A stretch of 64,000 nt of DNA from Gammaproteobacteria bacterium (GTDB taxonomy: Bacteria > Pseudomonadota > Gammaproteobacteria > Steroidobacterales > GCA-2729495). Under the pieces are notes generated by a model. The model was not told the DNA's origin and did no database searches. It saw nothing but the letters and a program-made list of their open reading frames with translations. The translations under genes were made by a program, and so were the position numbers. The stretch's first letter is position 1; every line of letters begins with the position of its first letter. The stretch spans positions 1 through 64,000 of the forward strand of contig JANQPY010000047.1 of NCBI GenBank assembly GCA_028285245.1, given 5' to 3'. Below are positions 1-64,000 of this stretch, in pieces.

Positions 1-1746
1 GGCGACGCGGCTTTTGCCGGCCAGGGCGTGGTTACCGAAACGTTCCAGCTCAGCCAGGCGCGCGGGTTTAGTACCGGCGGTACCGTGCACGTCGTGGTAA
101 ATAATCAGGTTGGATTCACCACGAGTGATCCACGCGATGCCCGGTCAACACCGTACTGCAGCGATGTTGCCAAAATGATTGAGGCGCCCGTCTTTCACGT
201 GAATGGCGACGATCCGGAGGCCTGCGTGTTAGTCACGCGGCTGGCTCTGGAATATCGGCAAACCTTTCGCAAAGACGTCGTGATCGATTTGATGTGCTAC
301 CGGCGGCATGGCCACAACGAGGCCGATGAGCCGGCCGCAACCCAGCCGCGCATGTATCAGACGATAAAGAAGCATCCAACGGTGCGGCAGCTTTACACGC
401 AGAGGCTTGTCAGAGAAGGCGTTGTCGATGCGACAGGGCCCGACGAACTGGTTGAAGCATACCGTGAGCGGCTGGATGCAGGTCAGCCGCTACCGCAGGC
501 CGTGATCGGCAATGTTGGGAACGAGTACACGGTCGATTGGTCGGATTACCACCGCGCTGATCCGGACGAGACGCCCGTGACCGCGCTGAGCAGTGCAGCC
601 ATTGAGTCGCTTGGGCGCGAGATCACGCGCATTCCGCGCGGGTTCACGCTGCATCCTCGCGTCGCCCGCATCATTGCGGATCGGGAGCGCATGGCGGCTG
701 GCGAAATTGCCATGGACTGGGGATTCGCCGAGATGATGGCCTATGGCAGCCTTTTGCGGGACGGCTATAAAGTGCGCCTCACGGGACAGGACAGCCGGCG
801 CGGCACGTTCTTTCATCGCCACGCGGCGCTGCACGACCAGACAACCGGGCGCAGCTACCTGCCGTTGGACGATGTCGATACCCGGCAGGGGTCATTCACG
901 GTTACCGATTCACTGCTTTCCGAAGAAGCGGTTATGGGTTTCGAATACGGCTACGCCACCACGGTGCCCGAAACGCTGGTGATCTGGGAGGCTCAGTTTG
1001 GCGACTTTGCGAATGGTGCGCAGGTCGTGATCGATCAGTTCATTGCTTCAGGTGAAGCCAAGTGGGGCCGTTACTGCGGCATCACGTTGCTGCTGCCGCA
1101 TGGCTACGAAGGTCAGGGGCCAGAGCACTCATCCGCGCGTCTCGAACGGTTCTTGCAGCTATGTGCGGAAAACAATATCCAGGTTTGCGTGCCTTCGACG
1201 CCCGCGCAGATGTTCCACATGCTGCGCCGGCAGATGCTTAGAACGCTGCGCAAGCCGCTGGTTGTGATGACGCCCAAGAGCCTGTTGCGACACCGGCTGG
1301 CCAGCTCCGCGCTGGACGACCTTGAGCACGGCCGCTTCCAGCGTGTCATTCCGGAAATTGATGACCTTGACCCGGCACAGGTTTCGCGCGTCGTATTTTG
1401 TAGCGGCAAAGTGTTTTACGACTTGTTGGAAGCGCGCAGGGCAGACAGCCTGACTGACGTGGCTATCGTGCGCATTGAACAGCTCTATCCATTTCCAATC
1501 GCTGAGTTCGCCGACGCAGTCGCGGCGTATCCAAACGCCCGCGAAGTCGTATGGTGTCAGGAAGAGCCGCAAAACCAGGGTGCCTGGTACCAGATTCGAC
1601 ATCGGCTGCAGGAGCCGCTTTCCGAAGATTACTCGCTGTATTACGCTGGCCGGCCGCACGCGGCGGCGCCGGCCCCGGGCATTTTTCAACTGCATGTTCA
1701 GCAGCAACAACGTTTGGTTGAAACGGCGCTGCGAACCGAAGGCTAA
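1..1746 (+). CDS. sucA: 2-oxoglutarate dehydrogenase E1 component, 3' part
   Basis: Thiamine-diphosphate-dependent E1o subunit that decarboxylates 2-oxoglutarate and passes the succinyl group to the lipoyl arm of SucB in the TCA cycle. The frame is open from base 1 (it reads GDAAFAGQG before any start codon), so the gene begins outside the window. The 581 residues seen are the C-terminal part of a protein that usually has 930-950. Visible marks are the GDAAFAGQGVV and HGHNEADEPA motifs of the ThDP-binding half and the FGDFANGAQVVIDQF motif of the transketolase-like pyrimidine domain. The stop is 18 bases before sucB, so the two are one operon. Identity is secure; only the 5' end is missing. 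Confidence 0.96.
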   Translation, partial: GDAAFAGQGVVTETFQLSQARGFSTGGTVHVVVNNQVGFTTSDPRDARSTPYCSDVAKMIEAPVFHVNGDDPEACVLVTRLALEYRQTFRKDVVIDLMCYRRHGHNEADEPAATQPRMYQTIKKHPTVRQLYTQRLVREGVVDATGPDELVEAYRERLDAGQPLPQAVIGNVGNEYTVDWSDYHRADPDETPVTALSSAAIESLGREITRIPRGFTLHPRVARIIADRERMAAGEIAMDWGFAEMMAYGSLLRDGYKVRLTGQDSRRGTFFHRHAALHDQTTGRSYLPLDDVDTRQGSFTVTDSLLSEEAVMGFEYGYATTVPETLVIWEAQFGDFANGAQVVIDQFIASGEAKWGRYCGITLLLPHGYEGQGPEHSSARLERFLQLCAENNIQVCVPSTPAQMFHMLRRQMLRTLRKPLVVMTPKSLLRHRLASSALDDLEHGRFQRVIPEIDDLDPAQVSRVVFCSGKVFYDLLEARRADSLTDVAIVRIEQLYPFPIAEFADAVAAYPNAREVVWCQEEPQNQGAWYQIRHRLQEPLSEDYSLYYAGRPHAAAPAPGIFQLHVQQQQRLVETALRTEG

Positions 1747-1764
1747 CCTAGGACAACAAGCCCC

Positions 1765-3015
1765 ATGAGTATCGAAGTCAAGGTCCCGCAACTGCCTGAG
1801 TCGGTGACTGATGCAACCTTGGTCGCGTGGCACAAATCGCCGGGCGATGCCGTCGCGCGTGATGAGAATCTGGTTGATCTGGAAACCGACAAGGTTGTCC
1901 TGGAGGTGCCGTCCCCGAGTGCGGGCGTGCTGAAGGAGATACGCATCGAGAATGGCACGACTGTGACCAGCGGACAGCTGCTCGCCGTGGTGGAGGCAGG
2001 CGAAGCAGCCGCTGTGAAACCTGCCGCGGCCGCATCAGCCGCGGCAACGTCCGGCGCCGCCAATGGCGAGGATGCAACGCCCGCCCCGGCAAAAGCCGAC
2101 CCGGGCAACGCCGAGCACGCGCATAAGCTCAGTCCGGCGGTGCGCCGGTTGCTGGAAGAGCACGATCTCGATGCTGCCCAGGTATCCGGCAGCGGCAAGG
2201 GCGGTCGCATCCTCAAACAAGACGTGCAGGCGTTATTGGATGATCGCGTTACCCCGGAAAGCGGTGTCGAAGATCTGCCCGGGGCGCTCGCCCCGCAACC
2301 CGCCACTGGTGGAGAGCGCCAGGAGCACCGGGTCACCATGAGTCGCTTGCGCAGTCGCATCGCCGAGCGTCTTGTTCAGGCGCAGCAGACTGCCGCGATC
2401 CTGACAACGTTCAATGAAGTAGATCTCACTGAGGTGATGTCGCTGCGCTCGCGATACAAAGAAGCTTTTGAGAAGACCCATGGTGTGAAACTGGGCTTCA
2501 TGTCGTTTTTTGTGCGCGCGGCGGTCGAGGCGCTGCGGCGCTACCCGGTGATTAATGCATCGGTAGAAGGTGATGATGTCGTGTATCACGAGTACTACGA
2601 CATCGGTATCGCGGTTTCGTCAGACAGAGGGCTGCTCGTACCGGTTGTTCGGGATGCGGACCAGCTGAGTTTTGGCGAGATGGAAAGCGCCATCGCGGAG
2701 TTTGGGCGCAAGGCTCGGGAAGGCTCGATTTCCATGGACGATCTGACCGGCGGCACCTTCACTATCACTAATGGCGGTGTGTTTGGTTCCATGCTGTCGA
2801 CGCCTATTCTTAACCCTCCGCAGAGCGGGATTCTTGGCATGCACAATATCCAGCAGCGGCCGATGGTGGTGGATGGTGAGGTAAAACCTCGCCCGATGAT
2901 GTACCTGGCGCTTAGCTACGATCACCGCATCATCGATGGCAAGGAAGCCGTCCAGTTTCTTGTAGCAGTGAAGGACGCCCTCGAAGATCCGGGCCGGCTT
3001 CTTCTACAGCTATAG
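1765..3015 (+). CDS. sucB: Dihydrolipoamide succinyltransferase (E2o)
   Basis: Core E2 subunit of the 2-oxoglutarate dehydrogenase complex; it moves the succinyl group from lipoamide to CoA. Residues 1-80 form one lipoyl domain with the lipoylated Lys43 in ETDKV. An Ala/Pro-rich hinge spans about 80-118 and the peripheral subunit-binding domain about 120-155 ([21 protein letters not shown]). The catalytic domain runs from about 185 to 416 with the active-site SYDHRIIDG (His387, Asp391). A single lipoyl domain and 416 residues fit SucB rather than the multi-lipoyl pyruvate E2. It lies 18 bases after sucA and 69 before lpdA. Confidence 0.97.
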
Positions 3016-3042
3016 AAGCGGATCGCTGCGAAGTTCGCAGCG
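3001..3042 (+). repeat. Two inverted repeats between sucB and lpdA
   Basis: Two hairpins sit at the sucB-lpdA junction. The first pairs CTTCTA (3001-3006) with TAGAAG (3013-3018) and includes the sucB stop codon. The second is a perfect palindrome, CGCTGCGAA at 3024-3032 and TTCGCAGCG at 3034-3042, around one central base; as RNA it would fold with a loop of about five bases. There is no T-tract, so they are not intrinsic terminators. They could stabilise the sucAB end of the mRNA or be a protein-binding site. Seen directly; the function is inference. Confidence 0.45.
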
Positions 3043-3084
3043 CTAGAAACTCGTTTGCAGCGAAAGATCCTTCGATAAAACACT

Positions 3085-4512
3085 ATGAGCAGAAAGTTTG
3101 ATGTCATCGTCATCGGCGGTGGCCCAGCGGGCTACGTCGCCGCTATCCGGGCTGCCCAGCAAGGTCTGGCCACCGCGTGTATCGATGCCTGGCTTAATCG
3201 CGACGGCCGGCCAGCCTTTGGTGGCACCTGCCTGAACGCAGGCTGTATTCCTTCGAAGGCGCTACTGGAGTCTTCAGAGCTGTACCACCGGGCGCGGGTT
3301 GAGTTTGCCAATCACGGTATCGGGGTTGGTCATCTGGAGTTGGACCTCGGCCAGATGCAGTCGCGCAAGGCGAAGATCGCGCGCCAGCTTTCCGGTGGTA
3401 TCGAAGGACTGTTCAAGGCCAATCAGGTCACGGGATTTTTTGGTTACGGGCACCTGCTGCCCGACAACAAGGTGCGCTTCACGCCGCACGACGGAGCCGC
3501 CGAGCTGCTAGAGGCTGAGCACGTCGTACTTGCCTCGGGTTCCACCCCGGTAGAGCTACCGATGGTGCCGTTCGATAGCGACCGCGTAGTTGATTCCTGG
3601 GGCGCACTGGATTTTGCGACTGTGCCCGAGCGGCTCGGCGTCATTGGCGCCGGGGTGATCGGCCTGGAGCTTGGCAGCGTCTGGGCTCGTCTCGGCGCGA
3701 AAGTCACCATTCTCGAGGCGCTGGATGAGTTTTTGCCAATGGCCGACGCTCAGATTGCCAGGGATGCGCAACGTCAGTTCAAGCAGCAGGGACTCGACAT
3801 ACGTCTGGGGGCCAAGGTTCAGGATGCAGAGGTATCGCAGGCCGGTGTGCGCCTGAAGTATGAAGACACGCAAGGCGGACATGAACTGGCCGTCGACAAA
3901 GTTGTTGTAGCCGTCGGGCGCAGGCCGTTCACGCAGGAACTGCTGGATCCGCTGGCGGGCGTGGACATTAACGAGCGCGGCTTCGTTGAGGTGGACGATG
4001 AGTGCAGAACAACTGCGCTTAACGTTTGGGCCATCGGCGATTGCGTACGTGGCCCCATGCTGGCGCACAAAGGTAGTGAAGAGGGCGTCATGGTGGCCGA
4101 TCTGATCGCGGGCAAGACCGCGGAAGTGAACTATGACGTCATCCCGTCGATCATCTATACCGCGCCAGAGATTGCCTGGGTTGGTCAAACGGAACAGCAG
4201 CTCAAAGAGGCCGGCGCCCGCTACAAAGTCGGCACGTTCAACTTCGCAGCAAGCGGGCGCGCTCAGGCCATGGATCAGGGCGCCGGTCTGGTCAAGGTGA
4301 TTGCGGATGCGGAGTCCGACCAGATCCTGGGCGTGCATATATGCGGCCCCCTCGCGGGTGAGCTCATTGGTGAGGCGGTCGTGGCGATGGAGTTCCAGGC
4401 CAGCACCGAGGACTTGCAGCGCACGATTCATGGCCATCCCACGCTGACTGAGGCCGTACATGAGGCCGCGCTGTCGGCGGACCGGCGGGCGATTCACGCC
4501 ATTAATCGCTAA
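3085..4512 (+). CDS. lpdA: Dihydrolipoamide dehydrogenase (E3)
   Basis: FAD-dependent E3 subunit that reoxidises dihydrolipoamide with NAD+, serving the 2-oxoglutarate (and possibly pyruvate and glycine) complexes. The N-terminal FAD fold has GGGPAGYVAA (11-20). The redox disulfide is Cys49/Cys54 in GGTCLNAGCIPSK. The NAD-binding fold has GAGVIGLELGSVW near residues 190-202. The C-terminal interface domain carries the active-site His451-Glu456 pair in HGHPTLTE. 475 residues is the normal length. It is third in the suc operon, so it is probably the E3 dedicated to this complex. A 69-base gap with hairpins separates it from sucB. Confidence 0.97.
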   Translation: MSRKFDVIVIGGGPAGYVAAIRAAQQGLATACIDAWLNRDGRPAFGGTCLNAGCIPSKALLESSELYHRARVEFANHGIGVGHLELDLGQMQSRKAKIARQLSGGIEGLFKANQVTGFFGYGHLLPDNKVRFTPHDGAAELLEAEHVVLASGSTPVELPMVPFDSDRVVDSWGALDFATVPERLGVIGAGVIGLELGSVWARLGAKVTILEALDEFLPMADAQIARDAQRQFKQQGLDIRLGAKVQDAEVSQAGVRLKYEDTQGGHELAVDKVVVAVGRRPFTQELLDPLAGVDINERGFVEVDDECRTTALNVWAIGDCVRGPMLAHKGSEEGVMVADLIAGKTAEVNYDVIPSIIYTAPEIAWVGQTEQQLKEAGARYKVGTFNFAASGRAQAMDQGAGLVKVIADAESDQILGVHICGPLAGELIGEAVVAMEFQASTEDLQRTIHGHPTLTEAVHEAALSADRRAIHAINR

Positions 4513-4578
4513 TGCCTCTATCGTCTCCTACCTGACCGTCGGTTATCATTCCGGCCGTTGTTGTCGAGGAGTTCATGG

Positions 4579-5136
4579 ATGCGACTCTCCGTGTTGTTTT
4601 TCTGTGGCTGGTTTGCCGCCGTGCCGGCCTTCGGCAGTGAGTTGGATTTAGGCGTCAACGGGGATGCTTTCCGGCTGGCCTTTTCCAGCGAGCTCGGCTC
4701 GGGTGACCTCACCTGGGACGCGGGGTGGTTGCACCACGATGACAATGGTGACGCCCTGCATGGCGGGATATACCTGGGCGGCGAGGCCAGTAGCGGCACT
4801 AATCCGGTGCGGGGCGGCCTGGGGATCCGTGCAACACTGACCGACGGCGACTTATCCGACCAGGACGGCCTGAATTTCGCGCTTGGCGGGTTCTTTGCGT
4901 ATACCTTGCCGACGTACGACCGTTTCGTTGTGTCAGGTCACGCCTACTACGCCCCAGAGGTTCTGGGTGTTGGGGAAATCGAGAAGCTGCAGGATTACGG
5001 GTTGCGCCTGGCCTACAACGTACTGAAACAGGCTGACGTCTACGTTGGTGCCCGCTATGTCCGGGGCGACTACGAGGCCGCACCTTCCGTACGCTATGAC
5101 ACCGGCCTGCACCTGGGTGTCGCACTGCGTTTTTGA
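4579..5136 (+). CDS. YfaZ-like small outer-membrane beta-barrel
   Basis: Predicted outer-membrane protein of 185 residues. The ATG at 4579 is preferred to an upstream TTG because GAGGAG (4565-4570) lies eight bases before it and the product then starts with a clean signal peptide (MRLSVLFFCGWFAAVPAFG, cut before SELD). The mature part has alternating hydrophobic and polar strands rich in Gly and aromatic residues and ends in Phe (GVALRF), the usual beta-barrel assembly signal. The LDLGVNGDAF start, the length and the GGIYLG segment resemble the YfaZ family, whose role is not known. It sits alone between lpdA and yebC. Confidence 0.7.
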   Translation: MRLSVLFFCGWFAAVPAFGSELDLGVNGDAFRLAFSSELGSGDLTWDAGWLHHDDNGDALHGGIYLGGEASSGTNPVRGGLGIRATLTDGDLSDQDGLNFALGGFFAYTLPTYDRFVVSGHAYYAPEVLGVGEIEKLQDYGLRLAYNVLKQADVYVGARYVRGDYEAAPSVRYDTGLHLGVALRF

Positions 5137-5151
5137 TATTGATGTCGAGCT

Positions 5152-5895
5152 ATGGCTGGTCACAGTAAGTGGGCAAATATTCAGCACCGCAAGGGCGCGC
5201 AGGATAAGAAGCGCGGCAAGCTGTTTACCAAACTGATTCGTGAAATCACGATTGCCGCCAAGATGGGCGATCCAGACCCAGCGGCGAATCCTCGTTTGCG
5301 CCTGGCGATTGACAAGGCAAAGGCGCAAAGCATGCCAAAAGACAATATTGAGCGAGCCATCAAGCGCGGGGCGGGGCAGCTCGAAGGTAGCGACTACGAG
5401 GAAATCACCTATGAAGGCTATGGCCCCGGAGGCGCCGCGGTGATGGTGGGCTGTCTGACTGATAATCGCAATCGCACCGTCGCCGAAGTTCGGCATGCGT
5501 TCACAAAGTACGGCGGCAATCTGGGCGCCGATGGCTCAGTGGCGTACTTGTTCAACAAAGTCGGTTTGATTAGCTTTCCCTCAGGCACCGATGAAGACCA
5601 GGTCATGGAGGCGGCCCTGGAGGCAGGCGCGGAGGATGTCGTGGTCACAGATGACGGTGGTATCGACGTGCTTACGGAGCCCGATGAGTTCGAGCCGGTA
5701 CGTGATGCCCTTAGTGAGGTGGTTTCGCCGGAGCTTGCCGAGATCACTTTGCGCGCCTCGATGGAGGCGAATCTGGATGCGCAGGAAGCTGAGACTATGC
5801 TGAAACTGCTCGAGACATTGGAAGATCTCGACGACGTGCAGAACGTGTACTCCAACGCCGAGATCTCCGCCGAAATTCTCGCCGCACTCGAATGA
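5152..5895 (+). CDS. yebC: YebC/PmpR family protein
   Basis: Member of the TACO1/YebC family, known as DNA-binding regulators and, more recently, as ribosome-associated factors that help translation. The family N-terminus is clear ([19 protein letters not shown]), followed by LFTKLIREI and the [16 protein letters not shown] and [11 protein letters not shown] segments. 247 residues is the standard length. It lies directly before ruvC with seven bases between them, the usual gammaproteobacterial order, so it is probably co-transcribed with ruvCAB. Confidence 0.96.
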
Positions 5896-5902
5896 ACTGC
5901 TC

Positions 5903-6412
5903 ATGACCAGCGCCGTGCGCATCTTGGGGATTGATCCCGGGTCACGGGTTACCGGCTACGGCCTGGTCGAGCTTCAGAACACGCGTACGGCTTACATTAC
6001 CAGCGGTTGCATTGCCACCGGCAACGCTGATCTGCCAGCCCGTCTGGCGCAAATTTTTAGCGGCGTGCAGGCGCTCGTAGCCCAATACCAGCCGACTGAA
6101 ATCGCCGTCGAGCAGGTCTTCGTGAACCGCAATGCCAACAGCGCGCTGAAGCTGGGGCAGGCTCGCGGCGCGGCCATCTGCGCTACTGTCGGGAGCGACG
6201 CAGAGCTCTTCGAGTACGCGGCGCGCGCCGTCAAACAGGCGATCGTTGGCCGAGGTGGCGCGGATAAACAGCAGGTGCAGCATATGGTCCGCGCATTGCT
6301 GAGTCTGAGCGCACTCCCTCAGCCCGATGAGGCCGATGCCCTGGCAGTTGCGCTATGCCATGCACATCAGCGCACCACGCGAAAGCTGGCGATGGCAGCG
6401 GCGGCACGATGA
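5903..6412 (+). CDS. ruvC: Holliday junction resolvase RuvC
   Basis: Endonuclease that cuts Holliday junctions during recombinational repair, working with RuvAB. All four acidic metal ligands of the RNase H-like fold are present: Asp11 (GIDPGS), Glu70 (AVEQVF), Asp142 and Asp145 ([10 protein letters not shown]). The length is 169 residues, typical for the family. Its stop overlaps the ruvA start in ATGA (6409-6412), so translation of ruvA is probably coupled to it. Confidence 0.97.
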
Positions 6413-7011
6413 TCGGCAGCCTGCGTGGGCGCCTGGTCCAAAAGCAACCGCCAGCGGTACTGATCGATGTGCAGGGCGTCGGCTACGAAGTCGAAGCGCC
6501 GATGTCGACGATTTTCGCGTTGCCGGCGGTCGGTGAAGAGGTGTATCTCCAGACCCACCTCATCGCACGCGACGACCAGCAGGCGCTGTATGGTTTTTCT
6601 ACGGCGGCTGAACGGCAGCTCTTTCGTGATCTGCTGAAAGTAAATCGAGTGGGTGCCAAGCTGGCATTGGCGATTCTGTCGGGCATCAGCGTCGCGGATT
6701 TCGTTGCCTGTGTGCAAACTGAGGACAAAGCACGCCTGGCGAAACTTCCGGGTCTGGGGCGCAAGACCGCTGAGCGATTGATCCTCGACTTGCGCGATCG
6801 CTATGCGCAAACGGATGCAGGCATCTCTGCGTCAATGGGGTCGTCGGGGGTGGCCAGTGCGACCCCGCAGACTGAAGCGTTCAATGCCCTGGTATCGCTC
6901 GGCTATAAACCTCCCGAGGCGCGGCGTATGCTCGACGGTGTTGACGCGGAGGACGAAGTGACCACCGAAGAATTGCTGCGCAAGGTGCTGCGTTCGGCGG
7001 CAGCGACCTAG
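6409..7011 (+). CDS. ruvA: Holliday junction DNA helicase subunit RuvA
   Basis: Tetrameric junction-binding subunit that loads RuvB. The reading frame is open from 6355, but the family start MIGSLRGRL is the ATG at 6409, inside the ruvC stop (ATGA). The product has 200 residues. Domain I is the OB-fold (1-64). Domain II has the helix-hairpin-helix motifs [13 protein letters not shown] and [13 protein letters not shown]. Domain III (about 155-200) is the RuvB-contact helix bundle ([18 protein letters not shown]). It is in operon with ruvC and ruvB. Confidence 0.97.
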
Positions 7012-7014
7012 ACC

Positions 7015-8055
7015 ATGAACGATCACCAGCGGCTCGTTAGCATGGCAGCGGTGCCAGAAGATGTGACGGCAGATACGGCCATTCGGCCGCGGCAGCTTAG
7101 CGATTACGTCGGGCAGGAAGCGGTCAAGCGGCAGATGCGGATCTTCATCTCCGCGGCAGCGCAACGCGACGAGGCGCTGGATCATGTCCTGATCTTCGGG
7201 CCTCCCGGCCTGGGTAAGACCACATTAGCGAATATTGTCGCGCACGAGCTCAAGGTAAATCTGCGTCACACCTCCGGCCCGGTGCTCGAACGGCCCGGGG
7301 ATTTGGCAGCTATCCTGACCAACCTCGAGCCTAAAGATGTGTTGTTCGTTGATGAGATTCATCGCCTGAGTCCTGTTGTTGAAGAGGTGCTGTACCCCGC
7401 GATGGAGGATTTCCAACTCGATATCGTCATCGGGGAGGGGCCGGCAGCGCGGTCAATCAAGCTCGATCTGCCGCCATTTACGCTGGTGGGTGCAACCACA
7501 CGCGCCGGGTTGCTGACTTCGCCGCTGCGTGACCGTTTCGGGATCGTGCAGCGACTTGAGTTCTATTCGAGCATGGAGCTTCAGTCCATCGTCACGCGCG
7601 CGGCCAGTATCCTCGGTGTGCAGATTGACGCGTCGGGGGCAGCGGAAATTGCGGGCCGCGCCCGTGGCACGCCACGCATCGCCAATCGCCTGCTGCGCCG
7701 CGTCCGCGATTTCGCGCAGGTCGAAGGTGATGGGCACATCGATCAATCCGTAGCGGCTGCGGCGATGGATCTGCTGGATGTGGATCCGCATGGGTTTGAC
7801 GTGATGGACCGTCGGCTGCTGATGACCATTATTGAGCGCTTCGATGGCGGGCCCGTTGGTATTGAGTCCCTGGCGGCGGCCGTGAGTGAAGAGCGCGGTA
7901 CCATTGAAGACGTGCTGGAACCGTTCCTTATTCAGCAAGGTTTTTTGCAACGCACCGCGCGCGGACGCACCGCCACACGCCGCGCGTATCAACACTTCGG
8001 TTTGACCCCGCCGGGCGGCGGCGAGGCCGCTGGCGACCTGTTCGAGGGCGCTTAA
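7015..8055 (+). CDS. ruvB: Holliday junction branch-migration ATPase RuvB
   Basis: AAA+ hexameric motor that drives branch migration with RuvA. Walker A is GPPGLGKTT (62-70), Walker B is LFVDEIHR, sensor 1 lies in GATTRAG, and the C-terminal winged-helix domain ends with [17 protein letters not shown]. 346 residues is normal. It starts three bases after ruvA. The next gene is tolQ, 123 bases on; the thioesterase gene ybgC, often found between them, is absent here. Confidence 0.97.
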
Positions 8056-8178
8056 GACTGCGCTTAACCGCGCATCTGGTTCGCTACCCGGGCGTCCATT
8101 AAACTCCGCGCGTTGTTGTTGTTTCCCTGAGGGGCTGGGCAGGTTCGCCAGAGGCGGCCTGACTGCGCCCGCAAGTGT

Positions 8179-8883
<705 letters not shown>

Positions 8884-9348
8884 ATGGTCCGGCAGCGAAA
8901 GCGGCGGCTGATGGGCGAGATAAACGTAGTCCCGTACATTGATGTCATGTTGGTGCTGCTGATTATTTTCATGATCACGGCGCCGTTGCTGACTCAGGGC
9001 ATCGAGGTCGACTTGCCAAAGGCCGCGGCCGAAGCGCTCGACCCGGACCTGACGAGCGACAATGAGCCACTGATCTTGTCCGTCGATGCAGCAGGTCAGC
9101 TCTATTTGAATGTCGGCGATGACGAAGAGAGTCCGCAGACGGAGCAAACCATTCTCAGCCTGGCCAGGGCGGTTATTCGCCGCCAGCCGGCAACTCCGGT
9201 CTTGGTAAAGGCCGACCAGGCCGTTGACTATGGCCGCGTGGTTTTGGCCATGGTCTTGCTCCAGCAGGCAGGTGCGGCAAAAGTTGGCTTTCTCACAGAT
9301 CCGGCCGAATTGGACGCCGCCAGGGCCGTTATCGCCGAGGAGAGCTAA
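8884..9348 (+). CDS. tolR: Tol-Pal system protein TolR
   Basis: ExbD/TolR family partner of TolQ. It has a short cytoplasmic N-terminus, one membrane helix (about 19-37) with the essential Asp20 in PYIDVMLVLL, and a periplasmic domain. 154 residues is slightly longer than the common 140-150; the extra length is in an acidic loop (GDDEESPQTEQ). Its start immediately follows the tolQ stop, so the two are likely translated together. Confidence 0.95.
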   Translation: MVRQRKRRLMGEINVVPYIDVMLVLLIIFMITAPLLTQGIEVDLPKAAAEALDPDLTSDNEPLILSVDAAGQLYLNVGDDEESPQTEQTILSLARAVIRRQPATPVLVKADQAVDYGRVVLAMVLLQQAGAAKVGFLTDPAELDAARAVIAEES

Positions 9349-9375
9349 GACTGGCTTGCCGGTCCGGGCCCCTGC

Positions 9376-10212
9376 ATGAAACAGGCGAACGCAGCGCTCT
9401 CCAACCCATTTGGCAGCGTGGGTATTTCTGTAGGGGCTCATCTGCTGCTAGTGGGGTTGTTAACGCTGAACCTGTCATTCTTCCGGGGGCAGGCCGATCG
9501 GCCTGTAAGGCTGGCGATTGATGCTGTCATCGTGGTCGACGCAGACGCTGAGCGGCAGCGAGAGCAGGCGCGCGAAATCGAGGCGGCAGCAGAACGCGCC
9601 CGCCTTGAGCTGGAAGCGCAGCGGGAACGTGAACGAAAAGCGGCCGAACAGGCTGAGCAGCAACGCGTCGCCGCAGAACGCGCAAGAGCAGCGGAAGCGG
9701 AGGCGCGCGAGGCGGAGCGCCTGAAGGCGGAAGCGGACGCGAAAGCCGCGGCCAAGGCAAAAGCAGAGGCAGCGGCTAAAGCCGAAGCAGAGCGAAAAGC
9801 CCGCGAGGCTGAGGAGCGGCGCGCCGCGGAAGAAGCCGCCCGTCGCGCGGCTGAAGCTGCCAGGCGCAAAGAAAGGGAAGCGCAGCTACTTGCGCAGCTT
9901 GCAGCGGAGGAGGAACGCCAGTCCGCAGTGGAGGGCGGCTTGCTCGATCAATATCGCGAGGTGATCCGGCAAAAAATCGTGCGTAGCTGGAACAAGCCAT
10001 TGAGCGCCGTACCTGGGATCAATTGCGAAGTCACCGTGCGGCAGATCCCCGGCGGCGAAGTCGTCGACGTGCAGGTGAATCGCTGCAACGGGGATGCGGC
10101 GGTCGTGCGATCGATCGAGAACGCGGTCTACAAGGCTTCGCCGCTGCCGGCACCACCGATCCCGTCGCTGTTTGAGCGGGTCATTATTTTTGTATTTAAA
10201 CCAGATAATTAA
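9376..10212 (+). CDS. tolA: Tol-Pal system protein TolA
   Basis: Periplasm-spanning protein that links TolQR to Pal and TolB. Domain I is one membrane anchor (about 15-33). Domain II, about 55-185, is a long Ala/Glu/Lys/Arg-rich helix. Domain III, about 195-278, is the globular TolA C-terminal fold with YREVIRQKI and a Cys pair (INCEV and NRCNGD) that probably forms the conserved disulfide. 278 residues is short compared with about 420 in Escherichia coli; the shortening is in the helical domain, which varies widely. The repetitive helix also creates long false frames on the other strand. Confidence 0.95.
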   Translation: MKQANAALSNPFGSVGISVGAHLLLVGLLTLNLSFFRGQADRPVRLAIDAVIVVDADAERQREQAREIEAAAERARLELEAQRERERKAAEQAEQQRVAAERARAAEAEAREAERLKAEADAKAAAKAKAEAAAKAEAERKAREAEERRAAEEAARRAAEAARRKEREAQLLAQLAAEEERQSAVEGGLLDQYREVIRQKIVRSWNKPLSAVPGINCEVTVRQIPGGEVVDVQVNRCNGDAAVVRSIENAVYKASPLPAPPIPSLFERVIIFVFKPDN

Positions 10213-10213
10213 G

Positions 10214-11539
10214 ATGTACTTCAAAAGTATTGTATTAGGTAAGAGCCTGGCCTGGCTCGTACTCGCAGCAGGGTATTTTCTTGCCAGCTCAGCCGTTGCC
10301 CAGCTGCGGATCGAGATTAGTGAAGGGACCGAGCAGGCGGTGCCGATCGCGGTGGTGCCCTTCGCCTGGACCGGCAGCGGGGCGGCACCGTTCGATGTAT
10401 CTGCGGTGGTCGCTGCGGACTTGCAACGCTCGGGACGGTTTTCTCCCATTCCAACCCGCGACATGCTCCAGCAGCCCAGCACGGCCAGAGAGATCGATTT
10501 AGACGATTGGCGAATTCTTGGCGTAGAGAAGATTGTGATCGGTCAGCTCATACCGGCAGGTGCGGATGAGTACACCATTCAGTTTCAGGTCTTCGATGTG
10601 TTTCGGGGCGAGCAGCTGCTGGGTTACCGGCAGCCTTCCAGTCGGCTCGGCCTGAGGCGGGCCAGTCACCGCGTGGCGGATATGATCTACGAGGAACTCA
10701 CTGGCATTGAGGGCGTATTCTCGACACGCATTGCCTACATCACGGTTGCTGGCGCTGCGGGAAACCAGACCCATCGGCTTATCGTCGCCGACGCGGATGG
10801 TGAGAATGCACGGGTGCTGGTCTCAAGCGGCCAGCCTTTGCTGTCTCCGGCCTGGTCGCCGGATGGACGGAGACTCGCCTACGTCTCGTTTGAAAATCAG
10901 AACTCCGAGATCTTCATCCAGGATTTGCGCTCAGGCGCTCGCCAGCGCGTGTCGGCCCGGCCCGGCATCAACAGCGCACCAGCCTGGTCGCCGGACGGCC
11001 GCAGGCTGGCATTGGTGCGCTCCGGCGGGGATGGCAACCTCGATGTCTATACGCTGGAGCTCGCTACTCAGGTGCTCACACGGCTGACGCGGCGGGGTTC
11101 GATTGATACTGAGCCGGCCTGGTCCGCGGATGGCAAACGCATATTGTTCACCTCCGATCGAAGCGGTTCGCCGCAAATCTACGCAATCGCTGCCGACGGC
11201 TCGGGACGCCCTAAGCGACTGTCTTTTGAGGGAAACTACAATGCGCGCCCCCGCGTCAGCCCCACAGCAGAGCAGATTGCCGTGGTGCATAACGACCGGG
11301 GCAACTATAGAATCGCTGCGATCGATCTTGGCCGGGGCTTCACTCAGGTGCTGACCGACGGTGTCCTGGATGAAAGTCCAAGCTTCGCGCCGAATGGCGA
11401 GACGCTGATTTATGCGACCCGGCAAGGGAACCGGGGTGTGCTGGCGACGGTTTCTGCGGATGGCCGCATTCGGCAGCGCTTGAGTTCGCTGGACGGTGAC
11501 GTGCGTGAACCCGCGTGGTCACCGCAGCGGCGGAATTGA
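10214..11539 (+). CDS. tolB: Tol-Pal system beta-propeller protein TolB
   Basis: Periplasmic protein that binds Pal and TolA. The frame is open from 10094, but the ATG at 10214, one base after the tolA stop, gives a proper signal peptide (LAWLVLAAGYFLASSAVA) and 441 residues. After the N-terminal alpha/beta domain come repeated TolB/WD-like blades with the pattern SPAWSPDGRRLAYVS, APAWSPDGRRLALV and EPAWSADGKRILFTS. The last blade ends EPAWSPQ. Spacing indicates operon transcription with tolA and pal. Confidence 0.96.
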   Translation: MYFKSIVLGKSLAWLVLAAGYFLASSAVAQLRIEISEGTEQAVPIAVVPFAWTGSGAAPFDVSAVVAADLQRSGRFSPIPTRDMLQQPSTAREIDLDDWRILGVEKIVIGQLIPAGADEYTIQFQVFDVFRGEQLLGYRQPSSRLGLRRASHRVADMIYEELTGIEGVFSTRIAYITVAGAAGNQTHRLIVADADGENARVLVSSGQPLLSPAWSPDGRRLAYVSFENQNSEIFIQDLRSGARQRVSARPGINSAPAWSPDGRRLALVRSGGDGNLDVYTLELATQVLTRLTRRGSIDTEPAWSADGKRILFTSDRSGSPQIYAIAADGSGRPKRLSFEGNYNARPRVSPTAEQIAVVHNDRGNYRIAAIDLGRGFTQVLTDGVLDESPSFAPNGETLIYATRQGNRGVLATVSADGRIRQRLSSLDGDVREPAWSPQRRN

Positions 11540-11630
11540 GTTCGGAAGATGCAGTGTTTCGACTGAATTGGAATCGCGGGTTGTCGATGCGGATTATTCA
11601 GCAGCGTTGCCTGCTGTCAGGAGTGCAGTC

Positions 11631-12182
11631 ATGAAGCGAATTGAAAGTGTGGCGATCGCCTTAGTGTTGGTTGTTCTGGCAGGTTGTGGCGGACAGTCGG
11701 GCACCGCACAACAGGACGATCCGGATCTGTTTGGTGAGTATGGGGGCGGTGAACAAGGTGGCGCTGACACCACCGGCGCGAGCGACGATGAGTTTCGCGA
11801 GGGCAGTGCGTTCGGCGATGGCGCACCCATGGGAGGCCCGGGTGCGGCTGCGGACAACAGGATTATTTACTTCGAGTTCGATCAGAGCGATGTGGATTCG
11901 GACTACGCGGACGTACTGCGCGCTCACGGCAGCTACCTCGCGGCGAATGCCGGCGCGCGACTGCGACTCGAGGGGCATGCCGACGAGCGCGGTAGCAGGG
12001 AGTACAACCTGGGATTGGGTGAGCGCCGTGCCCAGGCGGTAAAGCAGGTCTTGCTGCTGCAGGGTGCTTCAGCCGGCCAGCTGAGCACGGTGAGTTACGG
12101 CGAAGAACGGCCGGCCAGCATCGGTTCAGACGAGAGTACCTGGGGCCTCAATCGTCGCGTTGAACTGGTTTACCAGCGGTAG
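11631..12182 (+). CDS. pal: Peptidoglycan-associated lipoprotein Pal
   Basis: Outer-membrane lipoprotein that binds peptidoglycan and TolB. The frame is open from 11496, but the ATG at 11631 starts a lipoprotein signal peptide with lipobox LAGC and gives 183 residues. After an acidic Gly-rich linker (about 25-70) comes an OmpA-like domain, with IIYFEFDQSDV and the peptidoglycan-binding motif GHADERGSREYNLGLGERRA. It sits between tolB and cpoB as expected. Confidence 0.97.
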   Translation: MKRIESVAIALVLVVLAGCGGQSGTAQQDDPDLFGEYGGGEQGGADTTGASDDEFREGSAFGDGAPMGGPGAAADNRIIYFEFDQSDVDSDYADVLRAHGSYLAANAGARLRLEGHADERGSREYNLGLGERRAQAVKQVLLLQGASAGQLSTVSYGEERPASIGSDESTWGLNRRVELVYQR

Positions 12183-12194
12183 CCGGCCACGCTC

Positions 12195-12965
12195 ATGACG
12201 ATTGGAATTTACTCCCGTTGCCTGGCGATCTGCGCTGCTCTCGGGCTTGTTGGTTGTGATGCGTTTATCGCGCCGGAAAACAACCCGACCAATATCCGCC
12301 TCAACGAGGTTGATCAGCGCCTCAGCCGAGTAGAGCGGGTTGTTAACAACGAAGGCCTGGTCAACATGCTCTCGCGCCTGGATGCGCTGGAGCAGGATCT
12401 TGCCAGCCTGCGAAACGACGTTGAAACGCTCCAGTACTCGGTCGAGCAGTCGGATGGCCGCCAGCGGCAGCTCTACCTGGATCTTGACCAGCGGCTCGGG
12501 GCACTGGAAAAAACCGGGGCGGGGGCCGGCGTGCTCGACGGACAGGCGCTCAACCCGGGGCAGCTACCAGTGCCGGGTGGGACTGACCGGGCCAACTACC
12601 AGGCCGCTTTTGAGTTGCTGAAACAGGGTCGGTATGAGGAAGCGTCGCTGGCACTCCAGCAATTCATGGTGACGTTCCCGCAAAGTGAGTACAACGACAA
12701 TGCACAGTACTGGCTGGCAGAAACCTACTATGTGACGCAGGACTACCGGAAGGCCCTTGGCGAGTTTCAGGTCGTCCTGGATCGCTTCCCACAGTCGCGG
12801 AAATTGCCCGACGCGCTGCTTAAGATCGGCTTTTGTAACTACGAGCTGCAGCGCTGGGATTCTTCACGAACGGCGTTGTCCACGGTCGTGAGCCAGTATC
12901 CAGAAACCACTGCGGCCAGATTGGCCAACCAGCGTCTGGAGCTTCTGGAAAGCGAAGGCCGCTGA
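12195..12965 (+). CDS. cpoB: Cell division coordinator CpoB (YbgF), possible lipoprotein
   Basis: Periplasmic TPR protein that coordinates outer-membrane constriction with wall synthesis through the Tol system. Residues about 35-110 form the N-terminal trimeric coiled coil (INEVDQRLSRVERVV-like heptads), followed by a linker and three TPR units (about 130-250: YQAAFELLKQGRYEEAS, YWLAETYYVTQDYRKAL, KLPDALLKIGFCNYEL). The signal sequence ends in LVGC at residues 18-21, a good lipobox, whereas CpoB is normally soluble. Asp follows the Cys, which in enterobacteria favours inner-membrane retention. The gene assignment is secure; lipidation is inference. Confidence 0.93.
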   Translation: MTIGIYSRCLAICAALGLVGCDAFIAPENNPTNIRLNEVDQRLSRVERVVNNEGLVNMLSRLDALEQDLASLRNDVETLQYSVEQSDGRQRQLYLDLDQRLGALEKTGAGAGVLDGQALNPGQLPVPGGTDRANYQAAFELLKQGRYEEASLALQQFMVTFPQSEYNDNAQYWLAETYYVTQDYRKALGEFQVVLDRFPQSRKLPDALLKIGFCNYELQRWDSSRTALSTVVSQYPETTAARLANQRLELLESEGR

Positions 12966-12992
12966 GTTTCCCGCCAGCTATCGGGCGGACTG

Positions 12993-13667
12993 ATGAGCAT
13001 CGACTCCGATTCCGCAGGCGCGCGCGCTGAGCGACTGCGCATCACCGAAATCTTTTACTCACTGCAGGGCGAATCGCGGCCTGCAGGCATACCGACTGTG
13101 TTTGTGCGCCTGACCGGATGCCCGTTGCGCTGCGTGTACTGTGACACCGAATATGCGTTCCATGGCGGGAAGGCGAAGAGCATTGCGGATATCCTCGCCA
13201 CAGTTGCCACTTACTCACCAGGCCTGGTGTGCGTGACCGGTGGTGAACCGCTGGCCCAGGCCAATTGCCCCCAGCTATTAACGGCACTTTGCGATGCGGG
13301 TTATGACGTGTCGCTAGAAACCAGCGGCGCGCTTGATCTGGCGCGCGTCGATGAGCGGGTCACCATTGTCATGGATCTCAAGGCACCCGCTTCCGGCGAA
13401 GCGGGGCGCAACCGCTGGCAGAACCTTCAGCAGCTGAAGTGCGATGACCAGATCAAGGTCGTGATCACCGATCGGTCCGACTATGAGTGGGCGAAGCGCG
13501 CACTCAACGAGCACGACTTGCCTGAGCGCTTTGCGGTGTTGTTGTCGCCAGCCTGGGGAGTACTGGCACCGCACGAGCTCGCAGATTGGATCCTGCAGGA
13601 CCGCCTCAACGTGCGTTTCCAGGTGCAGCTGCACAAGTATCTTTGGGGCGACAAGCCGGGTCATTAG
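12993..13667 (+). CDS. queE: 7-carboxy-7-deazaguanine synthase QueE
   Basis: Radical SAM enzyme that makes 7-carboxy-7-deazaguanine, the second dedicated step of preQ0/queuosine synthesis. The [4Fe-4S] cluster motif is Cys43-x3-Cys47-x2-Cys50 (GCPLRCVYC), preceded by the family's [10 protein letters not shown]. The SAM-contact motif TGGEP is near residues 83-87. 224 residues fits QueE. It follows cpoB by 27 bases and precedes queC by two, so the two queuosine genes are at the end of the tol-pal operon, as in several gammaproteobacteria. Confidence 0.95.
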
Positions 13668-13669
13668 CG

Positions 13670-14356
13670 ATGCAGGGAGAAGCAAGCCGTGCCGTGGTGT
13701 TGCTCTCCGGCGGCATGGACTCAGCAACCTGCCTCGCGCTGGCGCACGAGTCGGGACTGGAGATCCATGCAGTCAGTTTCCGCTATGGACAACGACATGA
13801 TGCCGAGCTTGATGCGGCAGCTGGTCTTGCAACGCGTTATGAAGTCGCAAGTCATCGAGTGCTGCAACTCGACCTTGGCGAGCTTGGCGGCTCCGCCCTC
13901 ACGGACACATCGATTCCAGTGCCCACGACAGCCGCTGAGGGGATCCCGACGACTTACGTACCAGCACGAAACACTGTGTTCCTGTCTCTTGCGCTGGCGG
14001 TCGCCGAGGTCGTTGATGCTGATGAGATTCACGTGGGGGTAAACGCGGTTGACTACTCTGGCTATCCAGACTGCCGGCCGGAGTACATTGATGCGTTTCG
14101 GAACCTGGCCAGGCTCGCTACCAAGAAGGGAGTTGAAGGCCAGCCGGTTGCCATCCGTGCACCGCTGATTGACATGCGCAAGGCCGACATTATTCGGCAA
14201 GGCTCTCGTCTGGGCGTGGACTACGGTCTTACGGTGTCCTGCTATCAGGCTGATGCAGAGGGAGCGGCCTGCGGCGAGTGTGATGCCTGCCGTCTGCGTC
14301 AGGCGGGTTTTGCCGCAGCCGGCATCACAGACCCGACACGCTATCAGAGCCTTTGA
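13670..14356 (+). CDS. queC: 7-cyano-7-deazaguanine synthase QueC
   Basis: ATP-dependent enzyme that converts 7-carboxy-7-deazaguanine to preQ0. The frame is open from 13586, but the ATG at 13670, two bases after queE, gives 228 residues and the family start. The PP-loop is SGGMDS (13-18). The zinc site is Cys191, Cys201, Cys204 and Cys207 ([10 protein letters not shown]). The order queE-queC supports preQ0 production for tRNA queuosine; no DNA 7-deazaguanine (dpd) genes are in the window. Confidence 0.97.
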
Positions 14357-14385
14357 TTGGTTGAGGATTTCCGTTCCGGTATGAT
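14357..14385 (+). promoter_or_regulatory. Likely promoter of tRNA-Lys
   Basis: A good -10 hexamer TATGAT (14380-14385) stands 45 bases before the tRNA, 17 bases after a weak -35 TTGGTT (14357-14362). The bases after the -10 are very GC-rich, typical of stable-RNA promoters. Prediction from sequence only. Confidence 0.45.
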
Positions 14386-14429
14386 CACGCGCTGCCCGGG
14401 ATCGCCCGGTCCCCGGGCCTTCAGTTGAA

Positions 14430-14505
14430 GGGCCGTTAGCTCAGTTGGTAGAGCAGTGGACTTTTAATCCATTGGTCGAAGGTTCGAGTCCTTCACGGCC
14501 CACCA
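14430..14505 (+). tRNA. tRNA-Lys (anticodon TTT)
   Basis: 76-base tRNA with encoded CCA. The acceptor stem pairs GGGCCGT (14430-14436) with ACGGCCC (14495-14501). The D-arm has AGCTCAGTTGGTAGAGC, the anticodon loop is CTTTTAA with anticodon TTT, and the T-arm contains GGTTCGAGTCC. The discriminator is A and CCA is at 14503-14505. It stands alone between queC and the RRM gene. Confidence 0.97.
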
Positions 14506-14602
14506 TTTCCGCCCCCTTCAAGACACCGGTTTCGGCGGTCGGGTGCCCGCCTGAGGCGCCTGGGGCAAGGGTTTCCGGCCAAATCCAGGGCCCTGAAATC
14601 TG

Positions 14603-14630
14603 TTTTACATAGCCTGAAACGCTGTATACT
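14603..14630 (+). promoter_or_regulatory. Promoter of the RRM protein gene
   Basis: Strong -10 TATACT (14625-14630) preceded at 16 bases by TTTTAC (14603-14608). It lies 86 bases before the GTG start of the RRM gene, leaving an untranslated leader of about 80 bases; long leaders are common for cold-regulated RNA-binding proteins. Prediction from sequence only. Confidence 0.55.
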
Positions 14631-14716
14631 CCGCGCTCCCTTGTATCGCTTGTATCGAGTCTGCGGGCATGGTGCCTACACCCTCTGGAGCGGTTACAGA
14701 ACCTTTAGGAGGTATC

Positions 14717-15001
14717 GTGGGTAGAAAACTGTATGTCGGCAATCTGCCGTACTCAACTGATCAGCAGGCGCTGACAGAAACTTTTAGTCAGTGCGGCACT
14801 GTCGATTCCGCTAACGTGATTACCGATCGCGACACCGGCAGAAGCCGGGGCTTCGGATTCGTCGAAATGTCGAGCGACGGAGAAGCGCAAAAAGCGATCC
14901 AGGAGCTCAATGGCGCACAGGTCGACGGCCGCGCTATCGTGGTCAACGAAGCCAAACCCCGCGCGCCTCGACAGGGCGGCGGTGGTGGTGGACGCTGGTA
15001 A
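14717..15001 (+). CDS. Small glycine-tailed RRM RNA-binding protein
   Basis: Single RNA-recognition-motif protein of 94 residues. The GTG at 14717 is chosen over the ATG at 14669 because AGGAGG lies at 14707-14712 just before it and because family members begin a few residues before the first strand. RNP2 is LYVGNL (5-10) and RNP1 is RGFGFVEM. A short Arg/Gly tail (QGGGGGGRW) follows the RRM. Such proteins in bacteria are thought to act as RNA chaperones, often in the cold. It forms its own transcription unit, with promoter 14603-14630 and terminator 15024-15050. Confidence 0.93.
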   Translation: MGRKLYVGNLPYSTDQQALTETFSQCGTVDSANVITDRDTGRSRGFGFVEMSSDGEAQKAIQELNGAQVDGRAIVVNEAKPRAPRQGGGGGGRW

Positions 15002-15023
15002 GCCCGGCAGTCACTGCTCATCG

Positions 15024-15050
15024 AAAAACCCGGCCAAGCGCCGGGTTTTT
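15024..15050 (+). terminator. Rho-independent terminator after the RRM gene
   Basis: AAAAACCCGGC (15024-15034) pairs with GCCGGGTTTTT (15040-15050) around a five-base loop and ends in five T. It lies 22 bases after the RRM stop codon. Confidence 0.9.
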
Positions 15051-15163
15051 CTTATGCGCCGTCAACAGCGGCGTATCAGCCTGTGCGTGTGCCGACAAGC
15101 GATGTTGCACTTCGGTGGTGCTCCGGGAAGAATAGTCGCGTTTTGATGAGAGGGGACGTACGC

Positions 15164-15970
15164 ATGGCGCGCAGCCTGGGCTGGACATTCGCAATCGTAT
15201 TCTTGCCTTTAGGCGTGCTGCTGGCTGCTACCGTCGGCGATGGCGCCAATGACGGGCTCACCGCGTATGAGCTGACACTCTTCATTCATCAGCTACTGTT
15301 CGTCTACTGGATCGGCCCTGATATCGGGGTCTACTACCTCAGCAACCGGCTGTGTGATTCGAATCTTACGGCGGCCCAGCGGCTGGCTGCGGGACAAGTC
15401 ATGGCGCAGGTCGATCTGATCCCGCGGATATGTCTCAGTGTCATGCTGACCGTCGGCGGCATTCTGACCGAATTCGTTGGCGTGCCCCATCCGCCCTGGC
15501 AGTGGGCCGGCATTCTCCTGCTCGGCCCGGTCTGGCTCACGATGGTGCTGGTGATTTACTTCAAACGCGGGACGGCGCTGGGTGACCTGGTAACGCGAAT
15601 CGATTTCTATTTCCGCTGGGCGATGATTGCGGGGTTGCTGGCGTCGGTAACCTATTCCTGGACGACCGGGCGGCTTGATGACACCCCCTGGGTGGCCGGC
15701 AAGCTCGTGCTGTTCGCCGCCATCCTGTTGTTCGGGCTGCTGATGCGGATGCAGGTAGGCCCCCTGATGGACGGCATCGGCAAGCTGGCGACCGAGGGCG
15801 CAACCCCGGCAACCGATCAGGCCATGAGCCGCAGCCTGGCGCGCACGAAACCCTTCGTGTGGGCTATGTGGGCATGCCTGCTGATGCAGGGCCTGCTAGG
15901 TGTAGTGCAGCCGGGTTCACCTGAACTGGCGGACGTGCAGGCCGCAGCCGCGCTCTCCATTTCTGGCTAG
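15164..15970 (+). CDS. Integral membrane protein with H-x7-W-I-G-x-D motif (paralog 1)
   Basis: Unnamed membrane protein of 268 residues. The frame is open from 15083; the ATG at 15164 is preferred because GAGAGGGGAC lies about seven bases before it and a membrane helix follows at once. Hydrophobic segments lie around 8-24, 38-60, 85-105, 115-135, 150-175, 180-200 and 235-255. The second helix carries His42-x6-Trp49-Ile-Gly-Pro-Asp53. The same motif recurs in the minus-strand gene at 16064-16735 and in part at 31850-32443. The layout resembles DUF2269/CopD-like membrane proteins, so a haem- or metal-binding role is possible, but I cannot assign a function. Confidence 0.75.
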   Translation: MARSLGWTFAIVFLPLGVLLAATVGDGANDGLTAYELTLFIHQLLFVYWIGPDIGVYYLSNRLCDSNLTAAQRLAAGQVMAQVDLIPRICLSVMLTVGGILTEFVGVPHPPWQWAGILLLGPVWLTMVLVIYFKRGTALGDLVTRIDFYFRWAMIAGLLASVTYSWTTGRLDDTPWVAGKLVLFAAILLFGLLMRMQVGPLMDGIGKLATEGATPATDQAMSRSLARTKPFVWAMWACLLMQGLLGVVQPGSPELADVQAAAALSISG

Positions 15971-16063
15971 TCCTGCGCTCGTTGGGAAACGCGCCAATCC
16001 CGGCTTGGCGCACCCCGGAGTATGGCCGGCTACTGGCTGAATCAATCGCTACCTGCCGATTGT

Positions 16064-16735
16064 TCAGATGACCTTCGTCGTTGCGATAAAGCCAACGATG
16101 GCGATCGTCGTATAGGTCGCCCAAATGATGATGGTCGAGCGGCTCATAACGGCCGAAATACTCGCCTCAATCTCAGGTGTCGATCCCTCGACGGCCAGGC
16201 GGCCAAACGCTGCGCCGAGCGGGTCAAAAATGTAGATCATCGCAACGACCATCAAATTGATCAGGCCATAAAGCCCAACCTTCCACAGCAGCCACGTGGC
16301 CTCAGCATCGAACGGTCCAGAGCCAAAGTAGGACGCAATGGCCAAAACGATCAGTCCCGTGCCCACGGCGCCGGTCAGGAAATTGTTGAGCTTGGTGAGC
16401 TTGTGTCCGATTGGCTGGTCATACTTGTAGGCGCCATACATGCTGATCGCCCACCAAACCAGCGTACCCAGCCAAACCAGCCATATGCCGCCAGTGCTCA
16501 ACGTCATCAGGCCCATATCGACGGACAGCATCACGCCCAGGGGCAGCGCGACTTTCCACATGGTCCGCGGCAACAGTTCAATGCGCAGCGCCCAGTGCAG
16601 AAGCATCGCGCGGCTCTCGAATGGCAGTGAGGCATCAGTTGACTTGCGTGCCGACAGATACACGCTCAGATCGGTGCCAATCCAGAACACAAACATTAGG
16701 ATATGCAGGTATTTCCAAAACTCGAATTCAGACAC
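16064..16735 (-). CDS. Integral membrane protein with H-x7-W-I-G-x-D motif (paralog 2)
   Basis: Unnamed membrane protein of 223 residues, related to the gene at 15164 but on the other strand. A GTG at 16735 puts the first helix at the N-terminus and has GAGG nine bases upstream; the frame also runs back to another GTG at 16879, but the extra 48 residues are Arg-rich and look non-coding. The motif is His11-x6-Trp18-Ile-Gly-Thr-Asp22, exactly the spacing of paralog 1, followed in both by an RIELLPR/QVDLIPR-like segment. Helices lie around 8-27, 50-70, 75-95, 120-140, 150-175 and 200-222. It is divergent from the bicupin gene. Function unknown. Confidence 0.72.
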   Translation of the reverse strand: MSEFEFWKYLHILMFVFWIGTDLSVYLSARKSTDASLPFESRAMLLHWALRIELLPRTMWKVALPLGVMLSVDMGLMTLSTGGIWLVWLGTLVWWAISMYGAYKYDQPIGHKLTKLNNFLTGAVGTGLIVLAIASYFGSGPFDAEATWLLWKVGLYGLINLMVVAMIYIFDPLGAAFGRLAVEGSTPEIEASISAVMSRSTIIIWATYTTIAIVGFIATTKVI

Positions 16736-16922
16736 GGCGCGTGGCCTCGGGGCTAAACTGAGCCGTACCTTAACCCATGCCAGCAATGCGGCAAACATCG
16801 CGCGGGCCCGCTGCGTCCGCTGGATGGGACTCGGCTGCCGGTGAGTTGCAAGTCGCTCCAAAAGCGCTGATAGTCCCACCTGGCCGCTGGCCCTATGTAT
16901 CTGAACCCACGGGAGATCGTAC

Positions 16923-17828
16923 GTGCGTCCTCATGTAGAACTCATACAAGAAGCTGACCTGTGTTGGCACGGGCCGGAGTTACCCGGCGGGGAAGGGCGC
17001 GTCCGGCAGCGCAACCTGTCATACGACGAGGAAAACGGCGCGGCCTCTACGCGACTCATCTTCGACAGCGCCTGGCATCGTCCGGGTGGGTACAACCACG
17101 CGGACGTTGAGTGGTACGTGATGGCCGGCGCAATGAAGATTGGTGACCGTTTGCTCGGCAAAGGGGCGTATTTCAGAGCGCCCGCTGGGTTGGCGGTTCC
17201 CGCCATGTCAGTTGAGGCTGGCAGCGAGATTCTCATTTTCCGGGAGTACGGCGACTGGGGTTTTACCACCAGCGACAAGAATCGCGACGCAAAGGTTTTG
17301 CGCGGTGGCAACACCGCGTCCGACGAGCCGGGCGAACTGACGATTGTCGATACCAGCCGCATGGAGTGGATGCCGAACGTGTATGAAGGCGATACCCAAC
17401 GGTTCCTGAAGCTCAAGTTGCTCTATCACGATCCAGCGCCGCCAGACGATAACAACAAGGGTTTTGTCACCATGCTGGCGTGGGCGCCACCCGGTTGGTC
17501 CGACAACCGGCTTGTCCACCATCCCGTTTTTGAAGAGGCCTATAGCCTAGACGGTGAACTCGTCTACAACTTCGGGAGCCTGGATACGGGTACCTATTTC
17601 TTCCGGCCCGCGATGGTCAAGCATGGGCATTTTGTGGCCGGTGAGGAGCGCGGCTGGACCGGTTTTTTCCGGCTCGACGGGTCGCTGATCAACTGGATCA
17701 CCATCAATGAGCGGGTGATCGTCGAGGGCGACGCCGTAAACTACGATCCCAAGACGCAGGCGCCACTGATGGCGGGAATCCCCGTCCGTTCACGTTCTGC
17801 CGGCGACTGGGACCTGGACGGCCAGTAG
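16923..17828 (+). CDS. Bicupin-fold protein
   Basis: Soluble protein of 301 residues with two cupin-like halves (about 35-130 and 165-270). The first half has GYNHADVEWYVMAGAMKIGDRLLGKGAYFRAP, a cupin core of the type seen in DUF4437/ChrR-like cupins; the second has HPVFEEAYSLDGELVYNFGSLDTGTYFFRPAMVKHGHF, with His and Glu that could bind a metal. It starts with GTG at 16923 after GGGAGA. It heads a same-strand run with the amidohydrolase, acyl-CoA synthetase and isomerase genes. Bicupins are often dioxygenases or isomerases; the reaction here is not known. Confidence 0.78.
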   Translation: MRPHVELIQEADLCWHGPELPGGEGRVRQRNLSYDEENGAASTRLIFDSAWHRPGGYNHADVEWYVMAGAMKIGDRLLGKGAYFRAPAGLAVPAMSVEAGSEILIFREYGDWGFTTSDKNRDAKVLRGGNTASDEPGELTIVDTSRMEWMPNVYEGDTQRFLKLKLLYHDPAPPDDNNKGFVTMLAWAPPGWSDNRLVHHPVFEEAYSLDGELVYNFGSLDTGTYFFRPAMVKHGHFVAGEERGWTGFFRLDGSLINWITINERVIVEGDAVNYDPKTQAPLMAGIPVRSRSAGDWDLDGQ

Positions 17829-17894
17829 CCCGCTACAGGGCCTTCAACAAGGGCGCCAGCGTGCCCCATCTGAGCGAGATATGATCTTAGGTTC

Positions 17895-18752
17895 ATGACG
17901 GGAACCATTGATATCGTTTGTAATCTCTTCACTCCTGAGGAGGTTAGAAAAGGTCAAACGGGCCTCGACGACGACTTCAAGGCCCAGGTCCGTATGCCGC
18001 CCGAGATGCGGGGGGGCGTGACCATTGAGGACTATCTTGGACGCATGGACCGCGCCGGCATTGAGCGGTCACTGCTCATCGCGGTGCGTGCCGGCGATAT
18101 CAACAAGGCGGGGGGGTTTGAGATTCCCTATGCCAGGGTGCACGAAGTCTGCCAGGCGCATCCAGACCGATTTTCCGGACTCGCAGGGGTCGATCCCTAT
18201 CGCGGGATGCAGGGACTGCGAGACCTTGAGGAGGCAGTCCGCGACTACGGGTTTGTCGGTGCACATCTGTATCCGCACTGGTGCGAGCTGGCCCCAGATC
18301 ACGCTAAGTACTACCCCTACTACGCGAAGTGCTGCGAGCTCGACATTCCCATCATGATGCAGGTTGGCCACAACCTGGTGTATTCCCGCAAGCGGCGACT
18401 GCCCAGCGTGGGCAGGCCCATTTGCCTTGATCAGGTCGCCATCGATTTCCCGGAATTACGGCTGATCGGGATTCATATTGGTATCCCATGGACCGATGAA
18501 ATGATCTCCATGTGCTGGAAGCACGAAAACGTGTTTACCGCAGGAGATGCCTATGCGCCGAAATACTGGCCTGAGGCCTATGTCCACTACGCCAACACCT
18601 ACGGCAGGGAAAAAGTGATGTTCGGCACGGATTGGCCGGTCATTGATCCTGAACGTGCGGTGCAGGAGGTTGGCGACCTGGGCTTGCGCCCCGAGTCTAA
18701 GGACTTGCTGATGCGCCAGAACGCATTGCGCGTGTTCAAGCTGGCCGGCTGA
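17895..18752 (+). CDS. Amidohydrolase-2 family protein lacking the N-terminal His pair
   Basis: TIM-barrel protein of 285 residues of the amidohydrolase_2 family (relatives include ACMSD and gamma-resorcylate decarboxylases and hydrolases). Family marks are the TIEDYLGRMDRAGIERSLL segment, HPDRFSGLAGVDP, IGIHIGIPW and the terminal VMFGTDWPV with Asp246. The usual D-x-H-x-H metal motif near the start reads Asp6-Ile-Val8-Cys-Asn10, so both His are replaced. His124, His128, His159 and His194 remain as possible ligands. It is seven bases upstream of the CoA synthetase gene. The activity may be metal-independent or lost; I infer a decarboxylase or hydrolase role only from family. Confidence 0.82.
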   Translation: MTGTIDIVCNLFTPEEVRKGQTGLDDDFKAQVRMPPEMRGGVTIEDYLGRMDRAGIERSLLIAVRAGDINKAGGFEIPYARVHEVCQAHPDRFSGLAGVDPYRGMQGLRDLEEAVRDYGFVGAHLYPHWCELAPDHAKYYPYYAKCCELDIPIMMQVGHNLVYSRKRRLPSVGRPICLDQVAIDFPELRLIGIHIGIPWTDEMISMCWKHENVFTAGDAYAPKYWPEAYVHYANTYGREKVMFGTDWPVIDPERAVQEVGDLGLRPESKDLLMRQNALRVFKLAG

Positions 18753-18759
18753 TGCGCTA

Positions 18760-20292
18760 ATGGCCGCCGCGACGCCCGACACCTTCCGCCACCTGTCGCT
18801 GGCTGCTGGTATCCGCGCCGCTGCCCTGAGAGATCCAGACAAGGTCGCCTTCGCTCAGGCCGGGCGGATGCGCAGCTACGCTGAACTCGTGGCGCGCATT
18901 AATCAGGTCAGCACAGCCGTGGCCGAGGGGCTTGGCTTGAAGCCTGGTGACCACGGGGCCATCGTCAGCCGAAACTCCATCGAATACATGGAACTGGTGA
19001 TCGGCGCCTCGCAGGCTGGGGTGGGACTGGCAACGATTAACCCAAAGCTCGCGGCCGCCGAAATTGTCGCCATCTGTGATGATGCAAACGCTCGCGTGGT
19101 GTTTGCGGATGAGGCTGCTGCCGAGGCGCTCGCCGATAGCCGCTTCGCGACCGCGGACCGACTGATCGTGATTGGACCGGAGTTAGAGTCCCTGCTCGCT
19201 AAGGCGAGTGCAGACACTCCACGCATCTCGGTTGAAGAATGGGGCGTCTTCACGATTCCCTATACATCGGGTACCACGGGTAAGCCTAAAGGCGTGCTAG
19301 TACCGCATCGTTCGCGCATTCTGACGCTCTTCGCGATGGCGGTAGAGTACGGCTGCTATTCGCCCGATGATCGATTTCTGGCCATTGCCCCGATGTGCCA
19401 TGGTGCGGGGATGATTTTCTCGCTGGCACCGGTGTTTTTTGGGGGCTATGCCGAAATTATGGACAGCTTCGATCCGGAAGCGGTTATGCGGTCGCTGAGC
19501 GAGAACGACATCACGGGCTTCTTCGGCGTACCCACCCACTTTCACGCGATGATGGGGCTGGAGAAGAAGCTGCTCTCGGCGTGCCGTCCAAAGACGCTGC
19601 GCACGGTGATTTCCAACGCGGCTGCGCTGCCGCAGGCGATGAAGTCAACATTGGTTGACTACTTCGGTGAGGGCCTGCTGCATGAAACCTACGGTTCCAC
19701 TGAGGCAGGCATAGTATCGAATCTGCGGCCGGCGGATCAGTTGCGCAAACAGCAGTGCGTTGGGCAACCGATCGCGCTGACCGAGGTCGAGTTGCGCAAT
19801 GACGATGGTTCACCGAGTGCGGCCGGCGAAGTCGGCGAACTGTTTTCCACCAGCCCATACTTGTTTAACGGCTACTGGAATCGAAACGAGGCGACCCGCG
19901 AGGCCTATCACGATGGGTGGGTTACGGTTGGCGACTTAGCCAAGCGTGATGAAGAGGGCTATTTGTACATTGTCGATCGCAAGAAGGACATGGTCATATC
20001 CGGCGGCGTTAACATCTACCCGCGGGAAGTCGAGGAAGTGCTGTTTGGCCACCCGCAGATCACCGATGTGGCGGTTATTGGCGTACCGGACGAGAAATGG
20101 GGCGAACGACTAAAGGCGTACATCGTCCCCGCTTCAGGCAGCAGCGTCGATCAGGAAACGATTGAGGCCTTCTGCGCGGAGAGAATTTCACGCATGAAAA
20201 CTCCTCGCGAGGTGGAGTGCATCGAGCAGATTCCGCGTAACGCGAACGGCAAGGTACTCAAGACTGAATTACGCCGGCGCAGTGGTGTCTGA
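18760..20292 (+). CDS. AMP-forming acyl-CoA synthetase
   Basis: Class I adenylate-forming enzyme of 510 residues that would activate a carboxylic acid to its CoA thioester with ATP. Motifs in order: YTSGTTGKPKG (168-178, AMP/phosphate loop), HETYGSTEAG (adenine site), GDLAKRDEEGYLYIVDRKKDM (hinge, A7-A8) and NANGKVLKTE with the catalytic Lys. The substrate cannot be read; the family covers fatty, aryl and malonyl-type acids. Its 3' end overlaps the next gene by 11 bases, so the two are co-translated. Confidence 0.92.
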   Translation: MAAATPDTFRHLSLAAGIRAAALRDPDKVAFAQAGRMRSYAELVARINQVSTAVAEGLGLKPGDHGAIVSRNSIEYMELVIGASQAGVGLATINPKLAAAEIVAICDDANARVVFADEAAAEALADSRFATADRLIVIGPELESLLAKASADTPRISVEEWGVFTIPYTSGTTGKPKGVLVPHRSRILTLFAMAVEYGCYSPDDRFLAIAPMCHGAGMIFSLAPVFFGGYAEIMDSFDPEAVMRSLSENDITGFFGVPTHFHAMMGLEKKLLSACRPKTLRTVISNAAALPQAMKSTLVDYFGEGLLHETYGSTEAGIVSNLRPADQLRKQQCVGQPIALTEVELRNDDGSPSAAGEVGELFSTSPYLFNGYWNRNEATREAYHDGWVTVGDLAKRDEEGYLYIVDRKKDMVISGGVNIYPREVEEVLFGHPQITDVAVIGVPDEKWGERLKAYIVPASGSSVDQETIEAFCAERISRMKTPREVECIEQIPRNANGKVLKTELRRRSGV

Positions 20293-20920
20293 GGAACCTA
20301 AGCTTGGTGTCGATTTCTATTTCGACTTCGCCTGCCCCTGGACATATTTGACGCTCGTCCGCCTGCGCGAGGTGGCGATGCGCACAGGGGCGGTAATCTG
20401 CTGGAAGCCGATTAATAGTCATGGTCTGCCGCCCGGCGGTCCACGCTTCAGCGAGGACCCGCTCATCGCCGCCTGGCAGGCATCCGATCTTGAGGCCTGG
20501 GCCGATTTTTGTGCCGTGCCGCTTAAACTGCCCGATACGTGGCCGGGACCGGTAATCCCGGCATTGGCCGGGGCCGTGGCTGCAATTCAGCAAGGCAAAG
20601 CAGAGCGGTACATTCCCGCGGTTTTTTCCGCTGCGTTCGGCCGCGGTGTTGACCTCAACGATGGGCAGGCGCTGTCAGGTCTGGCAAATGACGCCGGGCT
20701 TGCGCCCGCAGGCTTCGAGGCAGCAGTCAGCGCGGAGACGAGCGCGGCAGTGTTGCGCGATAATGCCGCCGAGCTCAACGCGCGTGGTGGATTTGCCTCG
20801 GCCAGCATACTGGTCGGCGAGCGCCTTATGGTCGGCAACGAGCGGATTCCACTGGTGGAGTTCGCTCTGGGTCAGGCCAGCAACAAAACCTTTGTGGTTC
20901 CGGGATACCATGGCGAGTAG
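20282..20920 (+). CDS. DsbA-like 2-hydroxychromene-2-carboxylate isomerase family protein
   Basis: Thioredoxin-fold protein of 212 residues of the DSBA/HCCA isomerase family. The opening VDFYFDFACPWTYL matches the family's FYFDxxSPYxYL block and has one Cys in place of a redox CXXC, so it is more likely a GSH-dependent isomerase than a disulfide oxidoreductase. The middle helical domain and the GGFASASILVGERLMVGNERI end fit the HCCA fold, where the isomerase acts in naphthalene-type ring breakdown. A GTG start at 20282 overlaps the CoA synthetase gene. The substrate is unknown. Confidence 0.82.
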   Translation: MVSEEPKLGVDFYFDFACPWTYLTLVRLREVAMRTGAVICWKPINSHGLPPGGPRFSEDPLIAAWQASDLEAWADFCAVPLKLPDTWPGPVIPALAGAVAAIQQGKAERYIPAVFSAAFGRGVDLNDGQALSGLANDAGLAPAGFEAAVSAETSAAVLRDNAAELNARGGFASASILVGERLMVGNERIPLVEFALGQASNKTFVVPGYHGE

Positions 20921-20997
20921 CCGGATGCCCAGAGCACATGCCGGTCCGGCGAGCGGTCATGAGCCAGTGACGATGAGTAAGAATGGGAGCTAAGGAT

Positions 20998-23757
20998 ATG
21001 CAGCCCACGGGCGAGACAAGTCGACGCGGTTTCATTGCAGGCGCTGCCGCAGGGGGGCTTGCGCTTAAGTATGGCGCCACGGCGGATGCCCAGAATGCGC
21101 AGCCGGACTACGGCCAGTGGGAAGACCTGATGCGCTCCAAGTGGACCTGGGATAGTGTCGCCCACGGTTCGCATGGCACCAACTGTCAGGGCGGCTGCGC
21201 GTTCAATGTCTATGTAAAGAACGGAATCGTCTGGAGGGAAGAGCAGCAGGGGCAGTACGGAAAGTCCGATGCGGATGCGCCCGACTACGGTCCGCGCGGG
21301 TGCCAGAAAGGACTGCGCCACGCGAAGTACATGTATGGCAAGCAGCGCGTCCTGTATCCCATGAAGCGGGCCGGAGCGCGCGGCGAGGGCAAGTGGGAAC
21401 GCATTAGCTGGGACCAGGCCACTGCAGAAATCGCTGACCGCTTCATCGACACCTGCAGCGAGTTTGGTCCGGAGTCAATTACCATTGGCCTGGGCACGCA
21501 GATGGCCATGAAGCGGGCGACGCTGATGGGTCTGGGCCGCTTCGCGACGATCACCGGCAGTCCGCTGCCCGAGGCCTTCGCTGGCGTCGGCGATCTGCCC
21601 ACCGGCATTTATCTGACCGTTGGCGAGCCATTACTGGGTGACTCCGCCGCCGCGATCTTCAAGTCGAAGGCCTGTTTCGTCTGGTTCGCGAATCCCGCCG
21701 TGACGCGCATTCCCGACGCCCACTTCTTCTGGGAAGCCCGCTATAACGGCACCGAAGTAGTGGCTATTTCACCGGAATTCACGCCGACCGCCATGCATGC
21801 CAGCAAGTGGGTCAATCCCAAACCGGGCACCGATGCTGCGCTCGCTATGGGCATGGTGAACACGATTCTTACCGATGGCAGCTATGATGCTGAGTACATT
21901 CGCGAACAAACTGATCTGCCGTTTCTGGTGCGCACCGATACGCGCCGGTTCCTGCGCGGCACCGACTTTGGTGAATCCGGCGACCAGGCAGAGGAAACCT
22001 TCTACTTCTGGGATGGCGCGACCGATGCCGTGGCAGCGGCGCCCGGGACGGGCTTTCAGGTGCCGCCCCCTGGAGCCCCGATACCCGAGCACAAGGAGAA
22101 ACTTGTACTCGGGAATCTGCAGCCTGCTTTAGAGGGGCGCTGGAAGGTAAGTACCCCGTCAGGCGATGTTGAAGTCACAACCGTGTTCGAGCTGCTGCGC
22201 GAGCATTCTGGCGCCTTCGCTCCTGAGCGGTCAGGTGAAATCACTGGCCTGCACCCGGACGTGATTCGAGAGTTGGGGCGCAAATTTGCCGCTGCCAAAC
22301 CCGCGATGATTTATGCCGGTTTCCGTATTTCCAAGTGGGTACACGGAGACCTTTTCCAGCGGGCGGTGATGTTGCTTCTGTCCATTACAGGCAATCTCGG
22401 TAAGCCTGGTGGCGGTATGCAGTTCATGAACCTGAGCAAAGACCAGGATCAGGCCGCCTTCTGGTTCGATGGACTACCGCCAACTTTGCGTGTCGCTACG
22501 CTGTCACGCTGGGACTACACCCACGCAGATGGCCGGAGCATGAATGCGGAGGGGTATGGCGAGGAGCTTGCCGCCCACTACGACAAGTACTTCCAGGAGG
22601 CCATTAGCAAACAATGGTTCCCGGACTACAGCCGCACGCCCTGGAAGATGGGCTTTTACATGGGCAGCAACGCCGCGAACTGGCGAGCGGCGGGACAGCG
22701 GTGGCGCGAGGAGGCGTTTGAGAAGCTCGAGCACATCGTCGCCTGCGCTACGGACATGGGTGTCACGGCAATGTATGCGGACTACGTTTTGCCCGTGGCC
22801 CATCACTACGAGCGGCAGGACGTCGTGCTATGGCAATGGACGCCGTACCTGCAGGTACTCGATGCAGCCGTGCCCCCGCTTGGTGAGTCTGTGGATGATT
22901 TCGAACTTTTCCGCCGTCTGTCTAAGGCCATCAGTGAACGCGCTAAGGCACGGGGTGTCGCCCCGGTTGAGGACAACTACTTTGGGATGCCCGTCGTCCG
23001 CGACTTCACGCAGTGTTATGACCTGTTCACCAAGAACGGTGCCTACACCAGCATGCGGGATGCGCTCGACTTTATGCTCGCTGTAAATCAGAACCTGCCG
23101 AAAGAGTCGTTCGATACCCTTGCAAAGAACGGTATTACACGGGTACCTGGTTCGGATGGGTTGATTTACGGACCTGACTCACCCTACCGGGACACCATGA
23201 TCCGGAGTGTGAATGAGAAAAAGCCCTATCACACGCTCACAGGGCGTCAGCAGTACTACATAGACCACGAGTGGTTTCTGCAGGAAGGGGAGGCGCTACC
23301 GACGCATCGCGAACCACTTGATACCAAGGGTTACCCCTTGAGGCTGGTCATGGGTCATGCCCGCCATGGCATCCACAGCATGTGGCGGGATGATCCGCTG
23401 CTCGTCGGGCTGCAACGGGGCGAACCGGATATCTACGTCAGCCCGGCCGATGCGGAGTCACGCGGCGTGGCTGACGGCGATCTGATTCGAGTCTTTAATA
23501 GCTACGGCTCGTTTGTTGTTATGGCGCATGTCACCTCGGCGATGCAGCCCGGGATGACCTACATGTATCACGGTTGGGATCCGATGATGTTTCGCGGCCG
23601 GCAGAATTTCGGTGCCGTCACTTCCGGTGCCGGCCTGATAAAGCCAACGACGATTGCGGGTGGCCAGGGACACATCAATTACCGGACTTTCCTGTTCGAA
23701 CCGAACGCGGTATTTCAGGATGTGACCTGCGACTTTGAGAAGTACGCAGAGGCTTGA
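20998..23757 (+). CDS. Tat-exported type II DMSO reductase-family molybdopterin oxidoreductase
   Basis: Large catalytic subunit of a Mo/W-bis-pterin enzyme, 919 residues from the ATG at 20998 (GGGAG eight bases upstream; an ATG at 20983 is also in frame). A twin-arginine signal (TSRRGFIAG, then AAAGGLAL) predicts folded export. The FS0 cluster ligands follow the type II pattern His59-x3-Cys63-x3-Cys67-x34-Cys102, and GVGDLPTG supplies Asp199 at the place of the Mo-ligand Asp of NarG and ethylbenzene dehydrogenase. The C-terminal pterin-binding domain is intact (VMGHARHGIHSMW, VADGDLIRVFNSYG). Known relatives pair with a four-cluster beta subunit and a haem-b gamma subunit; neither is here. 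The next gene encodes a bilin-reductase-fold protein. Substrate unknown; hydroxylation or dehydrogenation of a hydrocarbon or steroid-like compound is one inference. Confidence 0.9.
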   Translation: MQPTGETSRRGFIAGAAAGGLALKYGATADAQNAQPDYGQWEDLMRSKWTWDSVAHGSHGTNCQGGCAFNVYVKNGIVWREEQQGQYGKSDADAPDYGPRGCQKGLRHAKYMYGKQRVLYPMKRAGARGEGKWERISWDQATAEIADRFIDTCSEFGPESITIGLGTQMAMKRATLMGLGRFATITGSPLPEAFAGVGDLPTGIYLTVGEPLLGDSAAAIFKSKACFVWFANPAVTRIPDAHFFWEARYNGTEVVAISPEFTPTAMHASKWVNPKPGTDAALAMGMVNTILTDGSYDAEYIREQTDLPFLVRTDTRRFLRGTDFGESGDQAEETFYFWDGATDAVAAAPGTGFQVPPPGAPIPEHKEKLVLGNLQPALEGRWKVSTPSGDVEVTTVFELLREHSGAFAPERSGEITGLHPDVIRELGRKFAAAKPAMIYAGFRISKWVHGDLFQRAVMLLLSITGNLGKPGGGMQFMNLSKDQDQAAFWFDGLPPTLRVATLSRWDYTHADGRSMNAEGYGEELAAHYDKYFQEAISKQWFPDYSRTPWKMGFYMGSNAANWRAAGQRWREEAFEKLEHIVACATDMGVTAMYADYVLPVAHHYERQDVVLWQWTPYLQVLDAAVPPLGESVDDFELFRRLSKAISERAKARGVAPVEDNYFGMPVVRDFTQCYDLFTKNGAYTSMRDALDFMLAVNQNLPKESFDTLAKNGITRVPGSDGLIYGPDSPYRDTMIRSVNEKKPYHTLTGRQQYYIDHEWFLQEGEALPTHREPLDTKGYPLRLVMGHARHGIHSMWRDDPLLVGLQRGEPDIYVSPADAESRGVADGDLIRVFNSYGSFVVMAHVTSAMQPGMTYMYHGWDPMMFRGRQNFGAVTSGAGLIKPTTIAGGQGHINYRTFLFEPNAVFQDVTCDFEKYAEA

Positions 23758-23771
23758 GGAGGCCAGCGGCG

Positions 23772-24464
23772 ATGGAAGCAACCTTGGATGAAGTTTTGGA
23801 TAGCGCCATTGGCCGCATTAGTCAGACCGTATCGGTGCGGCCAATGGAGGTCGATCCGGAGCTGGCCAGGCCGAAATCGTTCCTGAAGGTGCTTGACGCA
23901 GACCACCACAACTACTCAGCTGACAAGTTCAGGAAGCTGTTCACCATGCGCTTTCGCGTGAAGCTGCCGCCGCTCGATCAGATCAACATGATCTTTTATC
24001 CTGAGCCAGACTTTGACGCACCCATTTTTCTGTTTTTCTGCCTGGTCACCAAGCGCAAGGTGATTGGCCATTTAAACGTGAATTGCCCCTTCGATACGCC
24101 CGAGTATCGGGCGCGCTGGGTCGATCCGCTAACAGAAATACTTGGCCGCTATCCTCAATTTGAGGCGGATGATCGTTATCCAGAGTGGATGAAGAAGTAC
24201 CGCCGGGACTGCACCATTATGGGCATGTTTAAGCAGGATCGATTCGACGACTTACACCATTGTGCGATGGACTATCTGGACCACTACATGCGGGAGATTG
24301 ATAAGTCTGAGCCGGTTACCGATCCGGACAAGCTCGCCACGATTCGCGCGTTCCAGGACAAGTTTGTTGACGACATTCGCACCCAGGACAAAGCACAAAA
24401 AATGATCTCCAAGATGATCGGCAAAGACACCGCCCGCCGCATCTTCTACGAAGTCACCACCTGA
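23772..24464 (+). CDS. Ferredoxin-dependent bilin reductase-fold protein, catalytic residues replaced (1)
   Basis: Protein of 230 residues that I match by eye to the ferredoxin-dependent bilin reductase (FDBR, PcyA/HY2) superfamily. FRKLFTMRFR (53-62) and INMIFYPEPDFDAPIF (71-86) line up with FRKMHLELAK and LHCVMFPEPLYGLPLF of cyanobacterial PcyA, and the end DKAQKMISKMIGKDTARRIFYEV matches its C-terminal helix. At the PcyA catalytic His88 position is Asn72 and at Asp105 is Phe89, so normal bilin reduction is unlikely. The ATG at 23772 is preceded by AGGAGG (23757-23762), which overlaps the stop of the molybdoenzyme gene, so the two are translationally linked. It may be a redox or assembly partner of that enzyme. 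Confidence 0.72.
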   Translation: MEATLDEVLDSAIGRISQTVSVRPMEVDPELARPKSFLKVLDADHHNYSADKFRKLFTMRFRVKLPPLDQINMIFYPEPDFDAPIFLFFCLVTKRKVIGHLNVNCPFDTPEYRARWVDPLTEILGRYPQFEADDRYPEWMKKYRRDCTIMGMFKQDRFDDLHHCAMDYLDHYMREIDKSEPVTDPDKLATIRAFQDKFVDDIRTQDKAQKMISKMIGKDTARRIFYEVTT

Positions 24465-24465
24465 G

Positions 24466-24498
24466 CAAAAAAAAACCGCCCGCACATGGTGCGGGCGG
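24466..24498 (-). terminator. Intrinsic terminator, mainly for the minus-strand lipoprotein gene
   Basis: CCGCCCGCAC (24476-24485) pairs with GTGCGGGCGG (24489-24498) around a three-base loop. Read on the minus strand, the hairpin is followed by nine T, so it ends the lipoprotein gene at 24523. On the plus strand it can pause transcription two bases after the bilin-reductase-like gene, but no T-tract follows. Confidence 0.88.
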
Positions 24499-24522
24499 CA
24501 ATTCGTAAAGGTACCTGCGGAC

Positions 24523-24921
24523 CTACTGGCCGAGCATATCGTCGGCCATCTTATCGGCCTGGTCTTTAGCGTCGTCCACCATGTCCTTGCCGGCGTCGCT
24601 CATGTCATCCATGACTTTTCCTCCGGCATCAACGGCATCGTCAACCACATCGCCAGCAGCGTCTACCGCATCCTTGCCGGTATCCACCACTGTATCGGCC
24701 ATGTCACCGGCCGCATCAGCTGCGTCGTCCATCATCTGGCCGGCAGAATCTGCCATGTCGCCAGCCGCGTCCTTCGCGCTGTCCATCATGTCACCGCCGG
24801 CTTCCTTGGCGCTGTCCATCATGCCGCTGGCCGTATCGGCCACACCGCCAGATTCGTTGCCACCACAGCCGCTAATGGATAGCGCTGCCAACACGGCAGC
24901 CAAGGTCAGAAAAATTCTCAT
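24523..24921 (-). CDS. Lipoprotein with LEA-like 11-residue repeats
   Basis: Small lipoprotein of 132 residues. The signal peptide ends in lipobox ISGC (Cys19). After it the protein is made of about nine consecutive 11-residue units, for example DSAKEAGGDMM, DSAKDAAGDMA, DSAGQMMDDAA, DAAGDMADTVV and DTGKDAVDAAG, rich in Asp, Ala, Met and Lys with no Pro or aromatic residue. Such hendecads make extended amphipathic helices as in group 3 LEA and apolipoprotein-like proteins. AGGGGA lies seven bases before the ATG and a strong terminator follows. An envelope stress or desiccation role is inference; no exact family is recognised. Confidence 0.82.
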   Translation of the reverse strand: MRIFLTLAAVLAALSISGCGGNESGGVADTASGMMDSAKEAGGDMMDSAKDAAGDMADSAGQMMDDAADAAGDMADTVVDTGKDAVDAAGDVVDDAVDAGGKVMDDMSDAGKDMVDDAKDQADKMADDMLGQ

Positions 24922-25137
24922 ACTGTAGTCCCCTGTAGAGCGTTCGCGATCTGAGTCAAACTCAGCTTAAACCCATAGCTAACGCCGCGTCTCTACTCGA
25001 CACGGCCCACGCGGCGTAGTCTCTCAGCAGCGCGTGCGCGGGTCAAATCAGCCCGCTGCCCCCCTGGTTTGGGACTAGCCCGATTCTGATCGCATTGTAT
25101 GATCGATCGCGGGGCGGTAACGCGGGAGGCAAGAACC

Positions 25138-25566
25138 ATGCATACGGCGTTGGAAATTCTGCAAAGCAAAGGCAGCGATGTCTGGTCAGTGTCACCTGAT
25201 GACCTGATCTACGATGCAATCCGACAAATGTCCGAACGCGAGATTGGCGCGCTTCTGGTAATGCAGGAGGGCAAGCTGGTCGGCATCGTTAGCGAGAGAG
25301 ACTACGCCCGAAAAGTCGCTCTCGAGGAACGCTCCAGTCGGACTTCGCCGGTGCGGGACATCATGTCCACACGAGTGCTCTGCGTGCGGCCAGAACAAAC
25401 GGTCCAGGAGTGCATGGCGCTGATGACGGAGAAGCGGGCACGCCACCTGCCGGTCCTTGACCACAAGCAGGTCGTTGGCGTGCTCTCGATCGGCGATCTG
25501 GTCAAGGCGATCATCGCCGAGCAGCAGTTTGAGATTGAGCGGCTACAGCACTACATCACGCACTGA
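25138..25566 (+). CDS. Tandem CBS-domain protein
   Basis: Stand-alone CBS pair of 142 residues. The frame is open from an ATG at 25099, but the ATG at 25138 has GGGAGG (25124-25129) at eight bases and gives the usual family start (HTALEILQSKG). CBS1 (about 10-65) contains GALLVMQEGKLVGIVSERDYARK; CBS2 (about 75-130) contains MTEKRARHLPVLDHKQVVGVLSIGDLVKAII. Such proteins bind adenine nucleotides (AMP, ATP, NADH) and sense energy state. It is a single gene with no obvious partner. The 216 bases upstream hold no other gene. Confidence 0.93.
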   Translation: MHTALEILQSKGSDVWSVSPDDLIYDAIRQMSEREIGALLVMQEGKLVGIVSERDYARKVALEERSSRTSPVRDIMSTRVLCVRPEQTVQECMALMTEKRARHLPVLDHKQVVGVLSIGDLVKAIIAEQQFEIERLQHYITH

Positions 25567-25587
25567 CCGCGGTGTTCGCGAGCCCGC

Positions 25588-26964
25588 TTAACCGGCCGGT
25601 CCCGGCTCAAGTGCTTCCAAATCCTGTTCAGTTAGTTTGATGCGGTTCAACAACAGGATGCTCACTGTGTGCAGAAACGCCGGCGCCACGATGTAGCCTA
25701 GCTGAATGGTTCTTAGCACCTCGGGCGTTTGCTCTGGAAAGCTCCCGTCGCTGGCTTCGACAAAGCCGACTATGGACAGAACCGTCAGAAACAGCCAGGC
25801 GCCCAACGCATTACCTACCTTGTCAACAGCAGAATAGATGGACGAGAGCGCGCCCTCGCGGCTGATGCCGCTGGTGATGCGATCGTAGTTCACGGTGTCG
25901 GTTAACACAGAGAACGACATCAGGATAAACCCGCCGTTGAAGACGCCGATGCCAACGGCAATAAGCCACACGATCCACATGTTCTCGGCGCTTGCCGTGA
26001 AGTAGAACAGGATATTGAGGGAGTAGAGGAACAGGCACCACTTGTAAACGCGCATCTTGCCGAGCCGCCCTGCCGCGTAAACCAGTGCCGGCATTGCCGC
26101 AATGGACGACAGGGCGATGATGACAATCCAGATCGCGATTGCATCAAAGGCACCCAAGCCCAGAGCCAGCGTGTACCCGAGGAAGTAGATTCCACCTGCG
26201 TAGCCGATACCCGCGCTGATGTACTGCACGATATTGGCGGAAATCAGCCAGACGAAGGGCTTGTTGTTCCACGCTACGCGCAACTGGTCAGCCAGGCCAA
26301 GCGCTATCTCGGTGGGCGGATTGCGAGGTGCCCTGGCGGTGCCAAGAAAAACCCATAGCGTTGATAGCGCAATGATGCCGCCAAGAATCCAACCCATCCA
26401 CTGATAACCCTCCCTGGGCGTTCCACCCAGTTCGGTTCCGACCCAGGCAATGATGGTTGGCGCCAGCGCGCCGCCCACCAGCAGACCCAGCGCGAGGCAG
26501 GCGTTGCGAAAGCCCATGATCTTGGTGCGCTCGTGCGGCTGGTCCGACATCTCGGCAGCCATGGTGAGGTACGGTACGGAGAACATTGAGTAACCCGTGT
26601 TCAGCAGCAGATAGACGGCGGTCATGTAGGCGAACAGTGTGAGCTGGCTTTCAATCTCCGGCACAACAAACAGCATCACGAAGCTGCCGGCGGCGATTAG
26701 CCCACCAGCCAGAATGAACGGTCGGCGCCGCCCCCAGCGAGTATCTGTTTTGTCGGATATAACGCCTGCGACAGGGTCGGCTGCGACCACCCAGATCTTC
26801 GCGATCAGAATAACGATGCCGGCGAGTGCGGCCTCCAGACCAAGCACCGTGGTCATGTAGATCGGCAGGATTAGCGCGGGCGTATCGCGCAGGATTTGAC
26901 CGCCAATCTGGCCGACGCCGTAGCCAACGTAAGTAGATAACGGCAACTCGCCAGTTCGATTCAT
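25588..26964 (-). CDS. MFS transporter, glycoside-pentoside-hexuronide (GPH/MelB) type
   Basis: Twelve-helix carrier of 458 residues. The GPH signature between helices 2 and 3 is clear: ADPVAGVISDKTDTRWGRRRPFIL. This family moves sugars or sugar-like organic molecules with Na+ or H+. In this setting it could import the substrate of the nearby catabolic genes; the substrate is not known. It is convergent with the CBS gene and divergent from the nitrilase gene at 27162, with 197 bases between. Confidence 0.92.
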   Translation of the reverse strand: MNRTGELPLSTYVGYGVGQIGGQILRDTPALILPIYMTTVLGLEAALAGIVILIAKIWVVAADPVAGVISDKTDTRWGRRRPFILAGGLIAAGSFVMLFVVPEIESQLTLFAYMTAVYLLLNTGYSMFSVPYLTMAAEMSDQPHERTKIMGFRNACLALGLLVGGALAPTIIAWVGTELGGTPREGYQWMGWILGGIIALSTLWVFLGTARAPRNPPTEIALGLADQLRVAWNNKPFVWLISANIVQYISAGIGYAGGIYFLGYTLALGLGAFDAIAIWIVIIALSSIAAMPALVYAAGRLGKMRVYKWCLFLYSLNILFYFTASAENMWIVWLIAVGIGVFNGGFILMSFSVLTDTVNYDRITSGISREGALSSIYSAVDKVGNALGAWLFLTVLSIVGFVEASDGSFPEQTPEVLRTIQLGYIVAPAFLHTVSILLLNRIKLTEQDLEALEPGPAG

Positions 26965-27161
26965 TGCAGTGGTGTCCGAGGAGGGGGTTGCAGCCTTGGG
27001 TTGCGGATTTCGCTCAGGATTCTCTGGCTATCCACGTTGCCCGGCCAGAGCCATAAGCCGTTAAATCCGGTAAGATTCCGGAGCATAACAGCAATCGCTC
27101 TAAGGCAGTCACGGGTAAGAACTTTGACTACAGAAAAGGGCACAGGTAACAGGAATCGATT

Positions 27162-28316
27162 ATGACTTTGCAGTACACGGCCGTCGGCATTCAGAACGAA
27201 TCGCACATGGCGGTCACGATTGACGACTACTGGAAAGACATCGAGGCCATCGCGGGCAGCATTGAATACGCCGTGTGGAATTGCAGTCTCGATCTGCCAG
27301 TCAGGCTGGTTGCAATTTCCGAGGGCGGCATAGGCGGCTGGTGCCTCGGCGGTGGCGATGAACACGTGCGCATTGCGCGCGAGGTCGTGCCCTCGATTCC
27401 AGGAAAAGAAACGGCGTTTCTTGGCGAGATCTGCAAGAAACACAACATTTATCTGATTGCGCAGATGATCGCCAAAGATCCAGAGCTGATGGAGGACAGG
27501 GTCTTCAACATCGCGTTCATCATCGATCCGAACGGCGAGGTCATCCACAAGCACTACAAGACAGCGTTCTACCAGCGTGAGCCGAACGTTGCGCCCAGCG
27601 ATATCTGGAATCTCTATCTGGAGCGCTATGGCGATGATCCCGAAAAGCTGTTCGAAGCGATCTACCCGGTTGCGCGCACGGAGATCGGCAACATCGGCAC
27701 ACTGATCTGTGCTGAGGGTAGCTATCCGGAAGCGGCGCGGGGACTGGCCCTTAACGGTGCCGAAATCATCTGGCGCACGCAGTATCCGGAGCCCTGGATG
27801 GGTAACGGCGTTGCCGAGATACAGAACAAATCTCACGCGATTTTTAACACCTGTTATCTGCTGGCGCCGAACATCGGCGAAATCTGGTTCCCCGGCGGCG
27901 GTGCGAAGATGAGCTGCGGCAAGAGCCAGATAATTGACTATCGGGGCAACGTGATTTCCGAGTACCTTGGCGGCGGCCAGACCCTGGTGAGCGCCGTGCT
28001 GAATATCGATGGGCTGAGGGATTTCAGGGTGCGGGCACAGTGGCAAAACCTGGCCAAGGATCTGCGGGTTGAGGAATACAAGGTCATTTACGACGCCATG
28101 ATGGCCCGTGGGGGCATTTACCCGGCTAATCTGGCCATGGAGGCGCCGCCGCTGGATGAGACTCAACAGCTGGAGCTGGTCAAGCACCAGATCAACAAAA
28201 TGGCCGACTGGGGCGTTTACACGCCGCCACCAGGTTGGAAGCCCTATACTGTCGACCCTGAGGTCAGGTCGCGTATCGATCAGGCGGACAAACTCACTAA
28301 AGGAGCCAAGCAATGA
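27162..28316 (+). CDS. Nitrilase-superfamily carbon-nitrogen hydrolase, complete triad
   Basis: C-N hydrolase of 384 residues. The catalytic triad is present: Glu54 (AISEGG), Lys133 (HKHYKTAF) and the nucleophile Cys183 (GTLICAEGSYPEAAR). Long members with this arrangement are amidases or nitrilases acting on small amides or nitriles; I cannot tell which. The stop codon overlaps the start of the next gene in ATGA (28313-28316), so the two are translationally coupled. A related protein lacking the Cys is encoded at 28859-29923 on the other strand (shared EIGNI, NGAEI, PEPW and APN motifs). Confidence 0.9.
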   Translation: MTLQYTAVGIQNESHMAVTIDDYWKDIEAIAGSIEYAVWNCSLDLPVRLVAISEGGIGGWCLGGGDEHVRIAREVVPSIPGKETAFLGEICKKHNIYLIAQMIAKDPELMEDRVFNIAFIIDPNGEVIHKHYKTAFYQREPNVAPSDIWNLYLERYGDDPEKLFEAIYPVARTEIGNIGTLICAEGSYPEAARGLALNGAEIIWRTQYPEPWMGNGVAEIQNKSHAIFNTCYLLAPNIGEIWFPGGGAKMSCGKSQIIDYRGNVISEYLGGGQTLVSAVLNIDGLRDFRVRAQWQNLAKDLRVEEYKVIYDAMMARGGIYPANLAMEAPPLDETQQLELVKHQINKMADWGVYTPPPGWKPYTVDPEVRSRIDQADKLTKGAKQ

Positions 28317-28732
28317 GTGAAGGGGAAGTTGATCTCTCCCAGATTCGCGGAGATTGGAATTTCCACATCAACTACGTCAACAATGCCGTAAATCAGACGC
28401 TTAAGCGCGCGCTGAGCATGTGGAAGCCCGTGGCGGGTGACCTGGACGGCTCGATCGGCGACGCTGTGCAGAATCTCTCGTCAGTGTGGAGCAAGGTGAA
28501 CGGCGACCTGGACGAGAAGGGCTCTATTAACGTGAAGAACCCTGGCATTCAGGAATTCATCGATGCTGCCCGCGCGACCAAGGACCCGCTGGACGCGGCC
28601 GAAGAGAAACAGGGGGCAGGCGGCTCATCGTCTCACTACGACACCCCTCTGGAGCAGTTCACCGAGGCCGTGCGGCAGGTTCGCGGCTATTGTGATGATC
28701 TGGAAATGATGCGGGAACAGAGGCCGTACTGA
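28313..28732 (+). CDS. Uncharacterised protein coupled to the nitrilase
   Basis: Soluble protein of 139 residues; I do not recognise a family. It has no signal peptide or membrane segment. It is mostly helical by composition, with an amphipathic N-terminal half (WNFHINYVNNAVNQTLKRAL), a flexible middle (KQGAGGSSSHYD) and an acidic C-terminal helix with its only Cys (VRGYCDDLEMMREQ). Its ATG lies inside the nitrilase stop (ATGA), so the two proteins are probably made in similar amounts. A role as small subunit or chaperone of that hydrolase is inference. Confidence 0.8.
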   Translation: MSEGEVDLSQIRGDWNFHINYVNNAVNQTLKRALSMWKPVAGDLDGSIGDAVQNLSSVWSKVNGDLDEKGSINVKNPGIQEFIDAARATKDPLDAAEEKQGAGGSSSHYDTPLEQFTEAVRQVRGYCDDLEMMREQRPY

Positions 28733-28858
28733 TCTTTGCCGACCTGGCGCCTGGCAAGAACCAGAACCCTACGTTCTCTAAATGTGGCGCCCTGCTGCGG
28801 CCGTGGTGGGCAGTCAACACGGCCGACGCGAAGCCCGCGCACAGCCAGGAGAAAACTC

Positions 28859-29923
28859 CTAAGGCTTTATCTTGCTGCGCGTGAACGCGCCGCGTGTCAC
28901 TAGCGAGTCCACCACGCCGTCATGCACAGTCTGTTTTTCGGCGTGCTGCAGCGGCGGCTGATTTTTCGGCCAGATCGGATTTGCATAGAGATCCTTGAAC
29001 AACTCCGTTTTCAGGTAGGGCAACCAGTTTTGAAAACGCGAGTTTTCACGGTAGTGGCGCAGCGACTCAATATCTAGCTGCGCTGCTACGTAGCAGTCGT
29101 CAACGACCGTGCTTTCTGCCAGTACTTCTCCGCGGTAGCCGTAAATCCCGGACCGTCCGCCCAGAGCGCCGCCGATGCTGGTGTCTGCCGTGCCGGGCGG
29201 GCCGGATACAATCAGGGAACCAGTATTTGGCGCAACCATGTAGGCGGTATTGTCGAGCGCCCTGGCTCGGTTCTGCACCTGAAACATCTCTCGTGAAACC
29301 CACGGTTCAGGCAATGACGCGTGATAGAAGATCTCCGCACCGTTCATAGCAAAGGCGCGCCACGCTTCGGGAAATGCGCCTTCCACGCCAACGCTCCCGG
29401 CAATGTTGCCAATTTCAGTGCGGGCAACCGGAAAGAAGGTCTCGAGACCATCGCCATGGTCTGCGACCCACGCATCATAGACATCATGTGGCGTCGTTGA
29501 AGTCTCGGTAAAGAGCACAATGTTCTTCAGGTGCTCGTACACGACTTTCCCATCAGGCGCGATAAGGAACACGGTGTTAAAGAAGCGTCCCTCGAAATTC
29601 GGATGTTTGGTCTTCAACTGCGCCAGAATGAAACAGCCGTGCTGACGGGCTTTCTCGCCGAGCATCTCGGTTTCCCAGCCCGGGACTTCCGCGGCCATGT
29701 CCTCAGTGTATTCGGCCTGGCCCAGGTCGAGGATCTCGTCGATAAAGCCCTGAATGGCGCCTTCGCCCAAGGTGATCAGTCGCACGGGTAGCTCCAGGGA
29801 ACAAATGTGCACCACCAGGTCGATCATGTTGCCGATATGGGTCAGATTTTTTTCAACCTCACTGCGGTAGCGGACATTGTGCACACTGGTTTGCAGCGCG
29901 ACGGCGGTGTACGGCGCAATCAT
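28859..29923 (-). CDS. Nitrilase-superfamily protein without nucleophilic cysteine
   Basis: Protein of 354 residues clearly homologous to the hydrolase at 27162. Glu54 (LGEGAI) and Lys133 (EHLKN) of the triad are kept, but the block that should hold the Cys reads GSVGVEGAFPEAW, with Gly179 where the paralog has Cys183. The fold and the surrounding residues (EIGNI, NGAEIF, PEPWVS, NTAYMVAPNTG) are intact and there is no frameshift, so it is a maintained pseudoenzyme or uses another chemistry, not a decayed gene. The start ATG has CGGAGTG upstream. It could form a mixed oligomer with the active paralog (inference). Confidence 0.88.
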   Translation of the reverse strand: MIAPYTAVALQTSVHNVRYRSEVEKNLTHIGNMIDLVVHICSLELPVRLITLGEGAIQGFIDEILDLGQAEYTEDMAAEVPGWETEMLGEKARQHGCFILAQLKTKHPNFEGRFFNTVFLIAPDGKVVYEHLKNIVLFTETSTTPHDVYDAWVADHGDGLETFFPVARTEIGNIAGSVGVEGAFPEAWRAFAMNGAEIFYHASLPEPWVSREMFQVQNRARALDNTAYMVAPNTGSLIVSGPPGTADTSIGGALGGRSGIYGYRGEVLAESTVVDDCYVAAQLDIESLRHYRENSRFQNWLPYLKTELFKDLYANPIWPKNQPPLQHAEKQTVHDGVVDSLVTRGAFTRSKIKP

Positions 29924-29971
29924 CTAGGCACTCCGTGACTTGAGCTGAAACTGAGTTAGATATCGAGACGG

Positions 29972-31411
29972 CTAGGCGGCAGTCTTGCCGCGGCTGTTGC
30001 CGAGGTAATCCTCGAGGCGAATCTCATCAGCGCCCGGCGTGATGGGACGCACGAGCTTGTCGACGTCGTCTAAGTCCATGGTCGCATCGATGCCAATTCG
30101 GACTGACTTTTGGCCCTCTTTCGCGGCTCGTTCAAGCTCCCAGCTTTGCACATCAGGGATAACCATGAACTTGTGCTCAGTCGCCGCCCGGTTCCATATC
30201 GCCCACTGGACATCGTCCATGCTATGTACGTCGATATCGCTGTCCACCACAATCACTCGTTTGGTGATCATGCTCATCGGAAAGATATGCCCGCCGCCCG
30301 CGAAGGCCTTATCGATAATCTCTTTCGGCTGACCGTCGTTGACTTTGTTGATGGACACGACCACATGCGCGAGGGTCCCCAGGCCGGGCGACATGTACAC
30401 ATGAATATCTTCGATTTGTCCCGGCAGGGCCTCGCGCAGCGCGGCTTCAATGCTGCGCTGGACGCCATAGACGGCGACGTTGCCTAGCGTGTTGTGCTCC
30501 GGGTTGCGCCCGGCCATTATTGTGTAGAAGTAGGGGTCAGGCCGGTGTGTGATGGCGGTTACCTCAGTCGCAGGTGCAGTCTCAGGCCCATACTGCCCGG
30601 CAAATTCTCCCAAGAGATTCTCAACGCGCTCGCCAAAGTCCACCTGGCCCTCGATAATAAACTCGGCGTTGGCAGGGACCAGAAGGTCACTCGTGATGCA
30701 GCGAGCGAGCTCCATTGGCCGACCCTGCAACCCACCGGCCATCTCATACTCGCAGTGATCTGGCGGCAACTTACACGCCGCGGCTGTCAGCATCGCCGGA
30801 TCCACCCCAATTGCCAGAGCAATCGGCATGACCTCACCGCGTTCCTGCGCCGATGCATAGTGGCGGCGCAAGTCACTGAGCGAACTGGCATTAATCACGA
30901 AGCGCCTGGGGCCAAGGATCAGTGTGCGGTAGACGCCGACATTCTGTACGCCGGTCTCCGGGTTCCGCGTCGTGCCGATGGCCGCGGTAATGAAAGGCCC
31001 GCTATCGAGCTCAAAAAAAGTCGGCACAGGCAGATCATGCAGGTTGATGTCAGCTCCCTGGATAACGACGCTCTGGCTCGGCGCGTTGTCCACGGTCTGA
31101 GGCTTCAGCGCATGCGCCTTGGCTTTCTCCAGAAGCCCATCAAAAGCCGGGTCATCAAAATGCTCCTCTGCACGCGGATACCCCAAAGCCATACCGAAGC
31201 GTTCAAGCTTGTTGAGCAGGCCACCCAGAGCCGGAAACCTGGCGCCACGCACATTCTCAAAGATGAATGCCTTGCGCTCTTTCTCGAGCGCCGCCATAAC
31301 AGCCGCCATCTCATACTTAGGGTCAACTTCCCGCGCTATACGCACCAGCTCGCCGCGGCTCTCGAGCAGCGCCACGAAAGAACGGAGATCCTGCACACGT
31401 GAATCCTGCAT
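29972..31411 (-). CDS. UbiD-family prFMN-dependent decarboxylase (1)
   Basis: Member of the UbiD family, which reversibly (de)carboxylates aromatic and unsaturated acids with prenylated FMN. 479 residues from the ATG at 31411 (GGAA nine bases upstream; a TTG lies one codon earlier). Residues matching the active-site Arg-Glu-Glu of fungal Fdc1 are present: Arg162 in VGVYRTL, and Glu264 and Glu269 in the E-x4-E of VENLLGEF. The C-terminal part DVDSDIDVHSMDDVQWAIWNR fits the family's oligomer interface. It is only about 40% like UbiD2 in pattern, so the two are not recent copies. No ubiX is in the window. Confidence 0.92.
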   Translation of the reverse strand: MQDSRVQDLRSFVALLESRGELVRIAREVDPKYEMAAVMAALEKERKAFIFENVRGARFPALGGLLNKLERFGMALGYPRAEEHFDDPAFDGLLEKAKAHALKPQTVDNAPSQSVVIQGADINLHDLPVPTFFELDSGPFITAAIGTTRNPETGVQNVGVYRTLILGPRRFVINASSLSDLRRHYASAQERGEVMPIALAIGVDPAMLTAAACKLPPDHCEYEMAGGLQGRPMELARCITSDLLVPANAEFIIEGQVDFGERVENLLGEFAGQYGPETAPATEVTAITHRPDPYFYTIMAGRNPEHNTLGNVAVYGVQRSIEAALREALPGQIEDIHVYMSPGLGTLAHVVVSINKVNDGQPKEIIDKAFAGGGHIFPMSMITKRVIVVDSDIDVHSMDDVQWAIWNRAATEHKFMVIPDVQSWELERAAKEGQKSVRIGIDATMDLDDVDKLVRPITPGADEIRLEDYLGNSRGKTAA

Positions 31412-31849
31412 CAACTTAACTTCCGCCGTTAAACAGCGCGTAGTTTAGTGGGGACGCTTCAATGCCGTTTGAGCTTGCGGCCGGGCGACCACGCAAAGGG
31501 CACCGCACAGCGAAGTGTGGAGTGGCAGGGTGCGCAGTGGCCCGCATACCGGTAGTCCGGATTAGGCACATAAAACCTGGATAAATACTATAAAACAATA
31601 CTTTATAGTCTATTCAGAGAATATTTCTAGACTATCATCGGGCTTCAGCGCCTGCCTGTCGCGGTCACTGGAGGCTCCCCGGTTCGGCAACCCGACTGCC
31701 TGCACCAGGGGCTGCGCCAGCCAAGCCCGGTCGCGGCGCAACACCTTTGCGCCTCAAGGCACGCTGCCCGCGAAGTGGCCGGGCCTGCGGCAGGGTTTCG
31801 TCAACCATCGACCGGACGGTAATCTGCAGGCCCGACATGCAGGTGAACC
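31412..31849. other. Intergenic region between divergent UbiD and membrane-protein genes
   Basis: 438 bases without a gene. The part at about 31570-31640 is strikingly AT-rich in this GC-rich DNA and holds the palindrome described separately, plus several TATAAT-like hexamers on both strands, so it probably carries both divergent promoters. The remainder (31640-31849) is GC-rich and I see no RNA gene or further repeat in it, apart from the ribosome-binding site (AGGTG, 31841-31845) of the next gene. Confidence 0.5.
31587..31609. promoter_or_regulatory. AT-rich palindrome, candidate operator
   Basis: A perfect inverted repeat, ACTATAAA (31587-31594) and TTTATAGT (31602-31609), separated by seven bases. 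It lies 176 bases upstream of the UbiD gene and about 240 upstream of the divergent membrane-protein gene. Size and symmetry suit a dimeric transcription regulator; no regulator gene lies next to it. Seen directly; the function is inference. Confidence 0.45.
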
Positions 31850-32443
31850 ATGACCGAGACCGTTACAGCCACCATCGATGCACAGACTGACGAAGATCCT
31901 GGGCGGTTCTTCTGGTACGCGGTCTACGTTGTCATTGTCGTCATCGCTGCGTTGCCGCTGTTTGGCTTTCGCCTGCCACGGGTTTTTCCCTACCTGCCGC
32001 TGCTCATAATTCACGAGTTCGCGGCGTTCGCGTACGTGGGGCACACGTTATTCAGCAATATCTGGGCGATGCGCATTCGTATGACGCAGCCTGAGTCCAC
32101 TGGCGTGTGGGCGCGCGCCATGCTGCGCAAGATGGCCCTGGGCATCACTGCCACGACAGCCGTCATCGTACCGGTCGCCGGACTGATGCTGGTTGAGGAC
32201 TGGGGCGGGCTGATTGCAGCTCCCTGGGCCTGGGATGCGTACCTGGCGTTTTGGGTGATGGCAGCCGTGAGTATTGTGCCGGACGTGATTCGGTATGGCC
32301 GCAACCGGAATTCCGCAGATCCACGCCATGGCGTGTTAAGCGGCGCTATTCGCGGCCTAACGGCTCTTGTTCTGGTGATCTACATTCTGGTTTGCATGAT
32401 CGCCAAGACATCGATATTCCACGGGTGGTTTTTCCCCGGCTAG
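31850..32443 (+). CDS. Integral membrane protein, distant third paralog
   Basis: Membrane protein of 197 residues with five predicted helices (about 20-40, 50-70, 92-112, 122-145 and 168-190). The second helix reads IIHEFAAFAYVGHTLFSN; His55 followed nine residues later by Gly has the spacing of the H-x8-G motif in the proteins at 15164 and 16735, but the Asp is replaced. His65 is an added conserved-looking residue. A good Shine-Dalgarno (AGGTG) precedes the ATG. It could be a small haem or quinone-linked membrane protein; no function is assigned. Confidence 0.78.
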   Translation: MTETVTATIDAQTDEDPGRFFWYAVYVVIVVIAALPLFGFRLPRVFPYLPLLIIHEFAAFAYVGHTLFSNIWAMRIRMTQPESTGVWARAMLRKMALGITATTAVIVPVAGLMLVEDWGGLIAAPWAWDAYLAFWVMAAVSIVPDVIRYGRNRNSADPRHGVLSGAIRGLTALVLVIYILVCMIAKTSIFHGWFFPG

Positions 32444-32457
32444 ATGCTTCGGCCCGC

Positions 32458-33321
32458 TCAAACGAGCAGATCGTCGCTTTCCCGCTCGCTCTTTGGATCG
32501 GCAAAAACGAACCCTGCAGACTTAATCTTCTGATTGGAAACGCCCTTCGGCCCCTTGCTCAAGCCTAGCCAGGTGACCGGTGCAAGGCCTGCCTGCTCAC
32601 AGACGCGCCCAAAGAACTCGGCCTTCGAATCGCTGACGTCATTAAACAGGTTGTACAGCCCTGACAGGTTCTGTTCGATGGCGAAGAGGATGCCGCGTAC
32701 TACATCGTCACGATGAACAATCATCGCATCTGAGTCTCCGTCAAAGGGGATCTGCTGGCCAGCAATACGGGCAGTTTCCTCTACGTGGCCGCGACCCGGG
32801 CCATAGATTGTGCCTGTTCTGAAGTTGCAGACTTTGAGCGCATCCGTCTCAGCGCTCGCTAGCAAAGTCTCGGTATCGACATAGATTTGTGCGAATGGGC
32901 TTGCGGGGTTGGGCGCTGTGGTCTCATCAACATGCGTAGCGCCACCGGCATCACCATAGGCGTTTAGGGAACTGCAAAAAATGATCTGCCGAAGGCCGGT
33001 AGCCGCTGGCAGCACCTCCAGCAATGACTCCGCGGTCCCCAGGTAGGCATCCCGGTACAGCTCGGGGTCCATGAACGGTTTGCCGTCCTTTTCGGTCAAT
33101 CCGCCGGCCATGGTCAGCAGGACAATGTCCTGGTCCTCGATCAGTTCGCGCATTGCCGCGCGATCGCTACCACGCATAACCATCACTCGGCTGGCAACCT
33201 GCGCAAGTTCGTCGACCCGCTCGCTGCGTGTCGTTGTGACGGTGACCTGGTGGCCATCGGCGTGCAGTTTTTTGGCCGCTGCAAGGCCCGTGTAGGCCGC
33301 GCCTACGATCGCTATGTGCAT
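32458..33321 (-). CDS. NAD(P)-dependent epimerase/dehydratase-like protein
   Basis: Extended or atypical SDR with a Rossmann fold, 287 residues. The nucleotide motif is IAIVGAAYTGLAAAKKL (3-19), a G-x5-G variant in place of GxxGxxG. IIFCSSLNAYGDAGG carries the Ser and Tyr expected of the active site, but Tyr-x3-Lys is not clear. RTGTIYGPGRG matches the substrate-side loop of the epimerase family. It lies 15 bases after a convergent membrane-protein gene and 24 before the bilin-reductase-like gene on the same strand. The substrate is unknown. Confidence 0.85.
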   Translation of the reverse strand: MHIAIVGAAYTGLAAAKKLHADGHQVTVTTTRSERVDELAQVASRVMVMRGSDRAAMRELIEDQDIVLLTMAGGLTEKDGKPFMDPELYRDAYLGTAESLLEVLPAATGLRQIIFCSSLNAYGDAGGATHVDETTAPNPASPFAQIYVDTETLLASAETDALKVCNFRTGTIYGPGRGHVEETARIAGQQIPFDGDSDAMIVHRDDVVRGILFAIEQNLSGLYNLFNDVSDSKAEFFGRVCEQAGLAPVTWLGLSKGPKGVSNQKIKSAGFVFADPKSERESDDLLV

Positions 33322-33345
33322 AGTTTTGGTCTGCCTTCCTGGATG

Positions 33346-34110
33346 TCAATGTGCCGCCAAAGGCGTCATTAAGTGTGTGCGAATCTCACTGTAAACCGGG
33401 TCACTGACCAGCCGGCGCACCCCCTTCCAGGCGCGTTGGTCGAGCTCCTCTGAAAAAAAGCAGCCGAGGTGGCGCTGGTCACGAGCGATGAGCAACTCAT
33501 GGTCTGGAGTGGGGTAGGCGAGCGTCCTGGGCAACTCCAGGTAGTGGTCGAGGTAAAGCCTGATTTGTTTTCCCACTCGCTCGAGTTCTGCCTGATCAGT
33601 CGGGCGGCTGGCGCCGATGCTGTACGGCGACAAGTAGGCCGCAATCGCTGGATTGCCGGGTGCAGAAGCGCAGGCGTTTCCAGCGGTCTGCGTTGCCTGC
33701 CAATAAGCCTTTGTGATGGGTGCAAACACCGATGCGTAGTAGTCAGGGTGATCCACCGGATCCAAACGAGGAATCAGGTCAGCGTTGTAAATGCAGGCGT
33801 CTTCGCCGAATTGCACCGTTTGCGCGTGAAAGTGGGGCATCACCGAGTCACTGCGGCCGAACACGAACATCAGCTGGGTATCGGCCGGGTCACCCCGCAA
33901 ACGGAGATGGATCATGCGGTCAATGACGCCGTGACCAGACCACAACCGCAAGAACCCCGCGTCGGCGCCCGTGTCCCGGTGGCTCAGCATCAGCCGCGGC
34001 CCGCCATCCACCGTTTGTTCATCAAACGGGTAGGCCGCGAGACAGCCAGCGACCAATTCGCTGACGAACCTCAACCCAAATGCCCCAGTCTCCATAACGC
34101 GCGCGAGCAT
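33346..34110 (-). CDS. Ferredoxin-dependent bilin reductase-fold protein (2)
   Basis: Protein of 254 residues, a second likely member of the bilin reductase superfamily. DRMIHLRLRG (64-73), LMFVFGRSD (80-88), MPHFHAQTV (91-99) and IYNADLIPRLD (107-117) follow the order of HLELAKVG, VMFPEP, LPLFGCDIV and AAIADLSP in PcyA. The C-terminal RDQRHLGCFFSEELDQRAWKGV resembles the family's last helices. Gln97 occupies the place of the catalytic Asp; His93 and His95 are nearby. It resembles the protein at 23772 only in the same blocks. It is divergent from the riboflavin kinase fusion and next to the epimerase-like gene. Reductase activity is uncertain. Confidence 0.65.
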   Translation of the reverse strand: MLARVMETGAFGLRFVSELVAGCLAAYPFDEQTVDGGPRLMLSHRDTGADAGFLRLWSGHGVIDRMIHLRLRGDPADTQLMFVFGRSDSVMPHFHAQTVQFGEDACIYNADLIPRLDPVDHPDYYASVFAPITKAYWQATQTAGNACASAPGNPAIAAYLSPYSIGASRPTDQAELERVGKQIRLYLDHYLELPRTLAYPTPDHELLIARDQRHLGCFFSEELDQRAWKGVRRLVSDPVYSEIRTHLMTPLAAH

Positions 34111-34173
34111 ACGGCATGCCCGGTCGACCGCCGCCGTTGCAGCAGGAGGTGTCCGCTAGGCAGAATTCGCGGC

Positions 34174-35226
34174 ATGCTGGGCAAGCCTATAACCGGGCGA
34201 GTAGTCCGTGGGCTTGGCCGGGGTGCTCAGTTCACTGTCCTGCCGTGGGTTGCGCAATCACTCCATGCGGAGTTTGGCATCGCACCGTTTCCAGGGACCC
34301 TGAACGTCGTCCTCAACTCGAACCATGCCTTGGCCGAATGGGCACAAGCCCGGCAACGACCCGCCGCCAGCCTGACGGATCCCGATGGGGTGGCCTGCGC
34401 GGCCCAGTGCTATCCGGTACGCATCAATGCATGGCTGCCCGGGGTCGTGGTGCGCCCCCTGGTGGAGGGTTATCCTGACACGCAGCTCGAGATTGTTGCC
34501 GCCGTAGGCCTGCGTGAAACTGCGGAGCTCACAGACGGCGATGAGGTTGGCATTGAATTCGGGCACCCGACAGAGTTGTCCGCCGTGATATTTGATGTCG
34601 ATGGCACCCTCCTGAACTCCGTCGATGCATACCACATCGCCGCGGGCCAAGCCGCCGCCCCGCACGGGTTCTCAGTTTCACGAGACCAGATCATGGCGGC
34701 GTTGACCTCAGGTCAGCCGTTCTGGGAGATGATTCTGCCGGAACACCAACGCCACGATGAGTCGCTGATTCGCAACTTGCGCGATGCCACGCTTGAACAT
34801 TGGCCCGACGTACTATCCAGGCACGTTACTTTATTCGCACGCTGCGAAGAGACGCTCGACCACCTCCGTCTGGCCGGCCTGCGCCTTGCCATCTACACGG
34901 GCTCTCGCGGAGAGTCGTTTGCTCCGCTGCAAGACGCCGGCTTGCTCGACCGATTCGAGTGCATCGTCACGGCCAAGGACGTGACAGCCGGTAAGCCCGA
35001 TCCAGAGGGTATTGACCGCGTGCTCGGTCATCTGGGTCTTGACCCGAACGCCGCCGCCTATGTCGGCGACTCGCCGCAGGATATGCAGGCGGCAAACGCG
35101 GCCGGTGTGATGGGTGTCGGCGTGCTGACCGGCGTGGGCACTGCGGCCAACCTGTCGACGGCGGGCGCCAGCCGGCTGGCGCGCGGACTGAGCGATCTGG
35201 AGAAGCTATTTACTATAAAACAGTAA
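34174..35226 (+). CDS. CTP-type riboflavin kinase (DUF120) domain fused to HAD phosphatase
   Basis: Two-domain protein of 350 residues from the ATG at 34174; the frame runs open far upstream, but that part is antisense to the previous gene. Residues 1-130 match archaeal RibK, a CTP-dependent riboflavin kinase: TGRVVRGLGRGAQF (7-20), FPGTLNVVLN (39-48), YPVRIN (80-85), VRPLVEGYP (93-101) and LTDGDEVGIEF. Residues 136-345 are a HAD subfamily IA hydrolase: nucleophile Asp141 and Asp143 (FDVDGTLLNS), Thr242 (YTGS), Lys274 (GKPDPEG), Asp299 and Asp303 (GDSPQD). It lies between two UbiD genes, whose cofactor derives from FMN. A role in FMN or prenyl-FMN supply is inference. Convergent with UbiD2, four bases apart. 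Confidence 0.85.
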   Translation: MLGKPITGRVVRGLGRGAQFTVLPWVAQSLHAEFGIAPFPGTLNVVLNSNHALAEWAQARQRPAASLTDPDGVACAAQCYPVRINAWLPGVVVRPLVEGYPDTQLEIVAAVGLRETAELTDGDEVGIEFGHPTELSAVIFDVDGTLLNSVDAYHIAAGQAAAPHGFSVSRDQIMAALTSGQPFWEMILPEHQRHDESLIRNLRDATLEHWPDVLSRHVTLFARCEETLDHLRLAGLRLAIYTGSRGESFAPLQDAGLLDRFECIVTAKDVTAGKPDPEGIDRVLGHLGLDPNAAAYVGDSPQDMQAANAAGVMGVGVLTGVGTAANLSTAGASRLARGLSDLEKLFTIKQ

Positions 35227-35230
35227 GTTA

Positions 35231-36760
35231 CTAGCTATTTCTCGAACTAGGATTATTTTTCCAATGCTTGAAGTATTCGGCCCAGCGCGCGTCAACCAGA
35301 GCCGCTGTGTCGGGACTATCTCGATTAAGAATGACCCGCGAGACGTCCGGCCACTCGGCCGGTCCGCCTTCGACGGGCCATTGCCGGGTCGCGTCAATCA
35401 CAATCTTGCTGGTCAGCCAACGTTGCGGCGCACTGGGATCCAGCGGCATGCCTTTGGTCTGCGCAACAATGCTGGCCGCCGGCGACGGTTGCCAGCGTGT
35501 CCCCAGCGCGTGAAAGACCTGCGTTTTGTCGTGTATATCGATGTCTTCGTCAACCACGATCACAACCTTGCCAAAGATATCTGCGGCGGCGATCTGTTGT
35601 CCTGCCGCCATGCCTTCGCCCGGTACCCGTTTGCGGATACTCGCGATGACTACGCCGGTGGTCTCGGTTGGCCGGAAGAACTCTACGAGGCTGGGAATGG
35701 TTTTCCGGTAGTTAAGGTTGTTGGTCACCAGCTGGGGGATCCCCATAGTGAGTTTGGTGATGCCGGCAAATGAATTAATCACCCAGGGATCCCGGCGGTG
35801 CGAGACCGCCTCGATGGTCATGTAAAAGTTCTCCGGCTTTGGCTTGCCCATGTAACCGTAGACTTCTCCGTATGGCCCCTCGGGCTCCAGGTCCTCGAGT
35901 TCGATATGTCCCTCGAGGACGATCTCAGCGTGAGCAGGAACCTTGATATGACTTGTCTCACAGGGAACGAGCTCTACCGGCCGGCCTCTTAACCCTCCGG
36001 CGATATCAAGCTCATCCTCGCCCATACCAGCCATCTTTGAGGTGCTGAGCGCGAACGTGATCGGATCGGCGCCCATCACCACGGCGGCGGGCAAACGGCG
36101 CTCGCCACGCTTCTTGACCCGCATGAAGTAATTCCAGGCGTGCTGGCCAATCTCTGCATTGACGCCGATCTTCCGGGGACCCTTGACCTGGCAACGGTAC
36201 GTGCCAACGTTCCGCCCGAGCTCAGGGTCCTCCACCATGACGCTGGCCGCCGTGATGTAGCGGCCTGCATCGCCCGGATTGGTCTGGATCCAGGGCAGGT
36301 CGAGAATATTGACCTCGTCTCCCGTGTGGATGACTTCCTTGCAGGGCGCCGCGGCGCTGGCTACGTCAACAGGCTGGATACGCGGCCATTCCCCGGTAGC
36401 GTCGAGCCGCTGCTCGAGATGCGTAAACGTCTGTCGGAACAGCGCGCGCTGGTTGCCGCGAGGATTGGGTACGCCGTAGGCGAGTGCCTCGCTGTGCCAA
36501 CCGCCGTACACATTGCCGAGGAGCGGTCCCTCAAGCCACCTGCCATCCACCTTTACACGCTCAATCAGGAACGCCGGAGCATCGTCGTAGCCGAATTCTT
36601 CGATGAGACGATAGGCGAATCCAGTCGCTTCGAATTGATCCTGGTCCATGGCGTCAATACGCAGCAGCTTGCCGAGTGCATCCAGCGCAGCCACGTAGTC
36701 GCGCAGTGAATCAAAGGGTCCGTATTCGACGGCGGGTTCGGAGGGGGCGGGGCGATTCAT
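35231..36760 (-). CDS. UbiD-family prFMN-dependent decarboxylase (2)
   Basis: Second UbiD-family protein, 509 residues. The active-site set is complete: Arg189 in VGTYRCQVKGPRK, and Glu294 and Glu299 in PEGPYGEVYGY, the arrangement seen in Fdc1-type and aromatic-acid decarboxylases. ELDIAGGLRGRPVELVPCETSHIKVPAHAEIVLEG is a strong family block. It acts on an unknown aromatic or enoic acid. The start codon faces the SDR gene on the other strand. It is clearly different from UbiD1, so the pair probably acts on different substrates or at different steps. Confidence 0.94.
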   Translation of the reverse strand: MNRPAPSEPAVEYGPFDSLRDYVAALDALGKLLRIDAMDQDQFEATGFAYRLIEEFGYDDAPAFLIERVKVDGRWLEGPLLGNVYGGWHSEALAYGVPNPRGNQRALFRQTFTHLEQRLDATGEWPRIQPVDVASAAAPCKEVIHTGDEVNILDLPWIQTNPGDAGRYITAASVMVEDPELGRNVGTYRCQVKGPRKIGVNAEIGQHAWNYFMRVKKRGERRLPAAVVMGADPITFALSTSKMAGMGEDELDIAGGLRGRPVELVPCETSHIKVPAHAEIVLEGHIELEDLEPEGPYGEVYGYMGKPKPENFYMTIEAVSHRRDPWVINSFAGITKLTMGIPQLVTNNLNYRKTIPSLVEFFRPTETTGVVIASIRKRVPGEGMAAGQQIAAADIFGKVVIVVDEDIDIHDKTQVFHALGTRWQPSPAASIVAQTKGMPLDPSAPQRWLTSKIVIDATRQWPVEGGPAEWPDVSRVILNRDSPDTAALVDARWAEYFKHWKNNPSSRNS

Positions 36761-36857
36761 GCTGAGGTCTCAGTTAACCAGTCGCGTCTATACTACGCTT
36801 CGTTCGCGGGCTTCGGTTCTGACACATTCTGGTCAGCTTAGCAGGGGTTATTCACGC

Positions 36858-37769
36858 ATGGTCGAGACAGAGCAGCGCGGGAACCGGCGATCGGGCGACG
36901 ATCAGCCGATGCACGGTAAGACCGTGTTGATCACCGGGACGGCAAGCGGCATGGGCCGTATCGTGGCGCGACAGCTCGCCGGGCTCGGCGCTCGCCTTGT
37001 CCTCATCGACCAGGATGTTGCTAACGGCGAGTCCGGGCTGGCTGAGATACGAGCGGCCAGCCCCAACGCGGAGGCAGAGTTCTTCGCCTGCGACGTCACG
37101 GATTTCCAGGCAGTGCGCGCGACGGTTGCCAATATACGCAGTCGATATCAGCAGCTGGACGTGCTGATCAACAACGCGGGAATTACCGAATCGATGCGGC
37201 GCGAGAGCGTCATGGGTTTTGAGCTGACCATGGCAACCAACTTTCTTGCACCTGTGCTCATCACGGAACTATTGTTGCCCTTGCTCGCAGCCACTTCGCA
37301 CTCGCGCATCATCAACATCAGTTCCGACGCCCATAAGATGATCAAGGAGCTCGATTTTGACGATCTGGACAACCGCAATGGATGGAGCGGCGTGAATCAC
37401 AACAAGGGTTTCCAGGCCTATGCCCGGTCAAAACTCTCGCTGGCGGCCTATAGCTTTCAACTGGCTGCCGAGCTGGAGGACTCCGGCATTAGCGTCTACT
37501 GCGTATCACCCGGCTACTTCATTCGCACCAACATTCACCGGCACATGCGGGGGCTTTGGAAATTGGGCGTCAAAGTCTTCTGGCCCTTGTTGCAATCGCC
37601 TTACAAGGCGGCGAAGACTTACGTCTATCTCGCGAGCGACCCGGTGGTTGCGACCGACAGCGGCAACTACTGGGAGCACTTGAAGCACAAGGAGCCGTCG
37701 CCCATCGCGCGTGACGGTGCGCTGCAGAAGCGCATCGTTGACTACGCCAGAAGGTCGATCGCCGGGTAG
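36858..37769 (+). CDS. Short-chain dehydrogenase, retinol-dehydrogenase-like
   Basis: Classical SDR of 303 residues from the ATG at 36858 (AGGGG ten bases upstream; the open frame extends to 36759). The coenzyme motif is TGTASGMGR, with NNAG following the fourth strand, catalytic Ser in INISSDAH and Tyr-x3-Lys in YARSKLS. The long DFDDL insertion and the FIRTNIHRHM segment resemble the RDH/protochlorophyllide reductase-like subgroup, which acts on bulky hydrophobic alcohols or carbonyls. An Asp after the second strand (LIDQD) favours NAD over NADP. Substrate unknown. Confidence 0.88.
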   Translation: MVETEQRGNRRSGDDQPMHGKTVLITGTASGMGRIVARQLAGLGARLVLIDQDVANGESGLAEIRAASPNAEAEFFACDVTDFQAVRATVANIRSRYQQLDVLINNAGITESMRRESVMGFELTMATNFLAPVLITELLLPLLAATSHSRIINISSDAHKMIKELDFDDLDNRNGWSGVNHNKGFQAYARSKLSLAAYSFQLAAELEDSGISVYCVSPGYFIRTNIHRHMRGLWKLGVKVFWPLLQSPYKAAKTYVYLASDPVVATDSGNYWEHLKHKEPSPIARDGALQKRIVDYARRSIAG

Positions 37770-37791
37770 TCAGCAGAGCAGGAGAGACTCC

Positions 37792-39000
37792 CTAAATGAT
37801 CCCCTCGTCGGCGAGCTTGCTCAATTGCTCTGGGCTCATCTCCAGCAGGCCTGCGTAGATTTCCTGGTTGTGAGCCCCCACCTCGGCGCCCGGCCAGTCG
37901 GTGCGGCCAGGTGTGTCACTCATCCGCGGGATAATTGCTGGAATCTTCAGCGGTTCGCCGGCCACGTCGACCTCTTCAAACATGCCCCTTGCCTGGTAGT
38001 GGGGATCTTCCAGCATGTCTGCCACGCTGTAGATCGGGCCGCAAGGCACCCGAGCCTCCTCTAAGGTCTCGATCAACTCGTCTGAAGTGAAGGTTTTCGT
38101 CCAGGCCTCAATAATCTCGTCAAGCTCTTTTTCATGCTCCACGCGCCCGGCGTTGTCTTCCAGGCGCGGATCTTCGGCCAGATCGGGCCGGTCCATCGCA
38201 TGTGCCAGCCGCTTGAAAATCGAATCGCCATTGGCGCCAATGATTACGTACTTACCGTCGCTACAGCGGTAGGTGTTGGTCGGCACAATGCCGGTGAGGG
38301 TTGAGCCGGACGGTTCGCGCACCACGCCGGCACCGTCATACTCAGGCACCACGCCCTCAAGCAGGTTGAACACTGCTTCGTATAACGCCGTATCGATTAC
38401 CTGGCCTCGGTTACCCGCGTCTTTTTGTCGATGGATAATCGCCATGAGAATGCCCATGAAAGAGTGCATGCCGGCCAGCGTGTCACCAATGCTCAAATTT
38501 GGCCGAACCGGTGCTTCATCAGGAAACCCGTTGACGTAGCGGAAACCACCAAAGCCCTCGCAAACCGAAGCAAATCCGGGTTTGGTAGCGTATGGCCCCG
38601 TCTGTCCATAACCCGAGATCCGGGCGTAGATCAGGCCAGGATTTTTGGCCCGCATCTCATCCGGACCCAATCCCCATTTCTCCATCGTGCCCGGACGAAA
38701 GTTCTCAATCACCACATCGGCTTTCTCGATGAGCTGGCGCACGATATCGCGGCCCTCGTCGGTGCGCAGATTCGCGGTGACACATTTCTTATTGCGGGCG
38801 AGACTGCTCCACCACAGCGCCGTACCGTCGCGCAGAATTCGCCATTTGCGAATCGGGTCGCCCTCACCGGGCGTCTCAACCTTGATAACTTCTGCGCCGA
38901 AATAACCGAGCAGGTGACCAGTGAATGGTCCGGCCAACAGCTGGCCTACCTCGATGACGCGAATCCCGTCCAGCGGACGCGGGCTGTGTTGCTTACTCAT
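37792..39000 (-). CDS. Class III (CaiB/BaiF) CoA transferase
   Basis: CoA transferase of 402 residues that would move CoA between organic acids. The start GIRVIEVGQLLAGPFTGHLLGYFGAEVIKVE is the family block; FRPGTMEKWGL and GYGQTGPYATKPGF follow. The catalytic Asp is Asp173 in NLSIGDTLAGMH. Members include formyl-CoA, succinyl-CoA:benzylsuccinate and carnitine-type enzymes. Together with the AMP-forming ligase it gives this region two ways to make CoA esters. The stop is 22 bases from the convergent SDR gene. Confidence 0.94.
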   Translation of the reverse strand: MSKQHSPRPLDGIRVIEVGQLLAGPFTGHLLGYFGAEVIKVETPGEGDPIRKWRILRDGTALWWSSLARNKKCVTANLRTDEGRDIVRQLIEKADVVIENFRPGTMEKWGLGPDEMRAKNPGLIYARISGYGQTGPYATKPGFASVCEGFGGFRYVNGFPDEAPVRPNLSIGDTLAGMHSFMGILMAIIHRQKDAGNRGQVIDTALYEAVFNLLEGVVPEYDGAGVVREPSGSTLTGIVPTNTYRCSDGKYVIIGANGDSIFKRLAHAMDRPDLAEDPRLEDNAGRVEHEKELDEIIEAWTKTFTSDELIETLEEARVPCGPIYSVADMLEDPHYQARGMFEEVDVAGEPLKIPAIIPRMSDTPGRTDWPGAEVGAHNQEIYAGLLEMSPEQLSKLADEGII

Positions 39001-39093
39001 ATCTATCGGTTCGGCGGGGCTGCCGCTCTCTGTGGCCGTGTAAATCGGCCGGAGAGTCTAGCCCAAAGCCCGGGCACGATACAGGAACGGTAG

Positions 39094-39948
39094 CTAGGTC
39101 AGGTCGTTTAACCAGTTGGCGATGAGCTCACCGATCTGACGACCTGAGTCTTCCTGAATAAAGTGGATGCCCGGCACGGTCACTTCTCTTTGATTAGGCC
39201 AGGCGCGACAAAATTCTCGTTGCTCGCCGACCAGAATCGCTCCTGGATCAGCATTGACGAACAGCTTCGGCAACTCCGCGCCACTAAGCCACTCCGCGTA
39301 TGCGGCAACGCGCTCAACCACGTCCGCCGGCTCGCCGTCCAAAGGAATTTGGCGGGGCCAGGTCAGCGTCGGTCTGCGGTCTTCGCCGGCCGCCTCAAAG
39401 GGTGCGCGGTATACGGCCATTTCTTCCGCGCTGAGCTGGCGTTGAATTGACCCCGGCAACACTCGTTCGACAAAGATGTTCTTTTCCAGAATCATGTTTT
39501 CGCCGGCGGTTGAGCGCAGTCCCTCAAACAGCGGGCGAATGGATTCGGGCCAGTCAGTCCAGCTCATCGGCTTGACAATCGCCTCCATGTAAGCGATCGC
39601 GCGCACACGGTCTGGGTGACGCCGCGCCCAGTCGAAGCCAAGCGCGGAGCCCCAGTCGTGCACGACCAGCGTGACCCGATTGCCGAGCTCCAGTGCATCG
39701 AACAGAGCATCGAGGTACTCACTGTGCTGCGCGAAGGAGTAGCTGCCGGGGCCGGAATTCGGCAGCTTGTCGGACTGGCCCATGCCGATCAGGTCGGGGG
39801 CAATACAGCGTCCCCGCGTCTCAAGCCCGGGCATCACATCCCGCCACAGATAGCTGGACGTCGGGTTGCCGTGAAGAAACACAATTGGATCGCCGCTACC
39901 GGATTCCCGGCAAGCCATCTGCAAGCCGTTGACTGAATATCGATCCAT
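39094..39948 (-). CDS. Haloalkane dehalogenase, HLD-II (DhaA/LinB) type
   Basis: Alpha/beta-hydrolase of 284 residues from the ATG at 39948 (AGAGG nine bases upstream; a GTG lies one codon earlier). The complete HLD-II active site is visible: nucleophile Asp98 with halide-binding Trp99 ([10 protein letters not shown]), halide-binding Asn28 ([11 protein letters not shown]), acid Glu122 (MEAIVKPM) and His262 ([11 protein letters not shown]). It hydrolyses carbon-halogen bonds in alkanes. It follows the CoA transferase on the same strand after 93 bases. In a marine organism it could act on natural brominated compounds (inference). Confidence 0.92.
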
Positions 39949-39966
39949 CACCTCAACCTCTATGCT

Positions 39967-40815
39967 TCAGCGGTCCGAGCGGCTGATTGCCTCGGCGACC
40001 AGCTCCACGAAATCGTCTTCGCTGCGCACCTCCGAGGCGGCACGCGCATCAGCCGTGTAGCCATGGGCCGACGCCAGGGCTTCGTACTTCGGCCGGCGAT
40101 ACTCGACCAGCTTGGGAAAGATCCACTGCACGAAGTGATCAGGATCGATCTGTGCCGTTGTGTCCAGCTTTTGTTCTGTCAGGTAATCCGCCAGCTTTGC
40201 AGTCAGAAATTCCGGGTGATAGTAAAGTGGCTTCGGGCTCGACACCGCCCGGCCAATGAGCTCATCCTCCATCGCGGCATCAGGCTTCAGATACAGGATG
40301 ACTGTATGGTCGATGACTGACTGCAGCGCCGCGGCGTCATCCAGCTCCACGATGCTGCCACCCGCATCATTTAGAAAGTGCTCGTAGCCATACAGGGCAT
40401 TGGCCTTTTCGATGAACTCAGCCACGTCTCGCATTGCGCAGGCTTCAGCGTCCGCATGCAGTCGCTGACGCCGCTGGAACTCATCCAGCTCGAGTCCGCC
40501 TGCGTCCGGGTTACCGAGCTTCCCGAGAAACGTTGAGACCGGATCGAGGTTATAGACACTTATGTTGCTGGCGATATAGATCGAATCGCTGCGCAGCAGA
40601 TCCCGCAGAAAATCGATCTGCATAGCCTGACGCTTAATGTTATCCAGGATTGGTTCTTCCAGGTATTTGGTACCGATCCGGTAGTCGCCAGAGTAATGAA
40701 ACCAGTGATTCATCGGCAGCCGGTTAGCGAGGTAGGTCTTACCGACGCCGGACATGCCCAGAAGAGTGACTGCCTTGCGCGGGCATTCACGAAAAGCTTT
40801 GGCCGAAGTACGCAT
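39967..40815 (-). CDS. Uncharacterised P-loop nucleotide-binding protein
   Basis: Protein of 282 residues with one clear Walker A motif, GMSGVGKT (20-27), close to the N-terminus. A possible Walker B is HTVILYLKPD, and the rest is helical and rich in acidic residues. The fold resembles small kinases or ATPases of the AAA/shikimate-kinase type, but the residues after the P-loop (WFHYSGDYRIGTKYLEEP) suggest a kinase-like substrate lid. I do not recognise a named family. It is followed by the dehalogenase on the same strand and preceded by the HNH nuclease gene after 45 bases. Confidence 0.78.
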   Translation of the reverse strand: MRTSAKAFRECPRKAVTLLGMSGVGKTYLANRLPMNHWFHYSGDYRIGTKYLEEPILDNIKRQAMQIDFLRDLLRSDSIYIASNISVYNLDPVSTFLGKLGNPDAGGLELDEFQRRQRLHADAEACAMRDVAEFIEKANALYGYEHFLNDAGGSIVELDDAAALQSVIDHTVILYLKPDAAMEDELIGRAVSSPKPLYYHPEFLTAKLADYLTEQKLDTTAQIDPDHFVQWIFPKLVEYRRPKYEALASAHGYTADARAASEVRSEDDFVELVAEAISRSDR

Positions 40816-40860
40816 GTGGGGATTGTTGCTGCCGTCAGGACGGCTTGCAAGCCAGGCCGG

Positions 40861-41868
40861 TTAAAGGCCAGCGAGACGCCGATGCAAGTCGAGTGACTCG
40901 GTGGCAGGTCGCTGCTCCTGCTGTTGCGGGTAGCGCAGCGGCCGACCGGAGAGAATCCGGTATGACGTATCGAGCAACTCGTCAGCCACTATGACTGTCA
41001 TTGAGCGTGTATCGACAGCAATTTTGCCCAAATCAAACAGAGTGTGAACGTCAGCACGTAACAGCAGACCATTGGAAGCATGCTGGGTGTACTTGCCCTT
41101 GTGCGGAATGATGTAGGCCGCTTCGAGCGCCTCGGCTGCGTCACAGCCGGTCATCGCACACTTGAACTCGTAAGCCGCGAGCAGGCGCCGCCGGAAGTCG
41201 GGGAAACCTCGCCGCCTGACGATGCCGTCGACAATTCTCGATCGGGCGTCTTTACTGCTGTCCGTGTCGAACAGCTTTAGCTTGCTTTGATCCCGTTCAG
41301 ACAGCTGGACAATGCCGCTCATATCCAGAACGGGTCCGCCGGCACCGGTGTTTAGCAGCCGTCGGCGCACAAAACGCTCTACTGAGCCGAAATCCGCTTC
41401 GATCTGATCGATGGTGTGCCCTGGCACCTGAGTAAATGCCGTGAAGTCGTTTGGCAGGTAGTCCTGCAGTTCATCAAAAGCGAGCGACAAAGGAATTGGT
41501 TCAGATACAAAGAACAGCAGTTCCCGGGATGGTTCAGCGTCGTCAGCAGCGCCCCAGATCGCTTCGGCAGCGCGGGCATTGTCATACCGGCCCAGGACCT
41601 TCGCGTAGTGTCGATAGGACCCTTTATAGCCAATCAGCAAACAATCCCCGGTGCCCATGTGAAACCAGCTTTCCACATGGTCCGGATTATTCGGCAAACC
41701 CCAGGCGTAGAAGCCCTTGCCGCGGCGTTCGATTTCGATGAGTTCGGGATAGCTGGCATCACTGAAATGCCGGATAACAGTCTGCCGCTCGATCGCATTA
41801 ATCAGCGATCGCTCGAGCGCCGCGCGATCGCGGGCGCTGTCGGCGGGTGCGATGAACATGTTGGGCAT
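40861..41868 (-). CDS. PUA/EVE-like domain fused to HNH endonuclease
   Basis: Protein of 335 residues from the ATG at 41868 (GAGG six bases upstream; a GTG at 41943 is also in frame). The C-terminal part is an HNH_2-type nuclease: Cys237 and Cys242, then YIIPHK with His256, NGLLLRADVHTLFD with Asn266 and His275. The middle N-terminal part (about 50-125: FYAWGLPN, SWFHMGTGDCLLIGYKG, AKVLGRYDN, AIWGAADD, LLFFVSEPI) has the pattern of PUA/EVE-like folds, which read modified bases. That design is typical of modification-dependent restriction. The HNH part is clear; the reader domain is inference. Confidence 0.82.
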   Translation of the reverse strand: MPNMFIAPADSARDRAALERSLINAIERQTVIRHFSDASYPELIEIERRGKGFYAWGLPNNPDHVESWFHMGTGDCLLIGYKGSYRHYAKVLGRYDNARAAEAIWGAADDAEPSRELLFFVSEPIPLSLAFDELQDYLPNDFTAFTQVPGHTIDQIEADFGSVERFVRRRLLNTGAGGPVLDMSGIVQLSERDQSKLKLFDTDSSKDARSRIVDGIVRRRGFPDFRRRLLAAYEFKCAMTGCDAAEALEAAYIIPHKGKYTQHASNGLLLRADVHTLFDLGKIAVDTRSMTVIVADELLDTSYRILSGRPLRYPQQQEQRPATESLDLHRRLAGL

Positions 41869-42027
41869 GGGCGGCCTCGTCGCTGCGCGTGAGATTAGCG
41901 TTGGGATCAGTGGCAATGCAATTGTCTTGGCAGTATCAGACACCGGCGAGGCGCGGTATCATTGCGGCCTTTTGTGCGTCAATAATCTGGCGCCCGCAAA
42001 CTAGCGCCATCGCGGCGCCGCACCCGC

Positions 42028-44514
42028 ATGTCACAAGCCAACTGGCAGGTCCATAAATTCGGGGGTTCCAGCCTGGGAGATGCTGCGTGTTTTCAACGCG
42101 TCGCCCGGATTCTGCTCAACGAGCCGCCCGGTCATATCGCCGTCGTCGTTTCGGCTATGGGCGGAATGACCGATGCGCTGCTGAGTCTGGCCGCTGCCGC
42201 CGAACGCTCAGGGGAGGTGCCGGCCTCGCAGCTTAGTGACATTTCCAGCCGATACCTGACAACTGCGAAATCGCTGCTACCCGACAGTGCCCTGAAGGAC
42301 CTGGCAGCGGACCACGCTCGTGACCTCGGCGACGTTGAGGATATTCTGCAATCCGTGGCACTGGTCGGCTCCGCACCGGCGCGGAGCCAGGACTTAATCG
42401 CCGGGTTTGGCGAACTGTGGTCTTCGCGCCTGCTGGCCGCCGTGCTGAGCGAACAGGTGGCTGCTGAAGGCAGTGCGCTCGCTGTCCACTGGCTTGACGC
42501 GCGCCGCGTCTTGTTCGTCGAGCACACCGACCTGGGTCCATCCGTGCTATGGCAGCGCTCGCGTGCGCAGACAGAAGCTGAGTTCGCGGGTCGGGCGCCG
42601 GGCATTACCGTCATCACGGGTTTTATTGCGTCGGACGCTGAAGGGCTGCACACCACGCTGGGCCGCAATGGTAGTGACTTCTCCGCATCCATTATGGCGG
42701 CGCTGCTCAGAGCCGAGCGGATTTCGATCTGGACCGATGTCGACGGCGTCATGAGTGCCGACCCGAACCGTGTGCCGGAAGCTGCGGTTATCGATGAGTT
42801 GTCGTACAGCGAGGCCATGGAGCTGGCGTACTTTGGTGCCAAAGTGATTCATCCACAAACCATGTCGCCGGCCGTTGAGGGTGCAATCCCAATCTGGATT
42901 CGCAACAGCTTCAATCAGAAGGCGCGCGGGTCGCGTATTGGCCCTGACGGCGATTCAGGGGAGCTGATTAAGGGTGTCACGTCAATTGAAAACGTGACAC
43001 TGGTGAATCTCGAGGGAACCGGCATGATTGGCGTGCCCGGGACAGCCGATCGGCTATTCGGGGCCCTGAGGGAAGCCGGTATCTCCGTGATCCTGATTTC
43101 GCAGGCAAGCTCCGAGCATTCCATTTGTTTTGCCGTGCCGGCCCGCCATGCGCCTGTCGTTCGCGACATCGTTCAGCAGGCGTTTGAGGCAGAGCTAGAT
43201 CAGGGCCAGATTCAGAGCGTAGAAGTGCAATCCGGGTGCAGCATCATTGCCGTGGTGGGCGACAACATGGCGGGCATTCCCGGCATCGCGGCAAAGTTTT
43301 TCGGCACGCTGGGTAGTGCCGGAATCAACGTGCGTGCTATCGCGCAGGGCTCTTCCGAACGAAATATCTCTGCTGTCATAGACCTGGAGGACGCGACGCG
43401 TGCTCTGCGGTCCGTGCATTCGGGGTTTTATCTGTCGGCCAAGACGCTATCGCTCGGGCTGGTCGGTCCGGGTCATGTGGGCAGCGCCTTGATCGCTCAG
43501 CTCGCCGCTGAAGTCGGGCAGCTCCGCGCAACTTTCGGCTTGGATTTGCGCGTGCGGGCAATTGCCACGTCGAGCCGCATGCTGCTGGACGACAAGGCCA
43601 TCGACCTCAAGGATTGGCAGTCGGCGCTCGATACTCACGGTGAACCGTTGGACTGGGCTCGCTTTTCCGCGCATGTAAACGCCGAGCATCTGCCGCACGC
43701 CGCCGTTATTGACTGCAGCGCCAGCGACACCGTGGCTGATCGTTATCTCGACTGGTTTGCCGATGGCCTGCATATCGTTACTCCCAACAAGAAAGCGCAC
43801 AGCGCGTCGCTAAACCAGTACGATGCACTGCACCACCTGCGCCGCAAGCACAATGTGCATTTCCTCTACGAGACCACCGTCGGAGCTGGACTGCCTGTCA
43901 TTGAGACTGTCCGGGACCTCCGGCAGACCGGCGACGACATCTACAGTATCGAGGGGATTTTCTCCGGCACGCTGGCATACCTGTTTAACGTCTTTGACGG
44001 CAGCCGGCCATTCTCTGAGATTGTGCGCGCCGCTCGCGACAGCGGCTACACCGAGCCGGATCCGCGGGATGACTTATCGGGTCTGGATGTGGCTCGCAAA
44101 GTGATCATTCTGGGCCGCGAAATGGGCATGCGAATTGCACTCGAAGATCTCCAGATCGAAAGTCTGGTGCCGGAAGGCCTGCAGGATGGGTCAATCGAGG
44201 ATTTTCTCACCGCGCTGCCAGCCCACGACGAGGCGATGCGCGCACGCTGCGAGCAGGCTCAGGCTGCTGGAAAAGTCCTGCGTTACGTTGGCCGGTTGAG
44301 CGCTCAGGGCGCCAGCGTGCAACTCGAAGCCCTGCCGGACGATCACCCGTTCGCAAGGATTAACCTCACCGACAACGTCGTACGCTATGAGTCGCGTCGA
44401 TACAGCGAGAATCCGCTGGTGGTGCAGGGACCCGGCGCAGGCCCGGAAGTCACCGCCGCCGGCGTCTTCGCCGACGTGCTGAGGCTCGCTTCTTACCTTG
44501 GCGCCTCGCGCTAA
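42028..44514 (+). CDS. thrA: Bifunctional aspartokinase/homoserine dehydrogenase
   Basis: Fused enzyme of 828 residues for the first and third steps of threonine synthesis. The aspartokinase domain starts VHKFGGSSLGD and continues with IWTDVDGVMSADPNRV. ACT domains occupy about 310-465 (LVNLEGTGMIGVPGTADRLF, AVVGDNMAGIPGIAAKFF). Homoserine dehydrogenase begins at LGLVGPGHVGSALIAQL with the NAD(P) fold, includes VTPNKKAHS and TVGAGLPVIETVRDL, and ends at residue 828. The start is the first ATG in frame. It precedes thrC by four bases, with no thrB. I see no threonine leader peptide or attenuator upstream. Confidence 0.97.
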   Translation: MSQANWQVHKFGGSSLGDAACFQRVARILLNEPPGHIAVVVSAMGGMTDALLSLAAAAERSGEVPASQLSDISSRYLTTAKSLLPDSALKDLAADHARDLGDVEDILQSVALVGSAPARSQDLIAGFGELWSSRLLAAVLSEQVAAEGSALAVHWLDARRVLFVEHTDLGPSVLWQRSRAQTEAEFAGRAPGITVITGFIASDAEGLHTTLGRNGSDFSASIMAALLRAERISIWTDVDGVMSADPNRVPEAAVIDELSYSEAMELAYFGAKVIHPQTMSPAVEGAIPIWIRNSFNQKARGSRIGPDGDSGELIKGVTSIENVTLVNLEGTGMIGVPGTADRLFGALREAGISVILISQASSEHSICFAVPARHAPVVRDIVQQAFEAELDQGQIQSVEVQSGCSIIAVVGDNMAGIPGIAAKFFGTLGSAGINVRAIAQGSSERNISAVIDLEDATRALRSVHSGFYLSAKTLSLGLVGPGHVGSALIAQLAAEVGQLRATFGLDLRVRAIATSSRMLLDDKAIDLKDWQSALDTHGEPLDWARFSAHVNAEHLPHAAVIDCSASDTVADRYLDWFADGLHIVTPNKKAHSASLNQYDALHHLRRKHNVHFLYETTVGAGLPVIETVRDLRQTGDDIYSIEGIFSGTLAYLFNVFDGSRPFSEIVRAARDSGYTEPDPRDDLSGLDVARKVIILGREMGMRIALEDLQIESLVPEGLQDGSIEDFLTALPAHDEAMRARCEQAQAAGKVLRYVGRLSAQGASVQLEALPDDHPFARINLTDNVVRYESRRYSENPLVVQGPGAGPEVTAAGVFADVLRLASYLGASR

Positions 44515-44518
44515 CGGC

Positions 44519-45823
44519 ATGCTTACGTTTTCCAGCACGCGCTCAGCAGATATCGTGCCGCTGGAAGCGGCGATCATGAGCGGCACAGCACCCGATGGCG
44601 GTTTGTATGTGCCCAGCGAGCTGCCGCGCCATCAGCCAGCAGCACTCGATGGAAACGGTGGACTTGCCAGTGTCGCGGAAACCCTGCTGGCACCATTTTT
44701 TTCTGGTTCATCGTTGGCTGAACGCCTTGCCCAACTCAGCGCCGATGCGCTCAACTTTCCGGTGCCGCTGCGGCCCCTGGAAACCGGTTCCGCTGCGCTT
44801 TCGGCGCTCGAACTGTTCCACGGGCCAACCGCAGCGTTCAAGGATGTGGGTGCAAGGTTTCTTGCCGCGTGTATGGGCGACATCGTTACCACCGGCGCGT
44901 ATGCGCAGCCGCCGGTAACGATCCTGGTGGCCACGTCAGGCGATACCGGCGGCGCCGTTGCCTCGGCTTTCCACCGGCGGCCCGGATTGCGCGTCGTAGT
45001 ATTGTTTCCCGAAGGCCGGGTATCGCCACGTCAGCAACATCAGCTGACCTGCTGGGGCGACAACGTGATTTCGCTGGCGGTCAAAGGCGAGTTTGATGAT
45101 TGCCAGCGCCTTGTGAAGGCCGCTTTTGCCGATCCGGGTCTTCGGCAGGAGCATCAGCTGTGTTCTGCCAATAGCATTAATGTCGGCCGTCTGCTGCCCC
45201 AGGCCTCCTACTATGCCAAGGCCAGCCTGGAGCATTGGCAACGCACCGGTGAACTCAGCAGCTTCATCATCCCTACCGGTAACCTGGGCAACGGCTTCGC
45301 TGCGGTCTGGGCGCGCCGCATGGGTATGCCCATCGACCGCATTGTTTTCGCGACCAACGCCAACACAACCATTCCCGATTTCCTGAACAGTGGCGCCTGG
45401 CAGCCGCGGCCCTCGGTCGCGACCCTGGCCTCAGCGATGGATGTCGGTGATCCCAGTAACATGGAGCGCCTGCGCGCACTCGTCGGCGACGTCAATGGGC
45501 TGCGTAACGAAGTCAGTGCAGCGGCGGTTGACGATGCAACCATTCGCGAGACACTGATCGACGAGTATCGGCGGCATGGCCTCGCTTGGTGCCCGCATAC
45601 CGCTACCGCGCTACATCTCTACCGCGAGTTGCCAGCCGCTGAACGCGAGGGGCGCCATTGGATTGTGGTGGCCACCGCCCATGCTGCCAAATTCGATACC
45701 GTGGTTGAGCCGCTGCTTGGCACAACGGTCACTCCGCCTGAGGAGCTCGCCCGTCTGCTCGCGCTGCCCGCCGACTACGCCACCATTAACGCATCGCTGG
45801 ACGAGCTGGTTAGCTGCTTGTGA
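44519..45823 (+). CDS. thrC: Threonine synthase
   Basis: PLP enzyme that converts phosphohomoserine to threonine, 434 residues from the ATG at 44519, four bases after thrA. The PLP Lys is in GPTAAFKDVGARF near residue 110; VATSGDTGGAVASAF forms the phosphate pocket, and PTGNLGNGFAAVWARRMG is the family glycine loop. Length and pattern match the short bacterial ThrC class. The kinase ThrB that makes its substrate is not beside it. Confidence 0.96.
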   Translation: MLTFSSTRSADIVPLEAAIMSGTAPDGGLYVPSELPRHQPAALDGNGGLASVAETLLAPFFSGSSLAERLAQLSADALNFPVPLRPLETGSAALSALELFHGPTAAFKDVGARFLAACMGDIVTTGAYAQPPVTILVATSGDTGGAVASAFHRRPGLRVVVLFPEGRVSPRQQHQLTCWGDNVISLAVKGEFDDCQRLVKAAFADPGLRQEHQLCSANSINVGRLLPQASYYAKASLEHWQRTGELSSFIIPTGNLGNGFAAVWARRMGMPIDRIVFATNANTTIPDFLNSGAWQPRPSVATLASAMDVGDPSNMERLRALVGDVNGLRNEVSAAAVDDATIRETLIDEYRRHGLAWCPHTATALHLYRELPAAEREGRHWIVVATAHAAKFDTVVEPLLGTTVTPPEELARLLALPADYATINASLDELVSCL

Positions 45824-45845
45824 CCGCGATGACCCGGGCCTGGGC

Positions 45846-46424
45846 ATGGAACTAGTTGCGGGAGATGCACAAACGCTGGCTGCCGCCGGGCTTGCAGCCA
45901 CCGCCCTCTCAGGCCTGCTTTGGTACATCGCAAAGCGTCGCCGCGCACGCCCGGAAGCGCGCTTGAAGTCGGCTGCCCGGGAGATGCTAACTGCGATTCT
46001 GGTGCCGGACGGTGATGACGGGCAGGTGCATATCGACTATGCGTTGCTGACGCACGAGGCCATCGTGCTGGCCGAGGTCAGGCAGGTTGAGGGACATGTA
46101 TTCGGCAGCAACGCTATGCAGGACTGGACCGTGATTTCGCCGCGACGCCGCTTCACCTTTAGCAACCCGCAACCGGGGATGTACGATCGCGTGGCGGCAG
46201 TCCAACGCCTGCTACCGCAAGCCGCTGTCCGCGGTGTCGTGCTGTTCGCGGACGGGGCCGATTTCTCCAAGGGGCTGCCCAGTCACGTCATGCTGGTCGA
46301 CGATTTCGTTGCCGAGCTGGAGCAGGGGCGTCAGACCGAACCGCCAGTCGCACTGCGGGATAGCTGGTCCCAGCTCCGACAAGAAGCCGTATCGGCACAG
46401 GTCAACCAGTTGTTGCGAAGTTAG
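45846..46424 (+). CDS. Membrane-anchored NERD-domain protein
   Basis: Protein of 192 residues from the ATG at 45846. One N-terminal membrane helix (about 12-28, AAAGLAATALSGLLWYIA) is followed by positive residues and a nuclease-related NERD domain (about 38-150): HIDYALLTHEAIVLAEVRQVEG, VFGSNAMQDWTVISP and FSNPQPGMYDRVAAVQRLL. In NERD proteins the usual K-x-G or E-x-K motif suggests a restriction-like fold; here EVRQ stands in that place, so nuclease activity is doubtful. Its 3' end overlaps the convergent tatD by 23 bases. Confidence 0.82.
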   Translation: MELVAGDAQTLAAAGLAATALSGLLWYIAKRRRARPEARLKSAAREMLTAILVPDGDDGQVHIDYALLTHEAIVLAEVRQVEGHVFGSNAMQDWTVISPRRRFTFSNPQPGMYDRVAAVQRLLPQAAVRGVVLFADGADFSKGLPSHVMLVDDFVAELEQGRQTEPPVALRDSWSQLRQEAVSAQVNQLLRS

Positions 46425-47229
46425 TCTCAGGTAGCCTGAACAGGCGCTCTGCGTTAGCCGTCGACGCCGCCGCCAGCGCCTTGGCATCACAGCCCATGTG
46501 GCGCGCGGCTGCCTTGAGAATGTGCGGCAGAAACTCAGGGGAATTACGGCGCCCCCTGGGCTTCTCAGGCAGATCTCGCGGCAACAGGTAAGGCGCATCT
46601 GTTTCCAGCAGCACACGATCTAATGGCAGTTGCTCCACGGCGGCTTGCAGCGAGGCACCACGTCGCTCATCGCAGATCCAGCCCGTGATGCCGATGTGCA
46701 GGCCAAGTTCCAGGTAGGCCTGCATCTGTTGCGCATCGCCGGTAAAACAATGTGCCACGCCACCCGCGAGCTGGGCTGCGTAGGGTGCAAGAATCTCAAG
46801 AAAGTCCGCATGCGCATCACGCTGATGCAGAAAGACCGGTTTGCCAGTGGCCACGGCGAGCTCGAGCTGCGCAATGAACGCTTCGCGTTGCGCTGCTGCC
46901 GGCGAGTAGTTGCGGAAGTAGTCGAGGCCACATTCTCCGATCGCACACAGGCCAGGATGCGCAGCCAGACGACCGAGCTCGACAATCACCTGGGCATCGA
47001 GTTCCTCAGCGTGGTGCGGATGCACGCCGGCCGTGGCAAACAGCGTGCCGTGGTGCTGCCTCGCTAACTCAACAGCGGCCCGCGAAGCTTCGGTGGTCGT
47101 ACCTGTAACGATGCAGCGACGAACCCCGGCCTCGGCGGCGCGCCGCAGCAACGCCTCCCGATCGGTGTCAAAACTGTCGTGAACGAGGTTGACCCCGATG
47201 TCGATCAGGTCAATAGTCGCCGCTTCCAT
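46402..47229 (-). CDS. tatD: TatD-family metal-dependent DNase
   Basis: TIM-barrel hydrolase of 275 residues, very like Escherichia coli TatD: IDIGVNL, TAGVHPHHAEE, IGECGLDYFRN, VFLHQRDAHADFLEIL, VAHCFTGDAQQMQ, GITGWICDERRG and LLETDAPYLLPRDLPEKP in order. TatD is a 3'-5' DNase linked to DNA repair and oxidative stress. The ATG at 47229 is chosen by family length; another in-frame ATG is ten codons upstream, and neither has a good Shine-Dalgarno. It stands alone and is convergent with the NERD gene. Confidence 0.94.
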   Translation of the reverse strand: MEAATIDLIDIGVNLVHDSFDTDREALLRRAAEAGVRRCIVTGTTTEASRAAVELARQHHGTLFATAGVHPHHAEELDAQVIVELGRLAAHPGLCAIGECGLDYFRNYSPAAAQREAFIAQLELAVATGKPVFLHQRDAHADFLEILAPYAAQLAGGVAHCFTGDAQQMQAYLELGLHIGITGWICDERRGASLQAAVEQLPLDRVLLETDAPYLLPRDLPEKPRGRRNSPEFLPHILKAAARHMGCDAKALAAASTANAERLFRLPETNFATTG

Positions 47230-47561
47230 AACGAACACCAGCCAAAAACCAGGCCGCATTCTAGTTGGAACTCATCTCAGAATACCCGTTGCCGCACAGG
47301 CGCTCAGGAAAGCATGGAAGTTGCTGGCTGGCGCAGCCCGGGGAGAGAGGATAGTTGTTCCACCTGAAGGACGAGCAACAAAACCAGCCGCCGGCAAAGG
47401 CCCTTACCAGGCGGGTTTTGCCACCGTTCGCAGTCTGGCATCGTTACGCTGCCCGGCGAAGGATCGCCGACATGCGACGCGTCGCGCAGACGTCTAACCG
47501 GGCGCAAAACGCTACTCACGCGGAATTTTGAGCCAGGTTCTGGCCGAGGAGACTGAAGATC
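47230..47561. other. Gene-free stretch between tatD and the TPR gene
   Basis: 332 bases containing the two divergent upstream regions. I see no tRNA, known riboswitch, strong promoter or long repeat. Near its end GAGGAG (47546-47551) is the ribosome-binding site for the GTG start at 47562. Confidence 0.5.
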
Positions 47562-48305
47562 GTGAAGATAAGGACTTGGAGTGCTGTTGGCTGCATGCTG
47601 CTCATGGCCGAATTGGCGGCAGGCGCTGGTGAACTCAGCACGCTGGCAACTTCATTGGAGGATGCTCACTACGCACGTGACAGTGAGGCGCTGGAGACAC
47701 TGGCCGACTCCCTGACCGCCATCGACAGCGCTGGCGCGCGCTACTTCGAAGCCTATGCCCATTTCCGATTGGGCGAACTGGCTGATGACAACAAGAAAGC
47801 GGCCAAAAAACACTTCAATACCTGCATCAAGATTCTTAAGGATGAAGTAAAGGCCAATCCCGAGGATGCCGAGGCGCAGGGCCTGCTGGGGACGTGCTTC
47901 GGTAGCAGTACGGTGTTCTACATGCTGCGCGCAGCCACGCGCGGCGCGGCCTCCGACAAGGCGCTCAAGATCGCACAAGAGAATGCCCCGGAGAATCCGC
48001 GGGTGCTGATGCACTCCGGCATTAGTTTGTTCTACCGCCCCGGCGCATTCGGTGGTGACAAAGCCAAGGCACTTGAACAGTTTGCAGCCGCAACTGATCA
48101 GTTCGCAGCCGCAGGCAATGCAGGCCAGTCTGCGGAACCGACATGGGGTGAGCCTGAAGCCTGGGCCTACGTGGCACGGGCGCGGGCCGCACTGGATCAG
48201 CCTGACGCCGCGCGCGCCGCCTACAGGCGTGCGCTTGAGCTGCGACCTGACTACGCACTTGCTGCGGAAGAACTCGCCGGGCTAGGCGACCCGGCGGCAG
48301 ATTAG
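47562..48305 (+). CDS. Secreted TPR-repeat protein
   Basis: Protein of 247 residues with a signal peptide (MKIRTWSAVGCMLLMAELAAGA, cut about residue 22) and TPR-like helices: ARYFEAYAHFRLGELAD, AEAQGLLGTCFGSS and PEAWAYVARARAALDQPDAARAAYRRALELRPDY. The start is GTG with GAGGAG ten bases upstream. Such periplasmic TPR proteins mediate protein contacts; nothing specifies the partner. It is convergent with acnA (11 bases between stops). Confidence 0.85.
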   Translation: MKIRTWSAVGCMLLMAELAAGAGELSTLATSLEDAHYARDSEALETLADSLTAIDSAGARYFEAYAHFRLGELADDNKKAAKKHFNTCIKILKDEVKANPEDAEAQGLLGTCFGSSTVFYMLRAATRGAASDKALKIAQENAPENPRVLMHSGISLFYRPGAFGGDKAKALEQFAAATDQFAAAGNAGQSAEPTWGEPEAWAYVARARAALDQPDAARAAYRRALELRPDYALAAEELAGLGDPAAD

Positions 48306-48316
48306 GCTATGCCCAA

Positions 48317-50977
48317 TCAGGCAGCGAGCTGCCGCAGCACATAGTGCAGGATGCCCCCATTGGTGTAGTAGTCGCGCTCTTTCGGTGTATCGATGCGCAC
48401 CTGTACATCGAACGACTGGCGCGATCCGTCTGGCTGCGTCGCCGTGATCGTAACGGTCTTCGCGTCGCCGCCGTTTAAACCGGTGATGTCGAAAGTCTCC
48501 TGACCCGTGAGCCCCAGGCTGCCGGCATTTTCTCCAGGCTTGAACTGCAGGGGCAGCACACCCATACCGATCAGATTGGAGCGGTGAATGCGCTCGTAGC
48601 TTTCGGCGATGACCGCCGAGACGCCCAGCAGCTTCGTGCCCTTGGCAGCCCAGTCTCGCGACGATCCCGTGCCATACTCTTTGCCCGCCAGCACAACCAG
48701 CGGTGTCCCTTCCTCCTGGTAGCGCATTGACGCATCGTAGATGCTCATCTGCTCGCCAGACGGTTGATGCCGCGTCCAGCCACCCTCGGTTCCCGGGGCC
48801 AGCTGATTGCGCAGGCGAATGTTTGCGAAGGTTCCGCGCATCATGACTTCGTGATTGCCGCGCCGAGACCCGAACGAATTGAAGTCCTTTGGCTCGACGC
48901 CCTGCGCAGTCAAGTACTGCGCCGCGGGTCCATCCTTGGCAATGGAGCCGGCCGGCGAAATATGATCGGTAGTGACCGAGTCGCCCAGCAACGCCAGCAC
49001 ACGCGCGCCCCGGATATCCCCAATGGGGGCCGGGGTCATTTCCATGCCCTCGAAGTAGGGGGGATTTCGCACGTAGGTGGAAGACGGCTCCCAAGCATAA
49101 GACTCACCATCGGGGGTGCTAAGTTCCTGCCAGTTGGCATCGCCGGCGAACACACTCGCATAGCTGTTCCGGAACATGGCCGAGTCGATGTTACGCATAA
49201 CAATCTGCTGAATCTCATCTTGACTGGGCCAGATTTCGCGCAGGTAGACGGGCTTGCCCTTGTCATCCTCGCCCAGTGGATCTTTGACAATGTCGATGTC
49301 CATCGATCCAGCAAGCGCATAGGCCACCACCAGCGGCGGTGAGGCCAGATAATTCATGCGCACCAGCGGATGAATACGGCCCTCAAAGTTCCGGTTTCCT
49401 GACAACACGCTGCACGCGAGCAGGTCGTGTTCGCGCACGGCTGCATCAATCGCGGGATCCAGCGGTCCGGAGTTGCCGATACACGTAGTGCAGCCAAAGC
49501 CGACTACGTTAAAACCCAACGCATCCAGATCGTCGTTAAGACCGGAGCTCTCCAGGTAGTTGCTCACGACCTTGGAGCCGGGCGCAAGACTGGTCTTGAC
49601 CCACGGTTGGGTGCGCAGCCCGCGCTCGCGGGCGTTTCTAGCGAGCAATCCGGCCGCTACCATCACCGAAGGATTCGACGTGTTGGTGCAGCTGGTTATC
49701 GCGGCAATGAGCACGGCCCCATCGCGCACTACGAAGTCCTCTCCGTTGCGCGTTACCTTAGCCTGGGCCTGCGCCCGGCCACCCAGCAGTTCCGCTGACT
49801 GCGTGGTGTAGGTCGTCGCGGCTTCACGGAGCGGAATGCGATCGTGTGGGCGCTTCGGACCGGCAAGGCTCGGCTGAACGTCGCCCAGATCAAGTTCCAG
49901 AGTATCGGTAAACAGGGGATCCGGCTGATCGTCCTCGCGCCACAAGCCCTGCGCCCGCGCATATGCCTCTACCAGGGCAATCTGTTCCGCATCACGGCCG
50001 GACAACTCGAGGTAACGAATCGTTTCCCGGTCTACCGGAAAGATGCCGCAGGTACTGCCAAACTCCGGCGCCATGTTCGCGAGCGTTGCACGATCGGCCA
50101 GCGGCAATTGGCTGAGGCCATCGCCAAAGAACTCGACAAACTTTCCGACCACGCCTTTATCGCGCAGCATGTCTGTAACAGTGAGCACGAGATCCGTCGC
50201 GGTGGTCCCTTCCGTTAACCGGCCGGTCAATTTAAAACCAATGACCTGCGGGATCAGCATTGTCACCGGCTGACCGAGCATGGCCGCTTCAGCCTCAATG
50301 CCGCCGACGCCCCAGCCCAGCACGCCGAGGCCGTTAATCATGGTGGTGTGTGAGTCGGTACCCACCAATGTGTCCGGGTAAGCAACCGTATCGCCATTGC
50401 GCTCGGCCGTGAAGACAACCCGGGCCAGGTACTCCAGGTTCACCTGGTGAACAATACCGGTATTCGGGGGCACGACCTGAAAATTGCGGAAGGCGTTCTG
50501 GCCCCAGCGCAAGAACGTATAGCGCTCTTGATTACGCTCAAACTCAATCGCGTTATTGCGTGCGAGTGCCTCTGCGCTGCCGTAGGCATCCACCTGTACA
50601 GAGTGATCAATCACCAACTCCGCCGGCGACAGCGGGTTAATCGAATCAGCTTTGCCGCCGAGCTGAACCACAGCATCGCGCATGGCCGCCAGATCAACGA
50701 CTGCGGGAACGCCAGTGAAGTCCTGAAGAATCACGCGGCTGGGTGTGAAGGCGATCTCATGACTGGGCGTTGCAGCAGGATCCCAGTTTGCGAGGGCAGC
50801 AATGTCGTCCGCCGTGACGTCCTGTGTATCGGCGTGACGCAGCAGGTTCTCCAGCAAAATTTTCAGGCTGTAGGGGAGGCGCTCAACATGCCCATCTGTG
50901 ACCGCAGCAAGGCTATATAGCTGATACTCCTTATCGCCGACTTTGAGGGTTGACTGTGCGTTAGGTAAGGACGCCAT
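48317..50977 (-). CDS. acnA: Aconitate hydratase A
   Basis: [4Fe-4S] enzyme of the TCA and glyoxylate cycles, 886 residues. The cluster Cys are in [12 protein letters not shown] and [11 protein letters not shown]. The AcnA/IRP-type order is clear: N-terminal IPYSLKI-like block ([17 protein letters not shown]), [15 protein letters not shown] and the swivelling domain with [16 protein letters not shown]. AcnA-type enzymes are the stress-stable aconitases. GGAGA precedes the ATG. It is transcribed alone toward the TPR gene. Confidence 0.97.
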
Positions 50978-51098
50978 CGAATTCTCCAGACATCATTGGT
51001 GTTTTTTCGCGCGGCCTTGTCTGAGCCTCCGTCGGGGACTCCTGGAGAACCGGCGCGGCCGCTGTAAAACGGCGCGGAAGTATAACGGATCGAACAAG

Positions 51099-52238
51099 TC
51101 AGGCCGAAGCGGCGGCAGCGCGCGGGGTCTCCCTGAGCGCATGCACCTGCTGAATGCGCGCACCCCCGAGACATTCGTCGCCCGAGTAGAAAACCACATA
51201 CTGGCCAGGCGTCACGGCCCACTGAGATGAGACAAAGTCCACCCGCAGCCTGCCGTCAGGCAAGGCGCTTACCCTGCAGTCCGCATCCGGTTGCCGGTAA
51301 CGTGTTTTGGCGGTGCACAGCAAGGTGCGGCCCGACGCCAGGCCACTCGGTTCCTGCGCAACCCAGTGAGGGTCACCGGCCACCAGCTGATCGGACCACA
51401 GCAACGGGTGCTCGCGGTCCTGAACTGCCACCAGCACGTTGTCGTCGGAGCGCTTTGCGGCGACATACCAAGGCGCATCCGGGTAGCCTCGTTGCCCGCC
51501 TAGCCGAAGTCCCTGCCGCTGGCCCAGGGTGTAGAACATCAGTCCCTCATGCTCACCCAACACAACGCCTGCGGGCGTCTCAATTGCCCCTGGGGCGCCC
51601 TTGAGGTAGCGGCCAAGAAAGTCGCGAAACGGCCGCTCACCGACAAAGCAAATACCCGTGCTGTCACGCTTGCGATGCACCGGCAGGCCAGCCTCAGTCG
51701 CCAGGCGGCGAACCTCCGTCTTGTGCAGCTCACCCAGTGGGAACTCCGCCTGACTCAGCGCGTGGTGCCCAACGGCGTGCAGAAAGTAGCTTTGGTCCTT
51801 ACTGGCATCGCGGCCGCGCAACAGACGAGTGGGCGGGGTGCTCGCCAGCCTCGCATAGTGTCCCGTCGCGATCCGGCTTGCTCCCAGTCGTAAGGCGTGG
51901 TCCAGAAATACCCCAAACTTGATTTCCCGGTTGCATAGCACGTCCGGGTTCGGCGTGAAGCCTGCCTGATAATCGGCCAGGAAACCGGCAAACACACGTT
52001 GTCTGTAGGCCGCGCTGAAGTTAGCCACATGCAGCGGGATGCCAAGCTCATTGGCAACCAGGCGCGCATCCTGCAAATCCTGGGCAGCCGTACAGTAGCC
52101 GTCATCATCTTCCCAGTTGGTCATGTGCAAGGCTTCCACCTCGCGACCAGCGTTGCACAAGCGCAGCGCTGCAACAGCCGAATCGACGCCGCCCGACAGG
52201 GCTACGATGACTTTGCCGTTGTGCGTGTGCCGCTGCAT
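51099..52238 (-). CDS. mnmA: tRNA-specific 2-thiouridylase MnmA
   Basis: Enzyme that makes 2-thiouridine at position 34 of Lys, Glu and Gln tRNAs, 379 residues. The PP-loop is ALSGGVDSAVAA (13-24). Cys in PDVLCNREIKFG and in STGICFVGERPFRDFL are the catalytic pair. The C-terminal part RLRVDFVSSQWAVTPGQYVVFYSGDECLGGARI is the family beta-barrel. It is separated from purB by one other gene; in many relatives that middle gene is hflD, which this window lacks. Confidence 0.97.
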   Translation of the reverse strand: MQRHTHNGKVIVALSGGVDSAVAALRLCNAGREVEALHMTNWEDDDGYCTAAQDLQDARLVANELGIPLHVANFSAAYRQRVFAGFLADYQAGFTPNPDVLCNREIKFGVFLDHALRLGASRIATGHYARLASTPPTRLLRGRDASKDQSYFLHAVGHHALSQAEFPLGELHKTEVRRLATEAGLPVHRKRDSTGICFVGERPFRDFLGRYLKGAPGAIETPAGVVLGEHEGLMFYTLGQRQGLRLGGQRGYPDAPWYVAAKRSDDNVLVAVQDREHPLLWSDQLVAGDPHWVAQEPSGLASGRTLLCTAKTRYRQPDADCRVSALPDGRLRVDFVSSQWAVTPGQYVVFYSGDECLGGARIQQVHALRETPRAAAASA

Positions 52239-52302
52239 GCGAAGAGTTTATCAAGCGATGGCGTGTCGCCGTCGCCTGATTGCGGCTGACCTGGCGTTTG
52301 CG

Positions 52303-52800
52303 CTAGACGCGCAGCTCGCGGAGCTCCTGCTCGAGCTCCGAGGCGTTCCAGATTTCTTCGAACAGTCCTAAGTAGCGCTTGGCGACAGCTGGCTCAAAGG
52401 TATCGGCGATCCCTTCCCATTTGCGGCCCTCGACGCGGTACAGCAGGGCGGTGTCGTCGGCTATCAGATACGCCTCGCGATGCTCCCGGTAGTCAGGGTG
52501 AACGTTGCGAAATTCGACAAAGCTGTTTAACCGCCGCCCGACAGAGACCAGCCGGTTGCTGATGCGCACAGTGCGCTCAGGCTCGGAGATAAGCACCCGA
52601 ATCTTGGCGTAGCGTTTGGCCAGCACCAGGCGCTTGGCAACGTCCAGAAACGGCTCGGAATCATAGATGCCGGGTTCAAGGTCAGGCGTGTAAATGGAAA
52701 TCCAGCGCTTCGCCTGCGCTGCGACCTCGGGTGCGGCGTCGCGATTCTCCTCAAAAGTTGAGAGAACCCAGCGCTTGCCCTGAATACGTGATGCCTGCAT
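52303..52800 (-). CDS. Uncharacterised protein between mnmA and purB
   Basis: Soluble protein of 165 residues from the ATG at 52800; the frame also runs upstream to 52878, but that extension is Arg/Gly-rich. RWISIYTPDLEPGIYDSEPFLDVAKRLVL, KIRVLISEPERTVR, VHPDYREHREAYLIADDTALLYR and FEPAVAKRYLGLFEEIWNASE are well-ordered segments with the alternation of alpha/beta folds. HREAYLIADD recalls half of a phospholipase-D-like HxK motif with Glu in place of Lys, so enzyme activity is doubtful. I recognise only a conserved gammaproteobacterial hypothetical type. Confidence 0.8.
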   Translation of the reverse strand: MQASRIQGKRWVLSTFEENRDAAPEVAAQAKRWISIYTPDLEPGIYDSEPFLDVAKRLVLAKRYAKIRVLISEPERTVRISNRLVSVGRRLNSFVEFRNVHPDYREHREAYLIADDTALLYRVEGRKWEGIADTFEPAVAKRYLGLFEEIWNASELEQELRELRV

Positions 52801-52956
52801 AGCTTTTTTTCTGCCACTTACACCTTCCGCCAACCCGGCGTCAGGCAAGCGCGTTGCGCACCCTGTGCGGATTGGCATAAGTGGCAGTCTAAGTGGCGGT
52901 GAGCCAGGCTCGTGTGGATTAGGTCACGGTTTGATGCGTCGCCACGGGGCTGTCTG

Positions 52957-54333
52957 CTATTCCGCCAGGAAGCGCCGGGCCAGTTCCCCGGCTAGCCCAA
53001 CATAGTCGGCGGGTCTGAGCGCAAGCAGCCGCTCCTTGTCGGCGGCCGGGATATCCAGCTCGCGGATGAAGTTATGCAAAACCGATGCATCAATCCCGGT
53101 CCCGCGCGTCATTGCTTTCAGCTGCTCATAGGCATCCGCGTGACCGGCGCGTCGCATGACCGTCTGCACCGCTTCGCCCAGAACCTCCCAGCGGTCCTCC
53201 AAGTCCTTGAGCATCGCCGCTGGATTCGCCTCGACCTTGTCCAGGCCGGTCCGCAACGAAAGGTAAGCGAGGAGGCTATGCGAGCAGGCAACACCGAGAT
53301 TGCGTTGCACCGTTGAATCGCTCAGATCGCGTTGCCAGCGAGACACTGGCAGCTTTTCTGAGAAGTGCTGCAACAGCGCGTTAGCCAGGCCCAGATTGCC
53401 CTCCGCATTCTCGAAATCGATTGGATTTACCTTATGCGGCATGGTGGATGAACCGACTTCGCCGTCCACCTTGCGCTGACCAAGGTACCCAAGCGAGATG
53501 TAGCCCCAGAAATCGCGGCTTGCGTCGAGCAACACCGTGTTAATTCGGGCCAGTGCATCGCAATACTCGGCAACCCAGTCATGCGGTTCGATCTGGGTGG
53601 TGTAAACATTCGGCGTTAGTCCTAGCGACGCGACGAACGCCTCGCTGAGACTTGCCCAGTCGGCTGCGGGGAAGGCTGCATGATGCGCATTGAAATTTCC
53701 TACTGCGCCATTGAGCTTCGCGAGGATCTCGACCGCGGCGAACTGATCGCGCTGCCGCTTGAGTCGTGCCGCAATGTTGACCACTTCTTTACCCAGGGTG
53801 GTCGGACTGGCGGCCTGTCCGTGCGTCCGCGAGAGCATGGCGCTATCCGCATACGCTTCGGCCAGAAGTTTGAGTTTACCGATCAGCTCATCCAAAGCCG
53901 GTAACAGCAAGTCCTGGCGACCTGCCTGCAGGATCAGCGCGTGGGCGATGTTGTTAACGTCTTCTGACGTACATCCGAAATGCACAAACGAGCATACCGA
54001 CTGAAGCTCAGCGTGCTCTGCAAAGCGTTCGTTGAGATAGTACTCAACCGCTTTCACATCGTGATTAGTTTGCGCTTCCAGCTGCTTGACCCGCTCGGCT
54101 TCCGCCGTGCCGAATCGTTCGACCAGCTCATCCAGCTGCTGATTCACCGCCGTGCTGAAGTGACCCAGTTCGGGCACGTCATCACTCTGTGCAAGAAACT
54201 GCAGCCAGCGAACTTCCATCTGCACGCGCATGCGAACCAGGCCGTATTCGCTGAAGTATTCCCGGGCAGCGCCCAGCTTGCGGGCATAGCGACCGTCGAG
54301 CGGTGAGATCGCCGTTAGTGCAGACAAATCCAT
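52957..54333 (-). CDS. purB: Adenylosuccinate lyase
   Basis: Acts twice in purine synthesis, releasing fumarate from SAICAR and from adenylosuccinate. 458 residues from the ATG at 54333, which gives the family start DLSALTAISPLDGRYARK; the frame is open nine codons further. The signature SSTMPHKVNPIDFEN carries the catalytic Ser loop, and SRTHGQAASPTTLGKE holds the active-site His. The length matches the Escherichia coli type. It is divergent from fumC, another fumarase-superfamily member. Confidence 0.97.
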   Translation of the reverse strand: MDLSALTAISPLDGRYARKLGAAREYFSEYGLVRMRVQMEVRWLQFLAQSDDVPELGHFSTAVNQQLDELVERFGTAEAERVKQLEAQTNHDVKAVEYYLNERFAEHAELQSVCSFVHFGCTSEDVNNIAHALILQAGRQDLLLPALDELIGKLKLLAEAYADSAMLSRTHGQAASPTTLGKEVVNIAARLKRQRDQFAAVEILAKLNGAVGNFNAHHAAFPAADWASLSEAFVASLGLTPNVYTTQIEPHDWVAEYCDALARINTVLLDASRDFWGYISLGYLGQRKVDGEVGSSTMPHKVNPIDFENAEGNLGLANALLQHFSEKLPVSRWQRDLSDSTVQRNLGVACSHSLLAYLSLRTGLDKVEANPAAMLKDLEDRWEVLGEAVQTVMRRAGHADAYEQLKAMTRGTGIDASVLHNFIRELDIPAADKERLLALRPADYVGLAGELARRFLAE

Positions 54334-54512
54334 GCGTGCGAATGATGGGGGTGACAACAAGCGCGGCCATGATACACCAGCACCCGGCGGCGCCTCGGAT
54401 ACCGCAAGTCATCGCCCACAAACTCGCCGCGCAGCGTTAGAATCGCGACCTCGCAAGGTTCCAGAAAAGTTTTTGAGCATGCGGCCGACAACGAGCCGCT
54501 GGAGTAGTGAGC

Positions 54513-55901
54513 ATGGACGAGAACAGGTTTCGCACCGAGCGGGACAGCATGGGCGAGCTCCAGGTGCCCATTGATGCGCTTTGGGGCGCCCAGACGCAGC
54601 GCGCGGTGCAGAACTTTCCTATCAGCGGCCAGCCCATGCCACGCGCATTTATCCGCGCGCTGGGCTTGGTCAAATGGGCTACTGCCGGGGCCAACAGCGA
54701 GCTCGGCCTGCTGCCAGCCAAGACGGCGGTAGCTATCCAGCCGGCTGCCGCCGCCGTCGCCGATGGCCATCACGATGCGCAGTTTCCGGTGGATATTTTT
54801 CAGACCGGCTCTGGCACCAGCTCCAACATGAATGCTAACGAGGTCATCGCCAGGCTGGCGACCGATGCGTTGGGTGCGCCAGTGCATCCCAACGATGACG
54901 TCAATATGAGCCAGAGCAGCAACGATGTAATTCCTACCGCGGTTCACCTAAGCGCGGCCTTGTTGATCCACGAGCAACTGCTGCCAGCCCTTGACCATTT
55001 GCGCGAGACTCTGCAGGCCAAGGCCGAGGAAACCGCCGACGTGGTGAAGACCGGCCGCACGCATCTAATGGATGCCATGCCTGTTCGCTTTGACCAGGAG
55101 CTCGGCGGCTGGGCTACGCAGATTCAGCACGGGCAGGACCGGCTCCATGCGGCCTGGCCGAGGCTTTGTCAGCTCGCCCAAGGAGGCACGGCGGTTGGCA
55201 CGGGTATCAACGCACACCCAAAGTTTGGCGAGAAAGTCGCTGTATTGCTCGCCGAAAAGACCGGCATTGATTTTCGGATAGCCGATGATTATTTCACCGC
55301 CTTGTCAACGCAGGACGTTGCGGTGGAAGTATCCGGCCAGCTAAAGACGCTCGCCGTCTCGCTGATGAAAATTGCCAATGACCTGCGCTGGATGAACAGC
55401 GGCCCGTTAGCCGGGCTGGGTGAAATCGCCTTGCCGGCGCTGCAACCGGGCAGCAGCATCATGCCGGGCAAGGTCAATCCGGTCATTCCCGAAGCCGTGG
55501 CCATGGTTGCCGCGCAGGTTATCGGCAATGACACGACGATCACGGTGGCCGGCCAGTCAGGCAACTTTCAACTCAACGTGATGCTCCCGGTGGTCGGCGC
55601 GCGGCTGACTGAGAGCGCGAGTTTGCTGGCTAACGCCAGCCGTGTGCTGGCCGACAGCGCCATCGCCGGGTTCACGATAAACCAGGACAAGCTGAACGAA
55701 GCGCTCGACCGCAATCCGATTCTGGTCACCGCCATGAACCCCGTGATTGGCTATGAGAAAGGGGCGGCAATCGCGAAACAGGCTTACGCACAAGGTCGCC
55801 CGGTGCGGGACGTAGCGCGCGAGGAAACTGACCTCGACGATGCCGAGATAGATCGACTGCTCGACGCGCTCGATTTAACCCGGGGCGGCATTAAGGCCTG
55901 A
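54513..55901 (+). CDS. fumC: Fumarate hydratase class II
   Basis: Iron-independent fumarase of the TCA cycle, 462 residues. The ATG at 54513 with GGAG eight bases upstream is preferred over a GTG at 54507. Motifs in order: GSGTSSNMNANEVIA, SQSSNDVIPTA, GRTHLMDAMPV (catalytic His-Thr region) and the superfamily signature GSSIMPGKVNP. Class II enzymes resist oxidation. The gene is divergent from purB with about 180 bases between. Confidence 0.97.
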   Translation: MDENRFRTERDSMGELQVPIDALWGAQTQRAVQNFPISGQPMPRAFIRALGLVKWATAGANSELGLLPAKTAVAIQPAAAAVADGHHDAQFPVDIFQTGSGTSSNMNANEVIARLATDALGAPVHPNDDVNMSQSSNDVIPTAVHLSAALLIHEQLLPALDHLRETLQAKAEETADVVKTGRTHLMDAMPVRFDQELGGWATQIQHGQDRLHAAWPRLCQLAQGGTAVGTGINAHPKFGEKVAVLLAEKTGIDFRIADDYFTALSTQDVAVEVSGQLKTLAVSLMKIANDLRWMNSGPLAGLGEIALPALQPGSSIMPGKVNPVIPEAVAMVAAQVIGNDTTITVAGQSGNFQLNVMLPVVGARLTESASLLANASRVLADSAIAGFTINQDKLNEALDRNPILVTAMNPVIGYEKGAAIAKQAYAQGRPVRDVAREETDLDDAEIDRLLDALDLTRGGIKA

Positions 55902-55952
55902 GGTCCCGGGAGGCCGGGGTCTGGCAGCCCGCAACTGGACGCGCTGTCCGCT

Positions 55953-56573
55953 ATGGGCGCAAATCAGCCGCTCCGCGAAAACCTGGTGCAGCGGTTGCGC
56001 AGCACACGCCTGCCGGAGAATTTGCAGAATGCCGCGCGCGAGCGCTTCGGACCGGCCGTGGCAGACCGGCTCTTCCGGGCTCCCCTCGTTGAGGCCGCCG
56101 TGCTGGTGCCCATCGTCGACAGTACCGGCGGCCCCGAATTACTGCTGACCAAACGCAGAGCTGATCTGCCGGATCATCCTGGCCAGATTGCGTTCCCCGG
56201 TGGCCGCGCCGACACAACCGACGCTGACCTCAAGGCGACCGCGCTGCGCGAGGCCTATGAAGAAGTCGGACTTGGGCCGGATGGGCTTCAAGTAATCGGT
56301 TATCTGCCTGCTCAGGCCGTGGTGACTGGCTACGCCGTCGCGCCAGTGGTCGCATGCGTCGGAGCCCGGCCTGCACTGGTACTCAGCCCGGTGGAGGTAG
56401 ACAGCGTGTTTTTTGTACCGCTGGAGTTCCTGCTAGATCCGGCCAATTGCCGGGTAAACCGGCGGCAGCTGGGCGACGAGAGCTTCGATATGCCCGAGTA
56501 CCACTATGGCGATCATCGCATCTGGGGCGCCACCGCCGAGATCATTGCGAGCCTCCTTAATATTATTAAATAA
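55953..56573 (+). CDS. Nudix hydrolase, CoA pyrophosphatase (NudL/YeaB) type
   Basis: Protein of 206 residues that probably cleaves CoA or acyl-CoA to phosphopantetheine and adenosine 3',5'-bisphosphate. LLTKRRADLPDHPGQIAFPGG followed by ALREAYEEVGL is the UPF0035 plus Nudix signature; the first acidic residue of the Nudix box is Asp. The C-terminal YHYGDHRIWGATAEIIASLL is typical. It ends in an AT-rich stretch shared with the mazG upstream region, 18 bases away. Confidence 0.92.
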   Translation: MGANQPLRENLVQRLRSTRLPENLQNAARERFGPAVADRLFRAPLVEAAVLVPIVDSTGGPELLLTKRRADLPDHPGQIAFPGGRADTTDADLKATALREAYEEVGLGPDGLQVIGYLPAQAVVTGYAVAPVVACVGARPALVLSPVEVDSVFFVPLEFLLDPANCRVNRRQLGDESFDMPEYHYGDHRIWGATAEIIASLLNIIK

Positions 56574-56591
56574 CAATAATTTAATTAACTT

Positions 56592-57365
56592 ATGCAGAAA
56601 TTACTTGATGTAATGGCAGACCTTCGTCATCCGACGGAGGGCTGCCCCTGGGATCGAGCCCAGACATTCGCGAGCATCCTGCCGTATACCGTGGAGGAAG
56701 CCTACGAAGTGGCTGACGCGATTGACCGCGGTGATCTGGATGATCTCCGGCTGGAGTTGGGCGATCTGCTGCTGCAAGTCGTGTTTCATGCGCGTATGGC
56801 TGAGGAGGCGGGCGCCTTCGATTTCAGCGGTGTTGTGGACGGCATTACCGAGAAGCTCAGGCGCCGACATCCGCACGTGTTTGGGGCCGGCGTTGGAGAC
56901 CGCCCGTCGCCCGATGGCAGCGAGCGATCCTGGGAGGCAGAAAAAGCAGCTGAGCGGGCCGACCGCGGCGACGTCGGTGTGCTGGATGGTGTCAGTCTCG
57001 CGCTGCCTGCCCTGCTGCGCGCGCAGAAGCTCGGCCGGCGGGCCGCCGGTGTCGGCTTCGACTGGCCCGATGTCCGGGGCAGCCGGGCGAAAGTCAGCGA
57101 GGAACTGAATGAGCTGGACGCCGCTTGCGCCAGTCAGGATCACCCGGCGGTTCTTGAGGAGCTGGGCGACCTGTTGTTCGCCGTCGTAAACCTCGCGAGG
57201 CATCTCGAGATACCGGCGGAAGAGGCTCTGAGAAGAGCCAACACCAAGTTCGAGAAGCGGTTTGCACACGTGGAGGCCAGCGTTTCAGCGGCCGGCGGCA
57301 ACTGGTCGGACTTCAGTGCGGCCGAACTCGACACACTGTGGAACGCAGCGAAAGACAATAGGTAA
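56592..57365 (+). CDS. mazG: Nucleoside triphosphate pyrophosphohydrolase MazG
   Basis: House-cleaning enzyme that hydrolyses NTPs and lowers ppGpp, 257 residues. Two MazG domains are visible: the first has GCPWDRAQTFASILPYTVEEAYEVADAI and LRLELGDLLLQVVFHARM (EExxE and ExxD metal ligands); the second has VSEELNELDAA and LEELGDLLFAVVNLARHL. The DVRG to VGFDWPD linker is usual. An unusual 30-base A/T run (56557-56588) lies just before the ATG, which has no strong Shine-Dalgarno. Confidence 0.95.
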   Translation: MQKLLDVMADLRHPTEGCPWDRAQTFASILPYTVEEAYEVADAIDRGDLDDLRLELGDLLLQVVFHARMAEEAGAFDFSGVVDGITEKLRRRHPHVFGAGVGDRPSPDGSERSWEAEKAAERADRGDVGVLDGVSLALPALLRAQKLGRRAAGVGFDWPDVRGSRAKVSEELNELDAACASQDHPAVLEELGDLLFAVVNLARHLEIPAEEALRRANTKFEKRFAHVEASVSAAGGNWSDFSAAELDTLWNAAKDNR

Positions 57366-57421
57366 GCGCATAATTCCCCACCGGCCAGTAGGAATGCACC
57401 TGGGTTAGAGGGCCAAGCGTT

Positions 57422-58327
57422 ATGAAGACCAAAGCACTGTGGATCAGCCTGACAGCGTGCCTCGCCACGGCTTATCTGCCCGCAAGCGCGCAGCAGGATT
57501 TGGATAGCGTGCAGATCACGTCTCAGCCAGTAGCGCCCGGCCTGTTCATGCTCACCGGTTCCGGCGGCAACATCGGCGTGCTGACCGGCGAGGAAGGCGT
57601 TGTCATTGTGGATGATCAGTTTGCTGAACTCACGGAGAAAATTCAGGCAACTATCGCGACGCTCTCTGATGAGCCCGTGCGCATGGTGCTGAATACGCAC
57701 TGGCATTCCGATCACACGGGCGGCAACGAAAACTTTGGCGAGGCTGGCGCCCTGATCATTGCCCATGAAAATGTGCGCCGGCGGATGAATGCGGAAGGTG
57801 TGATCACGTTTTTCAACATGCAGACGCCGCCGTCCCCGCCTGCCGCATTGCCGGTTGTGACGTTTACCGCAGATGTGACTCTGCACCTTAATGGCGTGGC
57901 TGTGCGGGCCGAGCATCTGCCCGGTGCGCACACTGACGGTGACGCCATCATCTGGTTTGACGGCCTAAACGCGGTGCATATGGGTGACACCTATTTCAAC
58001 GGGCTCTACCCCTTCGTCGACAAGAGTTCAGGCGGCAGCGTGGCGGGCATGCTGGCTGCCGCGGATCACGTCATCACGCGCATCGATGACGAAACACAGA
58101 TCATCCCCGGCCATGGACCACTGTCGAACAAAGCGGAACTCGTCGCCTACCGCAGCATGCTGGCTACCGTGGCCGGGCGCATCGAGGCGCTGGTTGCTGA
58201 AGGCAAGTCAACCCCGGAGATCATCGCGGCGAAACCCAGCGCTGAGTATGACGCGCAGTGGGGCCAGGCCTTTATACAACCTGACCAATGGATTGGCCTG
58301 TTGTGCAGTCTGCTGGATTGTCCATGA
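57422..58327 (+). CDS. Exported metallo-beta-lactamase-fold hydrolase
   Basis: MBL-fold protein of 301 residues with a signal peptide ending in ASAQ (cut near residue 24). Zinc ligands follow HxHxDH: His93, His95, Asp97 and His98 in NTHWHSDHTGG; further ligands are in LPGAHTDGD and IIPGHGPL. The pattern resembles the quinoprotein-relay SoxH-like group more than true beta-lactamases. The stop overlaps the DAHP synthase start in ATGA, so they are co-translated although the functions look unrelated. Confidence 0.88.
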   Translation: MKTKALWISLTACLATAYLPASAQQDLDSVQITSQPVAPGLFMLTGSGGNIGVLTGEEGVVIVDDQFAELTEKIQATIATLSDEPVRMVLNTHWHSDHTGGNENFGEAGALIIAHENVRRRMNAEGVITFFNMQTPPSPPAALPVVTFTADVTLHLNGVAVRAEHLPGAHTDGDAIIWFDGLNAVHMGDTYFNGLYPFVDKSSGGSVAGMLAAADHVITRIDDETQIIPGHGPLSNKAELVAYRSMLATVAGRIEALVAEGKSTPEIIAAKPSAEYDAQWGQAFIQPDQWIGLLCSLLDCP

Positions 58328-59667
58328 GTCAGGCGCGCGACAGTGCCTGGGCGCCCGATAGCTGGCAGAGGCTTCCGGCCAGGCAGCAACCAAGCTATGC
58401 CGATGAGCAGGAGCTGCAGGCCGCCTTGGCTACATTGGCGAGCCTGCCGCCACTGGTTACGAGCTGGGAAGTCGAACAGCTTAAGGATCGGCTGGCTGAC
58501 GCGCAGGCGGGCAGGGCGTTTGTGTTGCAGGGCGGGGACTGCGCCGAGAGCTTCGCCGAGTGCACGTCACCCCGTATCGTCGGCCAGCTGAAAGTGCTGC
58601 TGCAGATGAGCGTGGTGCTGATGGCCGGACTGAAGCGTCCAGTGGTTCGTATCGGTCGTCTTGCAGGTCAGTATGCCAAACCCAGGTCGGCTGATCAGGA
58701 AACCCGGGATGGTGAAAGTCTGCCCAGTTATCGCGGCGACCTGGTGAACCGCGAGCCGTTCACCGCCGCGGACCGGGAACCTGATCCGGCGCTGTTGTTG
58801 CGCGGTTACGAGCGCGCGGCGTTGACGCTGAACTTCCTGCGCGCCCTGGTCGATGGTGGCTTCGCGGATCTGCATCACCCTGAAAACTGGGATCTCGATT
58901 TCGTGAGCCGATCACCAGCGGCTGAGCAATACCGCGCGGTCGTACAGCAGGTTTCCAACAGCCTGGATTTCTTTGAGTCGGTTACCGGCGGCCCCGTGCA
59001 TTACACGCGCCGGGTCGACTTCTATTCCGCACATGAAGGACTGCACCTGCACTACGAACAGGCACAGACGCGTTTCCTGGAGCACCGGCAGAACTGGTAC
59101 AACCTGACTACCCACTTTCCGTGGATTGGCATGCGCACGGCGGATCCCGATGGCGCCCATGTTGAGTTTTTCCGCGGCGTACAAAACCCGGTGGGCGTCA
59201 AAATCGGCGGTGAACTCTCAACAGAGCGGCTGCAGGCACTGGTGCGCCGGCTGAATCCTGACAATGAGCCGGGACGTTTAACGCTTATACACCGGTTTGG
59301 TGCCGCCCGGATCGAAGCCGAACTGCCGCGATTGGTGGATGCGGTGCGCTCGACCGGCATCGATGTTCTATGGGTTTGCGATCCGATGCATGGGAACACG
59401 GAGACAACCGCCGGAGGAATCAAGACGCGCCGGCTGGAAAACATTCAGTCAGAGCTGCGCGCGGCACTGCACTTGCATCGGGAGATGGGGTCCAACCTTG
59501 GCGGCGTTCACCTGGAGTTGACCGGCGAACATGTCACTGAATGCACTGGCGGCTCACGCGGACTCACGGATGAGGACCTGACGCGTGACTATAGAAGTCT
59601 GGTTGATCCGCGGCTGAACTATGAACAGGCCATGGAGATTGCCCTCGACATCGCCAACCAAGCCTAG
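58324..59667 (+). CDS. 3-deoxy-7-phosphoheptulonate synthase, class II
   Basis: First enzyme of the shikimate pathway, joining phosphoenolpyruvate and erythrose 4-phosphate. 447 residues from the ATG at 58324 inside the previous stop (ATGA). The class II (plant-like) fold is shown by LQGGDCAESFAECTSP, RIGRLAGQYAKPRS, ESLPSYRGDLVN, HEGLHLHYEQAQTR and WVCDPMHGNT with the metal and substrate residues. Class II enzymes are less common in gammaproteobacteria than class I AroFGH. Confidence 0.95.
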   Translation: MSQARDSAWAPDSWQRLPARQQPSYADEQELQAALATLASLPPLVTSWEVEQLKDRLADAQAGRAFVLQGGDCAESFAECTSPRIVGQLKVLLQMSVVLMAGLKRPVVRIGRLAGQYAKPRSADQETRDGESLPSYRGDLVNREPFTAADREPDPALLLRGYERAALTLNFLRALVDGGFADLHHPENWDLDFVSRSPAAEQYRAVVQQVSNSLDFFESVTGGPVHYTRRVDFYSAHEGLHLHYEQAQTRFLEHRQNWYNLTTHFPWIGMRTADPDGAHVEFFRGVQNPVGVKIGGELSTERLQALVRRLNPDNEPGRLTLIHRFGAARIEAELPRLVDAVRSTGIDVLWVCDPMHGNTETTAGGIKTRRLENIQSELRAALHLHREMGSNLGGVHLELTGEHVTECTGGSRGLTDEDLTRDYRSLVDPRLNYEQAMEIALDIANQA

Positions 59668-59819
59668 AAGGCCTCAGACTGGTGAAACGCCCTCAAGCGG
59701 TCCGATACTTCGTTGTGGTCCGACTCAAGATGCTCATGTATTCGCGCACACACTCCGCTCTTTTGGAACCCCTCCGCACCTCGTCTCGCCCTCGCCTGAG
59801 GACGTTTTAGGGGCCCCTT

Positions 59820-60437
59820 GTGTTTAGCGTCGAGTGCGAACGCTGCCCAAGGCTAGCGGCACATCTTGCGGCGGTGCGCGAGAAGCATCCCGACTATCAC
59901 GGTCGTCCGGTAGATTCTTTCGGCCCACAGGATGCCCGGCTGCTGGTAGTCGGCCTGGCGCCCGGGCTACACGGGGCTAACCGCACCGGGCGGCCATTTA
60001 CTGGTGATTACGCGGGCATCCTGCTGTACGAAACACTGCATGCCTATGGGTTCGCGAGTGCCCCGGTCAGCACCGCGGCTGATGACGGTCTGCAGTTAAT
60101 CGACTGCCGTATCACCAACGCAGTCCGCTGCCTGCCACCGAACAACAAACCCACGACGGCAGAAGTCAACACATGTAACGATTTTCTCGCGCAAGAGCTG
60201 GCGCCAGGCCCGGATTGCGTTATCGCGCTGGGCACGGTTGCACACCGGGCGGTACTTCGTGCCTTGGGTGTGCGCCTGTCGGCCTACAGCTTCGCCCACG
60301 GCGCGGTTCACGAACTACCGGAATTCTGCCTGCTCGATTCCTATCACTGCAGCCGCTACAACACTCAGACTCGCCGTCTCACCGCAGAAATGTTCTCCAG
60401 TGTGTTCGTCACCGCGCGGGGAATACTCAATGACTGA
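59820..60437 (+). CDS. Uracil-DNA glycosylase, family 5 (UDGb-like)
   Basis: Base-excision repair glycosylase of 205 residues. Motif 1 is VGLAPGLHGANRTGRPFTGDYAG, motif 2 is DSYHCSRYNTQTRRLT, and ITNAVRCLPPNNKPTTAE lies between; this is the family 5 pattern, which acts on uracil, hypoxanthine and xanthine. N-terminal Cys6 and Cys9 (ECERCPRL), with Cys in the middle and C-terminal parts, could bind an iron-sulfur cluster. It starts with GTG and overlaps uvrC by eight bases. Confidence 0.9.
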   Translation: MFSVECERCPRLAAHLAAVREKHPDYHGRPVDSFGPQDARLLVVGLAPGLHGANRTGRPFTGDYAGILLYETLHAYGFASAPVSTAADDGLQLIDCRITNAVRCLPPNNKPTTAEVNTCNDFLAQELAPGPDCVIALGTVAHRAVLRALGVRLSAYSFAHGAVHELPEFCLLDSYHCSRYNTQTRRLTAEMFSSVFVTARGILND

Positions 60438-62256
60438 GCCCTTCCAGGCCGACGCGTTTCTGCAAACGCTAACGCACCGGCCGGGCGTCTACCGCATGCT
60501 CGGCGAAGATGACCAGGTGCTGTATGTCGGCAAGGCGCGGGACCTTAAAAAACGAGTAGCAAGCTATTTCGGGTCGAAAGCGCATCACCCAAAAACGCAG
60601 GCGCTCATGCGCCAGACCCGGCGCGTGGAGGTGACGGTGACCAGCAGTGAACAGGAAGCGCTGCTGCTCGAATACAACCTGATCAAGACCCACACGCCAC
60701 GCTTCAACATCGTGCTGAGGGACGACAAGAGTTATCCGTACATCTATCTGACGAGCGAGCAGACCTACCCGCGGTTTAGCTTTCATCGTGGCTCACGACG
60801 CAAGCCCGGGCAGTTCTTTGGTCCGTTCCCCAATGCCGGCGCAGTGCGCCGCGTACTGGCCGACTTACAGAAGCTGTTTCAGGTGCGGCAATGCCAGGAT
60901 GCCTACTTCGCCAATCGGAGCCGCCCCTGTCTGCAGCACCAGATTAAGCGCTGTACCGCGCCCTGCGTCGGACTGGTCAGCGCAGACGACTATGCCCGGG
61001 ACGTTACCGACGCGGTGAACTTCCTGCGCGGCAAAGACGACGTTGTCGTCGACCGGCTCGTCGCCCAGATGGAGGCGGCGTCGGCACAGCAGGAATTCGA
61101 GGAGGCTGCTCGCCGCCGCGATCAGATCGCTGCCATCAGGCAGGTGCAGGCCACACAGGTGGTTGCCGGTGGCAACACACCGGACGCCGACGTGCTGGCG
61201 CTGCACACCGAGCAGGGCACCCAGTGCATCGCGCTAATCATGATTCGCAATCGCCGGGTGCTCGGCAGCCGCTGGCTCTATCCAACGTCGGGCGGCGAGC
61301 CTGACCCCGGCGAGGTCATGGCAGCAACAATTGCGCAGCATTATTTTGAGCAGGCTGCACCCGCTGAACTGGTGGTCAGTGTGGCGATCCCGGATAGCGA
61401 GTTGCTCAGCGCCGCTCTGACTGAGCGTTCGGGGGCGCGTGTAGAGATCAAGTCGTCGGTCAGGGGTCAGCGGCGCAAGTGGCTCGCCATGGCCCAGCAA
61501 AACGCACGAGAAGGAGCAGCGCAACGCCTGGCGGCACGCGGTGATTTACAGACTCAGTTTCTGGAGCTGCAGAGGGCGCTTGGCCTGAATGCCATGCCGG
61601 AACGCATTGAGTGCTTCGATATCAGTCACACAGGCGGGGAGCGCACGGTAGCGGCGTGCGTCGCGTTTACGCGCGATGGACCCGCCAAATCAGGCTATCG
61701 CCGCTACAACATTCGCGAGGCTGACGCGGGCGACGACTACGCCGCAATCGCCGAAGCCGTTCGGCGCCGCTACTCAAGGACCGACGACAAAGCAGCCGCG
61801 TGGCCCGATCTCGTGCTCATCGACGGCGGCCGCGGCCAGCTCACCGCTGCCACGACCGTGCTTGATGAACTGCAGATTGGCGGGCTAGAACTGCTGGCCG
61901 TCGCCAAAGGAGCTGGACGAAAAGCCGGCCGCGAAAAATTGTTGCGACCCGGGTCCAGGGACGCGCTGCGTCTCGACCCATCGTCTCCGGCACTGCACTT
62001 AATTCAGCAGTTGCGCGACGAAGCGCATCGCTTCGCCATAACGGCCCACCGGCAGCGCCGCGGGCGCAAGCTGCGTGAATCCCTTCTGGAGGAAATTGCA
62101 GGCTTGGGCCCAAAGCGACGACGGGCATTGCTCCAGGCTTTTGGCGGGCTCCGCGGGGTGCGACGGGCCGGCGTCGATGACCTGGCGAAGGTGAACGGCA
62201 TCAGCCGCACCTTGGCCCAGCGGATCCATGAGCACCTGCACAGCGGGAAGACCTAG
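60430..62256 (+). CDS. uvrC: Excinuclease ABC subunit C
   Basis: Nuclease that cuts on both sides of UvrAB-bound damage. The frame runs back to 60238, but the ATG at 60430 gives 608 residues and the family start PFQADAFLQTLTHRPGVYRM. Domains: GIY-YIG (about 12-95, LYVGKARDLKKRVASYF), a Cys cluster (VRQCQDAYFANRSRPCLQHQIKRCTAPC), UVR motif near 205-235, RNase H-like C-terminal nuclease (ECFDISHTGG, LVLIDGGRGQL) and tandem HhH at the end. Confidence 0.97.
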   Translation: MTEPFQADAFLQTLTHRPGVYRMLGEDDQVLYVGKARDLKKRVASYFGSKAHHPKTQALMRQTRRVEVTVTSSEQEALLLEYNLIKTHTPRFNIVLRDDKSYPYIYLTSEQTYPRFSFHRGSRRKPGQFFGPFPNAGAVRRVLADLQKLFQVRQCQDAYFANRSRPCLQHQIKRCTAPCVGLVSADDYARDVTDAVNFLRGKDDVVVDRLVAQMEAASAQQEFEEAARRRDQIAAIRQVQATQVVAGGNTPDADVLALHTEQGTQCIALIMIRNRRVLGSRWLYPTSGGEPDPGEVMAATIAQHYFEQAAPAELVVSVAIPDSELLSAALTERSGARVEIKSSVRGQRRKWLAMAQQNAREGAAQRLAARGDLQTQFLELQRALGLNAMPERIECFDISHTGGERTVAACVAFTRDGPAKSGYRRYNIREADAGDDYAAIAEAVRRRYSRTDDKAAAWPDLVLIDGGRGQLTAATTVLDELQIGGLELLAVAKGAGRKAGREKLLRPGSRDALRLDPSSPALHLIQQLRDEAHRFAITAHRQRRGRKLRESLLEEIAGLGPKRRRALLQAFGGLRGVRRAGVDDLAKVNGISRTLAQRIHEHLHSGKT

Positions 62257-62308
62257 GCCAGCCATCCTGACGCCGGGAAGACGCTGATCATCAGGGTAGA
62301 ATTCGGCG

Positions 62309-62896
62309 ATGTCTGTTGCTACCTCCCACAAATGGAATTTCGCGCTTTGGCTGACCTGGTTTCGCATCGCCGCGATACCTCTGGTCGTCATCGTGTTCTT
62401 TTTGCCGTGGTATTGGGCACCCCCGGCTGCGACCCTGGTTTTCTCGCTCGCTGCACTGACAGACTGGCTGGATGGCTACGTGGCGCGACGCTTCAACCTG
62501 ACGTCTGCATTCGGTGCATTTCTGGATCCGGTGGCTGACAAGCTGATGGTGACCACCGCGCTGGTGCTCGTGCTGCAGGCCGATCCCACCTGGTATCTGG
62601 CGGTGACCGCAGCCGTCATCATCGGCCGGGAGCTCACTATCTCTGCTTTACGCGAGTGGATGGCGGAACTGGGCCGCCGACATCATGTGGCCGTGTCGGG
62701 TTCCGGCAAGCTGAAGACGATCCTGCAGATGGTGGGTCTGGGCGCCATGCTCTACCGTTACGATTTCCTTGGCATTCCCATCTACATGATCGGCAAAGGA
62801 CTGCTGATCGTGGCCGCCGGGCTCACGCTGTGGTCAATGGCCATTTATCTTCGGGCCGCCTGGCCACACCTGACGGCAGACGAACCCGTTTCTTGA
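62309..62896 (+). CDS. pgsA: CDP-diacylglycerol-glycerol-3-phosphate 3-phosphatidyltransferase
   Basis: Inner-membrane enzyme of phosphatidylglycerol and cardiolipin synthesis, 195 residues. The CDP-alcohol phosphotransferase signature D-x2-D-G-x2-A-R-x8-G-x3-D-x3-D is complete: Asp52, Asp55, Gly56, Ala59, Arg60, Gly69, Asp73 and Asp77. Several hydrophobic segments fit six helices. It follows uvrC by 52 bases and precedes tRNA-Gly, the order known from Escherichia coli (uvrC-pgsA-glyW-cysT). The tRNA promoter begins at its stop codon. Confidence 0.96.
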   Translation: MSVATSHKWNFALWLTWFRIAAIPLVVIVFFLPWYWAPPAATLVFSLAALTDWLDGYVARRFNLTSAFGAFLDPVADKLMVTTALVLVLQADPTWYLAVTAAVIIGRELTISALREWMAELGRRHHVAVSGSGKLKTILQMVGLGAMLYRYDFLGIPIYMIGKGLLIVAAGLTLWSMAIYLRAAWPHLTADEPVS

Positions 62897-62920
62897 CAGC
62901 GGCTTTGGCCACGATAACAT
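62893..62920 (+). promoter_or_regulatory. Promoter of tRNA-Gly
   Basis: Consensus -35 TTGACA (62893-62898) overlaps the pgsA stop codon; 16 bases later TAACAT (62915-62920) is a fair -10. The following GCGGGTC is a GC-rich discriminator, as expected for stringently controlled tRNA genes. The tRNA begins 16 bases after the -10. Confidence 0.6.
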
Positions 62921-62935
62921 TGCGGGTCTTGTCTG

Positions 62936-63011
62936 GCGGGCGTAGCTCAGTTGGTAGAGCGCAACCTTGCCAAGGTTGAGGTCGACGGTTCGAACCCGTT
63001 CGCCCGCTCCA
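62936..63011 (+). tRNA. tRNA-Gly (anticodon GCC)
   Basis: 76-base tRNA with encoded CCA. The acceptor stem pairs GCGGGCG (62936-62942) with CGCCCGC (63001-63007). The anticodon stem CAACC/GGTTG encloses loop TTGCCAA with anticodon GCC; the T-loop is GTTCGAA. The discriminator is T and CCA is at 63009-63011. It corresponds to glyW in Escherichia coli by position after pgsA. Confidence 0.97.
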
Positions 63012-63120
63012 GATTTTCTTGAACTTCACGGTGATCGCTGGCCGCGGCCACTCGATACATCGCCTGCACTATCAGGCACAGGCGAACCAAACGCCGACTC
63101 CGCTGTCCGTGCTCTAAGAC

Positions 63121-63885
63121 GTGGGAAAGATTTTTAAAATCATCGCAGGGCTTGGCGTGACGGTGGCTGTCCTGGCTGGCATCGCCGTCTTTTTGTTGAT
63201 CTCTAATCTCGACGGGCTGGTCAAACGCGGCGTAGAAACCGTCGGCACGCAGGTAATCGGTGCGCCAGTGCGGCTGGGCGCCGCGCAGATCGATCTGCGT
63301 GAGGGAAGCGGCAAACTAACCGGCTTCACCGTAGCCAATCCGAGCGGGTTTCCGGCGGGTAACGCGCTGGAGCTGGGCAGCATCGAGCTGGATCTGGATT
63401 TGCAGAACGTCAGCCGTGAGCTTGTCGGCATCACACGCATCGCCGTTGATGGCGCCAAGGTCAACGCCATCCAGAACGAGCAGGGCAATAATCTGCAGGC
63501 GCTCATCAACAACATTAGGCAGCGTCAGGGCCAGAGCGAATCAGCCAAGCCCGGAAATGAGGGTGCACCCGAGCCGTTGCTGATGATTGACGAGTTCCGC
63601 TTCGAAAATTCTGCACTCAGCGTGACCGTGCCGGCACTTGATGCCCCCGTCACGGGCCGGCTGCCCGCCGTGGTCGTGCGCAATATCGGCACGGCGGAGA
63701 AGGGCGTAACGCCGGCGGTGGCCGCACGGCAGATTCTTGACCCGGTGATGCGTGAGGCCGTGCGATCCGCAACCAGCCTGTCCGGTGAAATGCTGAGGGA
63801 AGCCGCCGAGCAGGAAGCGAAGAAGCTGATCGACGAGGGCAAGGAAAAAGCGCTTAAGAAGTTGGGCGACTTCCTGAATCGCTAG
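63121..63885 (+). CDS. AsmA/DUF748-like membrane-anchored protein
   Basis: Protein of 254 residues, one N-terminal membrane helix (about 6-27, IIAGLGVTVAVLAGIAVFLLI) and a periplasmic domain with the AsmA-like beta pattern: GAAQIDLREGSGKLTGFTVANPSGFPAGNALELGSIELDLDLQNV. Near 115-140 and 200-254 it becomes helical and charged (REAAEQEAKKLIDEGKEKALKKLGDFL). AsmA-like proteins are linked to lipid movement across the periplasm; this one is very short. It starts with GTG. It sits between tRNA-Gly and tRNA-Cys, which are adjacent in Escherichia coli. Confidence 0.8.
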   Translation: MGKIFKIIAGLGVTVAVLAGIAVFLLISNLDGLVKRGVETVGTQVIGAPVRLGAAQIDLREGSGKLTGFTVANPSGFPAGNALELGSIELDLDLQNVSRELVGITRIAVDGAKVNAIQNEQGNNLQALINNIRQRQGQSESAKPGNEGAPEPLLMIDEFRFENSALSVTVPALDAPVTGRLPAVVVRNIGTAEKGVTPAVAARQILDPVMREAVRSATSLSGEMLREAAEQEAKKLIDEGKEKALKKLGDFLNR

Positions 63886-63964
63886 CGCCGGGCGCGGGCA
63901 GGGCTTCAGATATTCCCGGGCCGCTGTGCTACATTGCGGCCCCGTTCGGGCAGCCCGCCATCAC

Positions 63965-64000
63965 GGCTAGGTGGCAGAGTGGTTATGCAGCGGCCTGCAA
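63965..64000 (+). tRNA. tRNA-Cys (anticodon GCA), 5' part
   Basis: The last 36 bases begin a tRNA: GGCTAGG acceptor strand, a D-arm with GCAGAGTGGTTATGC, and CGGCCTGCAA giving loop CTGCAA with anticodon GCA at 63997-63999. It resembles cysT, and its place after pgsA and tRNA-Gly supports this. The 3' half lies outside the window. Confidence 0.88.

Follow-up and report, generated by a model that had tools for sequence, protein, structure and literature searches.

A 350-residue protein encoded in a marine gammaproteobacterial MAG unites an archaeal-type riboflavin kinase (RibK) domain with a HAD phosphatase domain. Judging by its sequence and the genomic contexts of its relatives, we consider it reasonably likely that it functions as a second, FMN-only riboflavin kinase serving mainly the supply of prenylated FMN (prFMN), with its HAD half acting on a phosphate of the flavin pathway. 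Because relatives in other phyla are fused to or clustered with enzymes that make and use prFMN, the kinase probably feeds this supply.

The RibK–HAD fusion and its kinase domain

In the window, i.e., the whole 64,000-nucleotide stretch of DNA analyzed here, the fusion occupies a single open frame on the forward strand (34174..35226). A Pfam search of both halves, as the sequence-only reading had proposed, recovers each above its cut-off: the CTP-dependent riboflavin kinase domain PF01982 (DUF120) at residues 10–128 (34201..34557, forward strand; E = 1.7e-25, 89.7 bits against a cut-off of 25) and HAD_2, a phosphatase domain of the C1-cap type, far over its cut-off at residues 138–316 (34585..35121, forward strand; E = 1.2e-29). 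The HAD motifs are complete, namely D141/D143 (DxDGT), S244, K274 and D299/D303 (GDxxxD), and the fusion of a RibK to a HAD domain with all four motifs intact is thus borne out as first described. The ATP-type riboflavin kinase module PF01687 was not detected in the protein by Pfam. We rejected an assembly chimera, as both halves are present in all 14 of the aligned copies from the GTDB family of the window; across these copies the kinase residues T42, N44, G13, G15 and E106 and the HAD motif residues are invariant. A dN/dS of roughly 0.1–0.25 in five close pairs of the fusion indicates purifying selection.

The archaeal affinity of the kinase half is upheld by both sequence and fold. In a phmmer search against solved structures, the N-terminal part matches only the archaeal RibK MJ0056 of M. 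jannaschii and the Thermoplasma acidophilum kinase RbkR (E about 1e-6), while a profile built from 42 RibK domains of bacteria recovers these two at 5e-24 and 8e-20; they are the only solved structures matched by bacterial RibK. The structural models have a pLDDT of 95 for the RibK domain and 90 for the full-length fusion. With Foldseek, the RibK model retrieves 2vbu, 2vbv and 5trd at E-values of 1e-9 to 2e-8 and a TM-score of about 0.8; its best seven matches are all MJ0056 or RbkR, and the next, unrelated one has E = 0.2. The matched structures comprise MJ0056 with CDP, MJ0056 with CDP and FMN, and RbkR with CTP, and the domain is predicted by the model to adopt the cradle-loop barrel fold of MJ0056.

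Thus, the window RibK shares with archaeal RibK (MJ0056; PDB 2vbs–2vbv) and RbkR (5trd) the fold, the Mg residues (T42/N44), the GxG loop (G13/G15) and the glutamate (E106). The earlier expectation that the Mg and nucleotide residues are retained holds for these positions but not throughout the nucleotide loop, where the archaeal E and R/K are replaced by R16 and A18; because of these differences, the CTP specificity of the window RibK is not assured. The kinase half also stays below the NCBIfam equivalog cut-offs of NF040694 (42 versus 168 bits) and NF010762 (62 versus 279 bits), both of which are models of archaeal proteins. Unlike their archaeal counterparts, the bacterial domains carry two signature residues, W25 (in 42 of 44 bacterial RibKs) and C75 (in 43 of 44), neither of which occurs in the six sequences from archaea. 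Only one bacterial RibK, L132, lacks both residues, and it groups with the archaea; as the domain is too short for firm branching, we used only the position of L132 in the RibK tree and the signature residues. Further differences from archaeal RibK are the fusion of the window version to a HAD domain and its coexistence with RibF.

RibF, the bifunctional riboflavin kinase/FAD synthetase, is the enzyme by which bacteria normally convert riboflavin first to FMN and then to FAD. It has the same predicted kinase reaction as RibK, but belongs to a different fold and family (PF01687) and is encoded elsewhere in the genomes that carry the fusion. Since RibF was found in all 19 family genomes checked, RibK is a second kinase. 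It was likewise found in four outgroup genomes (23 of 23 in total), and we accordingly rejected the idea that RibK substitutes for a lost RibF. By the same token, FMN should not be in short supply in these organisms, which counts against a role in prFMN supply.

Gene neighborhood and distribution in the family

Two genes for UbiD-family decarboxylases, both full length with the E-x4-E motif present, lie near the fusion on the reverse strand: ubiDb (509 aa; 35231..36760), whose end is 4 bp from that of the fusion gene in a tail-to-tail arrangement, and ubiDa (480 aa; 29972..31414), 2.8 kb away with three genes in between. Hence, while the fusion is indeed flanked by two UbiD genes as originally described, only ubiDb adjoins it. 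On its other side a conserved 254-aa protein with no significant Pfam match (33346..34110, reverse strand) is transcribed divergently from the fusion; across the family it keeps its position beside ubiDb or the fusion and an epimerase. A class III CoA-transferase (CaiB; 37792..39000, reverse strand) mostly adjoins ubiDb in relatives. No rib genes adjoin the fusion in the window, and ubiX is not beside it either: UbiX was found in all 19 family genomes checked, and in this family it is encoded elsewhere in the genome.

PF01982 genes show a narrow distribution, being present in 17 of the 40 genomes of the window's GTDB family, absent from 23 other genomes of the order, and found in only two of 398 genomes sampled from the phylum as a whole. 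These two are the window's own genome and a weak match (L149, genome G550) in a distant member of Pseudomonadota from another family.

Within the family, 11 genomes encode a ubiDb orthologue (identity of about 60% or above), and eight of these genomes carry the fusion, as compared to nine of the 29 without ubiDb; conversely, nine of the 17 fusion-bearing genomes have no ubiDb orthologue. When genome G004 is left out, its negative being uninformative because the contig ends at ubiDb, the association yields a Fisher p of about 0.01 with relatedness ignored. In two genomes (G012 and G028), ubiDb lies directly beside the gene for the 254-aa protein and the fusion is absent. In two others (G014 and G036), a ubiDb relic of 70 residues adjoins the fusion, placed between it and CaiB (L023:9025-9273; L024 near 8686-8895). 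In yet another genome (G008), two same-strand UbiD genes lie upstream of the fusion. Fusion-bearing family genomes average 5.1 UbiD copies against 2.7 in those lacking it, a difference confounded by the larger size of the former genomes. We therefore rejected a strict dependence of the fusion on ubiDb, as each occurs without the other in relatives; the fusion is an accessory gene in the family and not bound to one particular UbiD. The link between the fusion and ubiD in this family is loose. The more specific proposal of a local supply unit between two ubiD genes is accordingly weakened by the tail-to-tail arrangement, by the separate occurrence of each gene and by the placement of UbiX on another contig of the same genome (C40 of G000, the window being on C20).

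Bacterial RibK in prFMN-related contexts

The connection to prFMN emerges more clearly outside the family. We used the family alignment to scan the genomes of 84,980 species and carried out phylum surveys, which recovered RibK in 8 of 350 Chloroflexota, 2 of 2 Nitrospinota, 10 of 398 Bacillota and 10 of 396 Acidobacteriota genomes. From four other phyla we obtained 30 usable loci, selected by RibK similarity without regard to context and labeled with the taxa of the deposited records. At 13 of these 30, ubiX or ubiD is fused to RibK or lies within 3 kb, against a chance expectation of 0.7–2.5% per locus (assuming 3 to 10 ubiX/ubiD genes per 3 Mb and ignoring relatedness). At the other 17, including all those from Acidobacteriota, neither UbiX nor UbiD was found nearby, with many of the contigs being short. 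The anticipated genomic association with ubiD and ubiX is hence seen in other phyla but is loose within the window's own family.

The linkages take several forms and arise as fusions or operons in several independent lineages. UbiX and RibK constitute a single chain in Chloroflexota (L043:7374-8408, and L128) and Bacillota (L152:3576-4595; L153:1838-2860). In Nitrospinota, genes for an LpdD-like protein, RibBA, UbiX and RibK follow each other in that order on one strand (L147:4192-7042; L148:6815-9788), uniting a riboflavin entry enzyme, the flavin prenyltransferase, the kinase and a chaperone. Elsewhere, again with RibK and its partners on one strand, we observe the orders RibK–UbiX–UbiD (L151) and, as separate genes, LpdD-like–HAD–RibK–UbiD (L041), while a HAD–RibK fusion occurs together with UbiX and RibBA at L126. 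At two loci (L155 and L157) UbiD precedes a RibK–HAD fusion, likewise on one strand, with gaps of 24 and 43 bp, and an LpdD-like gene and an FMN-dependent dehydrogenase lie upstream. The LpdD-like proteins belong to PF21758, and their profile matches the solved LpdD chains at E = 2e-10; LpdD is a prFMNH2-binding chaperone of UbiD activation (PMC10865409). The UbiX–UbiD systems with LpdD and PhdC likewise group ubiX and ubiD with small accessory genes, and RibK clusters resemble them in that LpdD-like genes occur there too; in the LpdD and PhdC papers, we did not find a riboflavin kinase described as a component. Together, the fusions to UbiX and the clusters with UbiX, UbiD, RibBA and LpdD-like genes sustain the tie of the kinase half to prFMN chemistry that had been guessed from the window, a link we did not find in the open-access literature searched.

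Some of the neighbors also bear on the substrate of the kinase. A gene resembling the S-component of ECF transporters adjoins RibK at two loci (L159:7309-8154; L156:7465-8034) and may encode a riboflavin importer, although the L159 gene has no NCBIfam match as a riboflavin transporter. With this gene and RibBA as neighbors, RibK would be expected to act on riboflavin and not on a prenyl alcohol. The haloarchaeal RibK genes lie beside or near ribB, which fits a general role of RibK in those organisms. At three Bacillota loci a soluble 190-aa family with no significant Pfam match and a conserved cysteine-containing CLPCLE/CVPCLE-like motif is encoded directly downstream of RibK (L155:8338-8910; L157:7964-8539; L158:7551-8120). 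One further locus (L153:2925-3734) shows an N-terminal piece of UbiD in frame with a C-terminal piece of a HAD domain; the same genome has an intact version in L152, and the joined gene is either a deletion chimera or an assembly error.

The phosphatase half and the proposed role of the fusion

We propose that the RibK half would phosphorylate riboflavin to FMN, with CTP as the predicted donor by homology, and that, unlike RibF, it would stop at FMN, which is what UbiX needs. The FMN, presumably delivered to UbiX, would be prenylated to prFMN and handed to the UbiD decarboxylases. The HAD half would dephosphorylate a flavin-pathway phosphate, the likeliest candidates being FMN, spent or oxidized prFMN, or the riboflavin precursor ArPP; action on FMN or on spent or oxidized prFMN would provide turnover and control, as in the kinase/FMN hydrolase fusion of plants. 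We abandoned naming its function by nearest family, since no specific model was reached (among the matches listed, all specific NCBIfam phosphatase models are below cut-off) and Foldseek returned a mixture of many C1 HADs, none of which gives one clear function.

The suggestion of the sequence-only reading that the HAD half produces DMAP by trimming DMAPP, such that both UbiX substrates would come from one chain, appears highly improbable. It could draw on the presence of inorganic pyrophosphatases among the nearest solved HADs, and on the finding that Nudix enzymes of E. coli make DMAP from DMAPP (PMC12359138), a task that a HAD enzyme could perform elsewhere. However, the residue equivalent to position 181 of PaUbiX, which is Phe in the DMAP-specific enzyme, Gln in the DMAPP-specific one of A. 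niger and His in that of E. coli O157, which takes both (PMC6541611), is Gln in one of the 17 UbiX proteins from the family (G016) and His in the other 16. It is likewise Gln or His, and never Phe, in all linked UbiX proteins. DMAPP should therefore be directly usable, leaving no need for a DMAP-making phosphatase, and action of the HAD half on a flavin-pathway phosphate is the more likely option. Joins of RibK to phosphatases point in the same direction: we find a C-terminal HAD with intact DxD in the window and at L039, L175, L155 and L157; an N-terminal HAD with a DxG motif I, which may therefore not be a phosphatase, at L126:6271-7383 and L177:6567-7682, such reversed fusions also occurring at other Acidobacteriota loci; and an N-terminal histidine phosphatase (PF00300) in Bacillota (L154:1999-3051). 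Several separate joins of this kind argue for a shared logic centered on flavin phosphates.

A precedent not considered in the initial reading is the plant protein AtFHy/RFK, in which a HAD FMN hydrolase is fused to a riboflavin kinase (PMC2972280). Both proteins combine a HAD phosphatase and a riboflavin kinase in one chain, but the plant version has an ATP-type kinase and an N-terminal HAD (PMC2972280), whereas here a kinase of unrelated fold, that of RibK, precedes a C-terminal HAD; the two fusions are convergent and not homologous as fusions. The precedent raises the prospect that the window protein is a general bifunctional riboflavin kinase/FMN hydrolase setting the FMN:riboflavin ratio, and that in this lineage it is not specially linked to prFMN. 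The same activity pair by domain content, the fusions without nearby ubiX or ubiD in Acidobacteriota and several family genomes, and the recurrence of a phosphatase with RibK at L154 all speak for this option, which we nevertheless hold to be fairly unlikely given the repeated fusion and clustering of bacterial RibK with UbiX, UbiD and LpdD-like genes; the doubtful phosphatase status of the L126 and L177 HADs further reduces its support. ArPP phosphatases of riboflavin synthesis are HAD enzymes, and were the HAD half one of them, two steps from riboflavin synthesis to FMN would be joined, with prFMN as one consumer. In both Nitrospinota and Chloroflexota, RibBA is indeed a neighbor of RibK and UbiX, but the RibBA–UbiX–RibK operons themselves contain no HAD, and neither the absence of adjoining rib genes in the window nor the below-cut-off scores of the HAD domain favor this proposal, making it quite improbable.

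Within the preferred reading of a kinase serving prFMN supply, a more specific and speculative version, to which we give only a small chance, is that the W25/C75 clade would be a dedicated prFMN-pathway kinase and the fused HAD a prFMN turnover enzyme. The latter would dephosphorylate spent or oxidized prenylated flavin so that UbiD could be recharged, with RibK restoring FMN or re-phosphorylating salvaged (prenyl)riboflavin. We know of no earlier cofactor repair or salvage activity for the prFMN system, and this would, if true, be the first. UbiD enzymes, which catalyze aromatic and ubiquinone decarboxylations, also serve in biocatalysis, and their activity there is limited by the supply of prFMN. 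A dedicated kinase making FMN only would contribute a further step to this supply, one that can be named and tested. A role in prFMN metabolism would also explain why some bacteria have kept an archaeal-type riboflavin kinase despite possessing RibF.
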